Shown: piece by piece, positions 1-64,000 of the stretch
How positions within the stretch are numbered: position 1 is the first letter of the stretch
Layout: every line of letters starts with the position of its first letter
Assembly: GCA_018389105.1 (NCBI GenBank)
Contig: JACATO010000596.1
Location: forward strand, 558,001 to 622,000
Direction of reading: 5' to 3'
Length of the DNA stretch: 64,000 nt
From: Nautilus pompilius
Lineage: Eukaryota; Mollusca; Cephalopoda; Nautilida; Nautilidae
Position numbers and translations under genes: made by a program
Notes under the pieces: generated by a model
Told to the model about the DNA's origin: nothing
The model's database searches: none
What the model saw: the letters and a program-made list of their open reading frames with translations, nothing else

Positions 1-704
1 GTAATTAGCCCAGCTTCCGCATCATTACCGATTAACGTACAAACTCGTTAAGTAACACAAAACCTGTTGGCGATGTCCATAAATTATTCCCTCCTCTCCC
101 CTTCCCTCCCCCCACAGACGTTTGGAAATTCTTCCAGATAAAACTCCAGCTTTTTGAAAGTGAAGTAAATTGGAGAAAATTCAACTAGGACGAGACACCG
201 GCTTCATCTTGGGTGGCGGATTGAGTTAAATCACCGCTGGCATGGGAGATAACCGAGATACGCAATAAGACGTCGCCATTCCAGATAGAGGGAAGAATGG
301 TGACGGGGGGCCGGCCGGAAGGAAAGAGTACTTGTTGGAAATGTGAAGGGCTTATTTAGCCAGACGTAGCTGGACTGATACCGAACGGAAACCGGAGACA
401 GAAGAACCCGCGAAAGACGGCGAATCCAGGAAAATTAACATTTAAGGATTTCTCCCGTCTCACGATGTTTATTCAGCGAGTCTCGGATAATCTGAGGTTG
501 AGATAAAACAACAAGACAATAATGAAGGGTCCCCGGTCAGACCAGCTTCCATGGTCAGGGACTGTGATGACGGCCTGCCCACCTTTGATCTTCCACATCT
601 TTTAAAGCTCAGCTGGAACCCGACCCCGGTCCCCGCACCCAGCAAATAAAGACAGCAACAAAACTACTACCATCGACACTACCACTACCACCTCTACTGC
701 CACC

Positions 705-745
<41 letters not shown>

Positions 746-1579
746 CTTTTCAATAAAACAAATTCTCCGAAAATACTCTCAATAATTTCGTCTTAATTTA
801 AAGTCGTGATTCGATTATATTTATTATAAAACAAACCAGCAGCTGGTCGGGTATCATCTACCCGAAGCTGATTCTCATAAGAAACACTCCTCTAATCCGT
901 AGTGTAGGAAACTCTGATCAAGAGGAACTTCACCTTTTTTAGTGTGCAGAAGAAGAGGAGGACGTTATTGCAGTGATAACAAGAACTGTTATTTCATTAT
1001 CAAATATGCTAAGTTAAATTATTTAAGAAATGAATTAAATAAGTGAACACTGTTTCTTTATTAAAACAGTGATATTATTTTAAAACTAAGTGTAAAGAAA
1101 ATTTATTATCTTTTTGCGCATTTAAAACAGCAGACTGGAGGATTTCTGAAGGTTATATCCAGAGGGGCCGCCTTTTGATTGGGTGGTCGGGTCGGCGGGG
1201 ATTTGGTTAATTAGGTATCGCCGATACATCCCGAGCACTCGGTGGCTCGCTCTGTCATCGCCTTCAGACCTCCCTATCGATCAGCGCGCGCGCGACCCAG
1301 TGCAAGCTGTTCCATCATAGATCCGGCCCATCCATCTCGCTCTCCTACCAATTACGGTATTCGCGCTCCGTCGTCACTCGGCCGAGTTCGCTCAGGCTGT
1401 ACGGCGGAAGGTCACAGCTTCATGAATCGTCCGGGGATACTGGCACCGCAGCATCGATTACCGGTCCGGGTAATCTTGGAATGTATGAACGGCGACATGA
1501 CATTCTGCGCGTAAAACACAGGGGAGAGAACTCGCCGTCGTTCGGTCATACCGCGCTTGTTGAAGGGTTGAAGGGCAAA
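1..1579. other. Non-coding stretch, no gene recognised
   Basis: No splice-flanked open frame or known domain was found on either strand. The stretch holds a short (TAA)n microsatellite and one copy of the GGGAGATAAC word (244-253). From about 1160 to 1500 it becomes GC-rich and CpG-rich, which could be a regulatory or first-exon region, but no start codon with a matching splice donor stood out. Confidence 0.5.
704..744. repeat. (TAA)n microsatellite
   Basis: About 13 uninterrupted TAA/AAT trinucleotide units are seen directly, preceded by an imperfect ACT/ACC-rich stretch. Confidence 0.95.
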
Positions 1580-2046
1580 AACCGCGGGCGAGGCGCGAGC
1601 GCTCTCAAGAGAGCGAGAGCGCCAAGGAGAGCCCGAGCTACACCGAGAGAGAGAGATCGAGAGAGAACAGCGAGAAGCTGCGAGAAAAGCGAGAAAGAGA
1701 GCGCGGCGAGGCCCAGCGAGCGCGCGCTAGCGAGAGCGAGAGAGCGGAGAGCGCGAGCGGCGAGCGAGCCAGCGAATAGAAGAGCGGAGCGAGAGAGCGC
1801 GAGAGCGAGCTGAAAGCTAGGCGCGCAGAGCGCATCGAGCGAAAAGAGAGAAGAGAGTAGAGAGCGAAAAAGAGAGAGAGAGAGGAGCGAGAGTCTGATG
1901 AGAGAGCGAGAGAGAGCGCGCTAGCGCGAGAATAGAGATCCAGATCTCTCTAGAGCAGCTCGCTGACGAGCTCTCTAGAGCGATATCAATAAAGATCTCT
2001 AGCTCGAGGATCTCTCTCTCGAGAGAGGTCTCTCTCGAGCTATCTA

Positions 2047-2085
<39 letters not shown>

Positions 2086-2105
2086 ATCTCTCTCTCTCTC
2101 TCTCT

Positions 2106-2186
<81 letters not shown>
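1580..2186. repeat. GA-rich then CT-rich low-complexity fold-back block
   Basis: From about 1580 to 1925 the + strand is an imperfect GA/GCGA purine-rich tract. From about 2041 to 2186 it is nearly pure (CT)n. The join (1925-2040) is a patchwork of short palindromes built from GAGCTC, CTCGAG, AGATCT and TCTAGA. The two halves are roughly complementary, so a single strand could fold back on itself. The open frames here (Arg/Glu/Ser-rich in one direction, Leu/Ser-rich in the other) are products of the repeat and not genes. An assembly or sequencing artefact at a long GA/CT microsatellite is a real alternative. Confidence 0.85.
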
Positions 2187-5141
2187 GCCTATTATTAACT
2201 TAACTCGAAGGCCGCCGCCGCCGCCGCCTCGTCGATGCGGAAAGGTCCACCAGGTTTGAAGAAACGATTTCGTGTGCATAAAAAAATGGCACGAAGGATA
2301 CAGTTTCCCGATAGTTTTACTGTGCTAAATGCAAACCCCTAAAAAAGACATCGATTGTAAGAAGCGAATGTAAAAATCTAGATTCTTCCTGGCGAACCCC
2401 TTTCCTGATTCGAGTTCTGAAGACATCTTTCAGTAGTGGGCTAGAAAAGGCAGGTGTGTGTATTGGAGGGTGGTGGGTCTTCTGAGAGCTTGTCTAACCC
2501 TACTATACCCGGACAACCCGAGAATACGCCAGCTCCCTAAAGAGATCGCGAAGACTGGTACCCACTTACCGAGATTAAAAGTTAACAGAAGAAAAGAACC
2601 CTCCCCCCACCAGCCAGGCAATGAACGGCCGGAATAAGAATTTAAAATTTTAAAAAGAAGAGAGAAAACTATTTGAGAAACTTTACCTGAAAAACTCGTT
2701 CAGCAAAAACTTACCGCGTCGACAAATATTTCTTTATCTCACTTTTCCTGATATAATCCGAAATGGTTCCTCGACCTTTTCTGATAAGTCAACGGAACCG
2801 GATTTTAACAATTCTTCTGACTGTGACGACCGTCTTCCCGATCCGTGATGCGTTCTTTTATTCGTAAAACAAAGTAAACTGTATGCCATGGCACGAGGTA
2901 GCCAGACAGGAAGTGCTGGAAGCTGTCTCGAGGGGTATTCTTACGCCTAGCCACTATACAGCGAGGTGGCAGAGGATCGTGCAGGTACCTAAATCGGTTG
3001 AGCTTCTTGGAATGTGTTGGTCGTAGGAGATGCCGCACCATGTTCCTCAGATCGTGGACTTACAAAGAGGACACCGTGGACGGGTCCATTGTGTTGGAGA
3101 TAGCTGTTCCCATAACATCTGATCAGAAATTTTGTTAAAGTTAAGCTTTTGAATTCATTCTGCCTTTCAAAGGGGCCCCCGGGGTGGTGAGGGGGTGGCG
3201 GCCGGCCCACGGAATGCCAACAAAACTTATCTCAGACAATGACTCCACCACCAAAGACCTGGACGGTTGGAACCACGAAAAGCGGGTCGGTCGAGTGATC
3301 CGGATGGCTTTTCTCCCATCTGTCCTCCGTTCTCTGATGTTTTCGGTTTCATTATTGTATTGATGAATTGACATTTGGGACATGATAAATATTCTAAAAG
3401 ATAATCAATTAAATACTTTTATCTTAGTGACCGGAAGGCTGTGTGGTGTGTGTATCATGGCTGCTCAGTCCGCTGATGAACTTAATCCGGGTAATCGTAT
3501 CTCATTGACGCTTGCAAAAGTTTCAGTTTAACTACTATGCGGACGAGTCGTCTACAGGTTAAGTGTACATGCTTTAAGTATCCAAATGGAGAAAGGGTAA
3601 AGAACAATAAATAAATGTTCTTTCGCCCTTAATTAATTTTCCTTATTAGCAAATGGCTGCTTCAAAAATAAATTAATTAAAAATTGAGTTAATCAAGCCG
3701 TTTATACTGGTAAAAAAAATTCGTAGTCTAAGAGGGTTATTTTGATCCGGGTGGCTGCTTCTATCAACGAGCGTCGCTTGCGTGAATTCCGCATACATCG
3801 GTACGTCACATCTGGAGAAAAGGGGCCCACCTCAGTCACTGCAGGTGTGTGGCTAGGACCATTAGGGATTCACTCGATAGGCTATGTAATCTGAATTTCA
3901 AAGAACCGACAGTAAAATGACACGGCTAGTTTGTCGCCTGGAAATCCCATAGCGAGCGAACCAATACGCTTCTCGCGAGAAGAACCGCGCCCACGGATCG
4001 ACCGGCCCCTTGTGTTAACAATTACTGCGCCGGAGATCCCGTCCACATCATTAATTCGGCGGGGGAGGTTTGGACAAGATGCTATCAATTGGAAACTGCT
4101 ACAAACACTGTAACAGCGACTCGGTGCAAGCTTCCCCGTGTGTCCGTACCGGGGTTTGTTACTTGGCTAGTTTTCAGATACAAGCGGAACTGGATTGGCC
4201 TAATCACTTTTCTGGCTGATCACCGACAGCTGTAGATTGTCGGCGGTGATTGTTTTTTCTCCGCACCGGCCAAATAAACCTCCATTCAGCCAATTATGAA
4301 CCCGTGGGGACGAGTGTGCGACCCGGGAGAAATTAAACAGATTGTATCAGTTCCGGTTGGGGAGTTTCTGCTCCTCCCCGCCCAGTCGAAATCTTGCTTG
4401 CAGGTGAATGGACGACGACGTTTAATAGCCCCTTCACGAAGGCCGCTTGAAAAAAAAAGGGGGGGGGGCAAAGGGGTCAAACGTTAAGCACTTGGTAATT
4501 TACAGTCGGACAAGAAGATTGATTATTAAAAGCAGTTAAAAACAGCCGCCTCAGCTGGGTGAAACACGTAGTAAAAACGTCGTCTATTCCACGAAGACAT
4601 TGACCAACCATAAAGTGGTGAGAAAACAATTTAATTCAATAGCTTCCGCTCTCCACCATTTTCACACATTACACAGGTCTAAATGTTTATGTAAACAATC
4701 TAGGGGAGATAACCCACCCTGTCGTTTCCTCATTTTAGACTTGCTGCCCATTTCCACCTCCGGTTTCAATTTTTTTTTTTTTTTAAATTACACTGGTTAC
4801 TACTGTCTCTAAGTATACACAGGGTCTTACTTCAGGGAGCTTTCGGTGCCAGCAGCTCAGCGCCTGCGTGCTGAGGCGACGCCATTATGCTTACCACCAT
4901 TAGATGGACAACGGAGTCTACACAAGTTGTAACAGGTATATCAGGACTACTTTGCGATCCATTTTCACTGGTAATATTACTCATCACCAATTAAGTATAT
5001 AACGAATAACCAATCAATAGTTGGGTCGATGTTTTGCAGAATGCAGTTCCGTTTTATAGCAGTTTTTCTTTTTTTTAAATAAAAAACAATGACGTCACAA
5101 CCAGGAAACAAACAAACAAAAAAAAAAACTCCACCGCATGG

Positions 5142-5164
5142 CGGCACTTGCAGGTGCGTCACAA
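5142..5164 (+). repeat. 23-bp dispersed repeat, copy 1
   Basis: The 23 bases here (starting CGGCACTTGC, ending GTCACAA) recur exactly at 5883-5905. Both copies are preceded by a similar CCACCGCA-containing flank, so the shared segment is about 30-35 bp with mismatches. Each copy contains CACTTGCAGGTG, which holds CAGGTG, an E-box. This may be a fragment of an unrecognised repeat family. Confidence 0.7.
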
Positions 5165-5882
5165 CTCACGGACACTTATCAGGTGACCGTTGACACAGAT
5201 TTGCCAAATTTAAATTTACTGAAATTCCACAAACAGTAGGGGAAAATAGGGGAACTATTGCGAAGTATTTTTTTGAAACAGGTTCAGCGGTACTATAGGC
5301 CAGTTCCACAAATATAACAAGGAGTTTTATGTGTTGTCGGTCTTGTGGACAACAGCTACGGTTGAAAGGTTTCGTTCTTTTAGGTATATCTCCGGTCCGC
5401 AAGAACAACAAAAGGTTTCCGGCAGCTGCGTGTTCTTTCTTGGAAGTGAGACAATTGAGATATCTATTTCGTTGAATTCTTTAGTAAGTGAAGTGCATGA
5501 ACATTTGTGCGGACTAGCAAAACCTCCGCAGGAAGAATTGGTTCCACAGCTCGACCTGATCTGACCAGGTATTTGATTCTGTTCACTTTGTCTTTTTCCA
5601 GAAAATGATGGGAACCTGTTCATCTCCATATTACACTAAATCTTCCAGGTTTCCTGTCTCCCTCGTAACCGAGATGTTCGCATGCGATCTAGATTTACGG
5701 GACAAGACTGCATATCATCAAGCTTTTTTTTTATTATCCAAGAACCCCCCTCCCCCAGTTTTGTTTTCAATTCGCTCCATCGCACCATCAACCAGCATCT
5801 CGACATCGATCGATTCTCGCCCTTCGCCCATTTGTTACCGGCGGGCCTTCGTTTTACGCATGCGCCAAAACCCCACCGCAGC

Positions 5883-5905
5883 CGGCACTTGCAGGTGCGT
5901 CACAA
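5883..5905 (+). repeat. 23-bp dispersed repeat, copy 2
   Basis: Exact second copy of the word at 5142-5164, in the same orientation and 741 bp downstream. The flanks diverge on the right after the shared GTCACAA, which is more like two insertions of one repeat family than a recent tandem duplication. Confidence 0.7.
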
Positions 5906-7989
5906 GTCGCGACTGTCTGCATCTGTCCGACGGGAGGTAGTCGCCGACCCTCCCCATTTCTTCTCTTTCCCTCCCGCCGGGTGTACGTTTAAAAGTGTTT
6001 AATTAGTGGCACCAGACATCCGATCTCCCCCCACACCAGAAGATCGTTTTGCAGATGGCCGCTCACGAGGCCCAAACACCGCTTGTTCGCTTCAAAGGGA
6101 CACCGTTCCACGGACACCCCGCCAAGAATCGCCAGCAGCTGTTGATGCTGATTTAAAAAACTACACCACGAGCTGGTTAACGGGCGAAATAAAAAAAAAA
6201 GGGGGGGGAATAAACGATATCCCGCCCCCTAACTTTCTTCCTTCGGTCATTCTAAAAATCAGGCTCAATAAAAATTAGGAACCAATTACGGGACGAACAG
6301 AGGACGCAGAGTGATTTAGGGTCATAAGGGAGCGAGAAAGAATTTCCTGAAATGGAGTGACAAACTCCAGAGACGAACTGGCATTGTGCGGAGAGATCTG
6401 CTTTCTGTCACTCAGCCGAACACCTGTAAGTGAGCCGAGCGTGCGAACTCTTTCTCAGAGTCTACTCCAACACTGGGAAAGGCGGAGAGCTTCGCATCTG
6501 ATAACGAACTCGTCTACTTTGCTTTTGTTGTTGTAAAGTCCTAAATATGTACTTTGGACAGGATTGGGAAAGTCCTCCAACGTTTACGCCGTTATTAATA
6601 TCCCAAAATAATCAGGTGTTCGGTCATTCGAACCTTGGACGAGTACCAACGTCGGACTGGGCCGCCTCAGTGATGTCGTAGAGGTGAATGTAGCATCCGT
6701 ACCGACCCTTGTATCTTTTGTATAATTCCGAAGAGGAGGAGGAGAAGGAGAAGCATCGACTTGGGGAGGGGTCCGGCCTGGTTTCGTCCTCCCCATTAAA
6801 AACGGGCTCAGATCGTGGCACCATCGTCGTCGTCAAACTTTGGTAATTCCGTTTGGTGGAAGGGCCTCGCGGCTAGAAACTATTCCGTAAATTTGCTTTC
6901 CTCTCCACGCCCCATCCTCAGCCCGCCAAGGTTTTAGCTACAGTTCTACTCTCGTTTTCCTTCCAAGAGACGACGATCAAACCTTAGGAACTGTATCTGT
7001 GGTTTATTTGGTAAATGTTGTACAATGAATATATTTATTTATTTATAAATTTTCCAAAAAAAATTTATATCGTAAATTGAAAAATGTATTCTGAAACATG
7101 AAACTTATTTAGTTTTAAGTACAAAATGAATTGTTACTGTAAAGTGAGATGAGGATATATTTTTGTATGGAAGGAACTGTATTCATTAAAAATAATATAT
7201 TGTGTGAAAAGAAAATTTATTTTATAAGGTATAATATATATTTCGCAAATTTAAAAAATATATAATAAAATTAATGTCATTACAAAGTAAATATAATAAG
7301 TAGAAAAAGGAGAATCGCTTGTCTTTAAATAACTTTGACTTTGGATATTCCTATTTCTGATTATCTCACCCGTTGTCTTTCCGCATACTTTTAGACCGAA
7401 AAGGTATTTACGGGCACTGAATATCATCCTACTGGTCATCTGATTCCAATGATTGTCAGCAACCTATTTCCTTATCGTCATACTTGCGCAGAAATAAAAT
7501 GGCGTAACTAGGTAATTAGCGAGAGGAAAATGTGGCACCGCCAGAGTCTATTACAAGCTCGCCGAATATAAAATAAGTACCAGAATGCCATCATTTCCTG
7601 GAAGTCTGCCACACCGCTTCAGTGATAAAGGTGACCGCATTAGAAAATATGTACGTGACAAAGTGCACGCATTTATTGGCGAGTCCCCAATTTTTGGTGG
7701 CCAGTGTAGGTCTTTTTTTTTTAACAGAAAAACAATAGGATATTTTTAAAAGCCAGTTGCTTTGTTTTGCTGTCGTTGCCGCCATTCTTGCTTCTTTTAG
7801 GAAGAGACGACGTCTTTGATGCAAAATTGTAAACGAAGATAGCCATTGTTTCTCGAAACGTCACGACCTACATCATTCTATAAAAAAAACGGAGCTATAC
7901 CTTCCTCGCCGTCGTTTCGTATTTGTGAAATTTCCCTGTAACTGTCACAAAGAATAATGGATATTTACCGATTTCCCTGTAGAGACCTT

Positions 7990-8063
7990 ACAACAACAAC
8001 TGCTGCTACTACTACTATTACTACTACTGCTACTGCTACTACTAATACTAATAGTAATAATAG
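7990..8063. repeat. Imperfect ACA/ACT/AAT trinucleotide repeat
   Basis: A run of trinucleotides shifts from ACA to CTG/CTA/CTT and then to AAT-type units. It is low-complexity and read directly from the sequence. Confidence 0.85.
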
Positions 8064-9220
8064 CTTATGAAAAAAATTATAAACTATTTTTAAAAAAAAT
8101 TATCTTAGTATTTGCCGGCAGAATTTCCTAAAAATGGCTGCCATTTAGTCCAACTTTTAACCCCTGACAAAAGAATGGTGGGGAGAAGGTTGAATCGATA
8201 TTATATTGTCAACAATCTGACCATTAAATGTTTAGATGTGGATGTATTGCCACATTAATGGTTCTATTGTAATGGCACGTCTCAGAGGATTGCACAGAGG
8301 TTGAAGCTTAAATGCGTAGCACTGACGTGCCGGCGATCTTTGGAAATCGAAACCATAGCAGTCGTCGGGGATGTGTTCCCACGGAGATCACATCGGAGTT
8401 ACTGTATCTTGGGAAATAATAAAAGAAGACGTCCTTTTTACCCATTAACGACGATGTCTCCAAACTTCTCTAAATGCTCGCTTTCTTCAGGCGTTTGGAG
8501 ACGACACGCCGCTAGAGGGGCCGACACCCTTCCGACTAGCAGCGGGAGGAAACCGTAGCAGACGAAAAAGCCCACACAAATAAGAGGGAACAAAAGGAAA
8601 GAGCATCGCCAGTTATTCACCTACCCAGGCGTAAACCCTCCTCGCCGCTACAATACACGCTGTGTGCTACAAAAGCGCCATCTCGCGGCCCAAACGTTTC
8701 TACAAAGTGTTGCCAAAAATATAACTACCTTTTTTTAAATATGAAAATGAAACTAAGAGGATCATCATCATGGGCATCTTAAAATAAGTAACCATATTCC
8801 ATTTCTTGCATTAATATTTTAAGAGTAAACAAACAGTTATCTACAGGTGACGTCTCACAATTTAATAATTCAGTTTTCCTTCAGCCTCAAACCAAGGGAG
8901 ATAACTTTTTATCTTTCTACTTATTCATTCTTCGTCTCTATAAGCAGCACGTTTTAAACGCTGAAGAAAGAAGACTGGTTTTTATTTGCGCGGGTAGACG
9001 AGACACGAGCGGCTAATCACTTATAAATTTCCCGGTTATGGTCGTGTGCAAAATACGCGTAACGTTGATTTGCCTCCCGCTGGTCAGATGTAGCCTCAGT
9101 AACCGTTTAATGTCTGACTGGTCTGAGGGCGCCACCAGTCTGTTTTCGGGTCTTCAGGAGCTGCATCCCTATCGTTTACCAATAATCCGAAAATAGTGAA
9201 GCGTGGAAAACACAACCAGC

Positions 9221-9243
9221 AATTATTATTATTATTATTATTA

Positions 9244-9310
<67 letters not shown>

Positions 9311-9397
9311 TTTATCACCATTATTATTATTATTATTATCATCATCATCATCATTATTATTATTATTATCACCATTATTGTTGTTGTTGTTGTTGTT
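9221..9397. repeat. (ATT)n microsatellite with ATC and GTT blocks
   Basis: About 175 bp of ATT units carry short ATC/ACC interruptions and end in a GTT run. The poly-Tyr and poly-Ile frames that cross it are repeat products. The array is followed by a GC-rich stretch (about 9400-9840) with no supported gene. Confidence 0.95.
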
Positions 9398-9399
9398 TC

Positions 9400-11562
9400 A
9401 CGCTCTCTTCACGAACATCGGGGTTTCCGGCTGAAAGTGTCGCGAACGATCGCTCAACGGCAGATGTCGACTCCGAGATGAAAGGATCCGTTCGTTCCAA
9501 GCCATCGCTGAGTAGCCGGACGTGATCGGTTCAAACGACCCACGGCAATCCACGAACGTGTACACGCAGGCAGACGATGAGCGAGCGAATAGAGAGAGCT
9601 CTTGCTGGGAGAGACGGCACGCGATTGTGCACGACGGCAGGGTTCGTGGACGAGAAACTCGGATGAGTGAGAACCACCGAAAGGATACCGGGGCGGGTGA
9701 CGACGATAAAGGTAAATACCCGCTTTACGTAGAGCCGGTGTTCGGAGACGGTCTCTCCGCTGTTCACTCACCGGACACCGGCTCCCTGCGACACTGTCAT
9801 TTCTGAAAGGCTCCACCCGACCTGACGGCAATCAGGTGCGTGAACGAGCGAGCGCACCGTCTCCCTCTCCGCCTCATTATAACGGGAAACTCCCGGTTCT
9901 GTCCGAGACAAACTCAGGTCTTGTCCGAGGTATCGCTGCGCTTTAAATCCGGGGGGGGGGGGGTTCGCTTCAGATGGGTAGGGGAATCGTTAGTATCCCT
10001 ATACAAAATCTTGCAGCCCCTTTGACGTTAGCTTGTTGCTGATGTTACTTGAAGACACCTGAGACTGTTACTTTACAGACGATACTAACCGATCGATGCT
10101 CTTGCGATTCCGTCTCACACTCCTACAAAATGGCAAAAAAAAGAGAAAAAAGCATGGCCACTGCGATTTACCATTGACTTTTCGGCGTTCGTCGTCAAGC
10201 GTCGACCTCGCGGGCTGACAAAATATGGTGGATAATTCCACCAGTTAGTGGCAGGGAGTTAGAGCGGGTCCCCGTCGGCCACCGTCGATGTCTAATTCGA
10301 AAACAACAACAAACAGGTCCTTCCACTTTGTTCACGTGAGTTTAGCAGAAATAATTTATTGTTTCTACTTACCAACCAATGGTCGGCTGAGACCCCTATT
10401 AACGTTGGGGGGGACAGGGGCCCCCGAAGATCAACAGGAATAAGATCGCGTCATTGTACTGGAATTCCTAAAACTCGAGATCGTTTACGACTCTTTGTTT
10501 ATTTACCTATTGAAAACGTCACGTGCACAGTTATACCTGAGTTCTTACCCGCTAACAGTGAACGGCCATTTTGCTTTTTGGCGCGAAAATCACAAACGAG
10601 ATAATAGCCACCTGTATTTGCCACGACTGCTTTCATCGGGCCGATACCGGCACGTTCCGGTGAGGTCTCTTCAGGCGAGGCAACTCTCATTATCGAGGTT
10701 GTTAGGAATTATGTTACAATAAAATTGGCGTTGATGTTCTGGCGGGGCTGGTCTTCAGACCCTGAGTCATGTGTTATTTAAACCCCTTCTCCATTAACAA
10801 ACAGACGACGGTCTCAGCTGCGTCTGCGGGCTTTTTTCTTGCATGTTTATTAGTTATTAATGACAATTTTTCTCATTTCCGTGAAATCTTAGTTTTCACT
10901 AGGACTGATGAACTACCTTTAATTAATTATTTAGCCTCAAACACGAAACCAGAGGAGGGGGCGATGATACTGTTACGTCGATGCTGCTACAGACAAATTT
11001 TATTTGAACGATTTTTCTATATGCAGTTAATCTGGCAAACCCCAGACGCTGTTAGTGCATGACGGCTTATCAATTTCGTTAAGCGAGGCCGTAATGCACG
11101 GACAAATTCACAACAATGCACTTGTAATTTAGTTTATATATTCGGCAGATAGACAAGGGAAATAACTCCCCACCGAATAGTTGAATTCGCGCAGTGTGCT
11201 TGAGAAAATACAATTACTGATCGTTGTATAAGAGACTTCAAAGTATAATCTAAATTAGATATTGTATAATAAATTAATTATTTTCTCAAGAACGTTAATA
11301 CGAGCACAGAATAGTTTCCTTGGTTTACAAGTGTAATTGAATCAAATTTGCAGCCCGAGTTAGTGTTGGCTCGATCTCCTCTAAGACAAAGGAAACGGTA
11401 GAAAATTTGTCATATTTTCGTTACTTTCTATTATTTTATTTTGTGATGTGTTGCACTAAAAATTCCCATATCTTTGGGGGTCCGTCCGTCCCCTCCCCCC
11501 TCCCCCCGGGGCTAATCTCCGCTCGTCTCTCTCTAACCTTTCGTTCAACTTTCGCCTTTCAG
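9400..11562. other. No supported gene; possible upstream part of the 11.6-kb gene
   Basis: A GC-rich, CpG-containing stretch (9400-9840) has open frames on both strands that read as Arg/Ser-rich shadows. The rest is AT-rich. Upstream exons of the membrane-protein gene ending at 12098 could lie here or further upstream, but none could be identified. A G-run of 13 sits near 9951. Confidence 0.4.
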
Positions 11563-12098
11563 GGCGGCCAAGTTTCGAAAGTCACCACGTGACCTTCATC
11601 ATCATAGGGATGATCATGCTGTTTTTCTGCTTCTGCATCCCGATAGACTTCTTTTTCCATCTGAAACGAAAGTACAAGGAAAGAAACGCGATCTATCGCA
11701 AAGTTGCGAGTCCGTTCTGCTCCGGTCAGAGAACGGGAGGCGGCCATGACAGACCGGCGCGCGCCAAACGAAACGTGGACAACCTGGAAGCGAACCGCGA
11801 AGCCGGAACCAGTCAGTGGAAAACGTCCTTGCTCAGGATCTTCGCCCGCTTGCGAAAGAGACGGCCGAAGAACAAAAGAGTCGTGCCGACGTCTTCGCTG
11901 AGAGCACCAGTTTCCGGTATCGCCGATCAAAATCGCCCCCCACACGCCATTCCCGACGGACCAGTGGCGGCCGGCTTAAAGATAATGTCCGCGGACGAGG
12001 AGGTCGTTTCCACGTCTTCGCTGAACAGCGGGATCTTTAGCATTCTGGAAAGTCAGATGGACGTTCGGAACAGCGATAAGAGAGAAACGAATCTCTAA
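11563..12098 (+). CDS. 3'-terminal exon of an unidentified single-pass membrane protein
   Basis: A pyrimidine-rich tract ending in CTTTCAG gives a good splice acceptor just before 11563. The exon then stays open for about 178 codons to TAA at 12096-12098. Near its start lies a strongly hydrophobic segment of about 24 residues (beginning VTFIIIGMIMLFF, ending DFFFHL), followed at once by basic KRKYKER. This looks like one transmembrane helix followed by a stop-transfer and a cytoplasmic tail. The tail is rich in Arg, Lys, Ser and Pro and has two related VVxTSSL motifs about 45 residues apart. A poly(A) signal follows 200 bp downstream. There is no in-exon ATG before the helix and the frame is open back to the acceptor, so upstream exons must supply the ectodomain. 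I do not recognise the family. Low similarity to anything I know leaves a chance frame possible, but acceptor, length, helix and poly(A) signal agree. Confidence 0.6.
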
Positions 12099-12299
12099 AC
12101 CGGCGACTCCACAAGATCTTTCTGGGTGCATACCATCAGTACCTTTTGCAATCACACACCTGGTTTGAAAGAATCATTCTGGAAATAGCCGGCGAAACCA
12201 CATTCATCCTGACTGGTTCATTTGTTTCCTCTCATTTGTATGTGAGATAAAACTCGGCTTCTTGTAATATCCGTTTGCGCTCGTCAGTTCCCCCCTCAC

Positions 12300-12305
12300 A
12301 ATAAA
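12300..12305 (+). promoter_or_regulatory. AATAAA poly(A) signal
   Basis: A canonical AATAAA lies about 200 bp after the TAA of the membrane-protein terminal exon. T/GT-rich sequence (GCATGCCACC then TTTTGTTGTTTTT) follows within 40 bp, as expected for a cleavage region. It supports the reading of 11563-12098 as a real last exon. Confidence 0.55.
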
Positions 12306-12309
12306 TCAT

Positions 12310-13575
12310 TGTTATTTCTACTTTAAGGCATGCCACCTTTTGTTGTTTTTTATTCACGTTGTCATCGCTCATGCTGAAAAGAAAGTAGCTTTCCTGATTA
12401 CCGGAAAGTCTACACGAGGTCCAGAAAACAAGGCTGTAAGGTAAGTTACCTACTACTCGAGTTCACTGAACCGCAACACACATGAAAGTAGCTACCGTAA
12501 CCAGTCCATTTTATCAAATTTTTGGAAATATTTCGAACAAACAACAGAATTAGAAGAAATATTCATAAATCTAAAGCTAGCAAAGTATTAATTTGTGTTA
12601 TATTTCTTCTCTCCCATTTCCTTTTTTAAATTTTTTTAAAAAGATATTCTAATAGATTACGAAAAATGACACCCGCAATTTGTGCCGAGTGATACAGAAT
12701 AGCGATGACAAATAACAAAGGAACCCTTTTATTCCCTTTGCTTTTGGCACAACCAATTTAAGCATTCAACGAAACCGCTCCGAGCTGGAGCTCGTGCCAT
12801 TAGAGCCGGTAATGTATTGTTAGTAAAGTTTATATGCCCCAAAGGTTCTTTGTCGAGGAAATAGATCACGAGATATAAATAAAACATTCTACTTACCGTC
12901 ATGGATCTTTGGATTAAAAAAAAATATCTATTGATATGAATTACGCTTGGCTAATGCAGGGTTACGGATCATTGTACTTGCTCTGCGCTTGCTTCGATTT
13001 CTCGAAAAACCTTTCTGAGCAACGGAGCGAGAGTTAAATGGTTAAGTTAGGCGAAGGCTGAGTCTCAGTTCACGGAATTTCCAATGATTACGACGCGAAC
13101 TGCATATTGCTAGTGCAACGTCACGGCTACGTTCCATCTCCCACGAGCAAGCAGATAATTTCCCTTGGATACGTGTACACATGGTTACTAGGCAATTCTG
13201 TTTTAGAACCCGAGGTCCTGCAATAAGTACTCTATGAACCCATTCTCCTCTCCCTCCCTCCCCAGAAACATATCAGTTTTGACGAACAAGCGTTCGACAA
13301 ATCCTTTCCGCTATTGAAGAACCTGCAAGGTATTAGAGCTAACACGACAATGGAGACCTCCGGGGTTCTAGTGCTTGTCCCCTGACTAACAAGGTCAAGA
13401 TCTGTGCTGCTGTATCTCTTCCCCATGAATAAACCCAACGACTTCATCGGGTTTAGGGTTCGGCAAGAAATAAATACGCACACAGCAGTAGTGACAGAAA
13501 ATATTATTTTTAAAAGCTAATGCAATTACGTGTCATGAATATTTGGGCAAATTGCCTCCGTTCACCATTTTTCTC
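12310..13575. other. No gene recognised
   Basis: AT-rich intergenic DNA. No domain, splice-supported frame or transposon end was recognised on either strand. Confidence 0.45.
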
Positions 13576-13591
13576 TGTTGTTGTTGTTGTT

Positions 13592-13644
<53 letters not shown>
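13576..13644. repeat. (TTG)n microsatellite
   Basis: About 22 TGT/TTG units with a single TAT interruption, read directly. It lies just outside the 3' side of the hAT-like coding relic. Confidence 0.95.
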
Positions 13645-13869
13645 AATAACAACATAGAAAACAAACTGAACCCAAATTTATTTGCAAAAGCTTATTAAGC
13701 TGTTTTTTTTTTATTTTGATTTTTTTTTACCGTATGTCCGGAATATTTTTTCAACAAATCTCTCAGTCCGGAATTCTGGACTATTTCGGAAAAGTGGCCA
13801 TGTCTGAATATACCACTAACCTTTTGATGGGAAGGATGGCCTTCCTTACTTTTGTGCAATTCCTGAAAT

Positions 13870-15470
13870 TTGGGTGTTATTTTCGAGACAGCCGCTCTCA
13901 TTTCTCGTTCCTCTTTTATTTTCGATCGGTCTCGCACAAATAGGATGTTGCAAACGGACTCGCTTAATTCTTTGTACTCGTTTTGCGCACTAATCCAAAA
14001 TTCAGAGAGACATTGTCGGGAATTTTATTTCCAAAGACGTGTCAGCAGAGGCACCAATGAATTGCTTAGTATTGAATGGGTTCCTTATCCATCAGATGTT
14101 TACATTTCCACATCTGGAAAATAGTTCTGAAAGTGAGATTTTAGATACAAATTTTCACATCTTCACCAGTTCGTGTGTTTCTGCTCTCTCTCTCAATAAA
14201 TTGTTTTAAACTAGGAAACATGTCTAAATTTCCATTTTCCACTTTACTCTGCCACAGCCCAACTTTCCTAATAACTGATTTAAATCTGTCATTGAGTTGG
14301 AGAATATTGTTATCACTGCCTTGCAGTGAGGTATTAGGATTGTTCAGCTTATTAAAAAAGTCACTTAAATATGCTAATTGCATATTGTGTTCACTGCTAT
14401 GCCTTTGCTCTGTTAAATACTGGTAAAGTTCATGTCTCAGTTCGAAAACACGGGTCAGAACGTTTCCCCCGAGACAGCCATCTTGACTCGCAGTAAAACA
14501 GTGAAGAAGGGTGTCCAACACCCATCTCTTCACAAACCCTTGCGAACAACCTCGCCTTTACAGGCCTGGTTTTCAAATAGTTCGCAACATTTATAGTTGT
14601 TTGTAGAACCTTCTCCGATGCTGGGCTCGAATCTCTCGAAGCAGGAGCTTTCCCGTGAAGCATACAGTGTGTCCAAACAGCACCAGGAGATTTTCGGGTA
14701 GTGACGGCCGGACATAGAGCGCGCTCCGTCAGTGCACATCCCGTCGCGGTTTGACCACTCTAAGAGATTCGCATCAATATAGCTATCAATAACACCGGAA
14801 AATGTCCTCGGCTTTATTTGTCATTGTAATTCCTTTACTAAAGAATAAATCCTCATCTATTTTGCCCTCATCAACGAATCTAACGTACGTTATTAAATGA
14901 GCATCCTTAGCGCTATCTGTGGCCTCATCTATCTGAATGGCAAATGGTCCGTTTCTTATTTTTTATCAATTAGTTGCTCATCTGGATCCTCTGCTGTATC
15001 TGCGATTCGGCCGGAAACAGTGTCAGCAGACAGAGGTGCACTTAAAACCTGTTTGGCATTGGACTCCCCAAACGTAGTTGTAACCATATCAATAGCTGCT
15101 GGAAGAATTAAACTTTCTCCATTTGTGCGGGGCTTTTTTTTCGTATGTAACTTGATAAGAAACTAAAAGTGATTCCAAAGGAACAGTTATACATTTAAAT
15201 AGATTCACGTAGTAAAACGTCTCTGTTAGCTAAGTCTGCATGACTCGTTTCCAGGTGTCGTTTTAGTTCGCTTGGCTCCATACTCTCAGCAGGCAGCATT
15301 TTATGACAAATAAGACGCCGAGGCCGTTTTTCTCCAGTAACAACAACAACAAAAAACTTTTGGAACCAGAAGATATGTAACTTTCATCATACTTTCTTGA
15401 CGTAGGCTCGCTCTCATCAGCACTGCCGGGAGATTGGTCATCTGTAGCTTTTCTCTTAAAACCCAATACT
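13870..15470 (-). pseudogene. hAT-superfamily transposase relic with BED finger
   Basis: Read on the minus strand this is a decayed hAT transposase of the ZBED/SCAND3-like type. N-terminal pieces (15290-15470) read KYDESYISSGS. A shifted frame then gives LICHKML and LKRHLETSH (about 15240-15350), a BED-type zinc finger whose first cysteine pair appears altered (family form CxxC, here LIC). The middle region gives CTDGARSMSGRH, LHGKAPASR, EMGVGHPSSL and RWLSRGK (14430-14740), then VFELRHELYQYL (14141-14533). The C-terminal dimerisation part gives EMRAAVSKITPKFQELHKS and PSH near 13860-13940. At least three frameshifts and in-frame stops separate these pieces, so no active enzyme is made. A hAT-like terminus at 16620-16654 may be its 5' end. 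Confidence 0.85.
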
Positions 15471-15816
15471 GAACTTTACTAACAGGTACACTTCTACAGG
15501 TGCTCTAAAGACCACGGACATAGTACTGCACGGCATACCGGCGCGGACGCCGGAGACACGAATATTTCCGAGAAAAGTGGAGTTCATCGTGAATCGATCG
15601 CCAATATCCGATAATAGTTTGCCATATGATCGATAGGTGTCAGTTGTTATACTCTGCAGAAATGAGTTTTGTTCGTTTTTATTGCGTTAAAAACCCCAAT
15701 CCACGACACACATTACGCTTACAGCAAAGCAATTTACAAAACGATGGATTTTAGCGGATTAATTCAGCCGATCGATCACTATTTTTGGTGATTGATCAGC
15801 TGACGACTGGGACGAA

Positions 15817-16410
15817 AGTGATTGGAAAGTGAAATTAATAAAAAAAATAAAAGAAATAAACTGAAAGTAACATTTATATTTCTAGAAAAAGTTGGTAAAG
15901 ATGTTTTATTATTAAACAACACGAGTTTCCGCCGCATAAGTTTGGAAGCCGGAAGTGACGCTCTCGTTTTCTATTCACCAGTTTACTGGGCAGAGCTGAG
16001 AGGCCAGATCGAAGTACTCTACAAACTTATCGAAGTTTTCAGAATGCGGCTTGGATCTCCACCAGAAACTCGACCAGATATGAATCCATTAAGTCCTTTT
16101 GAGTTCCCTGCACGTTGCGCATCATATCCTTGTCTCTAGAATTTTCCGCCGCTTCCAGCTTCCAAAATATGCAGCGGAAACTCGTGTTGTTTAATAATAT
16201 AGCATCTTTGCCAACTCTTCCAAACATATGTCTGTTTAATAATAATTGTTGTTGTTGTTTCAGATTTTCTTTGAAATATATGAAATATAAATATATATTC
16301 CTTCGAGTTTTCTTCAATTCAGCAGCCCCAGAAGTATGAATATACTACTTTCAGTTTATTTCTTTCACCTTTTTGTATTAATTTCACTTTCCAACGTCAT
16401 CGGGGAACGC
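15817..16410. repeat. Large imperfect inverted repeat (fold-back element)
   Basis: The left arm (about 15817-15965) is complementary to the right arm (about 16145-16405). The best-matched part is 15892-15955 against 16150-16215, where a stretch reading TTATTAAACAACACGAGTTT recurs inverted. The outer parts also match: a stretch containing AAAGTGAAATTAATA and AAGAAATAAACTGAAAGTA at about 15822-15870 pairs with 16350-16400. The right arm carries an extra insert of about 110 bp (a GTT run and AT-rich DNA). The loop is about 180 bp. It is probably a fold-back/MITE-type element inserted between the hAT coding relic and a hAT-like end. The two opposite-strand frames here share the protein words LLNNTSFR only because of the palindrome. 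Confidence 0.85.
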
Positions 16411-16599
16411 GAGTATAGTAAGCTCACTTCAAAATGACGTTCTATAACATAAATAATAATGTAAAGAATACAGCATTGTTTGGCGGTTTATAGAACCTTC
16501 GTGCCTCTGCTAAGAAACGGAAGCAGGTGGAAAACCGATCCATAAGCTCAAAAGTCCGAGCTCGACTATCCTGCCTGAAGCAATATTTTTTTTAAAAAA

Positions 16600-16654
16600 A
16601 TCTTGCGACAGACCCCCTCTAAGATGCTCGCGACCCACAGCCTGAGAACCCCTG
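16600..16654 (-). mobile_element. hAT-like terminal inverted repeat end
   Basis: On the minus strand this end begins CAGGGGTTCTCAGGCTGTGG, followed by GTCGCGAGCATC and GGGGGTC. This strongly resembles hAT termini of the CAGxGGTTCTCAAxCTGTGGGTCG type. It lies 1.2 kb beyond the BED-finger end of the hAT transposase relic and in the right orientation to be its 5' end. No matching left end or 8-bp target duplication could be found near 13.5 kb, so it may instead be a separate non-autonomous hAT fragment. Confidence 0.65.
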
Positions 16655-16859
16655 CTATAGGGGATAGCAAGCCTCCTGGAGATACAGAGTTGACAGGAAC
16701 ATCGGGCGGAGAGTGCTAAAAAATACAACAACATTACTGCACCAAAGGGGTTACCTACACGCCTGGAAGCAGATCTGAAATACTTTGATTAGAAATCGGC
16801 TTATTAAAAAAAACAACAACAACAAACTATTCTAACTTTACAATATCTAAGCCCCCCCC

Positions 16860-18480
16860 AGAACAGAGATAATCCTTCGCAATCTATGGTTTTTATAGAA
16901 AACGCAATCGTAGTAGGAGAGTTTAACAGCCACTCCCCTATCTGGAGGTACGAAAACATCGACAGCAGGGTTAAAATGGAAAACCTGCTTATTAGTAACC
17001 ACCGCATCTTCTTCTGTAACAGACTTGGTTATCCTTCAACATATTGCTTGAGGAGATGGTACACGACACCAGCATCTTCTTTGTTACTGATGATATTGCG
17101 AAACTCATAAAAGGTGGTCAGTTAACTGGATGGCAGTAACCAGCGAACAGTTGTAGGTGCAATAGACGTGGAACCAATACCAAACCAGAGGCTAAAGCCG
17201 ATGAAATTATGGAAAAGGAAAATTGGGGAGTATATCCCGATTCTACTGATGATGGAGCGATAGTAAAGGCCGGTCAAAGGAACCCATTCAGAAAAGCTAG
17301 ATCACCTCTTTAACAGAAAACAACATTGTTGACAATAATGAAGAGGTCAAATGTAAGAAGACCAGGTTAAGTGCGGTACAAGAGTTCAAAACATCTCGGA
17401 TCAAGATGGCAGGGAAGTGTGGAGATTGGTAAAACACCCGGATGGCGAAGGAATTAAATAATCTTGTAGTGATCGAAGGTAATGGCGAAAACAGATATAC
17501 ATTTTTTTTGCATACATCTATAAGGTTTAAAATATGGTGGGAATTGCAAAGAAGCTATAAAAGCAGACACATTTGTATTACTACAAAAATTCTGAATGTA
17601 GCAGTTAAAATAAATTGAAAAGAGATGTCATCTGGGCTCACCGACATCACTAACGAGCTTCTGAAACATCGCGGGGAACAGGACAAAGAAAAGTTTCCCG
17701 CAACATTTATTATCATTTGGAGTTGATGCGAAATTTCAGAGATATAGAGAGAAGCAAATATCATTCGCATTATAAAGTATTCGGGGAACCAGTGCAAGAT
17801 TTGTTACGACTATGCGAAAAGAATTCATTTACCGCGGATCATGGAGTGACCCCTTGATCAACAACTAGAAAATAAGCATTAATAACCAATGAAAGGGGGG
17901 GGGTTGAGGATTATGTGGAGAACGTGAAATAAAAAAAAGATGTAGATTGATAGAAAACCAACTTGTAAATCTGCTCAGTAGAAGACTAAGGAGAGTTGTG
18001 GTTTTACCATTAATCGAAATAGCAGAATAAATTACCCATTCCCAACAACTTAAAAGCACAAATACCTGTGTATCTCTGTGTTATCCCCCCTGAACTAAAG
18101 AAAAAATAATATTGGGGTCAAGGAAACAACCGTAAGGGTTAAAAGGAAGAGATGGTATGCCTATACCTTGTCAGATTTATACAGGTGATTCTTCTAGAGG
18201 AATGATTAGGGATGGGAAAGCAGAAATACATATCCGATACCTCGGTGATCGGAGAACTAACAGAGCGATTTCTACATGGTGCTTAACAACGAACAGAATC
18301 TGAGGCTCTCGGAGAAGCAGCTGACATTTTATGCGTTGATTTAACTCCGGCAGAATTTCCAGCGGATCTCTGCACGATGTTACATGGAGAAAAGATGTAT
18401 AACCTGGAAAATCACGGTGTTCGAACACAGCCGGGGCATCTACAGGCCAAAACCGTCATTAAAACGACCTAGAAAAACCA
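16860..18480 (+). mobile_element. Decayed non-LTR retrotransposon (endonuclease and RNase H parts)
   Basis: The first part (16886-17110) reads ENAIVVGEFNSHSPIW, then MENLLIS and RLGYPSTY. This matches the apurinic-type endonuclease of non-LTR elements (family form IVVGDFNAHHxxW; here Asp of GDFN is Glu). A shifted frame continues with DDIAKLIK and, further on, words resembling the linker after the endonuclease (NWGVYPDSTDD). Near 18170-18420 the frame IYTGDSSRGM, then GKAEIHI, EALGEAADILC, resembles an RNase H domain start (family form YTDGSSxxG, here with D and G swapped). The typical RT core is missing or unrecognisable between them. An I-group origin is likely because of the RNase H. Many stops and shifts show it is long dead. 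Confidence 0.75.
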
Positions 18481-18499
18481 AACTAGACGCTTGTCATAA

Positions 18500-20520
18500 T
18501 AAATTCCATAAACTACAAAAGATTTCAGCAGATTTCAACTAAGATTAAAAGCACAGCTCTGTAAGTAACTCTGGACTCTCGCGAGAGACTACAATGGACT
18601 GAGTTCCTCGGGCTTGCTCTTGGCCCCCAAAAATGCCAGTCTTCCCACAGAAACTGTATGAGGCTGTACAGGGCCTTCAGATCCCGCATTCACCAGTGCT
18701 GTTGACCTACAGCTGTAGACTCCGAGGTTCGAAGAAAATGGAAATAGCTGACGGTACCTCAGCTACATTCTACGGCAACCAGAGCGAAGACCGCCATACT
18801 CGAAATTCGCGAACATGTCTTGACAATTTGACTAAAAATGACATTTATTAGGAGATCAAAATTACATGGGAGATAACTTCTGTTTCTTATAACAATGTTT
18901 CGCTCCTTATTCGCCGCATTTTCTTGTTCTCGCATTACACTAACTCGAAATAACATAATTTACCAAGATGCATAATATCTAGTTCGTCATTTTTTTTTTT
19001 TTCCTGAGGTATAAATATTCTAGTTTCGGTTGTCTCCCCTGAAAAGAGAAGCAGCGCATTGATGTGAACGAGTAATACAACGGCTGAAGGAAGTAATTTA
19101 CAGAACACGGAGCCATCGATCTGCCGACACCTATCGATTTTGTTGAATAAACGGCATTTATTAATAGATCAAGCTTTTTTGTTTTTCACTAAGTAAACTA
19201 AGCAGTCATCTGTCACAAAAAAACCAAAACAGATCTATTATATTTATTTTAAGAGTAGTTGTTTTTACACGAACTTGTAGTCATTACATCTTTGATCTTT
19301 TACCTGTAGTTCTCCTCCTCCCTTTCTTTCTGTGCGAATCCCTGTCTCGACTTCCGAGATCTTGAGGCCGTCGCACAGCGAGTGAAGAGGAAAGTGCGGG
19401 GCGTCAGCCCGGGGTGCCAAAACGAGCCAGTCGCGGGCACGATCGGGCCAGCTAGTGGTTACCTACCCGCCATAAGAATCCGGAAAATTCTCACTAGAAC
19501 TCCTTATTTTGCAGATGCTGAGGGGAAAGATACGGCGAATAAGGAGGGCTGTCAATAAAAGTCTATACTGAAATAGATGGAGAAAACGCAGACAGACACA
19601 TTTGCATTAGTAAGCAATCCACAAAAAATGTCTTCTATTTTCGTTTTGCATGACTGTATCTGGGGTAATAAAAGTTAGCAGTTGTGCGAATAAACGAACT
19701 TTTTCATAAAAGCCGACCTGTTTTAGGGGGTACAGGCCGCATTCTATTCGGGTACCAGGTTATTTGCTTTGTTAAGCACGAGTCATTTGCTTTGTTAAGC
19801 ACGAGTCATCTTACTGTTGATAAATTAGCTGGTTGTGTAACTTTTTAACCAAAAAAAGTATGTATTCATATACAATTCTTACTAATTAATTGTTTAATCT
19901 TTTTAAAAAAAGATATTTGTCTCTGTGTTGTAAAGAAAAAGTAGGATCCTAAATATTTTAAAACAATTGTTCGTTTAATATCAGGTATTTTATTAATTAT
20001 GTTAAACTATATCAGAACGAGAAATTTAAGGAGACGTTTTACGCGCACAGTCAAACTTCTTAGGTGTATTCGACAATCCGATTAATGTTTTACAATTAGC
20101 AGTTTTAGAAAAGTAAAATTAAAGAATTAAATTTAATTTTCGCAAGTAAAAGTAAATTTAATTTTCTTTAGAATACCACGCTTTACAGTCTAATTTCCGG
20201 AATATATTAATCTAAGGGAGATAACTTGTTGGCTCGTGATGTATTCTGTAAACTTGATTTTTTTAAATAGATTTTTTATCAATCAACTTTCGAAAACAAT
20301 TAAGGGGTCGGTTCTTAATAGTATTCATGCAGATATATGCAGTGGCCTTAGAATTTTTTGGTTTGTTTTCTCTTATTGTTTTTTTTTTGTGAGTTTGTGA
20401 GTGAAAACTAAGCAGCACTAATCAGAACGTGATGGAGGCAGGGTTAACTTTTCTTTGAATGATTTGACCAGAGACTCATCAATATTTGTATGATCGCTAA
20501 ACGAATACACCCTTTTATTT
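18500..20520. other. No gene recognised
   Basis: AT-rich DNA with GGGAGATAAC at 18868 and 20216, the related inverted word GTTGTCTCCC at 19029, and a 23-bp tandem duplication at 19762-19807. No coding region could be supported. Confidence 0.45.
19762..19807. repeat. 23-bp perfect tandem duplication
   Basis: Two adjacent copies of a 23-bp unit (starting ATTTGCTTTG and ending CGAGTC), the second beginning at 19785. It is read directly and is probably a recent replication-slippage event. Confidence 0.9.
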
Positions 20521-20524
20521 AATT

Positions 20525-20530
<6 letters not shown>

Positions 20531-20571
<41 letters not shown>

Positions 20572-20572
20572 C
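20531..20572. repeat. (ATT)n microsatellite
   Basis: About 12 TTA units follow a short TTTA run. Read directly. Confidence 0.95.
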
Positions 20573-21035
20573 GCTGATGCTTTCGCAGACAGAAATAAAT
20601 AAAGTCATTCTCTTTTATCTGCTGACGGCTCCTGACTAAGCATTATAAATAATATAGTTGATCTACAAAATAACTGTCTGGTAGTTTTTGTCAAAATGTA
20701 TTTTTGATCTGTTAATAATAATAAAAAATAACCTGGTCTGCATCGATCTGGTCTAAATTTTGTTTAAAAATTAAGAAAATTTAACTTAAATGGTGCATGG
20801 AAGGGTTAGTGAACGTAATACACACCAGGGAACATTCACAGACAAAAGGGAGATAAATAGATGGATTACAACTACATACTGAAGGTAAAACCGGAGAAGC
20901 TTGGCGTAGGATTCTGTCTTAGGTTTGACAAAAATTGAATATAAACATATTAGTAAAACGTAACGGATTTTAGTAGTGAAATATGTAATTATTGAAACTT
21001 TAATGATACATTCAGAATAAAAAAGAAAAATATAA

Positions 21036-21062
21036 GACAACAACAACAACAACAACAACAAC

Positions 21063-21129
<67 letters not shown>

Positions 21130-21150
21130 TAATAATAATAATAATAATAA
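21036..21150. repeat. (ACA)n/(AAT)n compound microsatellite
   Basis: A short CAA run passes into about 90 bp of AAT units with one lost base near 21129. On the minus strand it is read as poly-Ile/poly-Leu downstream of the IL-17-like remnant, whose frame runs into it without a stop. Confidence 0.95.
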
Positions 21151-21199
21151 AGGTTTTCAAAATCTCTAAAAGCCACAATTCGTTGCTGTTTTCGTCTCT

Positions 21200-21403
21200 A
21201 TTATTGTATTCCTCCTCCTCCTCCTCCTCCATCACGGAGTCGTGCTCATCGGATGCACTTCTTTTCTTCGCGCATATGCAAGCCATAGCTATACTTTCGG
21301 TGGTTGTTTCGTAGACGTAAACCCCGCCGAGACAGGCGCCAGTTCTCTCGAAATCCAGAAGCCAGGGATAGACTGCTGGCACCGCTCCTCGCGTCTGTTC
21401 TCA
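21200..21403 (-). pseudogene. IL-17-like C-terminal remnant
   Basis: On the minus strand the frame after an in-frame TGA (21401-21403) reads RTGACLGGVYVY, then ESIAMACICAKKR. This parallels the last part of the intact IL-17-like gene in this window (RTDGCVDGLYVY, ERIVVACTCATKR). It keeps the last three cysteines of the IL-17 fold (C, then CxC). The core that should precede it (CPW, RxP and CxCxxC) is absent from this frame. A neighbouring frame upstream has only weak hints (NTSCP, QRCE). Downstream the frame passes through a (CTC)n-coded Glu run into the AAT microsatellite with no natural stop. It is best read as a broken gene copy. A real exon with an unusual acceptor (GAGAACAG just upstream) is less likely. 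A non-LTR element ends 560 bp upstream of it. Confidence 0.65.
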
Positions 21404-21996
21404 GGCAGTCAGAACCTTACTCGCAACGCTGGCTTTCGGTGCGCCTCGACGTATCAGCGCCGAGCTGCCTGTTTAGCCCGGCAGGTGGAGACACCGGACA
21501 GGAGGTGTTGTCTTGGTCATTCATTAGGCTCCACAACACCAGCTGCCAGGAGTTAACTCCCGGCTGCCGACGTTCGTCAGTCTTGCGTACCGAGCGGACA
21601 GATTCGTAGGCCGCTATAACACCCGAAGAGTAAACAAAACAAAAGAACTACTTAAGTTTTCTATGTTTAAAAGATAAAAGAAATCACAAAACGTAGATAA
21701 CTTAAAAAAGCTTATTTATTCATTTAATTATTTTTTTTTAAATCTGTTTTAGAAGTTGTCTCCCTTCTTTACGAATTACTAACTTCAGATGGTCTGTGAT
21801 TTGAAAATGAAGACGAACAAGTTTAAATGTTTAGCAGATGTGAACCTCATCGTTGGTTCGGATCTCGGGCTGGTGCTGAACTTTCCAAAATTAAATATGT
21901 AATTTCACTTATCTCACTTTTCATATCTATTTTACTTTGTCACAAGAACGATAATTAAAAAAAAGAGAGAAACTTTATCTTCTTGTTGTTGTTGAA

Positions 21997-22284
21997 TCAC
22001 CGCAGGCGCCTGAGGATGATCCTCAGAAGCGCTGGACTGTCATTGGGGAGGCGGATCAATTCCTCCATCGAGGTGCCGAGTTGGCGGTGGTGACGCTCGG
22101 CTGGACATAGGTGTTCCGCGAACTCCTCCTCTTCACCACACAGTCGACAGGTAGCATCGTCGCCTTTTCCGATCAGGTGGAGCCAACGCCGTAGTGCTGG
22201 ATGGTGGCCGCATCGGAAGCGGATGAGATCCGTTCTATCGGCTTTGGAGAGGGCGGATTCCGCCCGCCCGTTGGGGCCTGCCAC
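21997..22284 (-). pseudogene. Retrotransposon C-terminal zinc-knuckle segment
   Basis: The 95-codon open frame includes LIRFRCGHHPALRRWLHLIG and then CRLCGEEEEFAEHLC (residues 46-60), a CCHC-type knuckle (C46, C49, H58, C60) typical of the very end of non-LTR polyproteins with RNase H. It lies where expected, downstream of the RNase H pieces and just before the 3' tail. The end of the frame (RLPNDSPALLRIILRRLR) is plausible as the natural C-terminus. Confidence 0.75.
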
Positions 22285-22440
22285 TCGTGGACTACTTCAC
22301 TGTGACTCAAGACCTCCAGCCCAGCACCGTCCCGAGTAGACCCGTCTGTAAACAGTTGGGACCTGCCACTCGTGGACTACTTCACCGTGACTCGAGACTC
22401 CAGCCCAGCACCGTCCCGAGTAGACCCGTCTGTAAACAGC
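22271..22440 (-). repeat. 85-bp tandem duplication inside the RNase H region
   Basis: Two adjacent, nearly identical copies (22271-22355 and 22356-22440) differ at a few bases and by a one-base indel. On the minus strand each contains the codons for LFTDGSTRDGAGLE, the start of the RNase H domain with its TDGS active-site motif, so that catalytic start is present twice. Confidence 0.85.
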
Positions 22441-22666
22441 TGGAAATCATGGTCGGGAAGTGGTGCAATGGTTTGGAGGGAGAGGGTAAGCTGCGTTGAC
22501 ACTGGCATCGATGTAGTAACAGGGGAGTAAATGACGGGAATAGGATGGGGGAGACTCCGGGGTGGTGGAAGGGATCGTTGTAAGGGGGTTACCGGAGGGA
22601 TAAGAGCTGCGCCAGTTGTTTCGTTTTAGGCGGCGTCGGACAGTTGTATGCAGGAGGTTGTTGCGG

Positions 22667-23080
22667 TCATCTGATGGGGGAAGATTTGGCCATTCGTCCG
22701 CTTCGAGGAGAGATATGGTGTGGAGACGGGAAGCGAGGGTTGGAAGTCGAGCCTCCGTGAGGACTGCGCCAGCTGGAGTGGTGCGGACGTGGCCCTTTCG
22801 AGCTTGGCGATGTTAAGGGCGTCCAGCCCGGCCCCGCGTATTCAGCTAAGCTGCGTAGCGTCGCGATGTAGACTTGTCTCAGCTCTCCGGGATGCCGCCC
22901 CCGGGAGGGGCCCCCTAACACACGGAGGATATGTGACCGGCGATGACAGAGCTTATGGACATGTTTGTCGATCATGGCGTACACCCAGGACGGTCGGATG
23001 AGGGACACCGGCGATAGAGACGTTTGGCTGCGATGTTGACCCTGTATTTCCAAGGCTGGCTCACCTTTGGAGGTATTCAA
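22667..23080 (-). pseudogene. RT C-terminal (thumb) region, frameshifted
   Basis: This continues the reverse transcriptase in a different frame from the main RT frame. It begins NTSKGEPALEI, the usual segment after the catalytic box (family form LNxxKxExxxF), and later reads LCHRRSHILRVLGGPSRGRHPGELRQVYIATLRSLAEYAGPGWTP in pieces characteristic of this group (RVLGGxxxGxxPxxLRxVYxAxVRSxxEYA). After about residue 90 similarity fades into a Ser/Pro-rich reading, so a second shift is likely. It confirms the element is inactive. Confidence 0.75.
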
Positions 23081-23966
23081 GGTGAGCCTCGCTCCATGCC
23101 GCCCCCTCTTTATCGACTGCTCTTTGGATGGATTGGGCCACCTCTGTTTTGTTACGACCGCTACACGCGATCACTAAGTCGTCTGCGTACGCACTGACGT
23201 GTGTAGACTCCTCAAATTCACCCAGCAGGCTGTTGATATAGATAGTGAAGAGCATGGGTGAGAGGACTGACCCTTGTGGTAAGCCCTCCTTGAAGGTACG
23301 CGAGCGGCCCTTTGAGTCATTGATTCTGACCCTTGCAGTGCGGTTGGTGAACCATGCCGTCACCCATTCAATGAAGCGCAGGGGGACACCGAGCTCTGAC
23401 ATCCGTATTAGCAGGCCTGCGCGCCAGACTCGGTCATACGCTCTGCTGAAGTCGAAGAAGGCAGCAACAGTGCGTTTGCGTTGTGTCGACTGGAACCCGT
23501 CGGTGATGAACTGTGACAATCTGAGACATTGGTCCGTCGTGCTTCGTCCCTTCCGGAACCCAGCCCGCCAGAGGCTAAACAGGTTGTTATCTTCCAGCCA
23601 CCAAGACAACCGGTTCCCGATCATGCGCTCCATCAGCTTGCATATTGTCGAAGTCAGGGCGATTGGGCGGTAGCTTCCCACATCTGCGGGGGTCCTTCCC
23701 CCTTTTTTTAGAAACGGAAGGATCGTCGCTGTACGCCACGTCTGTGGGCACCAGTGTTCGCTCCAGCTGTGGCTGGGGATCGAGAGCAGGAGTGTATGAG
23801 CAGGCGGCCCGGCCGGGTGAAGCCATCTTCCATTTGCAGTGCGCTTACTACGAACGGTCGGTCGAAGCTGTCCAACTGCCTTCCTCGAAGTTCTATCACT
23901 CTTCCGTCCGCTGATGATGGCGGCATACTCTCGAATAATTCGCGCGATCATCAGTGTGGACAGCAT
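23061..23966 (-). CDS. Reverse transcriptase domain of the non-LTR element
   Basis: This is a 301-codon open frame. Residues 1-60 are divergent and may include a shifted segment. From about residue 70 it follows the non-LTR reverse transcriptase: WCPQTWRTATILPFLKKGG (72-90), SYRPIALTSTICKLMERMI (98-116), RAGFRKGRSTTDQ (134-146), FFDFSRAYDRVW (170-181, with the first catalytic Asp), GLPQGSVLSPMLF (228-240) and AYADDLVIACSG (259-270, the catalytic YADD box). It would copy the element RNA into DNA at a nicked target site. All active-site residues are intact although the rest of the element is broken, so insertion was probably fairly recent. The domain continues in another frame beyond 23061, which shows that a frameshift ends this reading. 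Confidence 0.88.
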   Translation of the reverse strand: MLSTLMIARIIREYAAIISGRKSDRTSRKAVGQLRPTVRSKRTANGRWLHPAGPPAHTLLLSIPSHSWSEHWCPQTWRTATILPFLKKGGRTPADVGSYRPIALTSTICKLMERMIGNRLSWWLEDNNLFSLWRAGFRKGRSTTDQCLRLSQFITDGFQSTQRKRTVAAFFDFSRAYDRVWRAGLLIRMSELGVPLRFIEWVTAWFTNRTARVRINDSKGRSRTFKEGLPQGSVLSPMLFTIYINSLLGEFEESTHVSAYADDLVIACSGRNKTEVAQSIQRAVDKEGAAWSEAHLEYLQR

Positions 23967-24699
23967 CCTTGCAGTTTAACGCTTTCCCCTTGTCTTGGAC
24001 TTCTTTGCCGGTTAGAGATTTAACCACCGCCCCCCCGCGCTCGTCTCTTGTCTTTCGTTTCGGATATTCTATCCAAATGCTTCCTCCACGCCTCGCGTTT
24101 GGCCCCATTCGTCTCCCCGACCTCCGCTTTCGACCCCTGCACCAATTCCTTGCGATTATACCTGATGTCACGTCGAAGTCTGTTACGCCTTTTAATCAAC
24201 TCTTTTAATTGCGCGTTCATCCAGGGTGTCTCCCGCTTTGATTGGTATAGCAGCCGCTTCCGCCTGCTTAAGGATACGGACGAAGGGTTCGTGTTACTGA
24301 TCCGTTATCAAACCATAATTTTACTTCCAGCTGCCCCGTCTGTTTTCTGCCCGACCGGCTGTAGTAGTCTCACCGCCTTCTGTACCACCAAGGTTGTTCT
24401 GTTTTTCTTTTAATGGCTGATATTCGTGGTTCGATGAACAAAATTTAATTATTTTTTTTTCTCTTTAATTACTGCTATTAAAAGAATCAAGAGACCACCA
24501 CCTTTACATGGCACTTACATTACCTTAAATATAAAAGTCAATGTCACGTACATACAGATGATGTAAGAGAAAAAAATGCAGTAAAGATGACTTCTCTTTT
24601 ACTGGATGGCTCACCGTTACAGTACCCACCCGTCGAACGACTGAGTTTCTCTGCGGTTAGTTCAGTCTGCCGTCTAAAAACTGACAAAAAAAATATTAT

Positions 24700-24856
24700 A
24701 CATAAAATGGAGAGATGACGTCAGTACAGAGAGAGATATCAGGTCAGTACACATAGAGAGAGAGATGACGTCAGAACAGATAGAGATATCAAGTCAGTAT
24801 ATATAGAGAGATGGCGTAAGTACAGAGAGATATCAAATCAGTATATATATATATAT

Positions 24857-24890
<34 letters not shown>

Positions 24891-25250
24891 ACGTCAGTAC
24901 AGAGAGAGATATCAAGTCAGTATATAGAGAGAGATGACGTCAGAACAGAGAGAGATATCAAGTCAGTACATATAGAGAGATGACGTCAGAACAGAGATAT
25001 CAGATCAGTACATATATAGAGAGAGATGACGTCAGAACAGAGAGAGATATCAAGTCATTATATATATAGAGAGAGAGATGACGTAAGTACAGAGAGATAT
25101 CAAATCAGTATATAGAGAAAGATGACGTCAGAACAGAGAGAGATATCAGGTCAGTACATATATATAGAGAGAGATTACGTCAGTACAGAGAGAGATATCA
25201 GGTCAGTATAGAGAGAGAGATGATGATGATGATGTCAGCACAGAGAAGGA
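24700..25250. repeat. Imperfect satellite of GA/TA tracts with TGACGTCA and GATATC
   Basis: About ten to eleven degenerate units of roughly 43-77 bp. Each consists of a TATA/GAGA tract, then GATGACGTCAGWAC, a GA run, GATATC, and ARGTCAGTA. Perfect TGACGTCA palindromes occur at 24716, 24776, 24889, 24935, 24981, 25027 and 25123. Other units carry one-base variants (for example TGACGTAA near 25080 and TTACGTCA near 25174). It ends in a (GAT)n run near 25222-25235. No coding frame is involved. Confidence 0.92.
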
Positions 25251-25259
25251 AGTCTTAGT

Positions 25260-26456
25260 CAAGTGTCATTATTATTTAAAATCAGACGTTATGTGGTGGG
25301 AGTGCAGAATACAAGGAAATTTTCTTTGCATATCCGGAAAAAACAAACAAAATCTTGAAGTATTATTAATTTTAAAGATATATCAGGCAGTTTTTGTATC
25401 TGCTATTATTGGATAATTTACCAAACTTAACTATAAACATCTTAAACGAGCGATGATCTCAGATTTAGGATCAGTATATTTGTTATTCTAGAAAAAAGTG
25501 CGGGAGATTACCGTATGAGTGATAAAATGTAGTTTGCAATTTCAAATTTCATCCTCACCTGAAGGAAAAGAGTTGGCTTAATATTTTCCTGTGATTGCGA
25601 CTGTACTATGTTGTTGTTGTTTTCTATTATAGAATCTTTAGAATCAATATCTAATATATTTTTGAATTGTTCGATTGGAGATTTAAGCAAGAACGCGGAA
25701 CCACTCGTCTGATTAGAGGCCCGAGGAACGAGACCGCATATTATCACAAAGAAACTGAAAAGAAAAAGGTACATAGAGCACACCTGTCCCAGTAACAGTA
25801 CTGTCAAGAGAAGACTAACGCACTAGCTTCAGTAGACAGCACGTTACCAATATCTTTCGTTCTGATGTTGAAATGAATCCGGTTAAGTAAACAAACCGAA
25901 TTAACAAAGCAACAAAAACAGAAATTAACTTATTGTTATTAAATAAAATTAAGTTTAATGACTTAAGCAATTATGGTTTGGAAGGAAAAGTTAAAATAGA
26001 AATTATAAACGTAAAGAATCTAAATTAACATTTTCAAATGAAATGAAATATAAATTAATTAAACAAATTTGGTTAAGAATAAAATTCTATTTTACCTGCC
26101 AACCAAACAATTAAAATCCAGTTCTAATTATCAAAAAAAGAAGAGAAGAGAAGATATTTATTTGGAAAGGAAGGAATTAATTAATAGGAATCCAAGAAAC
26201 CGCAAGAACAGGAAGTCAGTCAGTAAACTCTGTTTAAAAAATCGCAGTTTCCTTTTAAGTGATAAACAGATTAAGTTTTTTGCTGTAGTTTAATTCATAT
26301 CTACTTGTTAAATTTAATACTAATAATATATACAATGTAACAATGTTCCAGCATCTCTTTCTCATCTTAAAGAAAGCCTAACGCAATGATTCAATTTCGC
26401 CTTAAAAGCTACAACACATTAGTATTATTATGTCAGGTCCGTAATCATCATTTTCA
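25260..26456. other. No gene recognised
   Basis: AT-rich DNA with short unrecognised frames on both strands, including a hydrophobic start at about 25720-25807 on the minus strand that lacks support. No repeat family could be named. Confidence 0.45.
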
Positions 26457-26779
26457 TAAGCGGCGGCAGCCAGGCGATGTGGCTCAGTGTCGGGTGTGTT
26501 GGCTTCAGGACCTAAGGGGCCTGGGTTCAATCCCCGCTGCTGGCTCATTGTTGTGACTCTTGAGCGAGGTACTTCACTGGCATTGCTCCAGTTGCTGCTA
26601 GGGAGCGCCCCTTGTAGGCACTCGGACAGAGGAACCAAGGGCGGGGGGCGCTCTATAGCCATGACAGAGGCAAGTCTCCTATGACGAGGAAAAGCCAGAA
26701 GAATAAACCACCGCTGAAGACGGATGCACTGGGCCAGAGAGCGCATAACGACGGTGATCGAAGAGGATTAAGCGGCGGC
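26457..26779 (+). mobile_element. tRNA-derived SINE with 11-bp target-site duplication
   Basis: The body is 26468-26768 (about 300 bp), flanked by the exact direct repeat TAAGCGGCGGC at 26457-26467 and 26769-26779. The head is tRNA-like, with a pol III A box TGGCTCAGTG (26480-26489) and a B box GGTTCAATCCC (26524-26534), spaced as in tRNA genes. Downstream, GAGCGAGGTACTTCACTGG and ATTGCTCCAG (about 26560-26590) resemble the conserved central domain of V-type SINEs (family form GAGCAAGGCACTTAA...TTGCTCC), recalled from memory. It is non-coding and depends on a partner LINE for movement. An intact tRNA is ruled out because the cloverleaf stems do not pair well and the homology continues far past the tRNA end. 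Confidence 0.88.
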
Positions 26780-27218
26780 TCGGAAATAGCGTCACAAACC
26801 GGTTCGCCGCCATGTTGAAACGAGGATATCTAGGAGATCGGCTGGGTTTTAGCCGAAAATTAGGCCAGAAAATGACAAAAACCCGCTCGTAATAAGTAAT
26901 TTATTTAAACATGAGATAATAATGTTTTCTTTTACCTGTGCATAAATGCTAATACACGTGTTGTCAGTAAACTATGAGAAAAAAACCGATGTTAAATGAC
27001 GCCGGTTCAAGATAATGGAATCTTTATTACAAAAACAGAATAAAGGAAGGCGATAGGTAAATAAGTAATGACGATAGAGAGAAGAATAATAATAGGAAGA
27101 AGGTTAGATGTAGATTGTCAAGAATAAAGCAAACATTAACAGAAGGAAATGAGTAATGCACAAAAACGATGGCTGTAACAGAACCAGAACAAATACTGGA
27201 TACAGTAAATATCAAGTA

Positions 27219-27827
27219 CAGTTGTCCTCCCCCGGTATTCGCGGGGGTTACGTCCCTTGAGCACCCGCGAAGAGTGAAAAACCACAAATATTGGATGTGG
27301 CCCATCAAAATGCCTATAAACGTCAAAATATAACGTAACATATAATTTAAAAATATAAGTAAATATATAATAATAATTTAATAAAAAATACAACACTCAG
27401 AGAAACACTCGAGAGAGCTACATGCGGTAAACTGGGATGATGCGGGGCTGCTGGGCTGCATCTGCCTGAGACAGCGCCTCATGGGCAGCAGCCAATCAGC
27501 AGCGAGGAGAAATGAATGACGCTCTTGGATTGGCTACCTTCAAACCTCCAGCCAATAGCGTTTATTTTATATTGATATTTTGCTGGATTTACGTTAGTAT
27601 TTATATTACAAAATTAGTAAATTATTTTGTTATTAATAATTTAGCGTTAAAAAGCGTGAAAAAATATTTATTGCCATGAAAAAAGCCATTAAAAAATCGC
27701 GGAAGATATTTGCGATTCCGTGAATATGCGGGGGTTTCCACGAACAATTATTAGTTAGGTTCTAAGGAAAATTCCGCGAATAACCGGGGCCGCGAATGCC
27801 GAACCGCGATTACGCGGGGGTCGACTG
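27219..27827. mobile_element. Non-autonomous pogo/Tigger-like DNA transposon
   Basis: The left end begins CAGTTGTCCTCCCCCGGTAT and continues with TTCGCGGGGGTTACG. The right end, read on the opposite strand, begins CAGTCGACCCCCGCGTAATC and continues with GCGGTTCGGCATTCGCGG. Both are flanked by TA (27217-27218 and 27828-27829), the target duplication of Tc/mariner-group elements. The ends closely resemble Tigger/pogo termini (CAGTTGACCC..., then CGCG-rich). The 609-bp interior is AT-rich, has no transposase, and includes a second inner pair of GCGG-rich segments. It is therefore a MITE-like deletion derivative mobilised in trans. Confidence 0.85.
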
Positions 27828-27829
27828 TA

Positions 27830-30800
27830 TATGTGTCTCCATCCCAACTGATTTATATCGAGAATTTCCGTCGGTTATTTTGTGTTTTAAAAGATTTCAG
27901 AGATTGTTGATTTTTTTCGTTGTTGATGGATAGATAATAGATAAAGACAAGCAAATAAAAAGTAGATTGACACTTGCATTAGTCATGTATTAGTATAGAA
28001 TTACAGGAGCGAAAATAAAACTGCTATTTAGCAGTTAAGAAAAACAGAAACGAAAAGAAGCCAATTCTGTTTTTATAAAGGCAGTTGCTAGAACTAGACT
28101 CGTGGCTGTGTTCTTATCTCTCAGACAGTATAACTACCTTCTCGTCGTTAGTATTTTAGAAACGAAAATAATTAACTGTTAATGGTAAGTGTAGCACAGT
28201 AATGAGTACACTTAAGATTTGGAGGAAACAAGGACTTGTATATTGAGGCTAAAATTTCCATTCTTATCTTTTTGTATTTGATGTTTATGCCAATTACTCT
28301 TAGTGGCTTTTAAAAAAATTCTAGGCCCTCTGGGGAGATGAAATATGCCTATCGGTCGGAATTTAAACGGCTTAAACTTATCACCACCCTAACCCACCGC
28401 TGGTAATCAACCCCACTGACGATTCCGTTTCTAATCTTTCGTTTAAATATCAAGCAGAGCCGATAATCTAACCGTTATATCATATCAAAGACCATTAAAG
28501 GTAACGGTGAACATCTGTCTCCATGCGACGTTGAGACCCAAAACCTTTCACACACAAAAAATTGTCTGTCGGATTTGTCACATCGTATCATTTCTTTTTC
28601 CATCTGAAAACAAAACCTAAAAACTATTTTACTCTGTTGAGCACGAAAATGCGAGATTTATCATTTCCAGCGTTAAAAGCAGAATCTTGAAAAATTATTT
28701 GTTACCTGAGACCGGCCGAAACCTGCCCACAGTTATATAATTTTTTAGGAAAAAAAAGAAAGCCATGATTGTCTGTATGAAGAAAACCTTCAGGATACTA
28801 AAAAAAGAAAAAGGTATTATTAACTTTAAGCCACAACGAGATTGTGTTTATCCATGGGCTCTACAGGTGTGAGAGACGGACGGTCGGGTCCTAAGATTTT
28901 AATAAAAATGAATATTTATAATTAAGTTTGGAAGCTCTTTCACAGGTACTAACTATAGGATTTATAGTATCTTCTCCACCCTCGATAAAATCTTGCAAAA
29001 ACACGATAACCGGTCACTTTAACATTTTAAGTACAAATATTCTGTTAGAAAAAGTTTCTGCTGTAAAAATGCAATAAAAAAACAAACAAACACAAAAAAC
29101 TAATACGTTTTAATTTTACAAAATTTATAGTAAAATATATATTTATATAAACGTGTGTCTCTCTAACAGAGCAGACTAGAGTAATTGAATTATTTTTGCT
29201 CGCACCATGCCCTGACAAATTTAGATCAGGAAGCACTTCAAAAAACAGGAAGACATATCATTCGCAACATTCATTTTTCCCCCCCAAAACTTCGTTGAAC
29301 CTCCTTTAAATTCTCTGTATCGCAGCTGCAGAGTCACGCCGCGTCTCCAATTCAGCAAACCGTTTTTTTGTTGTTGCTGCTGTTGCTGTTGCGTCCCTCT
29401 GGTGATTCAAATGGCTTTCGAACTTCTCTACAGTAATTGGCAAACTAGTCAGGTGGGCGGGGTTCCTCGTCTCGAGTAATAATCGATGCTAGCACGCTAT
29501 CCGTGCAGGACATCCAATTAGTGACCGATGCCAGTGGCATGAATGGATAAGCGATATGGCAAAGACTATGGCCGTGACGAACGGAAGTTCTTGTGAAAAC
29601 TTAGTAAATATAATCTCCTTTTTTACTGTATACACGTATAAAAGGTGTTAAAAACCCATTTTAATGGGCAGGCTTTGTTTGATAGCGAAACTTATAGAAT
29701 ATCAGTAAACTTTAATGCGATAATTAAAAATAGTTAAGCAAATTTTAATTGTGACTACAAAATATTAGCAGTTTTAATGACACGCGCATAAATATTAATA
29801 AAGCTTAATGTTGTACATAGAAATTAGAAGAGTAATCGGTTATTTTGCCGATATACGTATATGAACTTTTATTAAACATCATCTTAAAGATGTATACGCA
29901 CATTTCTGAAGTTTGTTTCACTGGTGTACATGTAAAACGGTAGTAAGCTGTATTATATTTCGGGTATATTTGTTTGTTTGGAAACCATTTAACTTTTTAA
30001 AGTTTTCCTTCCATTCCTCGTGGGCAGCCACACCTTATTCCGAAAGCACCCTTAATTAACTCGAGGTGACAAGGATGAAAAAAAGGGGGGAGCTCTACCA
30101 TTTGGAGAAAAGAGAGTTAAATAGGGGAGGGGAAATCTGCACTAACATTACTGACTTTCTGGATCTCTCAAGCCGGAAGGTGAAAGTAGACCCCTAATGA
30201 CTAACAGCAGGAAATTCTAACTAGCAGATCCTGTAAAAGTCATGAAACTTGTGGCGTATGATCTATTTCCTTCTCCTTATCGATAATCCGACTGAAACCG
30301 TAAGGTGGATGCTAACTAGGCACTACAACGCCAGAAATACTCGACGTAATCGAGAATCCAGGGGCTAGAAGCCGCTCGACGGAGTTGGAAATCCCTGCCA
30401 GCCAATGGAACTGATTAAAGGAAGGAAGCGCTTTAAATTATGAACACAAAACTCCAGAACAGCGAATTCTATACTATTCTCTAAAAGTTACACGGGTATT
30501 AGAAAAATATATATATATATATATAAAACAAATTTTGAGCAGTTGATTATATTCCGTTAAGTACATTTGGGGTTCTTATTACCGAACAATGGCAGCCACC
30601 TAAGGCCTTTGATGCGCTATGACGTGACGTCACAGCACCCCAAGCCACCCGGAGTCTATCGCCTAAACAATCACTTTAGAAGGGTCCTGGCCCGACGGTC
30701 GATACTGACATTGTAAGTTGAGTCAGGCGTATCCTTGGCCATGGCAAAGGGAGTTTCTCAGGGTTCTGTTTACATTGGGGCTGTAATCGGCACGGTCGGT

Positions 30801-31270
30801 TTGCTCTGGGTCGACTGTTTGGGAGCTTGTCTTGGAGTCCACTGGTTGTCTGCCGTATGATCACAAAGATGTCCGTATTTCTAGCTAACTGTAGACTTGA
30901 TGCAAAAGAACTGCCACACTAACCCTTAGTTAGGTGTCGTCGCCGCGGCATGGCCAGAATCGAACCCATACGCTAACCTCGTTATTATTATTATTTATCT
31001 CGTTTTAATTTTAATTTTAAAATTTGTATCCCATTAATAAATTCTCATTTTAATTTATTCTCTAGATCCTGTTTATGTCAAATGCCGGATATTCTGTCTG
31101 CTATCATCTGTTTATCCTTGAACGATGTAACGCCATTTCTGATTGGTTCGCTGCCGCCTGTAAATTTTCCGAATGAGTAGTCCGTTCCGAAACGAGGAGT
31201 GGGCAAGTTGATCGTGTGTTTCTCAATCCAAAATAACTCTTCGACTCTTAATGTTTCCGATTTCGCAGCC
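27830..31270. other. No gene recognised; possible SINE fragment near 30.9 kb
   Basis: AT-rich intergenic DNA with short unrecognised frames. Near 30950-30990 the minus strand reads GGTTAGCGTATGGGTTCGAT followed by TCTGGCC, which contains a tRNA-like B box (GGGTTCGATTC). This suggests the middle of a truncated minus-strand SINE that may extend to about 30660. No target duplication was found. Confidence 0.4.
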
Positions 31271-31401
31271 ATATAAACAATCTTGGAGAGAACATTTTAA
31301 ATCAGAACCTCAGCACGACGCCGACGCCGACCGAGACCGTGCCATTTTATTTCAAAGAGGTTCTGCAGCAGATTTTCGGAGAAGATCCGGCTCGCACCAC
31401 C
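31270..31401 (+). promoter_or_regulatory. Probable 5'-UTR/promoter-proximal region of the IL-17-like gene
   Basis: The 130 bp before the start codon are GC-rich with CpGs (GACGCCGACGCCGACCGAG), unlike the AT-rich DNA on either side. No TATA box at a standard distance or recognised NF-kB-type site was found. The transcription start cannot be placed from sequence alone. Confidence 0.35.
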
Positions 31402-32414
31402 ATGGCCAAGATGGCGGTAAGTGAGGGGTTTATCGGGAACTAATGCATGCGCACTAATAATGATCTTTCTTAAAGGAAGCGATGACATTAGGAAAGAAAA
31501 CTTATATATCGCATCGCTTTTATACCATGTCATTGTTCTTGTTGTTTTATGCAAACTGCTCAATTTGAAACAAGAAAGATGACTTAATAGTAATTAAATA
31601 GCATATACGAGATTTTGGATACCTGCGTGTGAGGACATCTTTGTTGCATTTATAATATTTAGAAAAAACCTTTCATTGAACTGATAATTATATTTTAGAC
31701 AGTGTAAGAAAAAAGAGATAAGATTAATGCTGTTAACAGTTAGTGACCTGACCCGGCCACAGATTGTTAGCTTCGGTTCGGTTTTGTTTTCCGATTTAAA
31801 AAAAAAACAAACTCTTTAGTCTCCTGGCGATCCACGGTTCGGTTCTTCTTTTCCAGATGCAGGTTTTCAAGTTGTCTGTCTTTCTCACGGCATTCCAGGC
31901 GACGAGCCTTCGAGGATTCCCCGTGTACGAACTGTGCCGGTCGCCCTTCGATCTTCGAGGCCGCTACCAGAGGATTCTGAAGTTAACAGGAAACAGAAAT
32001 CTCCTCCTCTCAGCCAACTCCGCTAACAGGACGAACAGCGAGGAGACAGACATCGCTGCGCTGCCGTCCCTCGGTGAGGTCTCGCCGTCTTCCGTCAACA
32101 CGGACTATCCGATCAACCGCCGCGCCGCCTGTCCGTGGGACTTCAAGGTCACCCGTGACGCCACCCGGTTCCCGACCATCATGCACGAGGCTCGCTGCCT
32201 GTGTGATGAATGCTTCAACTCCAGCGGCAAGCACCGGTGCGAGCCAGTCCACCGCTACGTTCACGTGCTACGTCGAACCGACGGCTGCGTTGACGGCCTT
32301 TACGTCTATAAGGCGGCAGTGGAAAGAATCGTGGTGGCCTGCACGTGCGCGACGAAGAGGGTGCTCCGTCCTTTAGAAGGCCCTGATGTAGAGTTGCTAC
32401 TCGCTGTCAAGTAG
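31402..32414 (+). CDS. Interleukin-17-like secreted cytokine (two exons)
   Basis: Coding exon 1 is 31402-31416 (MAKMA), starting in a near-perfect Kozak context (CACCACCATGG) and ending at the donor GCG|GTAAGTG. Exon 2 is 31857-32414, after the acceptor TTCTTTTCCAG, and ends at TAG. The phase-0 join gives 190 residues. The N-terminus (MAKMAMQVFKLSVFLTAFQ) is a plausible signal peptide. In exon 2 numbering the mature part has the IL-17 pattern: ACPWDF (C92), RFP (104-106), EARCLCDEC (C114, C116, C119), C128, then TDGC (C144) and VACTCATKR (C162, C164). The IL-17 family forms cystine-knot-like dimers that act on IL-17 receptors in innate immunity. Length is in the normal range and one intron near the start is common in molluscan members. 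It could start at the exon-2 ATG instead, but exon 1 fits better. Confidence 0.9.
31857..32414 (+). CDS. Exon 2 of the IL-17-like gene (mature cytokine domain)
   Basis: This single exon carries 185 codons and the whole IL-17 fold. The segment between the signal peptide and CPW (residues 20-90) is a low-conservation pro-region with a possible N-glycosylation site (NRT, near residue 57). A second N-glycosylation site, NSS, lies near 121. The exon is GC-rich against an AT-rich background, as coding sequence should be. The closest relative in the window is the broken minus-strand copy at 21.2-21.4 kb. A GTAAGT just after the stop (near 32427) could be the donor of a 3'-UTR intron. Confidence 0.9.
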   Translation: MQVFKLSVFLTAFQATSLRGFPVYELCRSPFDLRGRYQRILKLTGNRNLLLSANSANRTNSEETDIAALPSLGEVSPSSVNTDYPINRRAACPWDFKVTRDATRFPTIMHEARCLCDECFNSSGKHRCEPVHRYVHVLRRTDGCVDGLYVYKAAVERIVVACTCATKRVLRPLEGPDVELLLAVK

Positions 32415-32419
32415 GCACT

Positions 32420-35400
32420 GGCCGCGGTAAGTCAAGAAAGCTTCGAGTGTCACGAAGAAGGGGAGTCTTTCGGAAATCTCGAGAATTCTCGTTAGTCACA
32501 TTCACTACGTTTCCCTTCTGCATATCCTCCTCACATTCTCTCTCTCTCTCTTAAAATTTTCGTTTTGATCTCACATTCAGGTAAATAACTCGGACCACTT
32601 GACAATCGCTAACCGCTCGAGTCGGCCACCAGAGAGCGCGGAAGTAGTGCGATAAACACCATCAGCCATAAAACAGCTGAGGTCACCGAAAAGATTTTTC
32701 TATCGTTTCACGCCCTCTGTTCTCGTGTAGTTCGTAGTTTAACGTAGATAGCGCAAATTATATAATTAGCCAAAATATTTTTCACAATGACTGTGAGAAG
32801 AGATTCTACAAAACATGAATTCAGAAATGTTTAACTTTATGTTAAGGATCTTTTCAAAAAAAAAAAAACACGGAATTATTTCAAACAATTTATTTTTAAA
32901 TTCCACGTTAAAAAAGACGGTTTGTTTAGCACGGTTTTAATTTATTCCATTACTGTTTGTGTTTTGGTTCCAGCACTAAATTTACTCATTACAGGTTTAC
33001 CACGTGATTAATGTGCAAAGTACAGCTAAGTGTTTCCAGATCGACAGCTCAGAGACTGCCATCTCGTTTTCGAGCTAAGTAATGGTAAAAAAGTTGACAT
33101 CTTAGCTTAACTATGACGCACACACGGTTGTTTATGCTCTTCACGATTGAAGAGAGCGATGACGTCACCACACATTTGAGAAGTGTCAGAAGTTTAAGAC
33201 CTAGGTGAAATAATTCATTAATGGAGTAAATTAAGTCTGTATATCATTTCAGTGGTACCTCCATTTGTTATACATTACTGATTAGATTTACATAAGACAA
33301 AAATAAATACACTGACGTAGTGGTGTCTGCTGCGCTTTCTACAGTAGACTAGAAAAGGTAAATTTCTTACTTAAAAATCTACAACATGGGAGATAATTCT
33401 ACAGGCGCATCAGGAAGGTTTCAAAATAATCTGCTTGTCATACGAGATTCTTTCCAAAGAATTTACGCGACAAGAAATATTAAGAACAATAAGGGATTAG
33501 TTTTGTATCAGTAATTATTCTTGCATAAAATGAATTAACACAATCATGTAATGTTTTGGTAATTCATCAAAATAACTGATGTTTACTATCGATTGAAAGA
33601 AAAATTTTACATTTGCAATTTAAAGGTAAGAAAACTTTCTCCAAGATTAGCGTACAACGAATATTTACATAATGTTTCTGTGATAAATCATTAAGTTTAC
33701 TTTATATCCAATTGTCTATTTATTTACTGTTGTTGTTGTTGTTTGTTTAATTAAAAATTTATATATATATAAATTAAATTATTATATTTCTAATTGCAAA
33801 TATAATATAAAATCACTGGAAACTTATGTATCTTTATTTAGCCTTTTATACCTCGTGCACAAACTTTGCATCATCTATAATCTTTACTCTCTAATATATA
33901 AATGGACGTCCCTAGTTATTAATTGTACCGGATTTTCCTTTTCATTATTATTTTTTAAAATTTATACTAATCTTCTATTAACTGATCGGTTCACTCTCGT
34001 TTTGACTGTCAGCCTGTACTTTTATTTACAGACTATATAAGCAATATTTATAAGAAAATAATTTAGTTTTCATAAATTTATTTATATACATTTTTTTTCC
34101 ATTTTATTTTTCCAAATTATTTTTATATCTGTATTGTAATGAAGGTATGCCAATTTTATTTTATATGAAAAAATGTTTTAATTTACTCATGTATTTTATA
34201 ATAATTGTTCGAAAAATTCAAATATTATCATACTTGTCAACTCTGATTTACACTAATAAATATTCAGTAACAGTAAACCCTTGTATTTGTTTTGTTTTTA
34301 TAACTATTTTTTTTTAAATAAATTTTTCTGAAGATGTTTCTAATATGAAAACCTTTTCTTATTCACCGTATTAGACGATTTATTTGGTAGAGTAATAGCC
34401 ACTAATTGAAACAAAAAATCGTCTTTTTTTTTTTTTACAATGTAAGGGAGAGCACCCATATTATTTTAATACAAAAGTAGTGTCCTCTTTACAAATATTC
34501 ATTAATGCTTCTACACTGTTTTGAATAAAGTCGTTTAAAAACTTTAATCGAATTGCCAGTACGTTCGCCATAGCAGCAAATTGTTTATTTGTTTATTTTT
34601 TGTGACATTTATTTGCACAAATGGTTTATCAATATCTTTTCATTCGTCCACGCTCTAAAAATAAATGATAATACGAGTTGTCTCCCGTAGATTGTAAGTC
34701 TCAGAACAACGAGTCTTTGAATGAAAATGAAAACATGGAAACGTAAAGCAATTGCAAATCAAAAAATTCCCAAGAAAAGAGAGTTTACATCGATAAATAG
34801 ACTGTCCCGGAAATAGTTAGAGACAGGTACTTCTTTGTTTTGATTACTTAAGCAAGCGGTCTCCACATGTGACGTCATTTCCGTTGTGGATAGGCGCCGG
34901 AGAATGAGATGAATGGACAGCGTTCACGAGTGACGTCACCGGCTGCGATAATTTCCTTCCGTAGCCGAGAACCCCTATACTCTCTGGTCACGGCACCGTG
35001 AGTGTAAGAACTATAGACAGCCCCGATCATCGAACTTCGATACTTTCCACGGGAACTGTCATAAATTCAATAATGATGTGACCATAAATCAGCTGACGCG
35101 GGTAATTAAAGATAACCTGGCGTTCTGCGAACCCTTTCTTCTGGGCAGTTCTGGATCTGCTGGTGCCATTCCTTCCCAGAATCTTAGAGATATGCTCCAC
35201 CTGGCTTAACCTTCTGGTTAATAATGCCAGAAAAAGAAGGACTCTTCGGTGATTATAGCCACGACTCCTACAAGCATGGCGCCGGACTGCCATTTATGGA
35301 TGGGTCAACAGAACCACATTAAAGTATCAGACTTACCCGCTTTAGGCACCGATGTCAGCGGTGAGGCCTGGCAACGGTGCTGCATTAGATCAGCTAAACT

Positions 35401-37590
35401 GCTTGAAAGAGAGCGTTAGTGTATTTAATCTCAGTAACAGAATTATACATTAATGGAATAGTAAAAGACCAGTATTCTACGTTACCTTTTCTTTATGTTT
35501 CACGACTCCTCGCGACGTTCGCGCAGCAGGCGAGAACAGAACGACCCCCCTTTAACACGGCTGAGTTAGGGGGTTATAAGTTATACATCGCCAGTCGACC
35601 CCCGTCGGTCTTCTCGCCATCGTCTGCGGCTCCTTGTCTCCAAAAAAAAAAAACAAAAAAACACGCTTTCTCCCCGTTCAATCTGCAATGGCGACTCGCT
35701 GTGGCCGATCTGCGAGCTACCCTCGTTTCCCATGATTCCCCTGATGCGTTCCAACAACACGGTGACGCTGTCTTATGTCCCCCCCTTTCGCTATTTGTTC
35801 CCGCACGTGACAAAGGGAACGAGGCCACTGGCTGCGCAATTCCTCGGAATCGATTCGGATTTATGGCGACCGCTGCTGAGAATGACGCCGAAAGGTCACG
35901 TGCCCGACTATTTCTTGAGGCAGCTAAATAAGTGGAGAAGAGCGACATCTATACGCGACAAAAACAGTCAGAATCGAGAAGCGGGCTTCTTTGAACCTAA
36001 ACTCATTATGTTGGTGGATTGAGCGTCGACGAGAGTGGTTCATTTTAATCTTGCGTCACCTGGCGGCGAGTAATGCACAAGCAGTTCCAAGAGAGAGAGA
36101 GAGAGAGACCCGCCCCCAGTACGTTGACGTGCGCCGCTCGATGTTGACGAATGTTTAGTCTCGTGGAAGGCGACAGGTGAAGTCACACGGCTCATCAGGT
36201 GTGGGCAGCGCTGACACAGCACCGTATAACTGGTTCCCCCCCCCCAGACGATAACGCAATCCTTTATGAATGGAAGACTTCTGTGAATTAGCAAATGAAC
36301 TGTCGCCAGGATTTTTCCCACCATTCAAGCCACTAGGCCACTGGGTATTGATTCTTCAGCCCCAGCGGCTGAGAATAAAGGAAGCAATACATCCTGTCTT
36401 TTAAAAAAAATGACAGTTTTGACAGAAAATATACACGCATGTATGTATATAATCTGCTGTTTACGTAAAGAAAAGGACGGCGGCCCCGATTCCTTTCATG
36501 AACAGGGCCAGGCAGATTGTCAGCCCGGACCCGATACTGTAACAACAGATAAGATTACGAGACTCCTTTTTTTTGGACCGGTCTTCAAAAACCTCGGCGT
36601 CCGCAGAATAATCACAGTTAATGAGATACTGGGAATCTAACCTCGCTGCAACCTTCCATTAGCCGTAATAAGAGACGAAATAACAACACTAGCGCCACAC
36701 TCCGGCAGATGTTAGCTTTGGAGCGTTCGGAGGAGAAACTGGTGCTGATAAAAAAGAAGAAGATGTGTAAACGGTCATAAATCACGCGACCGGACCAAGA
36801 AATCCAAGGCTGCGCTCCGCCAGGAATTGCACGGCCCAACCTCATCACATCCTCAGCATCCTCCCAGTCCTCAAAACAAACAGCAAACAATGGCTTCGTT
36901 TTTTTTTCCTGTTATTCGTGTGCGATTTAAGCCGTTTTCTTTTAATCTCCGCTACTTCGATACAACTCAGTTTGCTTTACATTAAAGTTTGATTTCGCCT
37001 CGTGTTTATTTCGGTGTGTTTACATCGGTTTTACTTAACTCAAATTTAAAGTGGCCCCTTCCGCCCGAATCTTCCCTACTTTTGCAGAATCCGCAGTGAA
37101 GAGGAACCCTGGCATCATCAGTCAAGGGGTCCTTCTGACACGCTGCAGTGCCAGCGCCTTAAAAGATCAGTGTAATGCAACAAAATTTCACGCGTGTTCC
37201 TACTTTCGACTACATCTGTATTAAAAACGTTATTCTATACTCACTGACCGATTTAATCCAAAAAAGAAAAAAAAGTTCATGTTGGTTCAAAAAGCAGGAA
37301 ACAAAATATTGAAGAAATGTAATTGTTAGCACTCACCATCATGGCAAAGTTTGAGTTAATTCTATTCAGACTTAACTTTGCTAAGTGTTACGTCAATACA
37401 AAGTATCGTTATTCCCGCTCTGTTTAGCGCTTATATTAGATACGGCTAATATTTGTCTTTTTATTGTTTAAAGACTTACATTTTTAGTAATTGTTATTTA
37501 TAAATGTATGAAGTTCTCTGCTAATTGTATTCATTGATATTCGACATTTTCCAGTCATGTATAGGAACCTGACATAAGTAGTAGGTAATC
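32420..37590. other. No gene recognised
   Basis: The 3' side of the IL-17 gene and a long AT-rich stretch (about 32800-34700) hold no supported frame. A more GC-rich part (34850-36350) has two perfect TGACGTCA sites (34870 and 34931) and overlapping open frames on both strands around 35420-36020 that show no recognisable domain. It may be a promoter or unmasked repeat. The word GGGAGATAAT occurs at 33388 and GTTGTCTCCC at 34677. Confidence 0.4.
34870..34938. promoter_or_regulatory. Pair of CRE-type TGACGTCA sites
   Basis: Two perfect palindromic cAMP-response-element/ATF sites at 34870-34877 and 34931-34938 lie 61 bp apart in a GC-richer stretch. A promoter for a transcript to the right is possible, but no exon was identified to confirm it. 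Confidence 0.3.
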
Positions 37591-37599
37591 AAAGTCTGA

Positions 37600-38260
37600 A
37601 AGGACATGAATGGGGAGTTAATACTCGGCTGGTGCAGTTCTTTGCCTTATACAAGACAGCCACTGGCTGATAGATTGCGTGCACTAGACCAGCCAATTTC
37701 TGTCTGCGACGAATTGCTGTCCATTCCTGGCACAGGATATATATTAAGTTCCGGAAAATGGTTTTACTGGAACATCAGTCGAGAATAACCCACACGTGCT
37801 CAATGGGCTTCATCTCCGGTGATTAGCCAAGACAGCAGGACTGTGATGCTCTGGCTCTCTTCTCATACTCATGTTGCACCGGCGATTTGAGCTGGAGCAC
37901 CATCATCCATGAACTTAGCAGCCCGATGTTCCAATCGGAGAACGTTGAAGATTAGGGTAGAAGTTGCAGTTCCTTGGCACAGCAGCTACGACCCTTCATG
38001 GGGTCCAAATCGCATTCTACGCTGTGACAGGCAAACTACTGTATTTTATCGTGACTCTCTGATGGTTCACTGAAAAATGGTTGTCTCGTGGCTTCTCTTG
38101 AACTGGACAATCATTTTGTTAGCAGTCGAGAATGGAATTCTCAGTGTTTTGGAGACTTCTCGCCAGCGTCTACCGATATCCAATTGCCCATAGCTGTCCA
38201 TCTTCACACACCGAGGCTTCTTCTGGCCCGTACCTGTTCTTATAACTTGCAACCATTTGC
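37600..38260 (-). pseudogene. Tc1-like transposase relic
   Basis: On the minus strand the N-terminal helix-turn-helix reads DSYGQLDIGRRWREVSKTLR, then IPFSTANKMI and FKRSHETTIFQ (38067-38252), the DNA-binding paired-type domain of Tc1 transposases. The C-terminal catalytic part follows in broken frames: FMDDGAPAQIAGAT (about 37886-37915, family form F.xDDNAPAHxA), MKPIEHVWVILD (about 37780-37810, family form LNPIEHVWxxL), then CQEWTAIRRR. At least two stops and frameshifts, and a compressed centre, show it is inactive. Terminal inverted repeats were not identified. Confidence 0.75.
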
Positions 38261-38349
38261 CTGGAATGATGTCTGCTTACTTAAGTGAGCCCTCTGTACA
38301 TAGGTACTCATACCTCCACTGATTACCTTTATAGGTGTTCGGAGATTTT

Positions 38350-41300
38350 CAGCCAGGTATATAAGTATTTATACTTCTACTAATCACCTTATATACTGAT
38401 TACAATTATCAATATATATTTTTAAGTTTAGCACTCATTGCATTTAGAGATATTTGAAATTTTACACTGAGTGTACAAGATGTTTTGTTGATTTTATTTA
38501 GAATGGTAACTTTTATTCTTATAATGAATATTTTCCTTGATCATCTTTCTTCATTTACTAAACATAGTGACCCCATATCCTTTCGCTCTCAGAATGATTC
38601 TGGTGCTCAGTTGAATAACCCACCCACCCACCCCCTTTTTTTTTGCCAATTTTATTTCAATGCCGTTCAGAAAGCACTCACCTTGAACTGTCCTCGCCGA
38701 TGTTTTAAGACCTATTTTCTATCGCGGACGACTGACCAATTTACCATTTAGCCCGACTCACTTCGTTTATATGCGGCTGATGTTGCTGCCTGTAGCTCTC
38801 TTCACGCCCCTTTGTAGAATATCTGTCGGATAGGAGTCATCTTCTTATTTCGCACATATGTTTTTTCAACGAACGAAACCCTGGTAACAGACGAAATTAA
38901 TTTTATTCCAAAGGAGGAAAGAAATGAAGTCAACAATTGGAAAATTCGTTTCACAAAATGCTTATTAATGAATCGGCCTTCTCAAGTAACCAAATAAAGC
39001 TGGGCAGAAAAGAGTATAATTTGGTATTACTTAATTGAGTTGTTTCCCTCGAAGCAGGAACCACGGTAAACCACATTCAAAGGTTTTCCTATTGTGAAAT
39101 AATAAAAAAAAAATTTTTTAAATTGGAAACTTTTCCTTTCAACAAACAAATATTCCAGTGGAAAAGCAAGCGAAGTCGCGAAAGACCAACCGAGTTATCT
39201 ACCTTGTAATTTTCTTAACTGACAACGGAAACACGAGGTGTCCGACGAGGAAAGAGGAAATTCAGATGACCGGACCACGAGAGTCACGGTTTCGCGCCTG
39301 GTAAAGCTGCGGTTTCAAAGAGCGGAATTAACGTTAACCAAGGGAGCCGAAACGAAACTCCGCTGGGGCTGCAACCAAACCTAGAGCGCGGAAGTTCCGG
39401 TAATCTGGGATTTTTGAAGTTAAAAATATAATTCAGAAAAAAAAAAAATAGTTACAATCCAGATAAACTTAATCCCAATGGACTCTAGCCGAATAACCAT
39501 CGGCTTCCGCTTGCAGTGTTGTCGCCTGTGTCTGATTCTACTTTCAGTCGGTCGAAACTCGCTGGTGAAAAACAATGGCAATTGTAAATTATCCTGAAGC
39601 TCCAAGTTACCAACAGAGGAACTGCGGGGCCATCTATTTACTTGTTTCTCCGTTAGCTGGGTATGAGCTTTCGATGCTGAAAATACGTAATAGATTTAAA
39701 GCGAAAAGCCCCCTTATTTGGCTCCGCCCGTAGCGTAGCACAAAAGGGGGCGTAACTCTGAAGATCAAATAAACGAATATAAGTTTTAAAAAATCCAGTA
39801 AGTATGGATCGGGTCTGAAATCCTTTTCATCAGAGAAGGAAAGATTTTTTTTTTTTTGAAAAGTAGTTTCAGATATACAGCATTGGACAAAACAGGCAGA
39901 CACTGAGCAGCACAACAACAAGTAATGTTAGTGTTCTATTCAGCGTCTATCGTGGCTACTTTTCACATGGAAGACTCAAACTATTCTACTCTTTCCATGT
40001 GTATATACATATGTGTAATAAAAAGAATTCTTAAGGCTGAGTGATTTTAATTTTCTTCAGAATGGTTTCAGTTAAGTGTTTGTTATGGCACATTGTGGTC
40101 CGGATTGTAAAATGTGAAAGGATCGCATTATTCTGACGGTCAGAAAATCCCGTGGACCCCTTTTTTTATTTGCGATGCCAGACGCGAAATTCTTTAAATT
40201 AATCTCTCTCACAAAAAGTTTATTTGTCCTGATGTCTGTTGCTTCTTTGTACACGATCTACAATATACTCCTCTTCTCTCCGCCTGAACTGTCTACATAA
40301 GATGTACTTCTATCCGGCATGCCCGAACGTTCGTCTTAGTTGGTGAAAGGGGGGTTTATTTCGCTTCTGAATATCGTAATGACGCATTTACAACACAATC
40401 GGACCGTAAAGGGGATCGAAGTTTCTCCCAAGTCTGTTTCACGAATACTTCGATTACGACATCGCCTGTCACTACGTGCTGACGGCCACAAGGTTCAAAC
40501 CGAGGTTGATTAACATCTCCAGGAAGTGCCATCACCATTTTTACACCAGAGTAGAAATACCCTTTCCTGTACCGAAGTCAATGTATGCTGCGTACACTAC
40601 GCAAACTACTGCAGGCAAAGATAAAGATTCTGCGTCGTTATTATCCAATCGGTACTGACATGAGCACAGTGGCATCATAACAAAGATGGCGGTCTTGACA
40701 TCGTACAGTATTCGTTTTTCTTTTTAAATTTTCACGGAAAACTGGGCGGTGTCGCCGTCACCCCGCCTCCCTCCCGGCCGATCTAGAGGTTTGCATAATA
40801 TTACAGAAAATTGTCTTTATATGTTGTATCAGGGTCAGGATGATACACATTTAAAAAATAAACCTTTAAAATACTTTGTTCTGCGAAGATCACTTAATGG
40901 GTCCATATTATAGAGATTAAGTGGTCTGTTCGGACATCTTCCACGGCAGAGCCATTTGCCGCCATCGTCTGGGTGTAGCCCCGGGGAGGACCCTTTTGAC
41001 ACGCTGTTTGGGATCTTCTGTTCACCTCCGTTATTGACGTCATCGGGCTAGTTCGGGTGCCCGTCCCGCCAGTCACCGACGATCGTATTTTCTAACGGAA
41101 GACAACTCGCAGACATGACGCGGCTCCCATTGCGCACTCGTTCGCGTAGGTCTCGCCATCTGTCGTCGCGGAAAGTAGGTAAAGGGGCAGGCGATCGGGC
41201 GCGGGTCGGCAGGAAAATAATAGGCGTATGTACTTGCGTATGGGAGGGGGTGATGCACGTTGATTAATATAAAACGGAAAGAAATTCAAATAAACATATA

Positions 41301-44300
41301 CTTGTCTGCAGATGATATCCAAACACTTCGACTTCCTGTCATGCAGTTTCGTTTGTTTTCTTTTGGCGCCTGAAAAACGGTGGAAAGAATCTTTCACAAC
41401 CACAACCGGGCTAAATATGACGCGTGCTTCATTGAGAACCGCCGCTCGTGCGATGCTGGCCGAAATTCTCTAGTGCTTTCAGAAGTGCGCCGAAAAGATG
41501 GGCTCCGGCTGAAAGATCCCCACACTTCGGTTAGTAAAATAAACATGCGATGTATAGAAACTGTAAAGATATGGAACTGGCGGGTTAGCCCGCCTGATGT
41601 AGCCGTGGGGTTGGGGGGGGCTGGGAATCCATGTTCTTCTACCTGTCGTGCAGCGAAGTCCGGTGAGTCTCGATGTTGGTAGCGGACAGCCCCCCACCAT
41701 CTTCCATCACTTCACGCAGTCCCAGGAGCTAACTGAGACCATGTGTCATGCCAGGCCGCTACGCCACTTTCAAGACACCTTTCTACTACTTCTTCTTCTT
41801 CAAATAGCCCATCCTGATGAAAACCAACTCTGAGTAATTCCCTTACTCCAGTACGAATATAATTTCGATTATCTAAAGTATAATAATCTTTGAAATTAAA
41901 TGCCATCTCTTATTATTTTAATTAAGTTGAGACGAAACGTTGAAAAAAAAACAAAAATTCTTTGAATATTCTAACAATTCTAATAAACTATCATACGATA
42001 TTCGATACGCCTTAATATCTTTAGGCCTTGATTCTGACCCCATGTGGCACTTTTTTTAAATAAAAAACGTGAAATTACGGGATGTCACAACAATGTATCA
42101 TTTGCCTTAGAATACTGCATTAGAAAGAGTAATTTCAAAAAGAGAGAATTCTCAAACGCTGTATAAAATCTGCCTTTGCACCCTAACCTCAACATTCTTT
42201 TCAAAAAAATTCCCAACAAAATAACGAAGTCCAATAACTGAATTGTAAGCAGTTTCGCAAATTAATAATAAAACCTCCTGCCATTAAAAGTGAAGTAAAC
42301 AAAGACTTTTCATGTCACCCGTTCGAAGTATTACCTTATTTTCTTATACCAGCCCTTATCTACTGCTGCTAGTGAACATTTCCGCTTGTCGAAAGTAACA
42401 GCAGAAAATAAATAATAATTTACTTGGTATTTAAATATTCAGGTAGAGAAAACAGTAGCTTTGGGAGAGATATTCTACACGCTTCCCGCACTCCTTTTTG
42501 AACCGACAGAGCTGGTCACGTGACTGGTTCGTGTGGAGACCTCTGGGGGAGCAAACTCGAACGTCTAAGTAAGGTTAGTACTTCCGTCCTCGTTGTTAAT
42601 AAACAAGCCAACTTACCGAGGCAAACGGATAGGATGAACACGAACAGTATCATCGTTCTCGAATGTTTCTTGTCGCTAATAAACCGTAGAGCTGCTTGGG
42701 AACCCGACATCAACTTTACACGAGAGGTTTTATCGCGCGGCTGAAACTATTGACCTCGACGCCGAATCTGTGGAATGCTTCGCGACGTACGAAACAGCGG
42801 TGGAGACTGGCTTCGCTCCTTTGTGGAAGGCGCGCGGTAAAGGTGACAGACCTGCCTAACTGGGTACAATAAAAAAAATTAATTTTGAAAAAGTGCTACT
42901 TTGTCGGTTTTCATCTTGGCCGATGAAGGCGCAGAAGGTAAGAAAGCTATTAACATCGGCGACATGCCGGACAGTTACCATCTGTTGACTCAACTTGGGG
43001 GCCCTGGGGGCTTTGTAAATATAACATGGCTGTGTTTGAGACATATCTCTCTCTCTCTCTCTTTGTAGCTGATTAAGAAATTCTTTTGGAGACAGAAACA
43101 ACGAAGCGGCTGGCGTCGCTGAGTTCGTTTTAGCTCGCTACACCATATTTAAAAAAAAAAATCAACTACTCATCTTCAAAGAAAACAAAAAAGAATGGCT
43201 ATGAATAAATAATAATTTAGCCAAGAAGATCCTAATGCTGTTCCTGACATTGTAAATACTGAAAGGGACGAAATACTTTTTTTTTTTTAAATTCTCTTTA
43301 AAAATGGCGAGATTTATTACACTTAGTGCAGGTAATTTAAAGGGATGCTGTTCAAAATATCAGTGATTTTATTCATATATATATAGCTGTCTATTGTCAA
43401 CTTTGTCTTCATGTCGATACTCTACAATTTAAAATTTCTTCATATTTAATTTTTGGTTAAAATGTTAAAGAAGCTAATTTAATAAATGTATATTATTAAA
43501 GCTAAGTAAATTTCAAGTTTTACGTTGCTTCTTAGATTCCCTTTGTGAAACCGCATTTTAGTATTGCAAATTTTGTTAACAATAATTAATATTTTATATT
43601 AATTTTTTAAAAATCAATTATCTAAAAATGTTGCATTAAAATTTTAGTTTCTCAAAGTTATGCATCTGTAATTCAGTCCTTAATCGGTTTAGTGTAGCGT
43701 TCTCTCTTGCCGTGGTGGCGGAGGTCTCGCGCTTTCTCAGGATCACAAAGCTGATGATGAGGCGGGCTTTATTTAGCAGACAGGTGTGAACGGCGATAAA
43801 AGAACTGCTGGTGGCGTCCATTAAATTTTTGAAGCATGTTCGATAGTACAAAAAGATGGCCGTTATGCGGTCTATGAGGTCAATTTAAAGGCTCAGCAGA
43901 AGAAAAGTTCTCCTGTACCGTAACAGGTTGAGCCTGCTTGCTGAGAAGTTAGTCTGCTTTTTTCTTTCAGGAACAGAATCCGTTGGTCCTCTGCGGAGGG
44001 TAAGTGTACATCAAACCCGTTATTTTAATAAGCATTTATCTCTTCCGTTTGCACTCATTCATTTGTCTCGGTCCTGTAGACTGCAGCCGGTGAAAACTCG
44101 TCACCTGGAGACGATTTCCGTGTCCAGGCGGACAGTTCCATATTCTTGATTACTCCTATCGCGAATGTCAGTAATAGATGAATAGATAATAAGGGTACAT
44201 ATCGATATACACAACACTTGGTTTAAGATCCATCACCCTGTTAAAAAAAAACAAAACAAAGACTTTATTTGTTTAAATTTAATTCTTAATTTATGTCTTT

Positions 44301-47150
44301 TCAACTCTTTGGATGAAAATAAATACAAATTACATTTATTATGGCTACAGTCGGCTAAAAATAAAGAGGGGAAGCGATTTTCTTATAGCTATTTCTGGTA
44401 GTAGTTCCTCATAGGTGGAGTACCAACAAAAATTTGTCGGCTCAGCAGTAATACGTTTGAGGAATTATTCTGTTCGGTTTAATTTTGCCAAATCGAAAGT
44501 GAAGTGATAACGAAGTGGTAACCAGATATTTCGACACCAACCGTTTTACGCACTTAGAGATTTCTTTAATGTAATCATGACAGTTTATAAAGATGATATT
44601 AGTATCGAAAATATATCTATGTTCTGGTTGCATTTAGTTAATTTTTTTTTTCTTAAAAAATGGATTGCTGCAGGGTCCTATCTGTTTTTCCTCAGAAAGA
44701 CCATTTCCTTCCAACTGATGAAGAAGAACCGGAAGAAAAAATAGTGCGTCATCATTTTCATGGTGACGTCTTCGCATGTGCACCGATAAGACTCACCTGG
44801 AATTACTGTATCACAGGCGTGCTTGATTATTTGAACGGGGGATTTCCTACGGCTGATTCCTCTTCGCCCAGCTTCTAAACTCAGTCGGCAGGGTTCACTG
44901 CGCCGGTCCCCTTAATCTTCTGCCAGACGCAGTTAATGTCAGCTGGTTGCCGCTCGGCTTTGAGAGACAGCAACCCTCCCATTTTAACGGCTTGTCGGGT
45001 TTTTCTGTTTATTCTGAGGAGCTATTATCGTCTTTGGAAGGCTCGGACGCCATTGGACCACCCACTGTCGAGTTTGGCCGCCCTGGCAGGGATAGTGGGG
45101 GAGGGGTCTTGGACGGGGGTACCTACCCGCTTATCTTAACGAACGTGAATAATTTTCCGGAAAAAAAGCCCTTCAAAAAGGGAGGAGAGGGGGTTCTTTA
45201 GGACGGATGCAGATGGCAAAGGGGGAAATTTCTGACCCTTTTTAAAAAAATTTTTGTTGAAGGGAGTGGGTAGGGGAAAAGGGGAAAGGGAAAGCGACTG
45301 TAGAGCAGCAGGCGATCTCGTGTGGTGAAGAGGACACCATCTATTGTAGGCTAGGGCCTTATCGAGAATTTTAAAAAGGCGAGCGTCGGAAGGGGCCGGA
45401 CAGAGGTCAGCGCGCGCGTTATAAGGAGGAGAAGAAAGAAGATTTCCGTTGGCAGTTACTAATTCTGAAAGAAATATTACCAGCGACAGGTTTTAGTCGA
45501 AGCCAGTCACGCCATTTTAGTCCCAACCCCCTCCTCCCACAAGACAAGACTGAGAGAAAACGAGACGACGCCTGACGTCTTACAATCTGAGAGGGGTTGC
45601 TAATTTGGGAGCGGCAGACGACACAAAGAAAGTATCCCGCGACGCTTTTATATTCCGAGTGAAAGACTAACGTATTATATTTTAAGAGGTGGGGGGAATG
45701 GAAAGAACAAGGTGTTTTTTTTAAAATCAAACTTCACCTCTCTTGATACAAATGAAAGCCAATATACGGTTACGTGGAAAAAAAACAACAACAACAACAG
45801 AAAACCTTTAAGAGGAAGTAGCAATGAATGGTCTTTTTAAATCAGCTTGCTCTCTGGAAAAAAATGTTTCAAATTATGCAGGCAGATGAAAGATTCAAAC
45901 CGAATTATTCAGAGAAAAAAAAGCCTCTTTTCTTTTTTTTTTTAAACACAGGTTTTTTAAAAGTAGAATTACAACCAATGACAGTGTTGGTCGTCATTTA
46001 CTGCGAGAACAATGCACCAATGATGTCGGTATAAATAAAATCATTAAAAATAGAATAGACGAACAAAAATTCGGAGACGTGAATATAAAACTAATTAATT
46101 GATTAAATTTTGAGTTTTATGAATTTCCAAAATTTCTCCTCCTCGTTCCTTGCTTCCGAATTATTTGCCCTTATTTATACCTGTGAGCGAGCAAAAACTT
46201 ATTCAACCGTCTATTTCTAATCCTTGCTCGTTCTACAATTTGCTCTACGCATGCGCGAAGGTAAACCGAATGCTTCCGGTTTCAGTGCAAATATTCTTGT
46301 CTGTTGCTTTCTTTTCTTTCCTAACTGGTCAAATGCTACAGTCTTCACCAGGCTTTGACCGTCTGCTGACCTTTCGTATACCGTTCCACTCCTGAATTTC
46401 ACGTCCGTTTTCTAGCTTGCTAAATGGCCATTAACTTTACACTATATATTTCTTTTCACAGAAAGCCAGCCATATTTGTCGACAGTTCTCCGCACAGAAG
46501 CGCGAGTTGTTCTATTAGTGTCGCCAAGGTCGGACTTAAAGCTGCGCTGTCGTGTATTTGGCCAAGCAGTCATGGGTTAAGTAAAGCCCGCCTGCAGCAG
46601 TCTCCACGGGAGGGAGTGTTTTAGCCCGCGCCGAGCGGACTAAATCTTCGAGTCGCGAATTCTGGAAATTCTGGACATTTCTTACGATTCGAGGCGCAAA
46701 CGTCAGTTGTAGACGGGCGAGTTTCTGGGCCACATCATATTCCTAGCAAGCGCCCGATACGACAAACACGTTCTCAGGCTGTACCGTAATGGAAAGCTGA
46801 TCTATACTTCGCTTTTATCTTCATCTGCTACTCCCGGGGAGCACCCAACGTTTGTTGTTGTCCATACGTAACTGCTCAGAAAACGTAGAATCTGTGAGCT
46901 ACGGCGCTCTCACGAGGGCGAGACAGCCTTCACTAGCGGTCCAGTGTACTGGGGTGGGTTGGTACATTTAAACATCAGAGGATGATTTGAATTTCGAGTA
47001 ATCGCCCTTTGTACGCTACTACGGCTAAGAGAGGCGCTTGCACTCAGTTTCTCTGGTTTCGGAGGAGGGCGCGTTGTGGATCCCTATCCTGGTTACGAGA
47101 TAATAGATTGTGCGCTAACTAACTGAGCGGGTTGTCAGCGCGAGAGGACA
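38350..47150. other. About 9 kb without a supported gene
   Basis: Short, unrecognised frames only. GC-richer patches (41000-41700, 44880-45420, 46400-47110) could be unclassified repeats. An isolated pairing of acceptor and donor (CTTTCAG before 43972, GTAAGTG after about 43999) marks a possible tiny non-coding exon but is not enough to call. The word GTTGTTTCCC, a relative of the dispersed GGGAGATAAC motif, occurs at 39039. Confidence 0.4.
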
Positions 47151-47159
47151 TGAGCGAAA

Positions 47160-47352
47160 GTCTACTAGAACTCTTGATTTCTCAGATGTGGAAGGAGACC
47201 CTGGGGATACCCGTACAGCCAGCTGGTAAAGAGGGTCGGGAAGAAACCATGTCAGGCAGGTACTCCGAACCGAATCTGTCCCCTCACCTGGATTCAAACT
47301 TGGGCCCTCAGCCCCTTAGCAGACCTGTAGACTGACCACCGGACCACTAGTG
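47160..47352 (-). mobile_element. tRNA-derived SINE copy
   Basis: On the minus strand the head reads CACTAGTGGTCCGGTGGTCA (A box TGGTCCGGTGG), then GTCTGCTAAG, and a B box (AGTTTGAATCC) about 50 bp later, a tRNA-like pol III promoter. The following body (TTCGGTTCGGAGTACC, then TGGTTTCTTCCCGACCCTC) matches other copies near 58.94 and 62.35 kb. The element sits directly against a long ATT array on its head side. Target duplications were not found. Confidence 0.7.
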
Positions 47353-47381
47353 TTATAAAATATATATTACTAAGTAAAAGA

Positions 47382-47574
<193 letters not shown>

Positions 47575-47599
47575 TCACTGCTAATAAAACCACTCCTCT

Positions 47600-48834
47600 T
47601 TACGTCCCAAAGTTCCAAACAGTTTCCCGTTCACTTTTCATGTCGACCGGGTGACTGAGATCGGTATACATCAAGTTGCTTTAAAACCCAATGTCACGAA
47701 ATCTTCTGAAGTCAAAGTATAAAAAGTGGGGCAACAAGCAGAAGCAGCAAAAAGTGTATTTAAAGACATAGTCACGTAATTAATTATTATTCATAAATTC
47801 CATCTGTTTTCCAAAAAAAAAAAACATCAACGTTTTATTTGCGTGAACAAATAACGGAAGATAAAAGGTGAAATGTTAATAAAAGCTATTAAGGTTAGAA
47901 ATGGTGAAAGAAGACGTTCGCGCCGCCCCGACCGCTGGTCTTGGTGCGCACGAACGTAAGGAAGATAGAAGTTTTACTTGGTGACTCCAGCTTAAAGGGA
48001 TCCGGGTAACTTTTTTTAGGATCAAACTCAAGAAAACAACGATAAGTCCATAAAAAAAAATCGCCGTTAGGCGGCGTCAACAAGAATGACCACTGTTACG
48101 GGGGTGGGGGAGGTAACCGAGCCATTAAATCCTTAGACAGTACCCCCGTTAATCCCTAAATTCTCGTGAGATTTCTCTTAAGCGAGTCCTCCCACCGCAG
48201 GGTGAAGATGGGGAAGGGTAGAGAGAGAGAGAGAGAGAGCCCCAAGTCAGTCTGTCCATTGCATGCCAACGAGCATATATTACTTCCACGTGCCGGTCAT
48301 TTTTGGTGAATTACTGCAAGTTTCATCCCCGATTTCTTTCTTCTCTTAGCTCGCGGGAAGGGACCACGTGAAAAGAGGGACAAGCGGCGTAATCGGCGAA
48401 GATTAGTGATGGGTTTCTTTGGGAAAGTATTTTCGATTCTCTATGCAATCAGAAGGTTTTTTTTTTTTTTCTTTCACCAATCGGCCCCAGCATCTCAAAT
48501 AAAATCTTCTTCTCGTTTTTTTTTCTTTTCAGGGAAGATGTAGAAATTCTAATCAAATATACATAAAAACAAACCAGGTCTTATTTTAAGAAAAATTTAG
48601 TTGTCGCAATAATAATTTTCTTGGATGATTTCGAACGTTAAATTAATTTTTTTCTTCTTTCTCTCTCCTTTTTAAATTATTTGATTAACAAATAGTTTTC
48701 TAAAATTATAAGATGTCGTCCGGAACTTGATTGATTTCAGAAGTCTGACCAATTATCTAGGTTAAAGAAAATATAGAAGATATTGATGATACTGCTACAG
48801 CGAGAGGGATAGTCTGTTGGTTCAGGTCGCCATA
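47600..48834. other. No gene recognised
   Basis: AT-rich DNA with homopolymer runs and a short GA run (48216-48238). No coding support was found. Confidence 0.45.
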
Positions 48835-49293
48835 CGTCGTGAGTCTGTGACCCTCTCACGTCTGACGTTCGCCGCATCTGCGGTACGTCGTGAGTCTGTG
48901 ACCCTCTCACGTCTGACGTTCGCCGCATCTGCGGTACGTCATGAGTCTGTGACCCTCTCACGTCTGACGTTCGCCGCATCTGCGGTACGTCGTGAGTCTG
49001 TGACCCTCTCACGTCTGACGTTCGCCGCATCTGCGGTACGTCGTGAGTCTGTGACCCTCTCACGTCTGACGTTCGCCGCATCTGCGGTACGTCGTGAGTC
49101 TGTGACCCTCTCACGTCTGACGTTCGCCGCATCTGCTGTACGTCGTGAGTCTGTGACCCTCTCACGTCTGACGTTCGCCGCATCTGTGGTACGTCGTGAG
49201 TCTGTGACCCTCTCACGTCTGACGTTCGCCGCATCTGCGGTACGTCGTGAGTCGGTGACCTTCGCACGTCTGACTTTGCCGCATCTGTAGTAA
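48835..49293. repeat. 51-bp minisatellite, nine copies
   Basis: Nine head-to-tail units of 51 bp start at 48835 and every 51 bp to 49243. They are nearly identical (a few single-base changes, and a more divergent last unit with an indel). Each unit begins CGTCGTGAGTCTGTGACC and ends CATCTGCGGTA. Because 51 is a multiple of three and one frame per strand lacks stops, the array is open in both directions: VRRESVTLSRLTFAASA on + and GSQTHDVPQMRRTSDVR on -. The minus reading extends to 208 codons, with 32 non-repeat residues before the array. Nothing in the flanks (no splice signals or known domain) proves translation. Confidence 0.95.
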
Positions 49294-49532
49294 ACGACAC
49301 TATTTTTTGCGATTCTTCTTCATTTGAAATACAGTTAATTTGTGCGATCTCGCCCAATTGCATTTGCTCTCTATCTACAGGAATAATTTTAAATTGTGCA
49401 GAATGTTTTTAAGGCTAACTTCAAGCTGTGTCGAATTCTTTTTTTTCTCAGGAGAAGCTTAGTTGTTGTTTTATATTGTTAATGGCGTTATCTTTATTGC
49501 TGTTAATACCGTCGCTGGTGCCATTGTTATTA

Positions 49533-50792
49533 TTAGGTTGTTGCAAAGGTTTTGTCGGGTTTTTTACCGCAACAACAAGACTCCATTTCATTGCTGAACG
49601 TGAAGTTTATTAATCAAAGTAAGTTCCATTACAATCAATACACTTCTACCAACGAGTCACAAGTGCATTTATACCATTTTGAAAAAATATTGGAAAGCAG
49701 TTTCATTTGCTACTTGGTTGGAGAAAGATTTCATACAGAGGAAGCTGTCGAGGTGTTTGAAAAGGTGGTAGTCTGTGGGAGAAAGGTCTGGTGAATAGGC
49801 TGGGTGAGGGAGAACTTCGTACCCCAACCGGTTCAGTTTCTGAAGAGCCACTTTTGCAACAAGAGGACGAGCACTGACCCGGAGCAGGACGGGGCCTCTT
49901 CGATTCACCAATACCATGTGTCATTGGGAGAGTTTCCGATGAACAGTGTTTAATTCACGACATTACTTTTCAGCTGTGATGGTTTCACCAGGTTGCAAGT
50001 GGTTATAGTGGATGACACCAGTTGCAGTCAACCAGACAGTGACCATGACCTTCTTTGGGTGGGAAGCTGAGTTTTGGAATCTGGTTAGGCGCCTTGTCTC
50101 TGTTGAGCCACTGTGGCGATTGTTTGTGAACATCGTAAAGGATCTATTTTTCATCACACGTAATGATGATTCAGTCAACAAATGAGTCGTTTTTGTCTCT
50201 CTTATGACAAGCGAAGAGCAGATCTCCAATCGACGATTTTGTTGTTGTTCATTCAACTGGTGAGGCACCCACTTGTCGAGCTTTCTCACCTGGCCGATTG
50301 CGTCAAGATGCCGGAAACAGTTGCAGTGCTCTCGTCAAGCTCTCCAGCAATTTCTCGCACTGCTTTTCTTGGATGTGCTTCAACTGATGTTTCAGACGGT
50401 CGTCATCACAGCTGGAAGGACGTCCGCTATGTTCCTTATCTTCGAGGCTCACATCTGACTGAAACTTTCAAACCACCGTTGTACTGTGTACTCATATGCT
50501 GTGTCCTCGCCCCATGCCTGCTTAATGTTACGAGTTGCCTCGCTCGCTTTGTGGCCTGGTTTGAACTCATGAAGCAAAATGGCACGAAAACTTTTCTATC
50601 CAAGCTTCACTTAGAACCCTGGAACAAATATCCATTTTATGCTTTTTAAAAAGGTAGGTTTGCATAATCTCTGCAAAAGCACAGGCTACAAAACGATATA
50701 TAACTTATCTACATACACCTTCACAAGCATGAAAAAAATGAACCCCAAATTAACATGACATAAAAACTGACAAAACTTTTGTAACGACCTGA
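49533..50792 (-). mobile_element. Full-length, inactivated mariner element
   Basis: The 1260-bp unit is flanked by TA on both sides (49531-49532 and 50793-50794). The left end reads TTAGGTTGTTGCAAAGGTTT and continues TGTCGGGTTTTTTACC. The right end, inverted, reads TCAGGTCGTTACAAAAGTTT and continues TGTCAGTTTTTATG. These match mariner inverted repeats (TTAGGTTGGTGCAAAAGT...). The minus strand encodes a mariner (SETMAR/Hsmar-like) transposase in broken frames. Both ends are intact and the size is right, so the whole insertion is present although the enzyme is dead. Confidence 0.95.
49669..50640 (-). pseudogene. Mariner transposase pseudogene
   Basis: Recognisable pieces on the minus strand are KLDKWVPHQLNEQQQNRRLE (about 50230-50289), CDEK followed by a stop at 50144-50146 where Trp is expected, QWLNRDKAPN in another frame, HPKKVMVTVW and GVIHYNHLQPGETITAEK (to 49963). 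Then come RRGPVLLRVSARPLVAK and LGYEVLPHPAYSPDLSPTDY (49750-49917). The family form of the second catalytic block is LLHDNARPHVAK. Here HDN has become RVS, so the second catalytic Asp is lost. The third Asp (SPDL) remains. There are several frameshifts. The N-terminal DNA-binding half (50300-50640) is poorly readable. Confidence 0.88.
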
Positions 50793-50799
50793 TATTTCC

Positions 50800-51289
50800 A
50801 TTGCTGGGGTGGTTGGGCGACTTCATTTTACCATCTCTTCGTAGAGACTCTTCTCGAACCTGATTTAATGATTTTAATGCCTAAAAATATTTAAACAATC
50901 TACTATTTACTTGTCACTTATATGAAGCATGCAAATTCAGTAGCCGCGTGTTTTGCGCGGAAACAAATCTCCATCGAGGACGAAAGTACTCTTTCGATTT
51001 TGGTACAAAACCAAGAAAAAGTTATTTTTAAGTTTAGCTGTTGTCAAGGGAACCACTGGAAGCGAGACGGACAGACAGCCTGTTTATCATCAGCTTCAAC
51101 TTCATTTCCCCTGCTAATGCAAACGGCCTTCTAATTGGAAGATTTCTTCTCTCTCACGCCCTTTAATAACGCGAGCGGATTTATTGTTTGCGGTTTGCAG
51201 ACCGAACAACGAACCTAATGTGCGGTGTAGACAGTTTTATGGAGCCAGTGAGTGACGGAACTTAAACAAGTATCTAGACTAGTCTCTCT

Positions 51290-51369
<80 letters not shown>

Positions 51370-53020
51370 TCTCTCTCTCTCTGACGGCTACTGATAAACC
51401 TTTGTCTATTTATGGAAAAAAATTCCCTTTCTTCCCTTTCTTACTTGCTGCTACTATATTCCCGTGTCTTTATGCGTATTTCCAGCATCACCAAATCGAC
51501 GTTTCATAGTAACTAGAAAAGGGAGTTAGATCCATCAATCGTTTTCAATTGTTCCTCGTGGTGCTCCACGTCAAATACACTAACAATAATGGCGAGTGTG
51601 TATAGAACGAATGACATCATAGGCACCAGAATTCCTTAAAATTGGAAGTTTATTTTAATCTTGTAGTCATAAGAAAACAAATATTTATCAACGTAGTTTC
51701 CAAACTGATCTATGGTGTCACTATTAAGAAGAACCAAAAAAGCAACCCCCCCAGAAGGTTAAAAGTGTTCATAATTTTTCTTATGCGCGCGTTTTATCTA
51801 CTTTGATTTCTTTCTTTCAAACCAAGACGGGTATACACAAGTATTTAGAAGAGTTATCGTTCTTAGATATACAAACGGGAAGTAATCGAAACCGTACTTA
51901 AGTTTTTCTTTTCTTTGGTTCTCTTCCGATAAATGTAGTCAACGGCCACAGTTATAACGCTCGGCTGACTGACCATGACACCTGGTCTCTTCTGGTCCAT
52001 GCGAATCTGGGGAATACTTGTTGCGCCATTTAATCTACTAGACAAGTTTTATGTGGTACATGAGACATGTAACCCTTTTGCGACAAAAATCCGCGAGCTC
52101 TGACGGTGTCCTCGCGGTGCACGCTTGCGGCAGGCACTGGATGCTGTTTGTACCCAGTTTCCCGGATGTGACGAGCAGAACAGCAGTCGGGTTCTAGCAG
52201 ATCGAACCGCAGGACGTTCGTCACCTGCTGCCACAAGCCCCGGGCTGAGGGTGCTCTGAGACCCCCCCGGTCGGTATCTATGTATTGTGCCAGCTTTCGA
52301 CCGTAGGGAAACCAACTACCGTCAGAACTTTGCCATCTGTATGCCATGTCCGCTTTCCATTCTCCTCTAGCACCTTGCCACTAAGTAAGCAAAACACAAA
52401 TCACCATCATTATTACTATGTCTGAATTTCCTTTTCTTCACGTCTGGCCAGCTCATATCCGATACCCACAACAACAACCCGTCGCCCCCCTCACCTAACC
52501 AAGCACCGGAACTGAGTTGTGCTTAAATGAATATTTAAATAGATCTAAATGTCGCCTTTCGTGGAGGAAATAAAATATCAAAAAGCATAACATTAAAAAT
52601 TCGTTTTTGAAAAGAGAAAAATCATCCGCACTTCAATTTATTTCTAGTGTTCTCTTCTCAGCCTGACCGTAATAACCGTGGTGCGATACTCCAAGTGTAA
52701 GCGAACATATCAATAATTTTACTGTGGACCCAAAAATTTGATATGAATCATAGTTTTGCAATATTTAATACACTGAAGGCGGAAACTGGTTTTGGATATA
52801 CAAGGCGGCTTTTATTGGGGCATAATTCACATTTCTACCTTAATCTGGTTTATGTTACCGTGACAACGGCAAGATTTGATCTACTGGACGGCGGGATGAG
52901 ACTGTCCCCCGTTGCCTTAGTGATACAAGATGGATAACAGTAAGGAATGTCCAGCTAATTAAAATTCACGCGTGAACAGTTTTTATGAGCACCATTTCGG
53001 TTATTAGTTAGGGGAGTTTT
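50800..53020. other. No supported gene; one unrecognised open segment
   Basis: AT-rich DNA with a (CT)n microsatellite and a GC-richer block at 52030-52350. The latter is open on the minus strand in two overlapping frames (105 and 88 codons), starting MAYRWQSSDGSWFPYGRKLA in one. I do not recognise either. The block could be an exon or a fragment of an unclassified transposon. Confidence 0.35.
51292..51382. repeat. (CT)n microsatellite
   Basis: About 90 bp of CT units with three short CCA/CC interruptions, read directly. Confidence 0.95.
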
Positions 53021-53039
53021 GGTTACCGGTAATAAACAC

Positions 53040-53637
53040 GAGGAGGCGGCAAGATGGAGTCCGGGGGCCAGGGCTGAAGAAAGTGGTGGCGAATTTTCCT
53101 TCTTTCTCTCTTAGGCAGCAGCCGGCCAGCGAAGCGAGGTGGCGGCGGCGGCGGCGAGGGGTCAGGCTCGTCCCCCTTCCCCGTGTAAGTAGTATATTGA
53201 CGCTTGCGCTGGAGGGGAGGGAAGGAAGGAAGGAAGGAAGAAGCAGCTTTCACTAGACACGGTGGTTTCTCGCTCTCCGCTGTTTTCCGGTAGAAGCTGC
53301 TGCTGCCCGCCAACAACCAGAGGCTGAGCAGACAGACGTCAGTCAGTCAGGACCTCTGCGGCGCGCGCGCGACGACTTCAGAAAGGGGCAGACGGAGCGA
53401 TTTTATCTGATTATAATATATACACACACACATATATATATGTGTGTAAAAAAGAAATATATATATATTATTTATTTATTTATTTTTGTGGTGCTGTGTG
53501 AGTAGCTGGGAGTTCGCCGGCAGACGGGGACGGACGGGAATGATGGCGTCGTCCGCATTCGGAGGAGTGTAACACAAAACCGCAGCGTTGTTCGGCCTGG
53601 TCCGTGGTCCGGAGGGTCCAGCCTGGACAAAAACAAC
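53040..53637 (+). promoter_or_regulatory. GC-rich promoter and 5'-UTR of the EMI-domain gene
   Basis: Immediately upstream of the signal-peptide exon the sequence turns CpG-rich (GGCGGCGGCGGCGGCGAGG at about 53140, GCGGCGCGCGCGCGACGAC at about 53357). A TA/CA-rich insert (53410-53475) interrupts it, followed by a second GC-rich part that probably is 5'-UTR. No clear TATA box was seen. A CpG-rich TATA-less promoter is likely. The exact start site cannot be read from sequence. Confidence 0.5.
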
Positions 53638-53759
53638 ATGTCGGCCCAGTGGCGAGGGGGATGGTGGTGGTACCCGTCTGGAGTTCTTCTCGTCGTCGTC
53701 GTCGTCTTGGCAGTTCTGAGGGACAGTCAGGGAGACCCCCAGCTCGCACAGGTTCGCGG
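53638..53759 (+). CDS. Exon 1 of an EMI-domain secreted protein: signal peptide
   Basis: The ATG at 53638 (context AACAACATG) opens 40 codons plus two bases, ending at the donor CGCGG|GTAAGTAG. The peptide is a clear secretion signal: short N-terminus MSAQWRGGWWWYPSG, hydrophobic core VLLVVVVVLAVL and then a polar RDSQGDPQLAQVR that is likely just past the cleavage site. The Val run is coded by a (GTC)n repeat. The exon ends in phase 2, which matches the start phase of the EMI exon 7.3 kb downstream (61106), so the two are called as one gene. The gene runs out of the right edge of the window. Confidence 0.75.
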
Positions 53760-55590
53760 GTAAGTAGAAGATACCTACCGCCTTACTCTTTTCGCGTCCT
53801 GCCCCCTCAGGGGACTGACCGGGAGCCGGTGGGTGGCTTGGATGATTTCTCCTCGCCGTAGACAGACGAGAGAGTCTTGTGACGAAGGGGAGGGAGGGAG
53901 ACCGGCAGACAGGCAGGCGGACATAGAGGCTGTCCGGACTGATGATGATGATAATATTAATCTTAGAATGGAGAGATTTTTTTTGCTAAACATGGTGTTT
54001 GCCTTCCGGTCCGGCAAGAAGTTGTTAGAAGCCCCTGCTCTGGGGGCTGGGAGGGGGAGAGAGAGAGAGGGCGGGAAAATGAACCAAACGCTGATAACAG
54101 CTGCACGTGCTGATGGCTACCGGTCGTCTGCGCGGCCGGCCGTTCTGGCTTCAGACGCCGTTTCGACCACCCACCACCCGTCTCCCGAAACTTCTGACGG
54201 GAAATGATGATTAACCGGGGCGGGGCCCCACAGGTAAGGAAGGGCCACCACCAGCCCAGTGGGTTCTATAGTCGAATGTCGGCGGGCTCGAGACCAGGAG
54301 AGGGAGAGACGCCGGGCGAGGCCGCCGACATGACGCTGGCTCTGAGGAGACCCTTAAGGTCCACAAAAGATGAAGACTAGCGACGTAGAGCGGTGGGGGG
54401 GGGGCGGTGTCCATTATTAGTTGTTAACTTTGTTTTATCTTCGTGCTATTCACCGACACTAACAAGTTCTCGATCTGAGACAGGAAGGGAAACATCTGCG
54501 AACCCCTCCTTCCCCCCCCACCCTTTCGTTTAACCCTGGCGAGTCAGCAGCCACGACGGGAAGGAAGCCGGGGCCCCTTCTCACCCCTTCTCCGAAACAG
54601 GAAACAAAGCTGCTGTTGTTGTTGGCTGGAATTGTTAGACGAGATGGTAAAAGTAGAATTCTTAAAATACGGAAAGTACCCCGTGCACCAGCGAAGGTAT
54701 TCTTCTTACTGGTTCATTGACAGACAGACAGACAGACACCTGTCCCCGTAGACCGACCGACAGAGCAGCAATCAATGCCCAGAGCTGATAGACACCCGTC
54801 GATCCCGTCTAGCGTCGGTGCCCGCGGGCCGATTCTAAATCCTATTGTTTCCTGTCACTCAAACAGTCAAGAAGCCCGAGTCTTAACCTGGATGAACCTT
54901 GCGATGTACGGAATGCGAAGTTATCTTCTGCCTGCCAACAGTTAAGGAAATGCTCACACAATGGTTCGTTTTGGCAGCAGAACCGACCGACTCGGCTCCG
55001 GCAGTTTCCAGTTGAATTAACTGTAATAGATGAGCTATGACCGACGTCACGTGATGATCTGACCTTACGCCATCGATTCTATCCTTGCTATACCAGTAAT
55101 CAGGAATTACTGGTACTGCGACAACTTGCTTCGGTCTTCCATACTGGACTAATTAGATTCAGTTTCTTTCGTATTATTATTATTATTATTATTAAAGTGT
55201 GGAACAATTTTAAAATTTGTACATCATCGCTCGGAAAGGGGAGCAAGAAAGCCAACGGCAGTAAATCGGAATGGAACTAGAGGCTGTACGATCGATCGGT
55301 TATCGGACCCTAACTCCGACAAGTAAATTCCTAATTCGATCAGTAAAATTCTAATCGTCTTCGTAATTGGCCACGCAACTGGCCCAGGAATAACAGACAT
55401 TCAAATAAGATACGAATCGGTGAGTGTGATGTGAGCAGCAGACACCTTCCCTGATTAATGTACTCTCAGGATATAAATCCAAGGACCAATTTAGCCCACC
55501 TGGGTAAAAACGAGAGAAGAGGACTGGAGGGTTTAATCTGCACTGCAAAATGTTCCTCATTTCTCAGAAAAGGAGGCAGACGGCTTACTG

Positions 55591-55621
55591 CGGTGTGTGT
55601 GTGTGTGTGTGTGGGGGGGGG
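55591..55621. repeat. (GT)n plus G-run
   Basis: About ten GT units run into a run of nine to ten G. Read directly, in intron 1 of the EMI-domain gene. Confidence 0.9.
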
Positions 55622-58600
55622 GCAAAAATTGAAAAAAAAAAACAAAGAAACGAGACCATTCAAAATCCAACCTGCAGATACCCGATTTCCGAAAAGACCG
55701 TACAGATCGTGACGACAGGGGTGGAGGAGTTCGAGAGCAGGCCATGGGTACGGCGCCAAGCCCTGGTCTGAGGGCAGACTCTGCTCTCGTTATTTCCAGG
55801 GCGATGCACAACTTTCGGCGACGGCTGTACAACATCTATAAATAGTTCAACAAGAAAAGATGGCTCAAAGTTCGAACTTTACAGGGTTAATGTAGAAAGA
55901 TTTTGTAAAAAAAACAAAAAAAACCCGTTTTAGTGATAAATGACCCAAACAAAACCGAAAAAAAAAAAAAAAAGAGAGAGAACCCTAACTCTCCCAGAAT
56001 TACATCCACACAGAGCGACTGGGACCTGGTTGTTTGTTATAAGCCATTGCTGGGATACAGTCGCTTAAGTTCTGCACACACTGACCAACAACGGCTGTGT
56101 TTTTGTTTGCTTGTTGTTTTTTTCTTCCTGTTTCCATCATTTAATTACTCATTTTTCTCCACAAAAATTTTTTATCACTGTTGTTGTCCTTTTTTTTATT
56201 TATTTATTTTAACCTGCCTGTAGTCGGAGTCGAGCAGCAGACCCCGAGACCGACACCGGAATTTTTTTCTCCAGAACCTGAACTAAAGCGTGAACGTTAA
56301 CATTATTCAATATCAATACCGAAAGTTCGCTGGACACCGAGGTCAGAGCATTGCCCAGATAATACCGACGGGGAAAGCCCGTGGCTACGTATGGCGGCGG
56401 GGTTGCCCTTCTACGTTTAGACTGACAACAAGTGGCGGTATAGTGAAATAATCGTAAAAGTACTATTTTTCTGGGCGGACACTTTTCCGGAATGGGGAGA
56501 GTGGTGTATCACGTCTTTGTTAAATGCTAGAATGATAATAATGCGTGACTGGAAGCTGTTTCCCGTTCCGCTGCCGGTTTTGCATATTCCCGTTTTTAGT
56601 TTTGTCCGGCGCTGATGACTTGCGGCGACAGTCTGAATACACCCAAAGGGGGATAATTCATTGTTGTTGTTGTTTTTTTAATTTAAAAAAAATGCCCTCT
56701 TGCCCATTTGTAATTAACATTTAATTTAAATGACATTTTTAAGCGCATTTAAAAGAAAGAAAGAAAAGAGAAGCCTCAATCAGTGTTAAAAAGAAGTTCT
56801 GATGTATCCACAGAGCGGCAAACTTAGTTAATTGTTCCTATTTATGACGTCATATCGGTGTTAAATTAGCAGGTCCCCGTCAAACTCGGAGTGCCGGGCT
56901 GTTTTAAAAGGCGAGTAAATAAAATGGCCGCGCGCGTATGTTTTCTCCTTCCTGCTACAGAGCCCAGCCCCCCCCTCCCTCCCGCCTGTTTCTCGACCGA
57001 CAAAACAGAAAAAGGAAAACAGATCGCGTCCAGACGTTTTAGACTTTTTTTTTTTAAAAAAAGACGGTTTGAAAAAGAAGAAAATTCTATAACCTGACGA
57101 AGTTGGTCAACTGTGACAAGTGTGAAAAATTATACCAATAAACGTCCGCCCGTTCGCGTCTCTGCTGGAGAGATAATTTGATGATATTTGCTTCGTTTAA
57201 TCCGGTTAGGACCAGAAGGGGGGTCTCCTTAAGACGAAATGCGGGGAGCTGGGGACGGCAGGTCCTTCTGTTTGTGCTTAGCGGTGTGTGAGGAAAAAAA
57301 GACATCTGCCTAGTTCATCGCACTAATGCACATCGGGTCTTTGCGGCGGGAAAGAGGCGGAGGGGACCCTTCTGTGAAACTCCACGGATTCCCAATCGCT
57401 TTCTTGTCATTGTGTTTGTTGTTCTTGAACTCCGTCTTTTTACAAGACGCGTTCGTGTCTACACAATGATCTTTCTAGCGCGGTGTTGTTGTGGCATTGT
57501 GAAGAGGCAGAACCACCCACCATCATCAATCACAGCGCCTTGAATACCAGATTTACAAAATCGGCATTTAGTCGTAAGCCGAAGTCTTCGCTGCATCTTT
57601 TGTAATTTAACATAATCCACATGTCGGGACAAATATCTCTTCCTAGCAGCGCGAGTAACCAACTGTTGCTTGGGCATTGAACGGTCAGAGCTTTTATCGT
57701 ATTAAAAGTTTATAGAAGGAGACCAATGAGCACGAAAAAGACTACATCGGAATAATTTAAAGAGAAAAGCCCGTGAATAAAGAGCTCGCGCCCTCCACGC
57801 TTAAAATTTGCGGCCAGAGGTGATGCTTACTAAGCCAATCTAACTAAACCTTAAAAAAAAAACAACTTTTAATTTAAAACCGGAACTAGAGAATCCACAC
57901 TTGCGGCGCGCGAGCAGACTTCATTTTTCATTATCTTTCATTTTTTTCTCTCCCTTTGTTTATCCCGCCTCTCCGCTGCTCCACTCTCTCTGCCTGACTT
58001 ACCTCTCTCTCTCTCTCGAGTACCACTATAGATATTTACCTCCGCTGGTATTAAGCCGCATATCAATTAGCATTAATTTCCCTATTGAGGAATCCAAGCA
58101 AAATTGTTTTCGCATGATCCCCGAGACTTATAAATGCTCATGTCATTTTTAGATATGTCCAAGTATTTAATGACCACCATTACGATTTAATAAATGGCTT
58201 GGTTTCGAGCTAAGTTGCTCGATCATCAAGTGTTTTGTCGCCTTAAGTTAACAGTGGAGCATCCTTAGCCATTCTTGCTCAACACTATAATTATAGGAAT
58301 ATTTCCCGTCTGCTGCCTTGTCGATATAGATGTTCTTTTGCCTATCCCACACCTTCGCTGCGCCCCCCTTTTTTTTTGTTGTGTGTCGATAAATTTTTTT
58401 CTAAACGTTAAGTAAAGCGAAGAACCCTGAAGCAATCATCAGATAGGCGAGACACTGCGATCGCCTCTGGCTACGCTCCGGCCGTCTCTCGAACTCCTGT
58501 TTTCACCGTCTCCGCGCACCAAGGCACAATTATCTCGCTTGAAACGTGATACTGTTATCCTCGTAGGTAAAGAACTTCGCCGCGTAAACAAATGGGGAAA

Positions 58601-58939
58601 GGAAAATATCGTGGTAGATGTGATCTGCGCACTCTGGGGCTGACTGTGTACACATGTGGATTAATAGGATGACAAATATTTTCTTTAAAAAGCGATAATT
58701 TAACTCCGATGTTTAGTTTATCGTAATGGGCAAATAACGGGCGCCATTTTAATTTAGGGGTTAAGACGAACCACATAATTTATGATGCTAAGAAGTAAAA
58801 AAAAAAAAAATGTCTGCTAAATTTCATACATTGCTAAAAAAAACAAGGGTCTTTTTTTAAAAAAATGTGATCACAGCCATCTATTCAACAAATTATAATT
58901 TTTCCGCAGTAATTATGCATATTTGGAGATATTTGGGGG

Positions 58940-59110
58940 CGTTCGAATCCCTGTGAGGACAGGCTCGGTTTGATGGGCTTACCTACCTGGCATAGTTTCT
59001 TCTGGCTTTTCTTCACCTGCCAGTCCGTGGGTTCTCCCTGGTTGTCCGATATCTACCGGAGAATGTTCTGCAGGTAATTCTTTGGTAGTTTGCATCTCGA
59101 CGAACCCTCA
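58940..59110 (+). mobile_element. 5'-truncated SINE fragment
   Basis: It begins at a B-box-like GTTCGAATCC (about 58941-58951) and continues with GGCTCGGTTTG, then TGGCATAGTTTCTTCTGGC and CTGCCAGTCC. Near-matching words occur in the copies at 47160-47352 (minus) and 62350-62560 (CTCGGTTTGTACTC). The A box is missing, so the copy is truncated. It lies in intron 1 of the EMI-domain gene. Confidence 0.55.
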
Positions 59111-59158
59111 GAAGACCAAAACCAACCGTAGTAACTCATTTGATCACCAAGGATACCC

Positions 59159-59187
59159 CCCCCCCCACACACACACACACACACACC
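59159..59187. repeat. C-run plus (CA)n
   Basis: About ten C followed by ten or eleven CA units. Read directly. Confidence 0.9.
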
Positions 59188-61105
59188 TACCTCTTCTGGC
59201 TTACTGCTGTAAGACCTCCCTAGACCTCAAAAGTCAGGGCAGGTATTCGACATGAAAAGATATCTTCTACTTATTTCATTTATTAACTTTATTGTTTCTG
59301 CCGTTTAATTGTGCAACCATCAAACCTCATTCGATATCCATCTACATAGATGCTCTGTAAATAAACGATTGTTATCAGTTCACCTGTCCACCACGTAGGT
59401 TTTAATTTAGAGAAACATTGCACTGAAAACACCAAAAGTAATGCTAATGTCTGACTATGGTGTACATTTCTCGTGCATTCCCCAAAATTCCGATGCAACG
59501 ATGATAGAAAAGTGATGGGACGGATTTATCCGCGGGGTCAATAAGAGGTTATGTCATGCGGTCAAGGTTAATTTTTCTTCCACATCACCATTAAAAAGCA
59601 AGGAAGCGAAGAAAATCTTGATAGTTTATAATTACGACAAGTTACAATGGCTGATTTCCTCCTCGGTTTCCGGAAGCTAGACTGCAGATTTTAATGTTAA
59701 CGCACCGGTTTTTCCGGAAGGAAACAAGACGAAAACTTCTTGCTCATCTATTTACGGTCACATCCTTTACCGTGATTCCGTAAAGGGGGGAGGGAGGGAG
59801 TTTCTAAGCTTTTACACAAAAAACAACAACAAATGTTTTGAGTTACAGAGCTGTCACAGCTTACTTGCTTCCGCTTATCATCGTCTACATTTCCGCAGAA
59901 TAAGACAACTTCCGTTGAAAAAACAAACATGCAAAATTGTGTTTTTCTTAGTAATTTTCAAGCTAACATTTTAAAGCCCGTACTGTTAATAAAAAAAGGG
60001 TTACCCGATCATCAGATATGGGATCAACCGGATAACAGAAATCTGTCCTATTTCATACGACCTAAGAAAGTGCCCTAATTTTGATGACCCAATAAGCTCG
60101 CCCTATTTGTGAGACCTGAAAGCTTGCCCTATTTTTAAATCCCGAAATCTTTATATTAGTCCATCTGCCAAAGAATAAAAAAAACGTGTCCAGCCAGTGG
60201 AGTGATACCTAAAGACTGATTTCCTGCATGACTCGTTATTACACCAAAGGAAGGGTTTGCGGGAGGAGGGGAAAGAAAAACCGCAGGGACAATTAGTTTA
60301 AAGGCTTTTATTTATTTATATTTTTAAGCTAAATGCTTCCTCGTCTATGCAAAAACCAGATTCTCAGTAGGGGAAGGTTGTCGACTGTCGTATCTCCGTG
60401 AATGGGAAACGAAACCAACAAACAAACCCATTGGTGTCCCCACGGTTAGCCTTGAACATACTGGGGCAGACAGCGTTTAGGGTCAAGACAGGGACAAATA
60501 ACCGACGTACGTTCGTCCCAGCGAAGGCGCGGGTTTTAAAACCATTCGAGCCGTTTTACACCTCGTGAGCTAAAATCAGGGCGACAACCATCATTACACT
60601 TCCATCATATCCAACCGGAAGCAGAAAATCCATCTAGGCTGGCTGGCTCATCCCGGAGTGTCGCCAGGTCGCTCCCCGACGATTCTCCTATCTTTCATAC
60701 ACCACGAGGTTTTATTTACACACGGGAAGGGGGGGGGAGCGGTTCACGCTCGTTCTCTGGTGAATTACTGCCCCGCGCAGTCCAGGCGGGCGGAACAAGG
60801 AAGCGTGGGCAGGTGTAGGGAGGTGAAGTCCGCGTGGCGGTCGCCGAAGTATTCATACGCAAATATCTGATTAGTTATTGTTTATGTGCATTTAGTATTT
60901 TGCAGCTGAATCATAAAAAATTGATGTTCATTTCAGTTAAAGGCGCGTGAAATTCCCAGTGTTATCTATATTTTTGGTAATTTCTCTTTCAGTTATGTTC
61001 TTGTTGAGTACATTCGACTACGAAGACTTCTTCTGTCGCACTGTTTCCTGTCGGTGATTGTACAAATTAATTTGGTGTGGACATAAAAATTCTGTTGTCT
61101 TTTAG

Positions 61106-61309
61106 TCAGAATATCACTGGAATGCATCATCTGAAACTTTCCGAATCAGGTGATCATCCGTGTAACGTCATACATTTCAGCCACTGGTGCCCGTATATCC
61201 GGTCTCGCTTGAAGTCGTGCCTTGAGTTAAGCGGAACGGAGACGTACGTGACCCGGAACTGGCGCGAATGCGGCGGCAGCAGCAGCAGCTTCCGTTGTAA
61301 GGGATACAG
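61106..61309 (+). CDS. Exon 2 of the EMI-domain protein: N-terminal half of the EMI domain
   Basis: The acceptor TTGTCTTTTAG precedes 61106 and the donor ATACAG|GTAAGC follows 61309. The 204-bp exon is open in the phase set by exon 1 (GG+T) and ends in phase 2. After a glycosylation site (QNIT) and a linker, it reads HWCPYIRSRLKSCLEL, then GTETYVTRNWRECGG and FRCKGYR. This matches the first half of EMI domains in EMILIN, multimerin and EMID proteins (family form NWCxYVxTRxxSCxxxNGTxxYxQxxxxxCxW). The second half (ending WRCCPG) should be on the next exon, outside the window. EMI proteins are secreted matrix or adhesion glycoproteins that multimerise. Whether this one continues with EGF repeats, collagen or C1q modules is not visible. 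Confidence 0.78.
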
Positions 61310-61627
61310 GTAAGCACAAAGATAATCTTATTGATGTTTTAAGCTCTAAACCGTTTTTTTTTTTAATCTGCGGCGAGCTGAATTCTCACGGGAAAAGCGA
61401 TTGAAAGAACCCTTTTCAGACAAATCCCAAGGGGACAGGACCATCTTCCGGGTCATGCGCATGCCTGTGATTTTTTTCGTTTGTATTTAAACCAACGAAA
61501 CACGGTGAAAAGGTATTTCTTACGAAAACGTTCTGTTTCTGCAGTATTACGAAAATGATATATGTTTTTTTTATTTCTGAGTTTGAGATTTCTAATTGAT
61601 TTTAAAGAATATCTTAGACAGCCCCCC

Positions 61628-61631
<4 letters not shown>

Positions 61632-61705
<74 letters not shown>
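61632..61705. repeat. (CT)n microsatellite
   Basis: About 36 CT units with one CC slip. Read directly, inside intron 2 of the EMI-domain gene. Confidence 0.97.
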
Positions 61706-61706
<1 letters not shown>

Positions 61707-62349
61707 AGACATTAAAGTCTAAATAAAAGTAGTTATTTTTCTTTGATAGAATATTGTCATGTTGTTTCGATAATCGACTAAGCTAACAGCGTTGATTCCC
61801 GCTCCTTTCCTGACGTTTCAGAGTAAATATAACTCTGATGTGGCCCTTCCCCCCAAAAAAAAGAGACGGCGATTCATTTTTTGAAACTGTATTTAATGAG
61901 GGCCTATAACTGGGACCTGGTCTGATTGATCAGACCAATAACCAGGCTGCAGATGATGCATCACCGCTCTTTGAGACCTTGTGCTTTTTCCAGGAAAGAA
62001 AGTGCTGTCTGTATTAAGTTCAAGTAGATTGGCAACCGATTAAAACCGTGTATCGATTTTGTATAACACCGAACACCGTGTTAACGTGTTGCGCATAGAT
62101 TTAGTATTTGTTGGTTGGTAAGTGTAAATATGATGATGTACTTAGCTTCAGAAGACTGCTGCAACCCAGCGAGCGGATTCGTACCCCCAACGAAATTTAA
62201 CGTTTGAGCTCCTGGTCACAGAAAGTGGCTTTTTTGTCGCTGTACGTTGATTTTAATACTTGCATTTTTTTTTAAAAAATCTCAATCTTTTTGGCTTTAG
62301 AATCCACAGAATTTTTTTCTTCTTCTTTTAAAGATGGTTTACAAATATT

Positions 62350-62560
62350 CGCGAGCACCGCGGTAGTCCGGTGGTTAGTTTACTAGACTGCTAAGATTGA
62401 GGGCTCGAGTTCGAATACCAGTCGGGACCTACTCGGTTTGTACTCTCGTTCTCCTTCAGCAGCTGCCGCGTGGAGTTCCCCCACCACATTAAAAAAATAA
62501 ATAAATGAAGAGTTCTGTCTTTTACCTGCGGTGGAGATTCCACGGGTAACTCTCGATCTT
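62350..62560 (+). mobile_element. tRNA-derived SINE copy in intron 2
   Basis: The head reads GCACCGCGGTAGTCCGGTGG (A box TAGTCCGGTGG at 62364-62374), then GACTGCTAAGATTGAGGGC, and a B box GAGTTCGAATACC (about 62407-62420). It shares head and body words with the minus-strand copy at 47160-47352 (GTCCGGTGGT, CTGCTAAG, GAGGGC, CTCGGTT). It ends around an A-rich tract (ATTAAAAAAATAAATAAATG) near 62490 or soon after. Non-coding. Confidence 0.7.
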
Positions 62561-64000
62561 CCCTTTTCTAGCTAGAACCCATGACAGGGGTCCTCAGATC
62601 GTAGCAGTGGATCTCTACAAGTCCGTATCACGTGTAATTTAACCCCTACGAGTTAGTAAAAACGTTTCCGTTGGGCAACTGGTGGCTTAAATCAGATTGG
62701 CGGCATCAGTTGTTGCTTTAATGTATTTTAGAATGAATCAACGAAAAGGGGCAAGAGAGGAAGACTGCAGGATTTCGGACTCCCGCCTTTGATGTATGCA
62801 GAAGCGGTCTTTCGTGAAATGAAGTGTCGTGTCCTGACGAGTTACCAATGGATCTTCCCGTCTTGTTGTTGTGCGTCAGCTGAATTCTAGATGTCTGCGG
62901 ACGAAGACTCCTGAGGAAGAGTCCCTTGTTCAACACAAAACCTTTATACATCAAATGCAATTTAATAAGTAACTCCCTTTTTTTTCTTCTTCTTCTTCTT
63001 TCGTCTGTATACTTTCTGCTTTCGTTTCGCAAAGTAACTTTGCAGTAAACTTGAATTTTCCTCGTGGTTTGATCTCCCACCAAGGACTGCGATAATGAGT
63101 GTTATCCCCCCTTCTTCGTTTACCAGATCATCGCCAGGACGGCAGGCTTTGATTTGACTGATCAGCAGCCGTGGACACAGGTAAACAAACAGTAAAATCT
63201 CAGGTCTTTTTCAAAAAAAGTTGATCACGTTTTGAAAAAGATGACCATGAATGATGCAAAGTTCAAGGGAAGATTAACATAGGTTTACTTTAATACAGAT
63301 TAGACTGTAATAAAAATGATTGCATGTATCAGTAGACGTGAGGTTGGAAACCGTTAAATTGAAATCAGCCTGATTGGTCAAAGACTGGGATGACAGGGAT
63401 TACAGAGGGAGCCCTTCTTTTCTTAAGTTATTATACAATCTGCAAGTAGGAAAACCAACAATTTTGTCTGTTTTTCACATTTAACATAAAGTGCTATACT
63501 ATGAACAACATTGAGGGGTGGCGGGCAACTTGACCGGGAGTGAAAAGAAGACAGAATGTCATAGAGGACAGGCTAAGAAGGGTCATTCTACTGTCACCAG
63601 GACGGCTACGGCAGAATTGAAAACGCGCATAGCAACGTCCAGGTGAGACATGCGCCCGTATTCTACACTAATAGTAATTTAAATCAACGTCGTTGAAAGA
63701 GACCTATAACGGCCCGTGAAGACAACTTCGAGGAAGTTTCCAGCCGGCGAGGTCTCGGGAATAATTTGAGCCCTGCTAAGGGGATTTCCCGACCACCAGG
63801 AGACTCAGAGAAGCAGGTTTACAACGGCAGAGACTTTGTCCGGAAACCTCTTCTAAAACCCACGTCGTTGGGTAAGCGGGGCTAAAAACACAGGAAGTGC
63901 ACCACTGAGCAGCGGAAAACTGTCCTCTCCACCGACAGGGACAGGAGGCAAATAAACCGAAACTCCATTGTTCCTACTGTCAAACATCATCATGAAGGGG

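Follow-up and report, generated by a model that had tools for sequence, protein, structure and literature searches.

Among the proteins that possess an EMI domain, receptors of the CED-1/MEGF/Nimrod type are characterized by EGF-like repeats, and the human EMID1 and COL26A1 proteins, each about 440 amino acids long, by a CxxC word right after the EMI domain. Seven cysteines are given as the norm for the domain itself, and the EMID1/collagen XXVI (EMU) family is outlined as EMI domain, two-part Gly-X-Y region and C-terminal non-collagen part, with no C1q domain in that outline (PMC13326518). The same source describes EMILINs and multimerins with a long coiled coil and a C1q domain, the latter lacking in EMILIN-3 (PMC13326518). 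For mouse EMID1, a secreted protein, deposition on the matrix is reported (PMC8361151). Echinoderms are credited with one collagen XXVI gene (PMC10381214), and a triple-helical protein with an EMI domain is mentioned for a sea cucumber (PMC7599334). Hence, the family is already known in invertebrates, and the gene described here adds a member; the echinoderm owners of collagen XXVI are deuterostomes, however, whereas the present gene comes from a mollusc, Nautilus pompilius. No molluscan or other lophotrochozoan collagen XXVI was found by title or opening among the papers listed in a non-exhaustive literature search, and no EMI terms were found in PMC12549020.

Our analysis started from a window, i.e. 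a whole stretch of 64,000 nucleotides, that corresponds to C573:558001-622000 (contig C573 of an assembly with 2,558 contigs and 727.6 Mb; window position equals C573 position minus 558000), and included the 120 kb to its right. A preliminary description of the window had claimed that its right end holds the 5' end of a gene for a secreted EMI-domain protein, whose class – EMILIN, multimerin or EMID – the downstream architecture would decide. The spliced protein, with a signal peptide and a Pfam EMI domain of 52.1 bits, supports the claim, and the architecture decides for EMID1/collagen XXVI: collagen is present, and C1q and EGF domains are absent. The combination of an EMI domain with collagen stretches and without C1q or EGF indicates the collagen XXVI/EMID1 type rather than an EMILIN or multimerin. 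Judged from sequence, the locus is very probably an intact gene that encodes a secreted EMI-collagen of this EMU type; the protein is most like EMID1/collagen XXVI in its architecture and motifs, on which the family assignment is based.

Coding exons of the EMI-collagen gene and the introns that begin in the window (plain numbers are window positions; C573 numbers are contig positions).
Feature	Position	Strand	Details
Exon 1, coding part	53638-53759 (C573:611638-611759)	+	ATG, 40 codons + GG (2 nt), phase 2 out, then GTAAGT
Intron 1	53760-61105	+	7,346 bp, GTAAGT ... TTTTAG
Exon 2	61106-61309 (C573:619106-619309)	+	TTTTAG|T ... CAG|GTAAGC; linker with N-glycosylation sequon and first EMI half
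Intron 2, first part	61310..64000	+	19,293 bp in all, continues past the right edge of the window
Exon 3	C573:638603-638700	+	second EMI half; frame ends in WRCCPGFYGAQC; WRCCPG; in phase with exon 2
Exon 4	C573:639660-639724	+	ECFNCTKLKEIENRLESLENRR
Exon 5	C573:642319-642652	+	linker with two Cys, collagen stretch
Exon 6	C573:644175-644227	+	start of tail helix
Exon 7	C573:644681-644798	+	tail helix
Exon 8	C573:645153-645178	+	last codons and TAA; stop at 645178

The gene model consists of eight exons with 1,020 nt including the stop codon, and encodes 339 amino acids; all seven junctions are in phase, and there are no internal stops. The proposed union of a signal-peptide exon with an EMI half-domain exon across a GG|T junction (53759 to 61106) is confirmed at the level of the sequence, and the exon with a CCPG-like motif that had been predicted further downstream was found 19.3 kb away, in phase and with the word WRCCPG. 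Splice sites were ranked with our own generic weight matrix against all GT or AG sites in a 42-kb stretch. Donors reach at least 98.2% in all seven introns, and acceptors range from 87.1% to 99.6% (90.5% for exon 6). The good splice signals ascribed earlier to both of the first exons are thus upheld for their donors (99.7% for exon 1, 99.8% for exon 2), but the exon-2 acceptor, at the lower end of the range, is only fair. With an acceptor score of 0 and a donor score of 3 as thresholds, no extra in-phase exon candidates occur in introns 1 and 3-7. At the same low thresholds intron 2 contains four; any of these would interrupt the EMI domain, which matches its profile without a break when they are left out. 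The open frame at C573:640667 begins with an acceptor-like sequence; no usable donor was visible by eye, and the frame was rejected as an exon. Besides exon 5, no further collagen exon was detected in the three plus-strand frames of the right-hand 120 kb (at least four Gly-X-Y triplets in a row).

In the spliced protein, the Pfam EMI domain extends over residues 67-136 (E 1.1e-13, profile positions 2-69 of 69, cut-off 25). The two halves contribute unequally: exon 3 alone obtains 40.1 bits, so that exon 2 accounts for about 12 bits of the total, and neither exon 2 alone nor exons 1 and 2 together give an EMI match, the latter pair yielding only a DUF at E 0.28. The preliminary description was to be abandoned if the exon gave no EMI hit; this is literally the outcome for exon 2 and for exons 1 and 2, and it is reversed when exon 3 is added. 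Of the words in exon 2 that had suggested the domain, the one read as NGTETY-like is present in the form SGTETY, not NGTETY. All seven EMI cysteines occur in the expected order (residues 69, 79, 96, 105, 130, 131 and 139; positions assigned by eye), the first four in the half encoded by exon 2.

A search of the whole genome with the EMI profile returned eight matches at E up to 10, four of them over the cut-off; exon 3 is the best of the eight (40.1 bits, E 4.1e-7), and the copy number of the EMI-collagen gene is based on this family search. Of the three others over the cut-off, two are half-domains on contig C233 and one lies on C308; a match on C1617 is just below. Their domains end in DCCPGW (C233), TCCSGW (C1617) and KCCHGW (C308), and by eye they look like the CED-1/MEGF/Nimrod type. 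For the Nautilus protein itself such an identity was rejected: in the CED-1/MEGF type, EGF repeats follow the EMI domain, whereas the Pfam scan found no EGF here.

The order of domains is signal peptide, EMI, CxxC with a short helix, 18 Gly-X-Y triplets, and C-terminal helix. The EMI domain is followed by ECFNCTKL, which contains the CxxC, by a short predicted helix that shows no heptad signal (shuffle P 0.22), and by the two-cysteine linker. Pfam Collagen matches in two stretches above the cut-off (33 bits, E 5.2e-8). Two collagen stretches are a feature of the EMU family and are present here, though very short: a block of eight triplets (GEQ...) is separated by a 19-residue gap from one of six (GAP...), which after a 2-residue break is followed by one of four (GPP...). 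In COL26A1 and EMID1 of vertebrates, the same succession of EMI domain, two-part Gly-X-Y region and C-terminal non-collagen part without C1q is found; what sets the Nautilus protein apart is that its collagen part is limited to 8 + 6 + 4 triplets in a single exon, within 339 amino acids in total. Among the human collagens and collagen-like proteins of one survey, the shortest single pattern comprises 10 triplets, in ficolin-3 (PMC13138384); the longest unbroken block here, with eight, is below that. The tail of about 73 residues is helix-like, with a modest heptad signal (shuffle P 0.026 over 46 residues, 0.036 over 58 residues); it is a candidate counterpart of the conserved C-terminal domain of the EMU family. 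Because the collagen stretch is so short, trimerisation may rest on this C-terminal helix, and the triple helix alone may be weak.

Four N-glycosylation sequons are present in the protein. In the Pfam scan at E up to 1, four other families appeared, all below the cut-off and all on the helical tail; C1q and EGF families were not among the matches. A search of PDB sequences gave one match by chance (E 2), and NCBIfam gave only bacterial collagen-like proteins, far below the cut-off.

What has to be weighed against the EMU reading is, above all, a protein of the EMILIN/multimerin type, the family named first in the preliminary description, in which the EMI domain is combined with a long coiled coil and, at the C-terminus, C1q. 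The position of the EMI domain near the N-terminus and its WRCCPG end would fit, and such an end is also found in EMILINs. The seven-cysteine EMI domain is indeed common to both, but the long coiled coil and C1q domain are absent from the Nautilus protein: the frame stops after 339 amino acids, a collagen stretch is present, the tail measures about 73 residues, Pfam detects no C1q, and introns 3-7 offer no extra in-phase exon candidate that could supply one. We regard this type as very improbable. Still less credible is a decayed or chance set of exon-like pieces, i.e. a pseudogene. Transposon and mitochondrial debris in the window and the genome could be taken as a hint in this direction; against it stand eight consecutive in-phase exons without stops or frameshifts, two Pfam domains over their cut-offs, and the retention of every EMI cysteine.

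Of these readings, the one that deserves somewhat more attention accepts the downstream EMI-collagen gene and places its usual first exon elsewhere in the 5' region. Intron 1 spans 7.3 kb and the exon-2 acceptor ranks at only 87.1%, which would both be in line with such an arrangement. We nevertheless consider it unlikely, since exon 1 at 53638 combines a strong donor with an in-frame TAG upstream (53503-53505) and a good start context with A at -3. The peptide of this exon has a hydrophobic core that spans roughly residues 15-27 (Kyte-Doolittle hydropathy, averaged over 11 residues, reaching 3.87), by which the N-terminal secretion signal of the EMU family is present. Moreover, a scan for start exons (an ATG, a hydrophobic leader, a good donor and the required phase; thresholds fixed after exon 1 had been seen) returned exon 1 as the single candidate in 21.1 kb, and none in any of six controls, namely the reverse strand of this stretch and five stretches of 21.1 kb elsewhere, of which one shares 2.4 kb with the first. 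The CpG content near exon 1 is ordinary for the window. A ten-codon uORF with two ATGs (53540-53572), in another frame, precedes the start codon.

The EMI-collagen gene is flanked by two plus-strand IL-17 frames, one at window positions 31905-32378 (65.1 bits) and one at C573:660899-661351 (54 bits), with about 37% identity between the two in the part that matches. An IL-17-like fragment at 21260-21352 on the minus strand (tblastn E 1e-5), which has no IL-17 Pfam match and runs into simple repeats, is probably a remnant. The window also contains, on the minus strand, a reverse transcriptase (23064-23975, 122.5 bits) and a partial DDE transposase (49966-50334, Transposase_1, 36.5 bits). A common 243-bp repeat is found both at 63709-63951 and in intron 5 (C573:643265-643506; L004 1265-1506), the two copies being 99.2% identical. 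COX1 has 117 matches in the genome, spread over many contigs; read in the standard code, almost all of them contain stops, which suggests many mitochondrial insertions. At one locus (L024), pieces of COX3, ND2, COX1 and COX2 follow in that order by eye when table 5 is used for reading, an arrangement known from several molluscs, cephalopods among them.

The motif C1XXXX[S/T]X is described as the site at which FUT10/11 O-fucosylate MMRN1; MMRN2 and EMID1 have equivalent sites, and human EMID1 is reported to be O-fucosylated by FUT10/11 (PMC11949838). The Nautilus protein contains this motif at the first EMI cysteine (CPYIRSR, residues 69-75, with Ser74 as the putative acceptor position). The motif alone is weak, because C....[ST] follows three of the protein's 12 cysteines. 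On the side of the enzymes, the genome comprises 20 GT10 loci, two of which carry a sequence taken as a putative FUT10/11 mark, FYGTD in L041 (contig C22) and FYGTE in L026 (contig C2048), as judged by motif matching. The ordinary motif [FIV]HH[RW][ED] is found in none of the 20, so that variants of it may be present in the other GT10 loci. By motif, two FUT10/11-like enzymes thus appear to be encoded alongside the putative substrate, which they presumably meet. The FYGTE locus, on the minus strand, has a 441-amino-acid open GT10 frame with no intron in the part seen; it is perhaps a retrocopy, the FYGTD gene on C22 (L041, L042) looking as if it had several exons.

Taken as a model, the EMI-collagen chain would be exported cotranslationally, and its EMI domain would be disulfide-bonded and probably O-fucosylated on Ser74 in the ER by FUT10/11-like enzymes, a modification that would serve to check its folding. 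A trimer would then form via the C-terminal helix together with the short triple helix, as the collagen stretch and the helical tail suggest, and would be deposited in the extracellular matrix, with its EMI domains making the contacts to other matrix proteins. Secretion and matrix deposition are proposed because of the signal peptide and the likeness to mouse EMID1. In its furthest-reaching form – a protostome collagen XXVI that has shrunk to a near-minimal collagen, with a trimer set by the C-terminal helix and an EMI domain fucosylated by FUT10/11-type enzymes – the model is tentative, and we consider it possible rather than probable.

The Nautilus gene represents a compact invertebrate member of the family, in which the EMI cysteines, the interrupted collagen and, it seems, a helical tail are kept, and from which it appears that other parts can shrink. 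Such a compact EMI-collagen would be a small substrate for asking whether O-fucosylation of EMI domains by FUT10/11-type enzymes is ancient. If the furthest-reaching form of the model is true, the enzyme-substrate pair of FUT10/11 and the EMI domain would predate the split between protostomes and deuterostomes.
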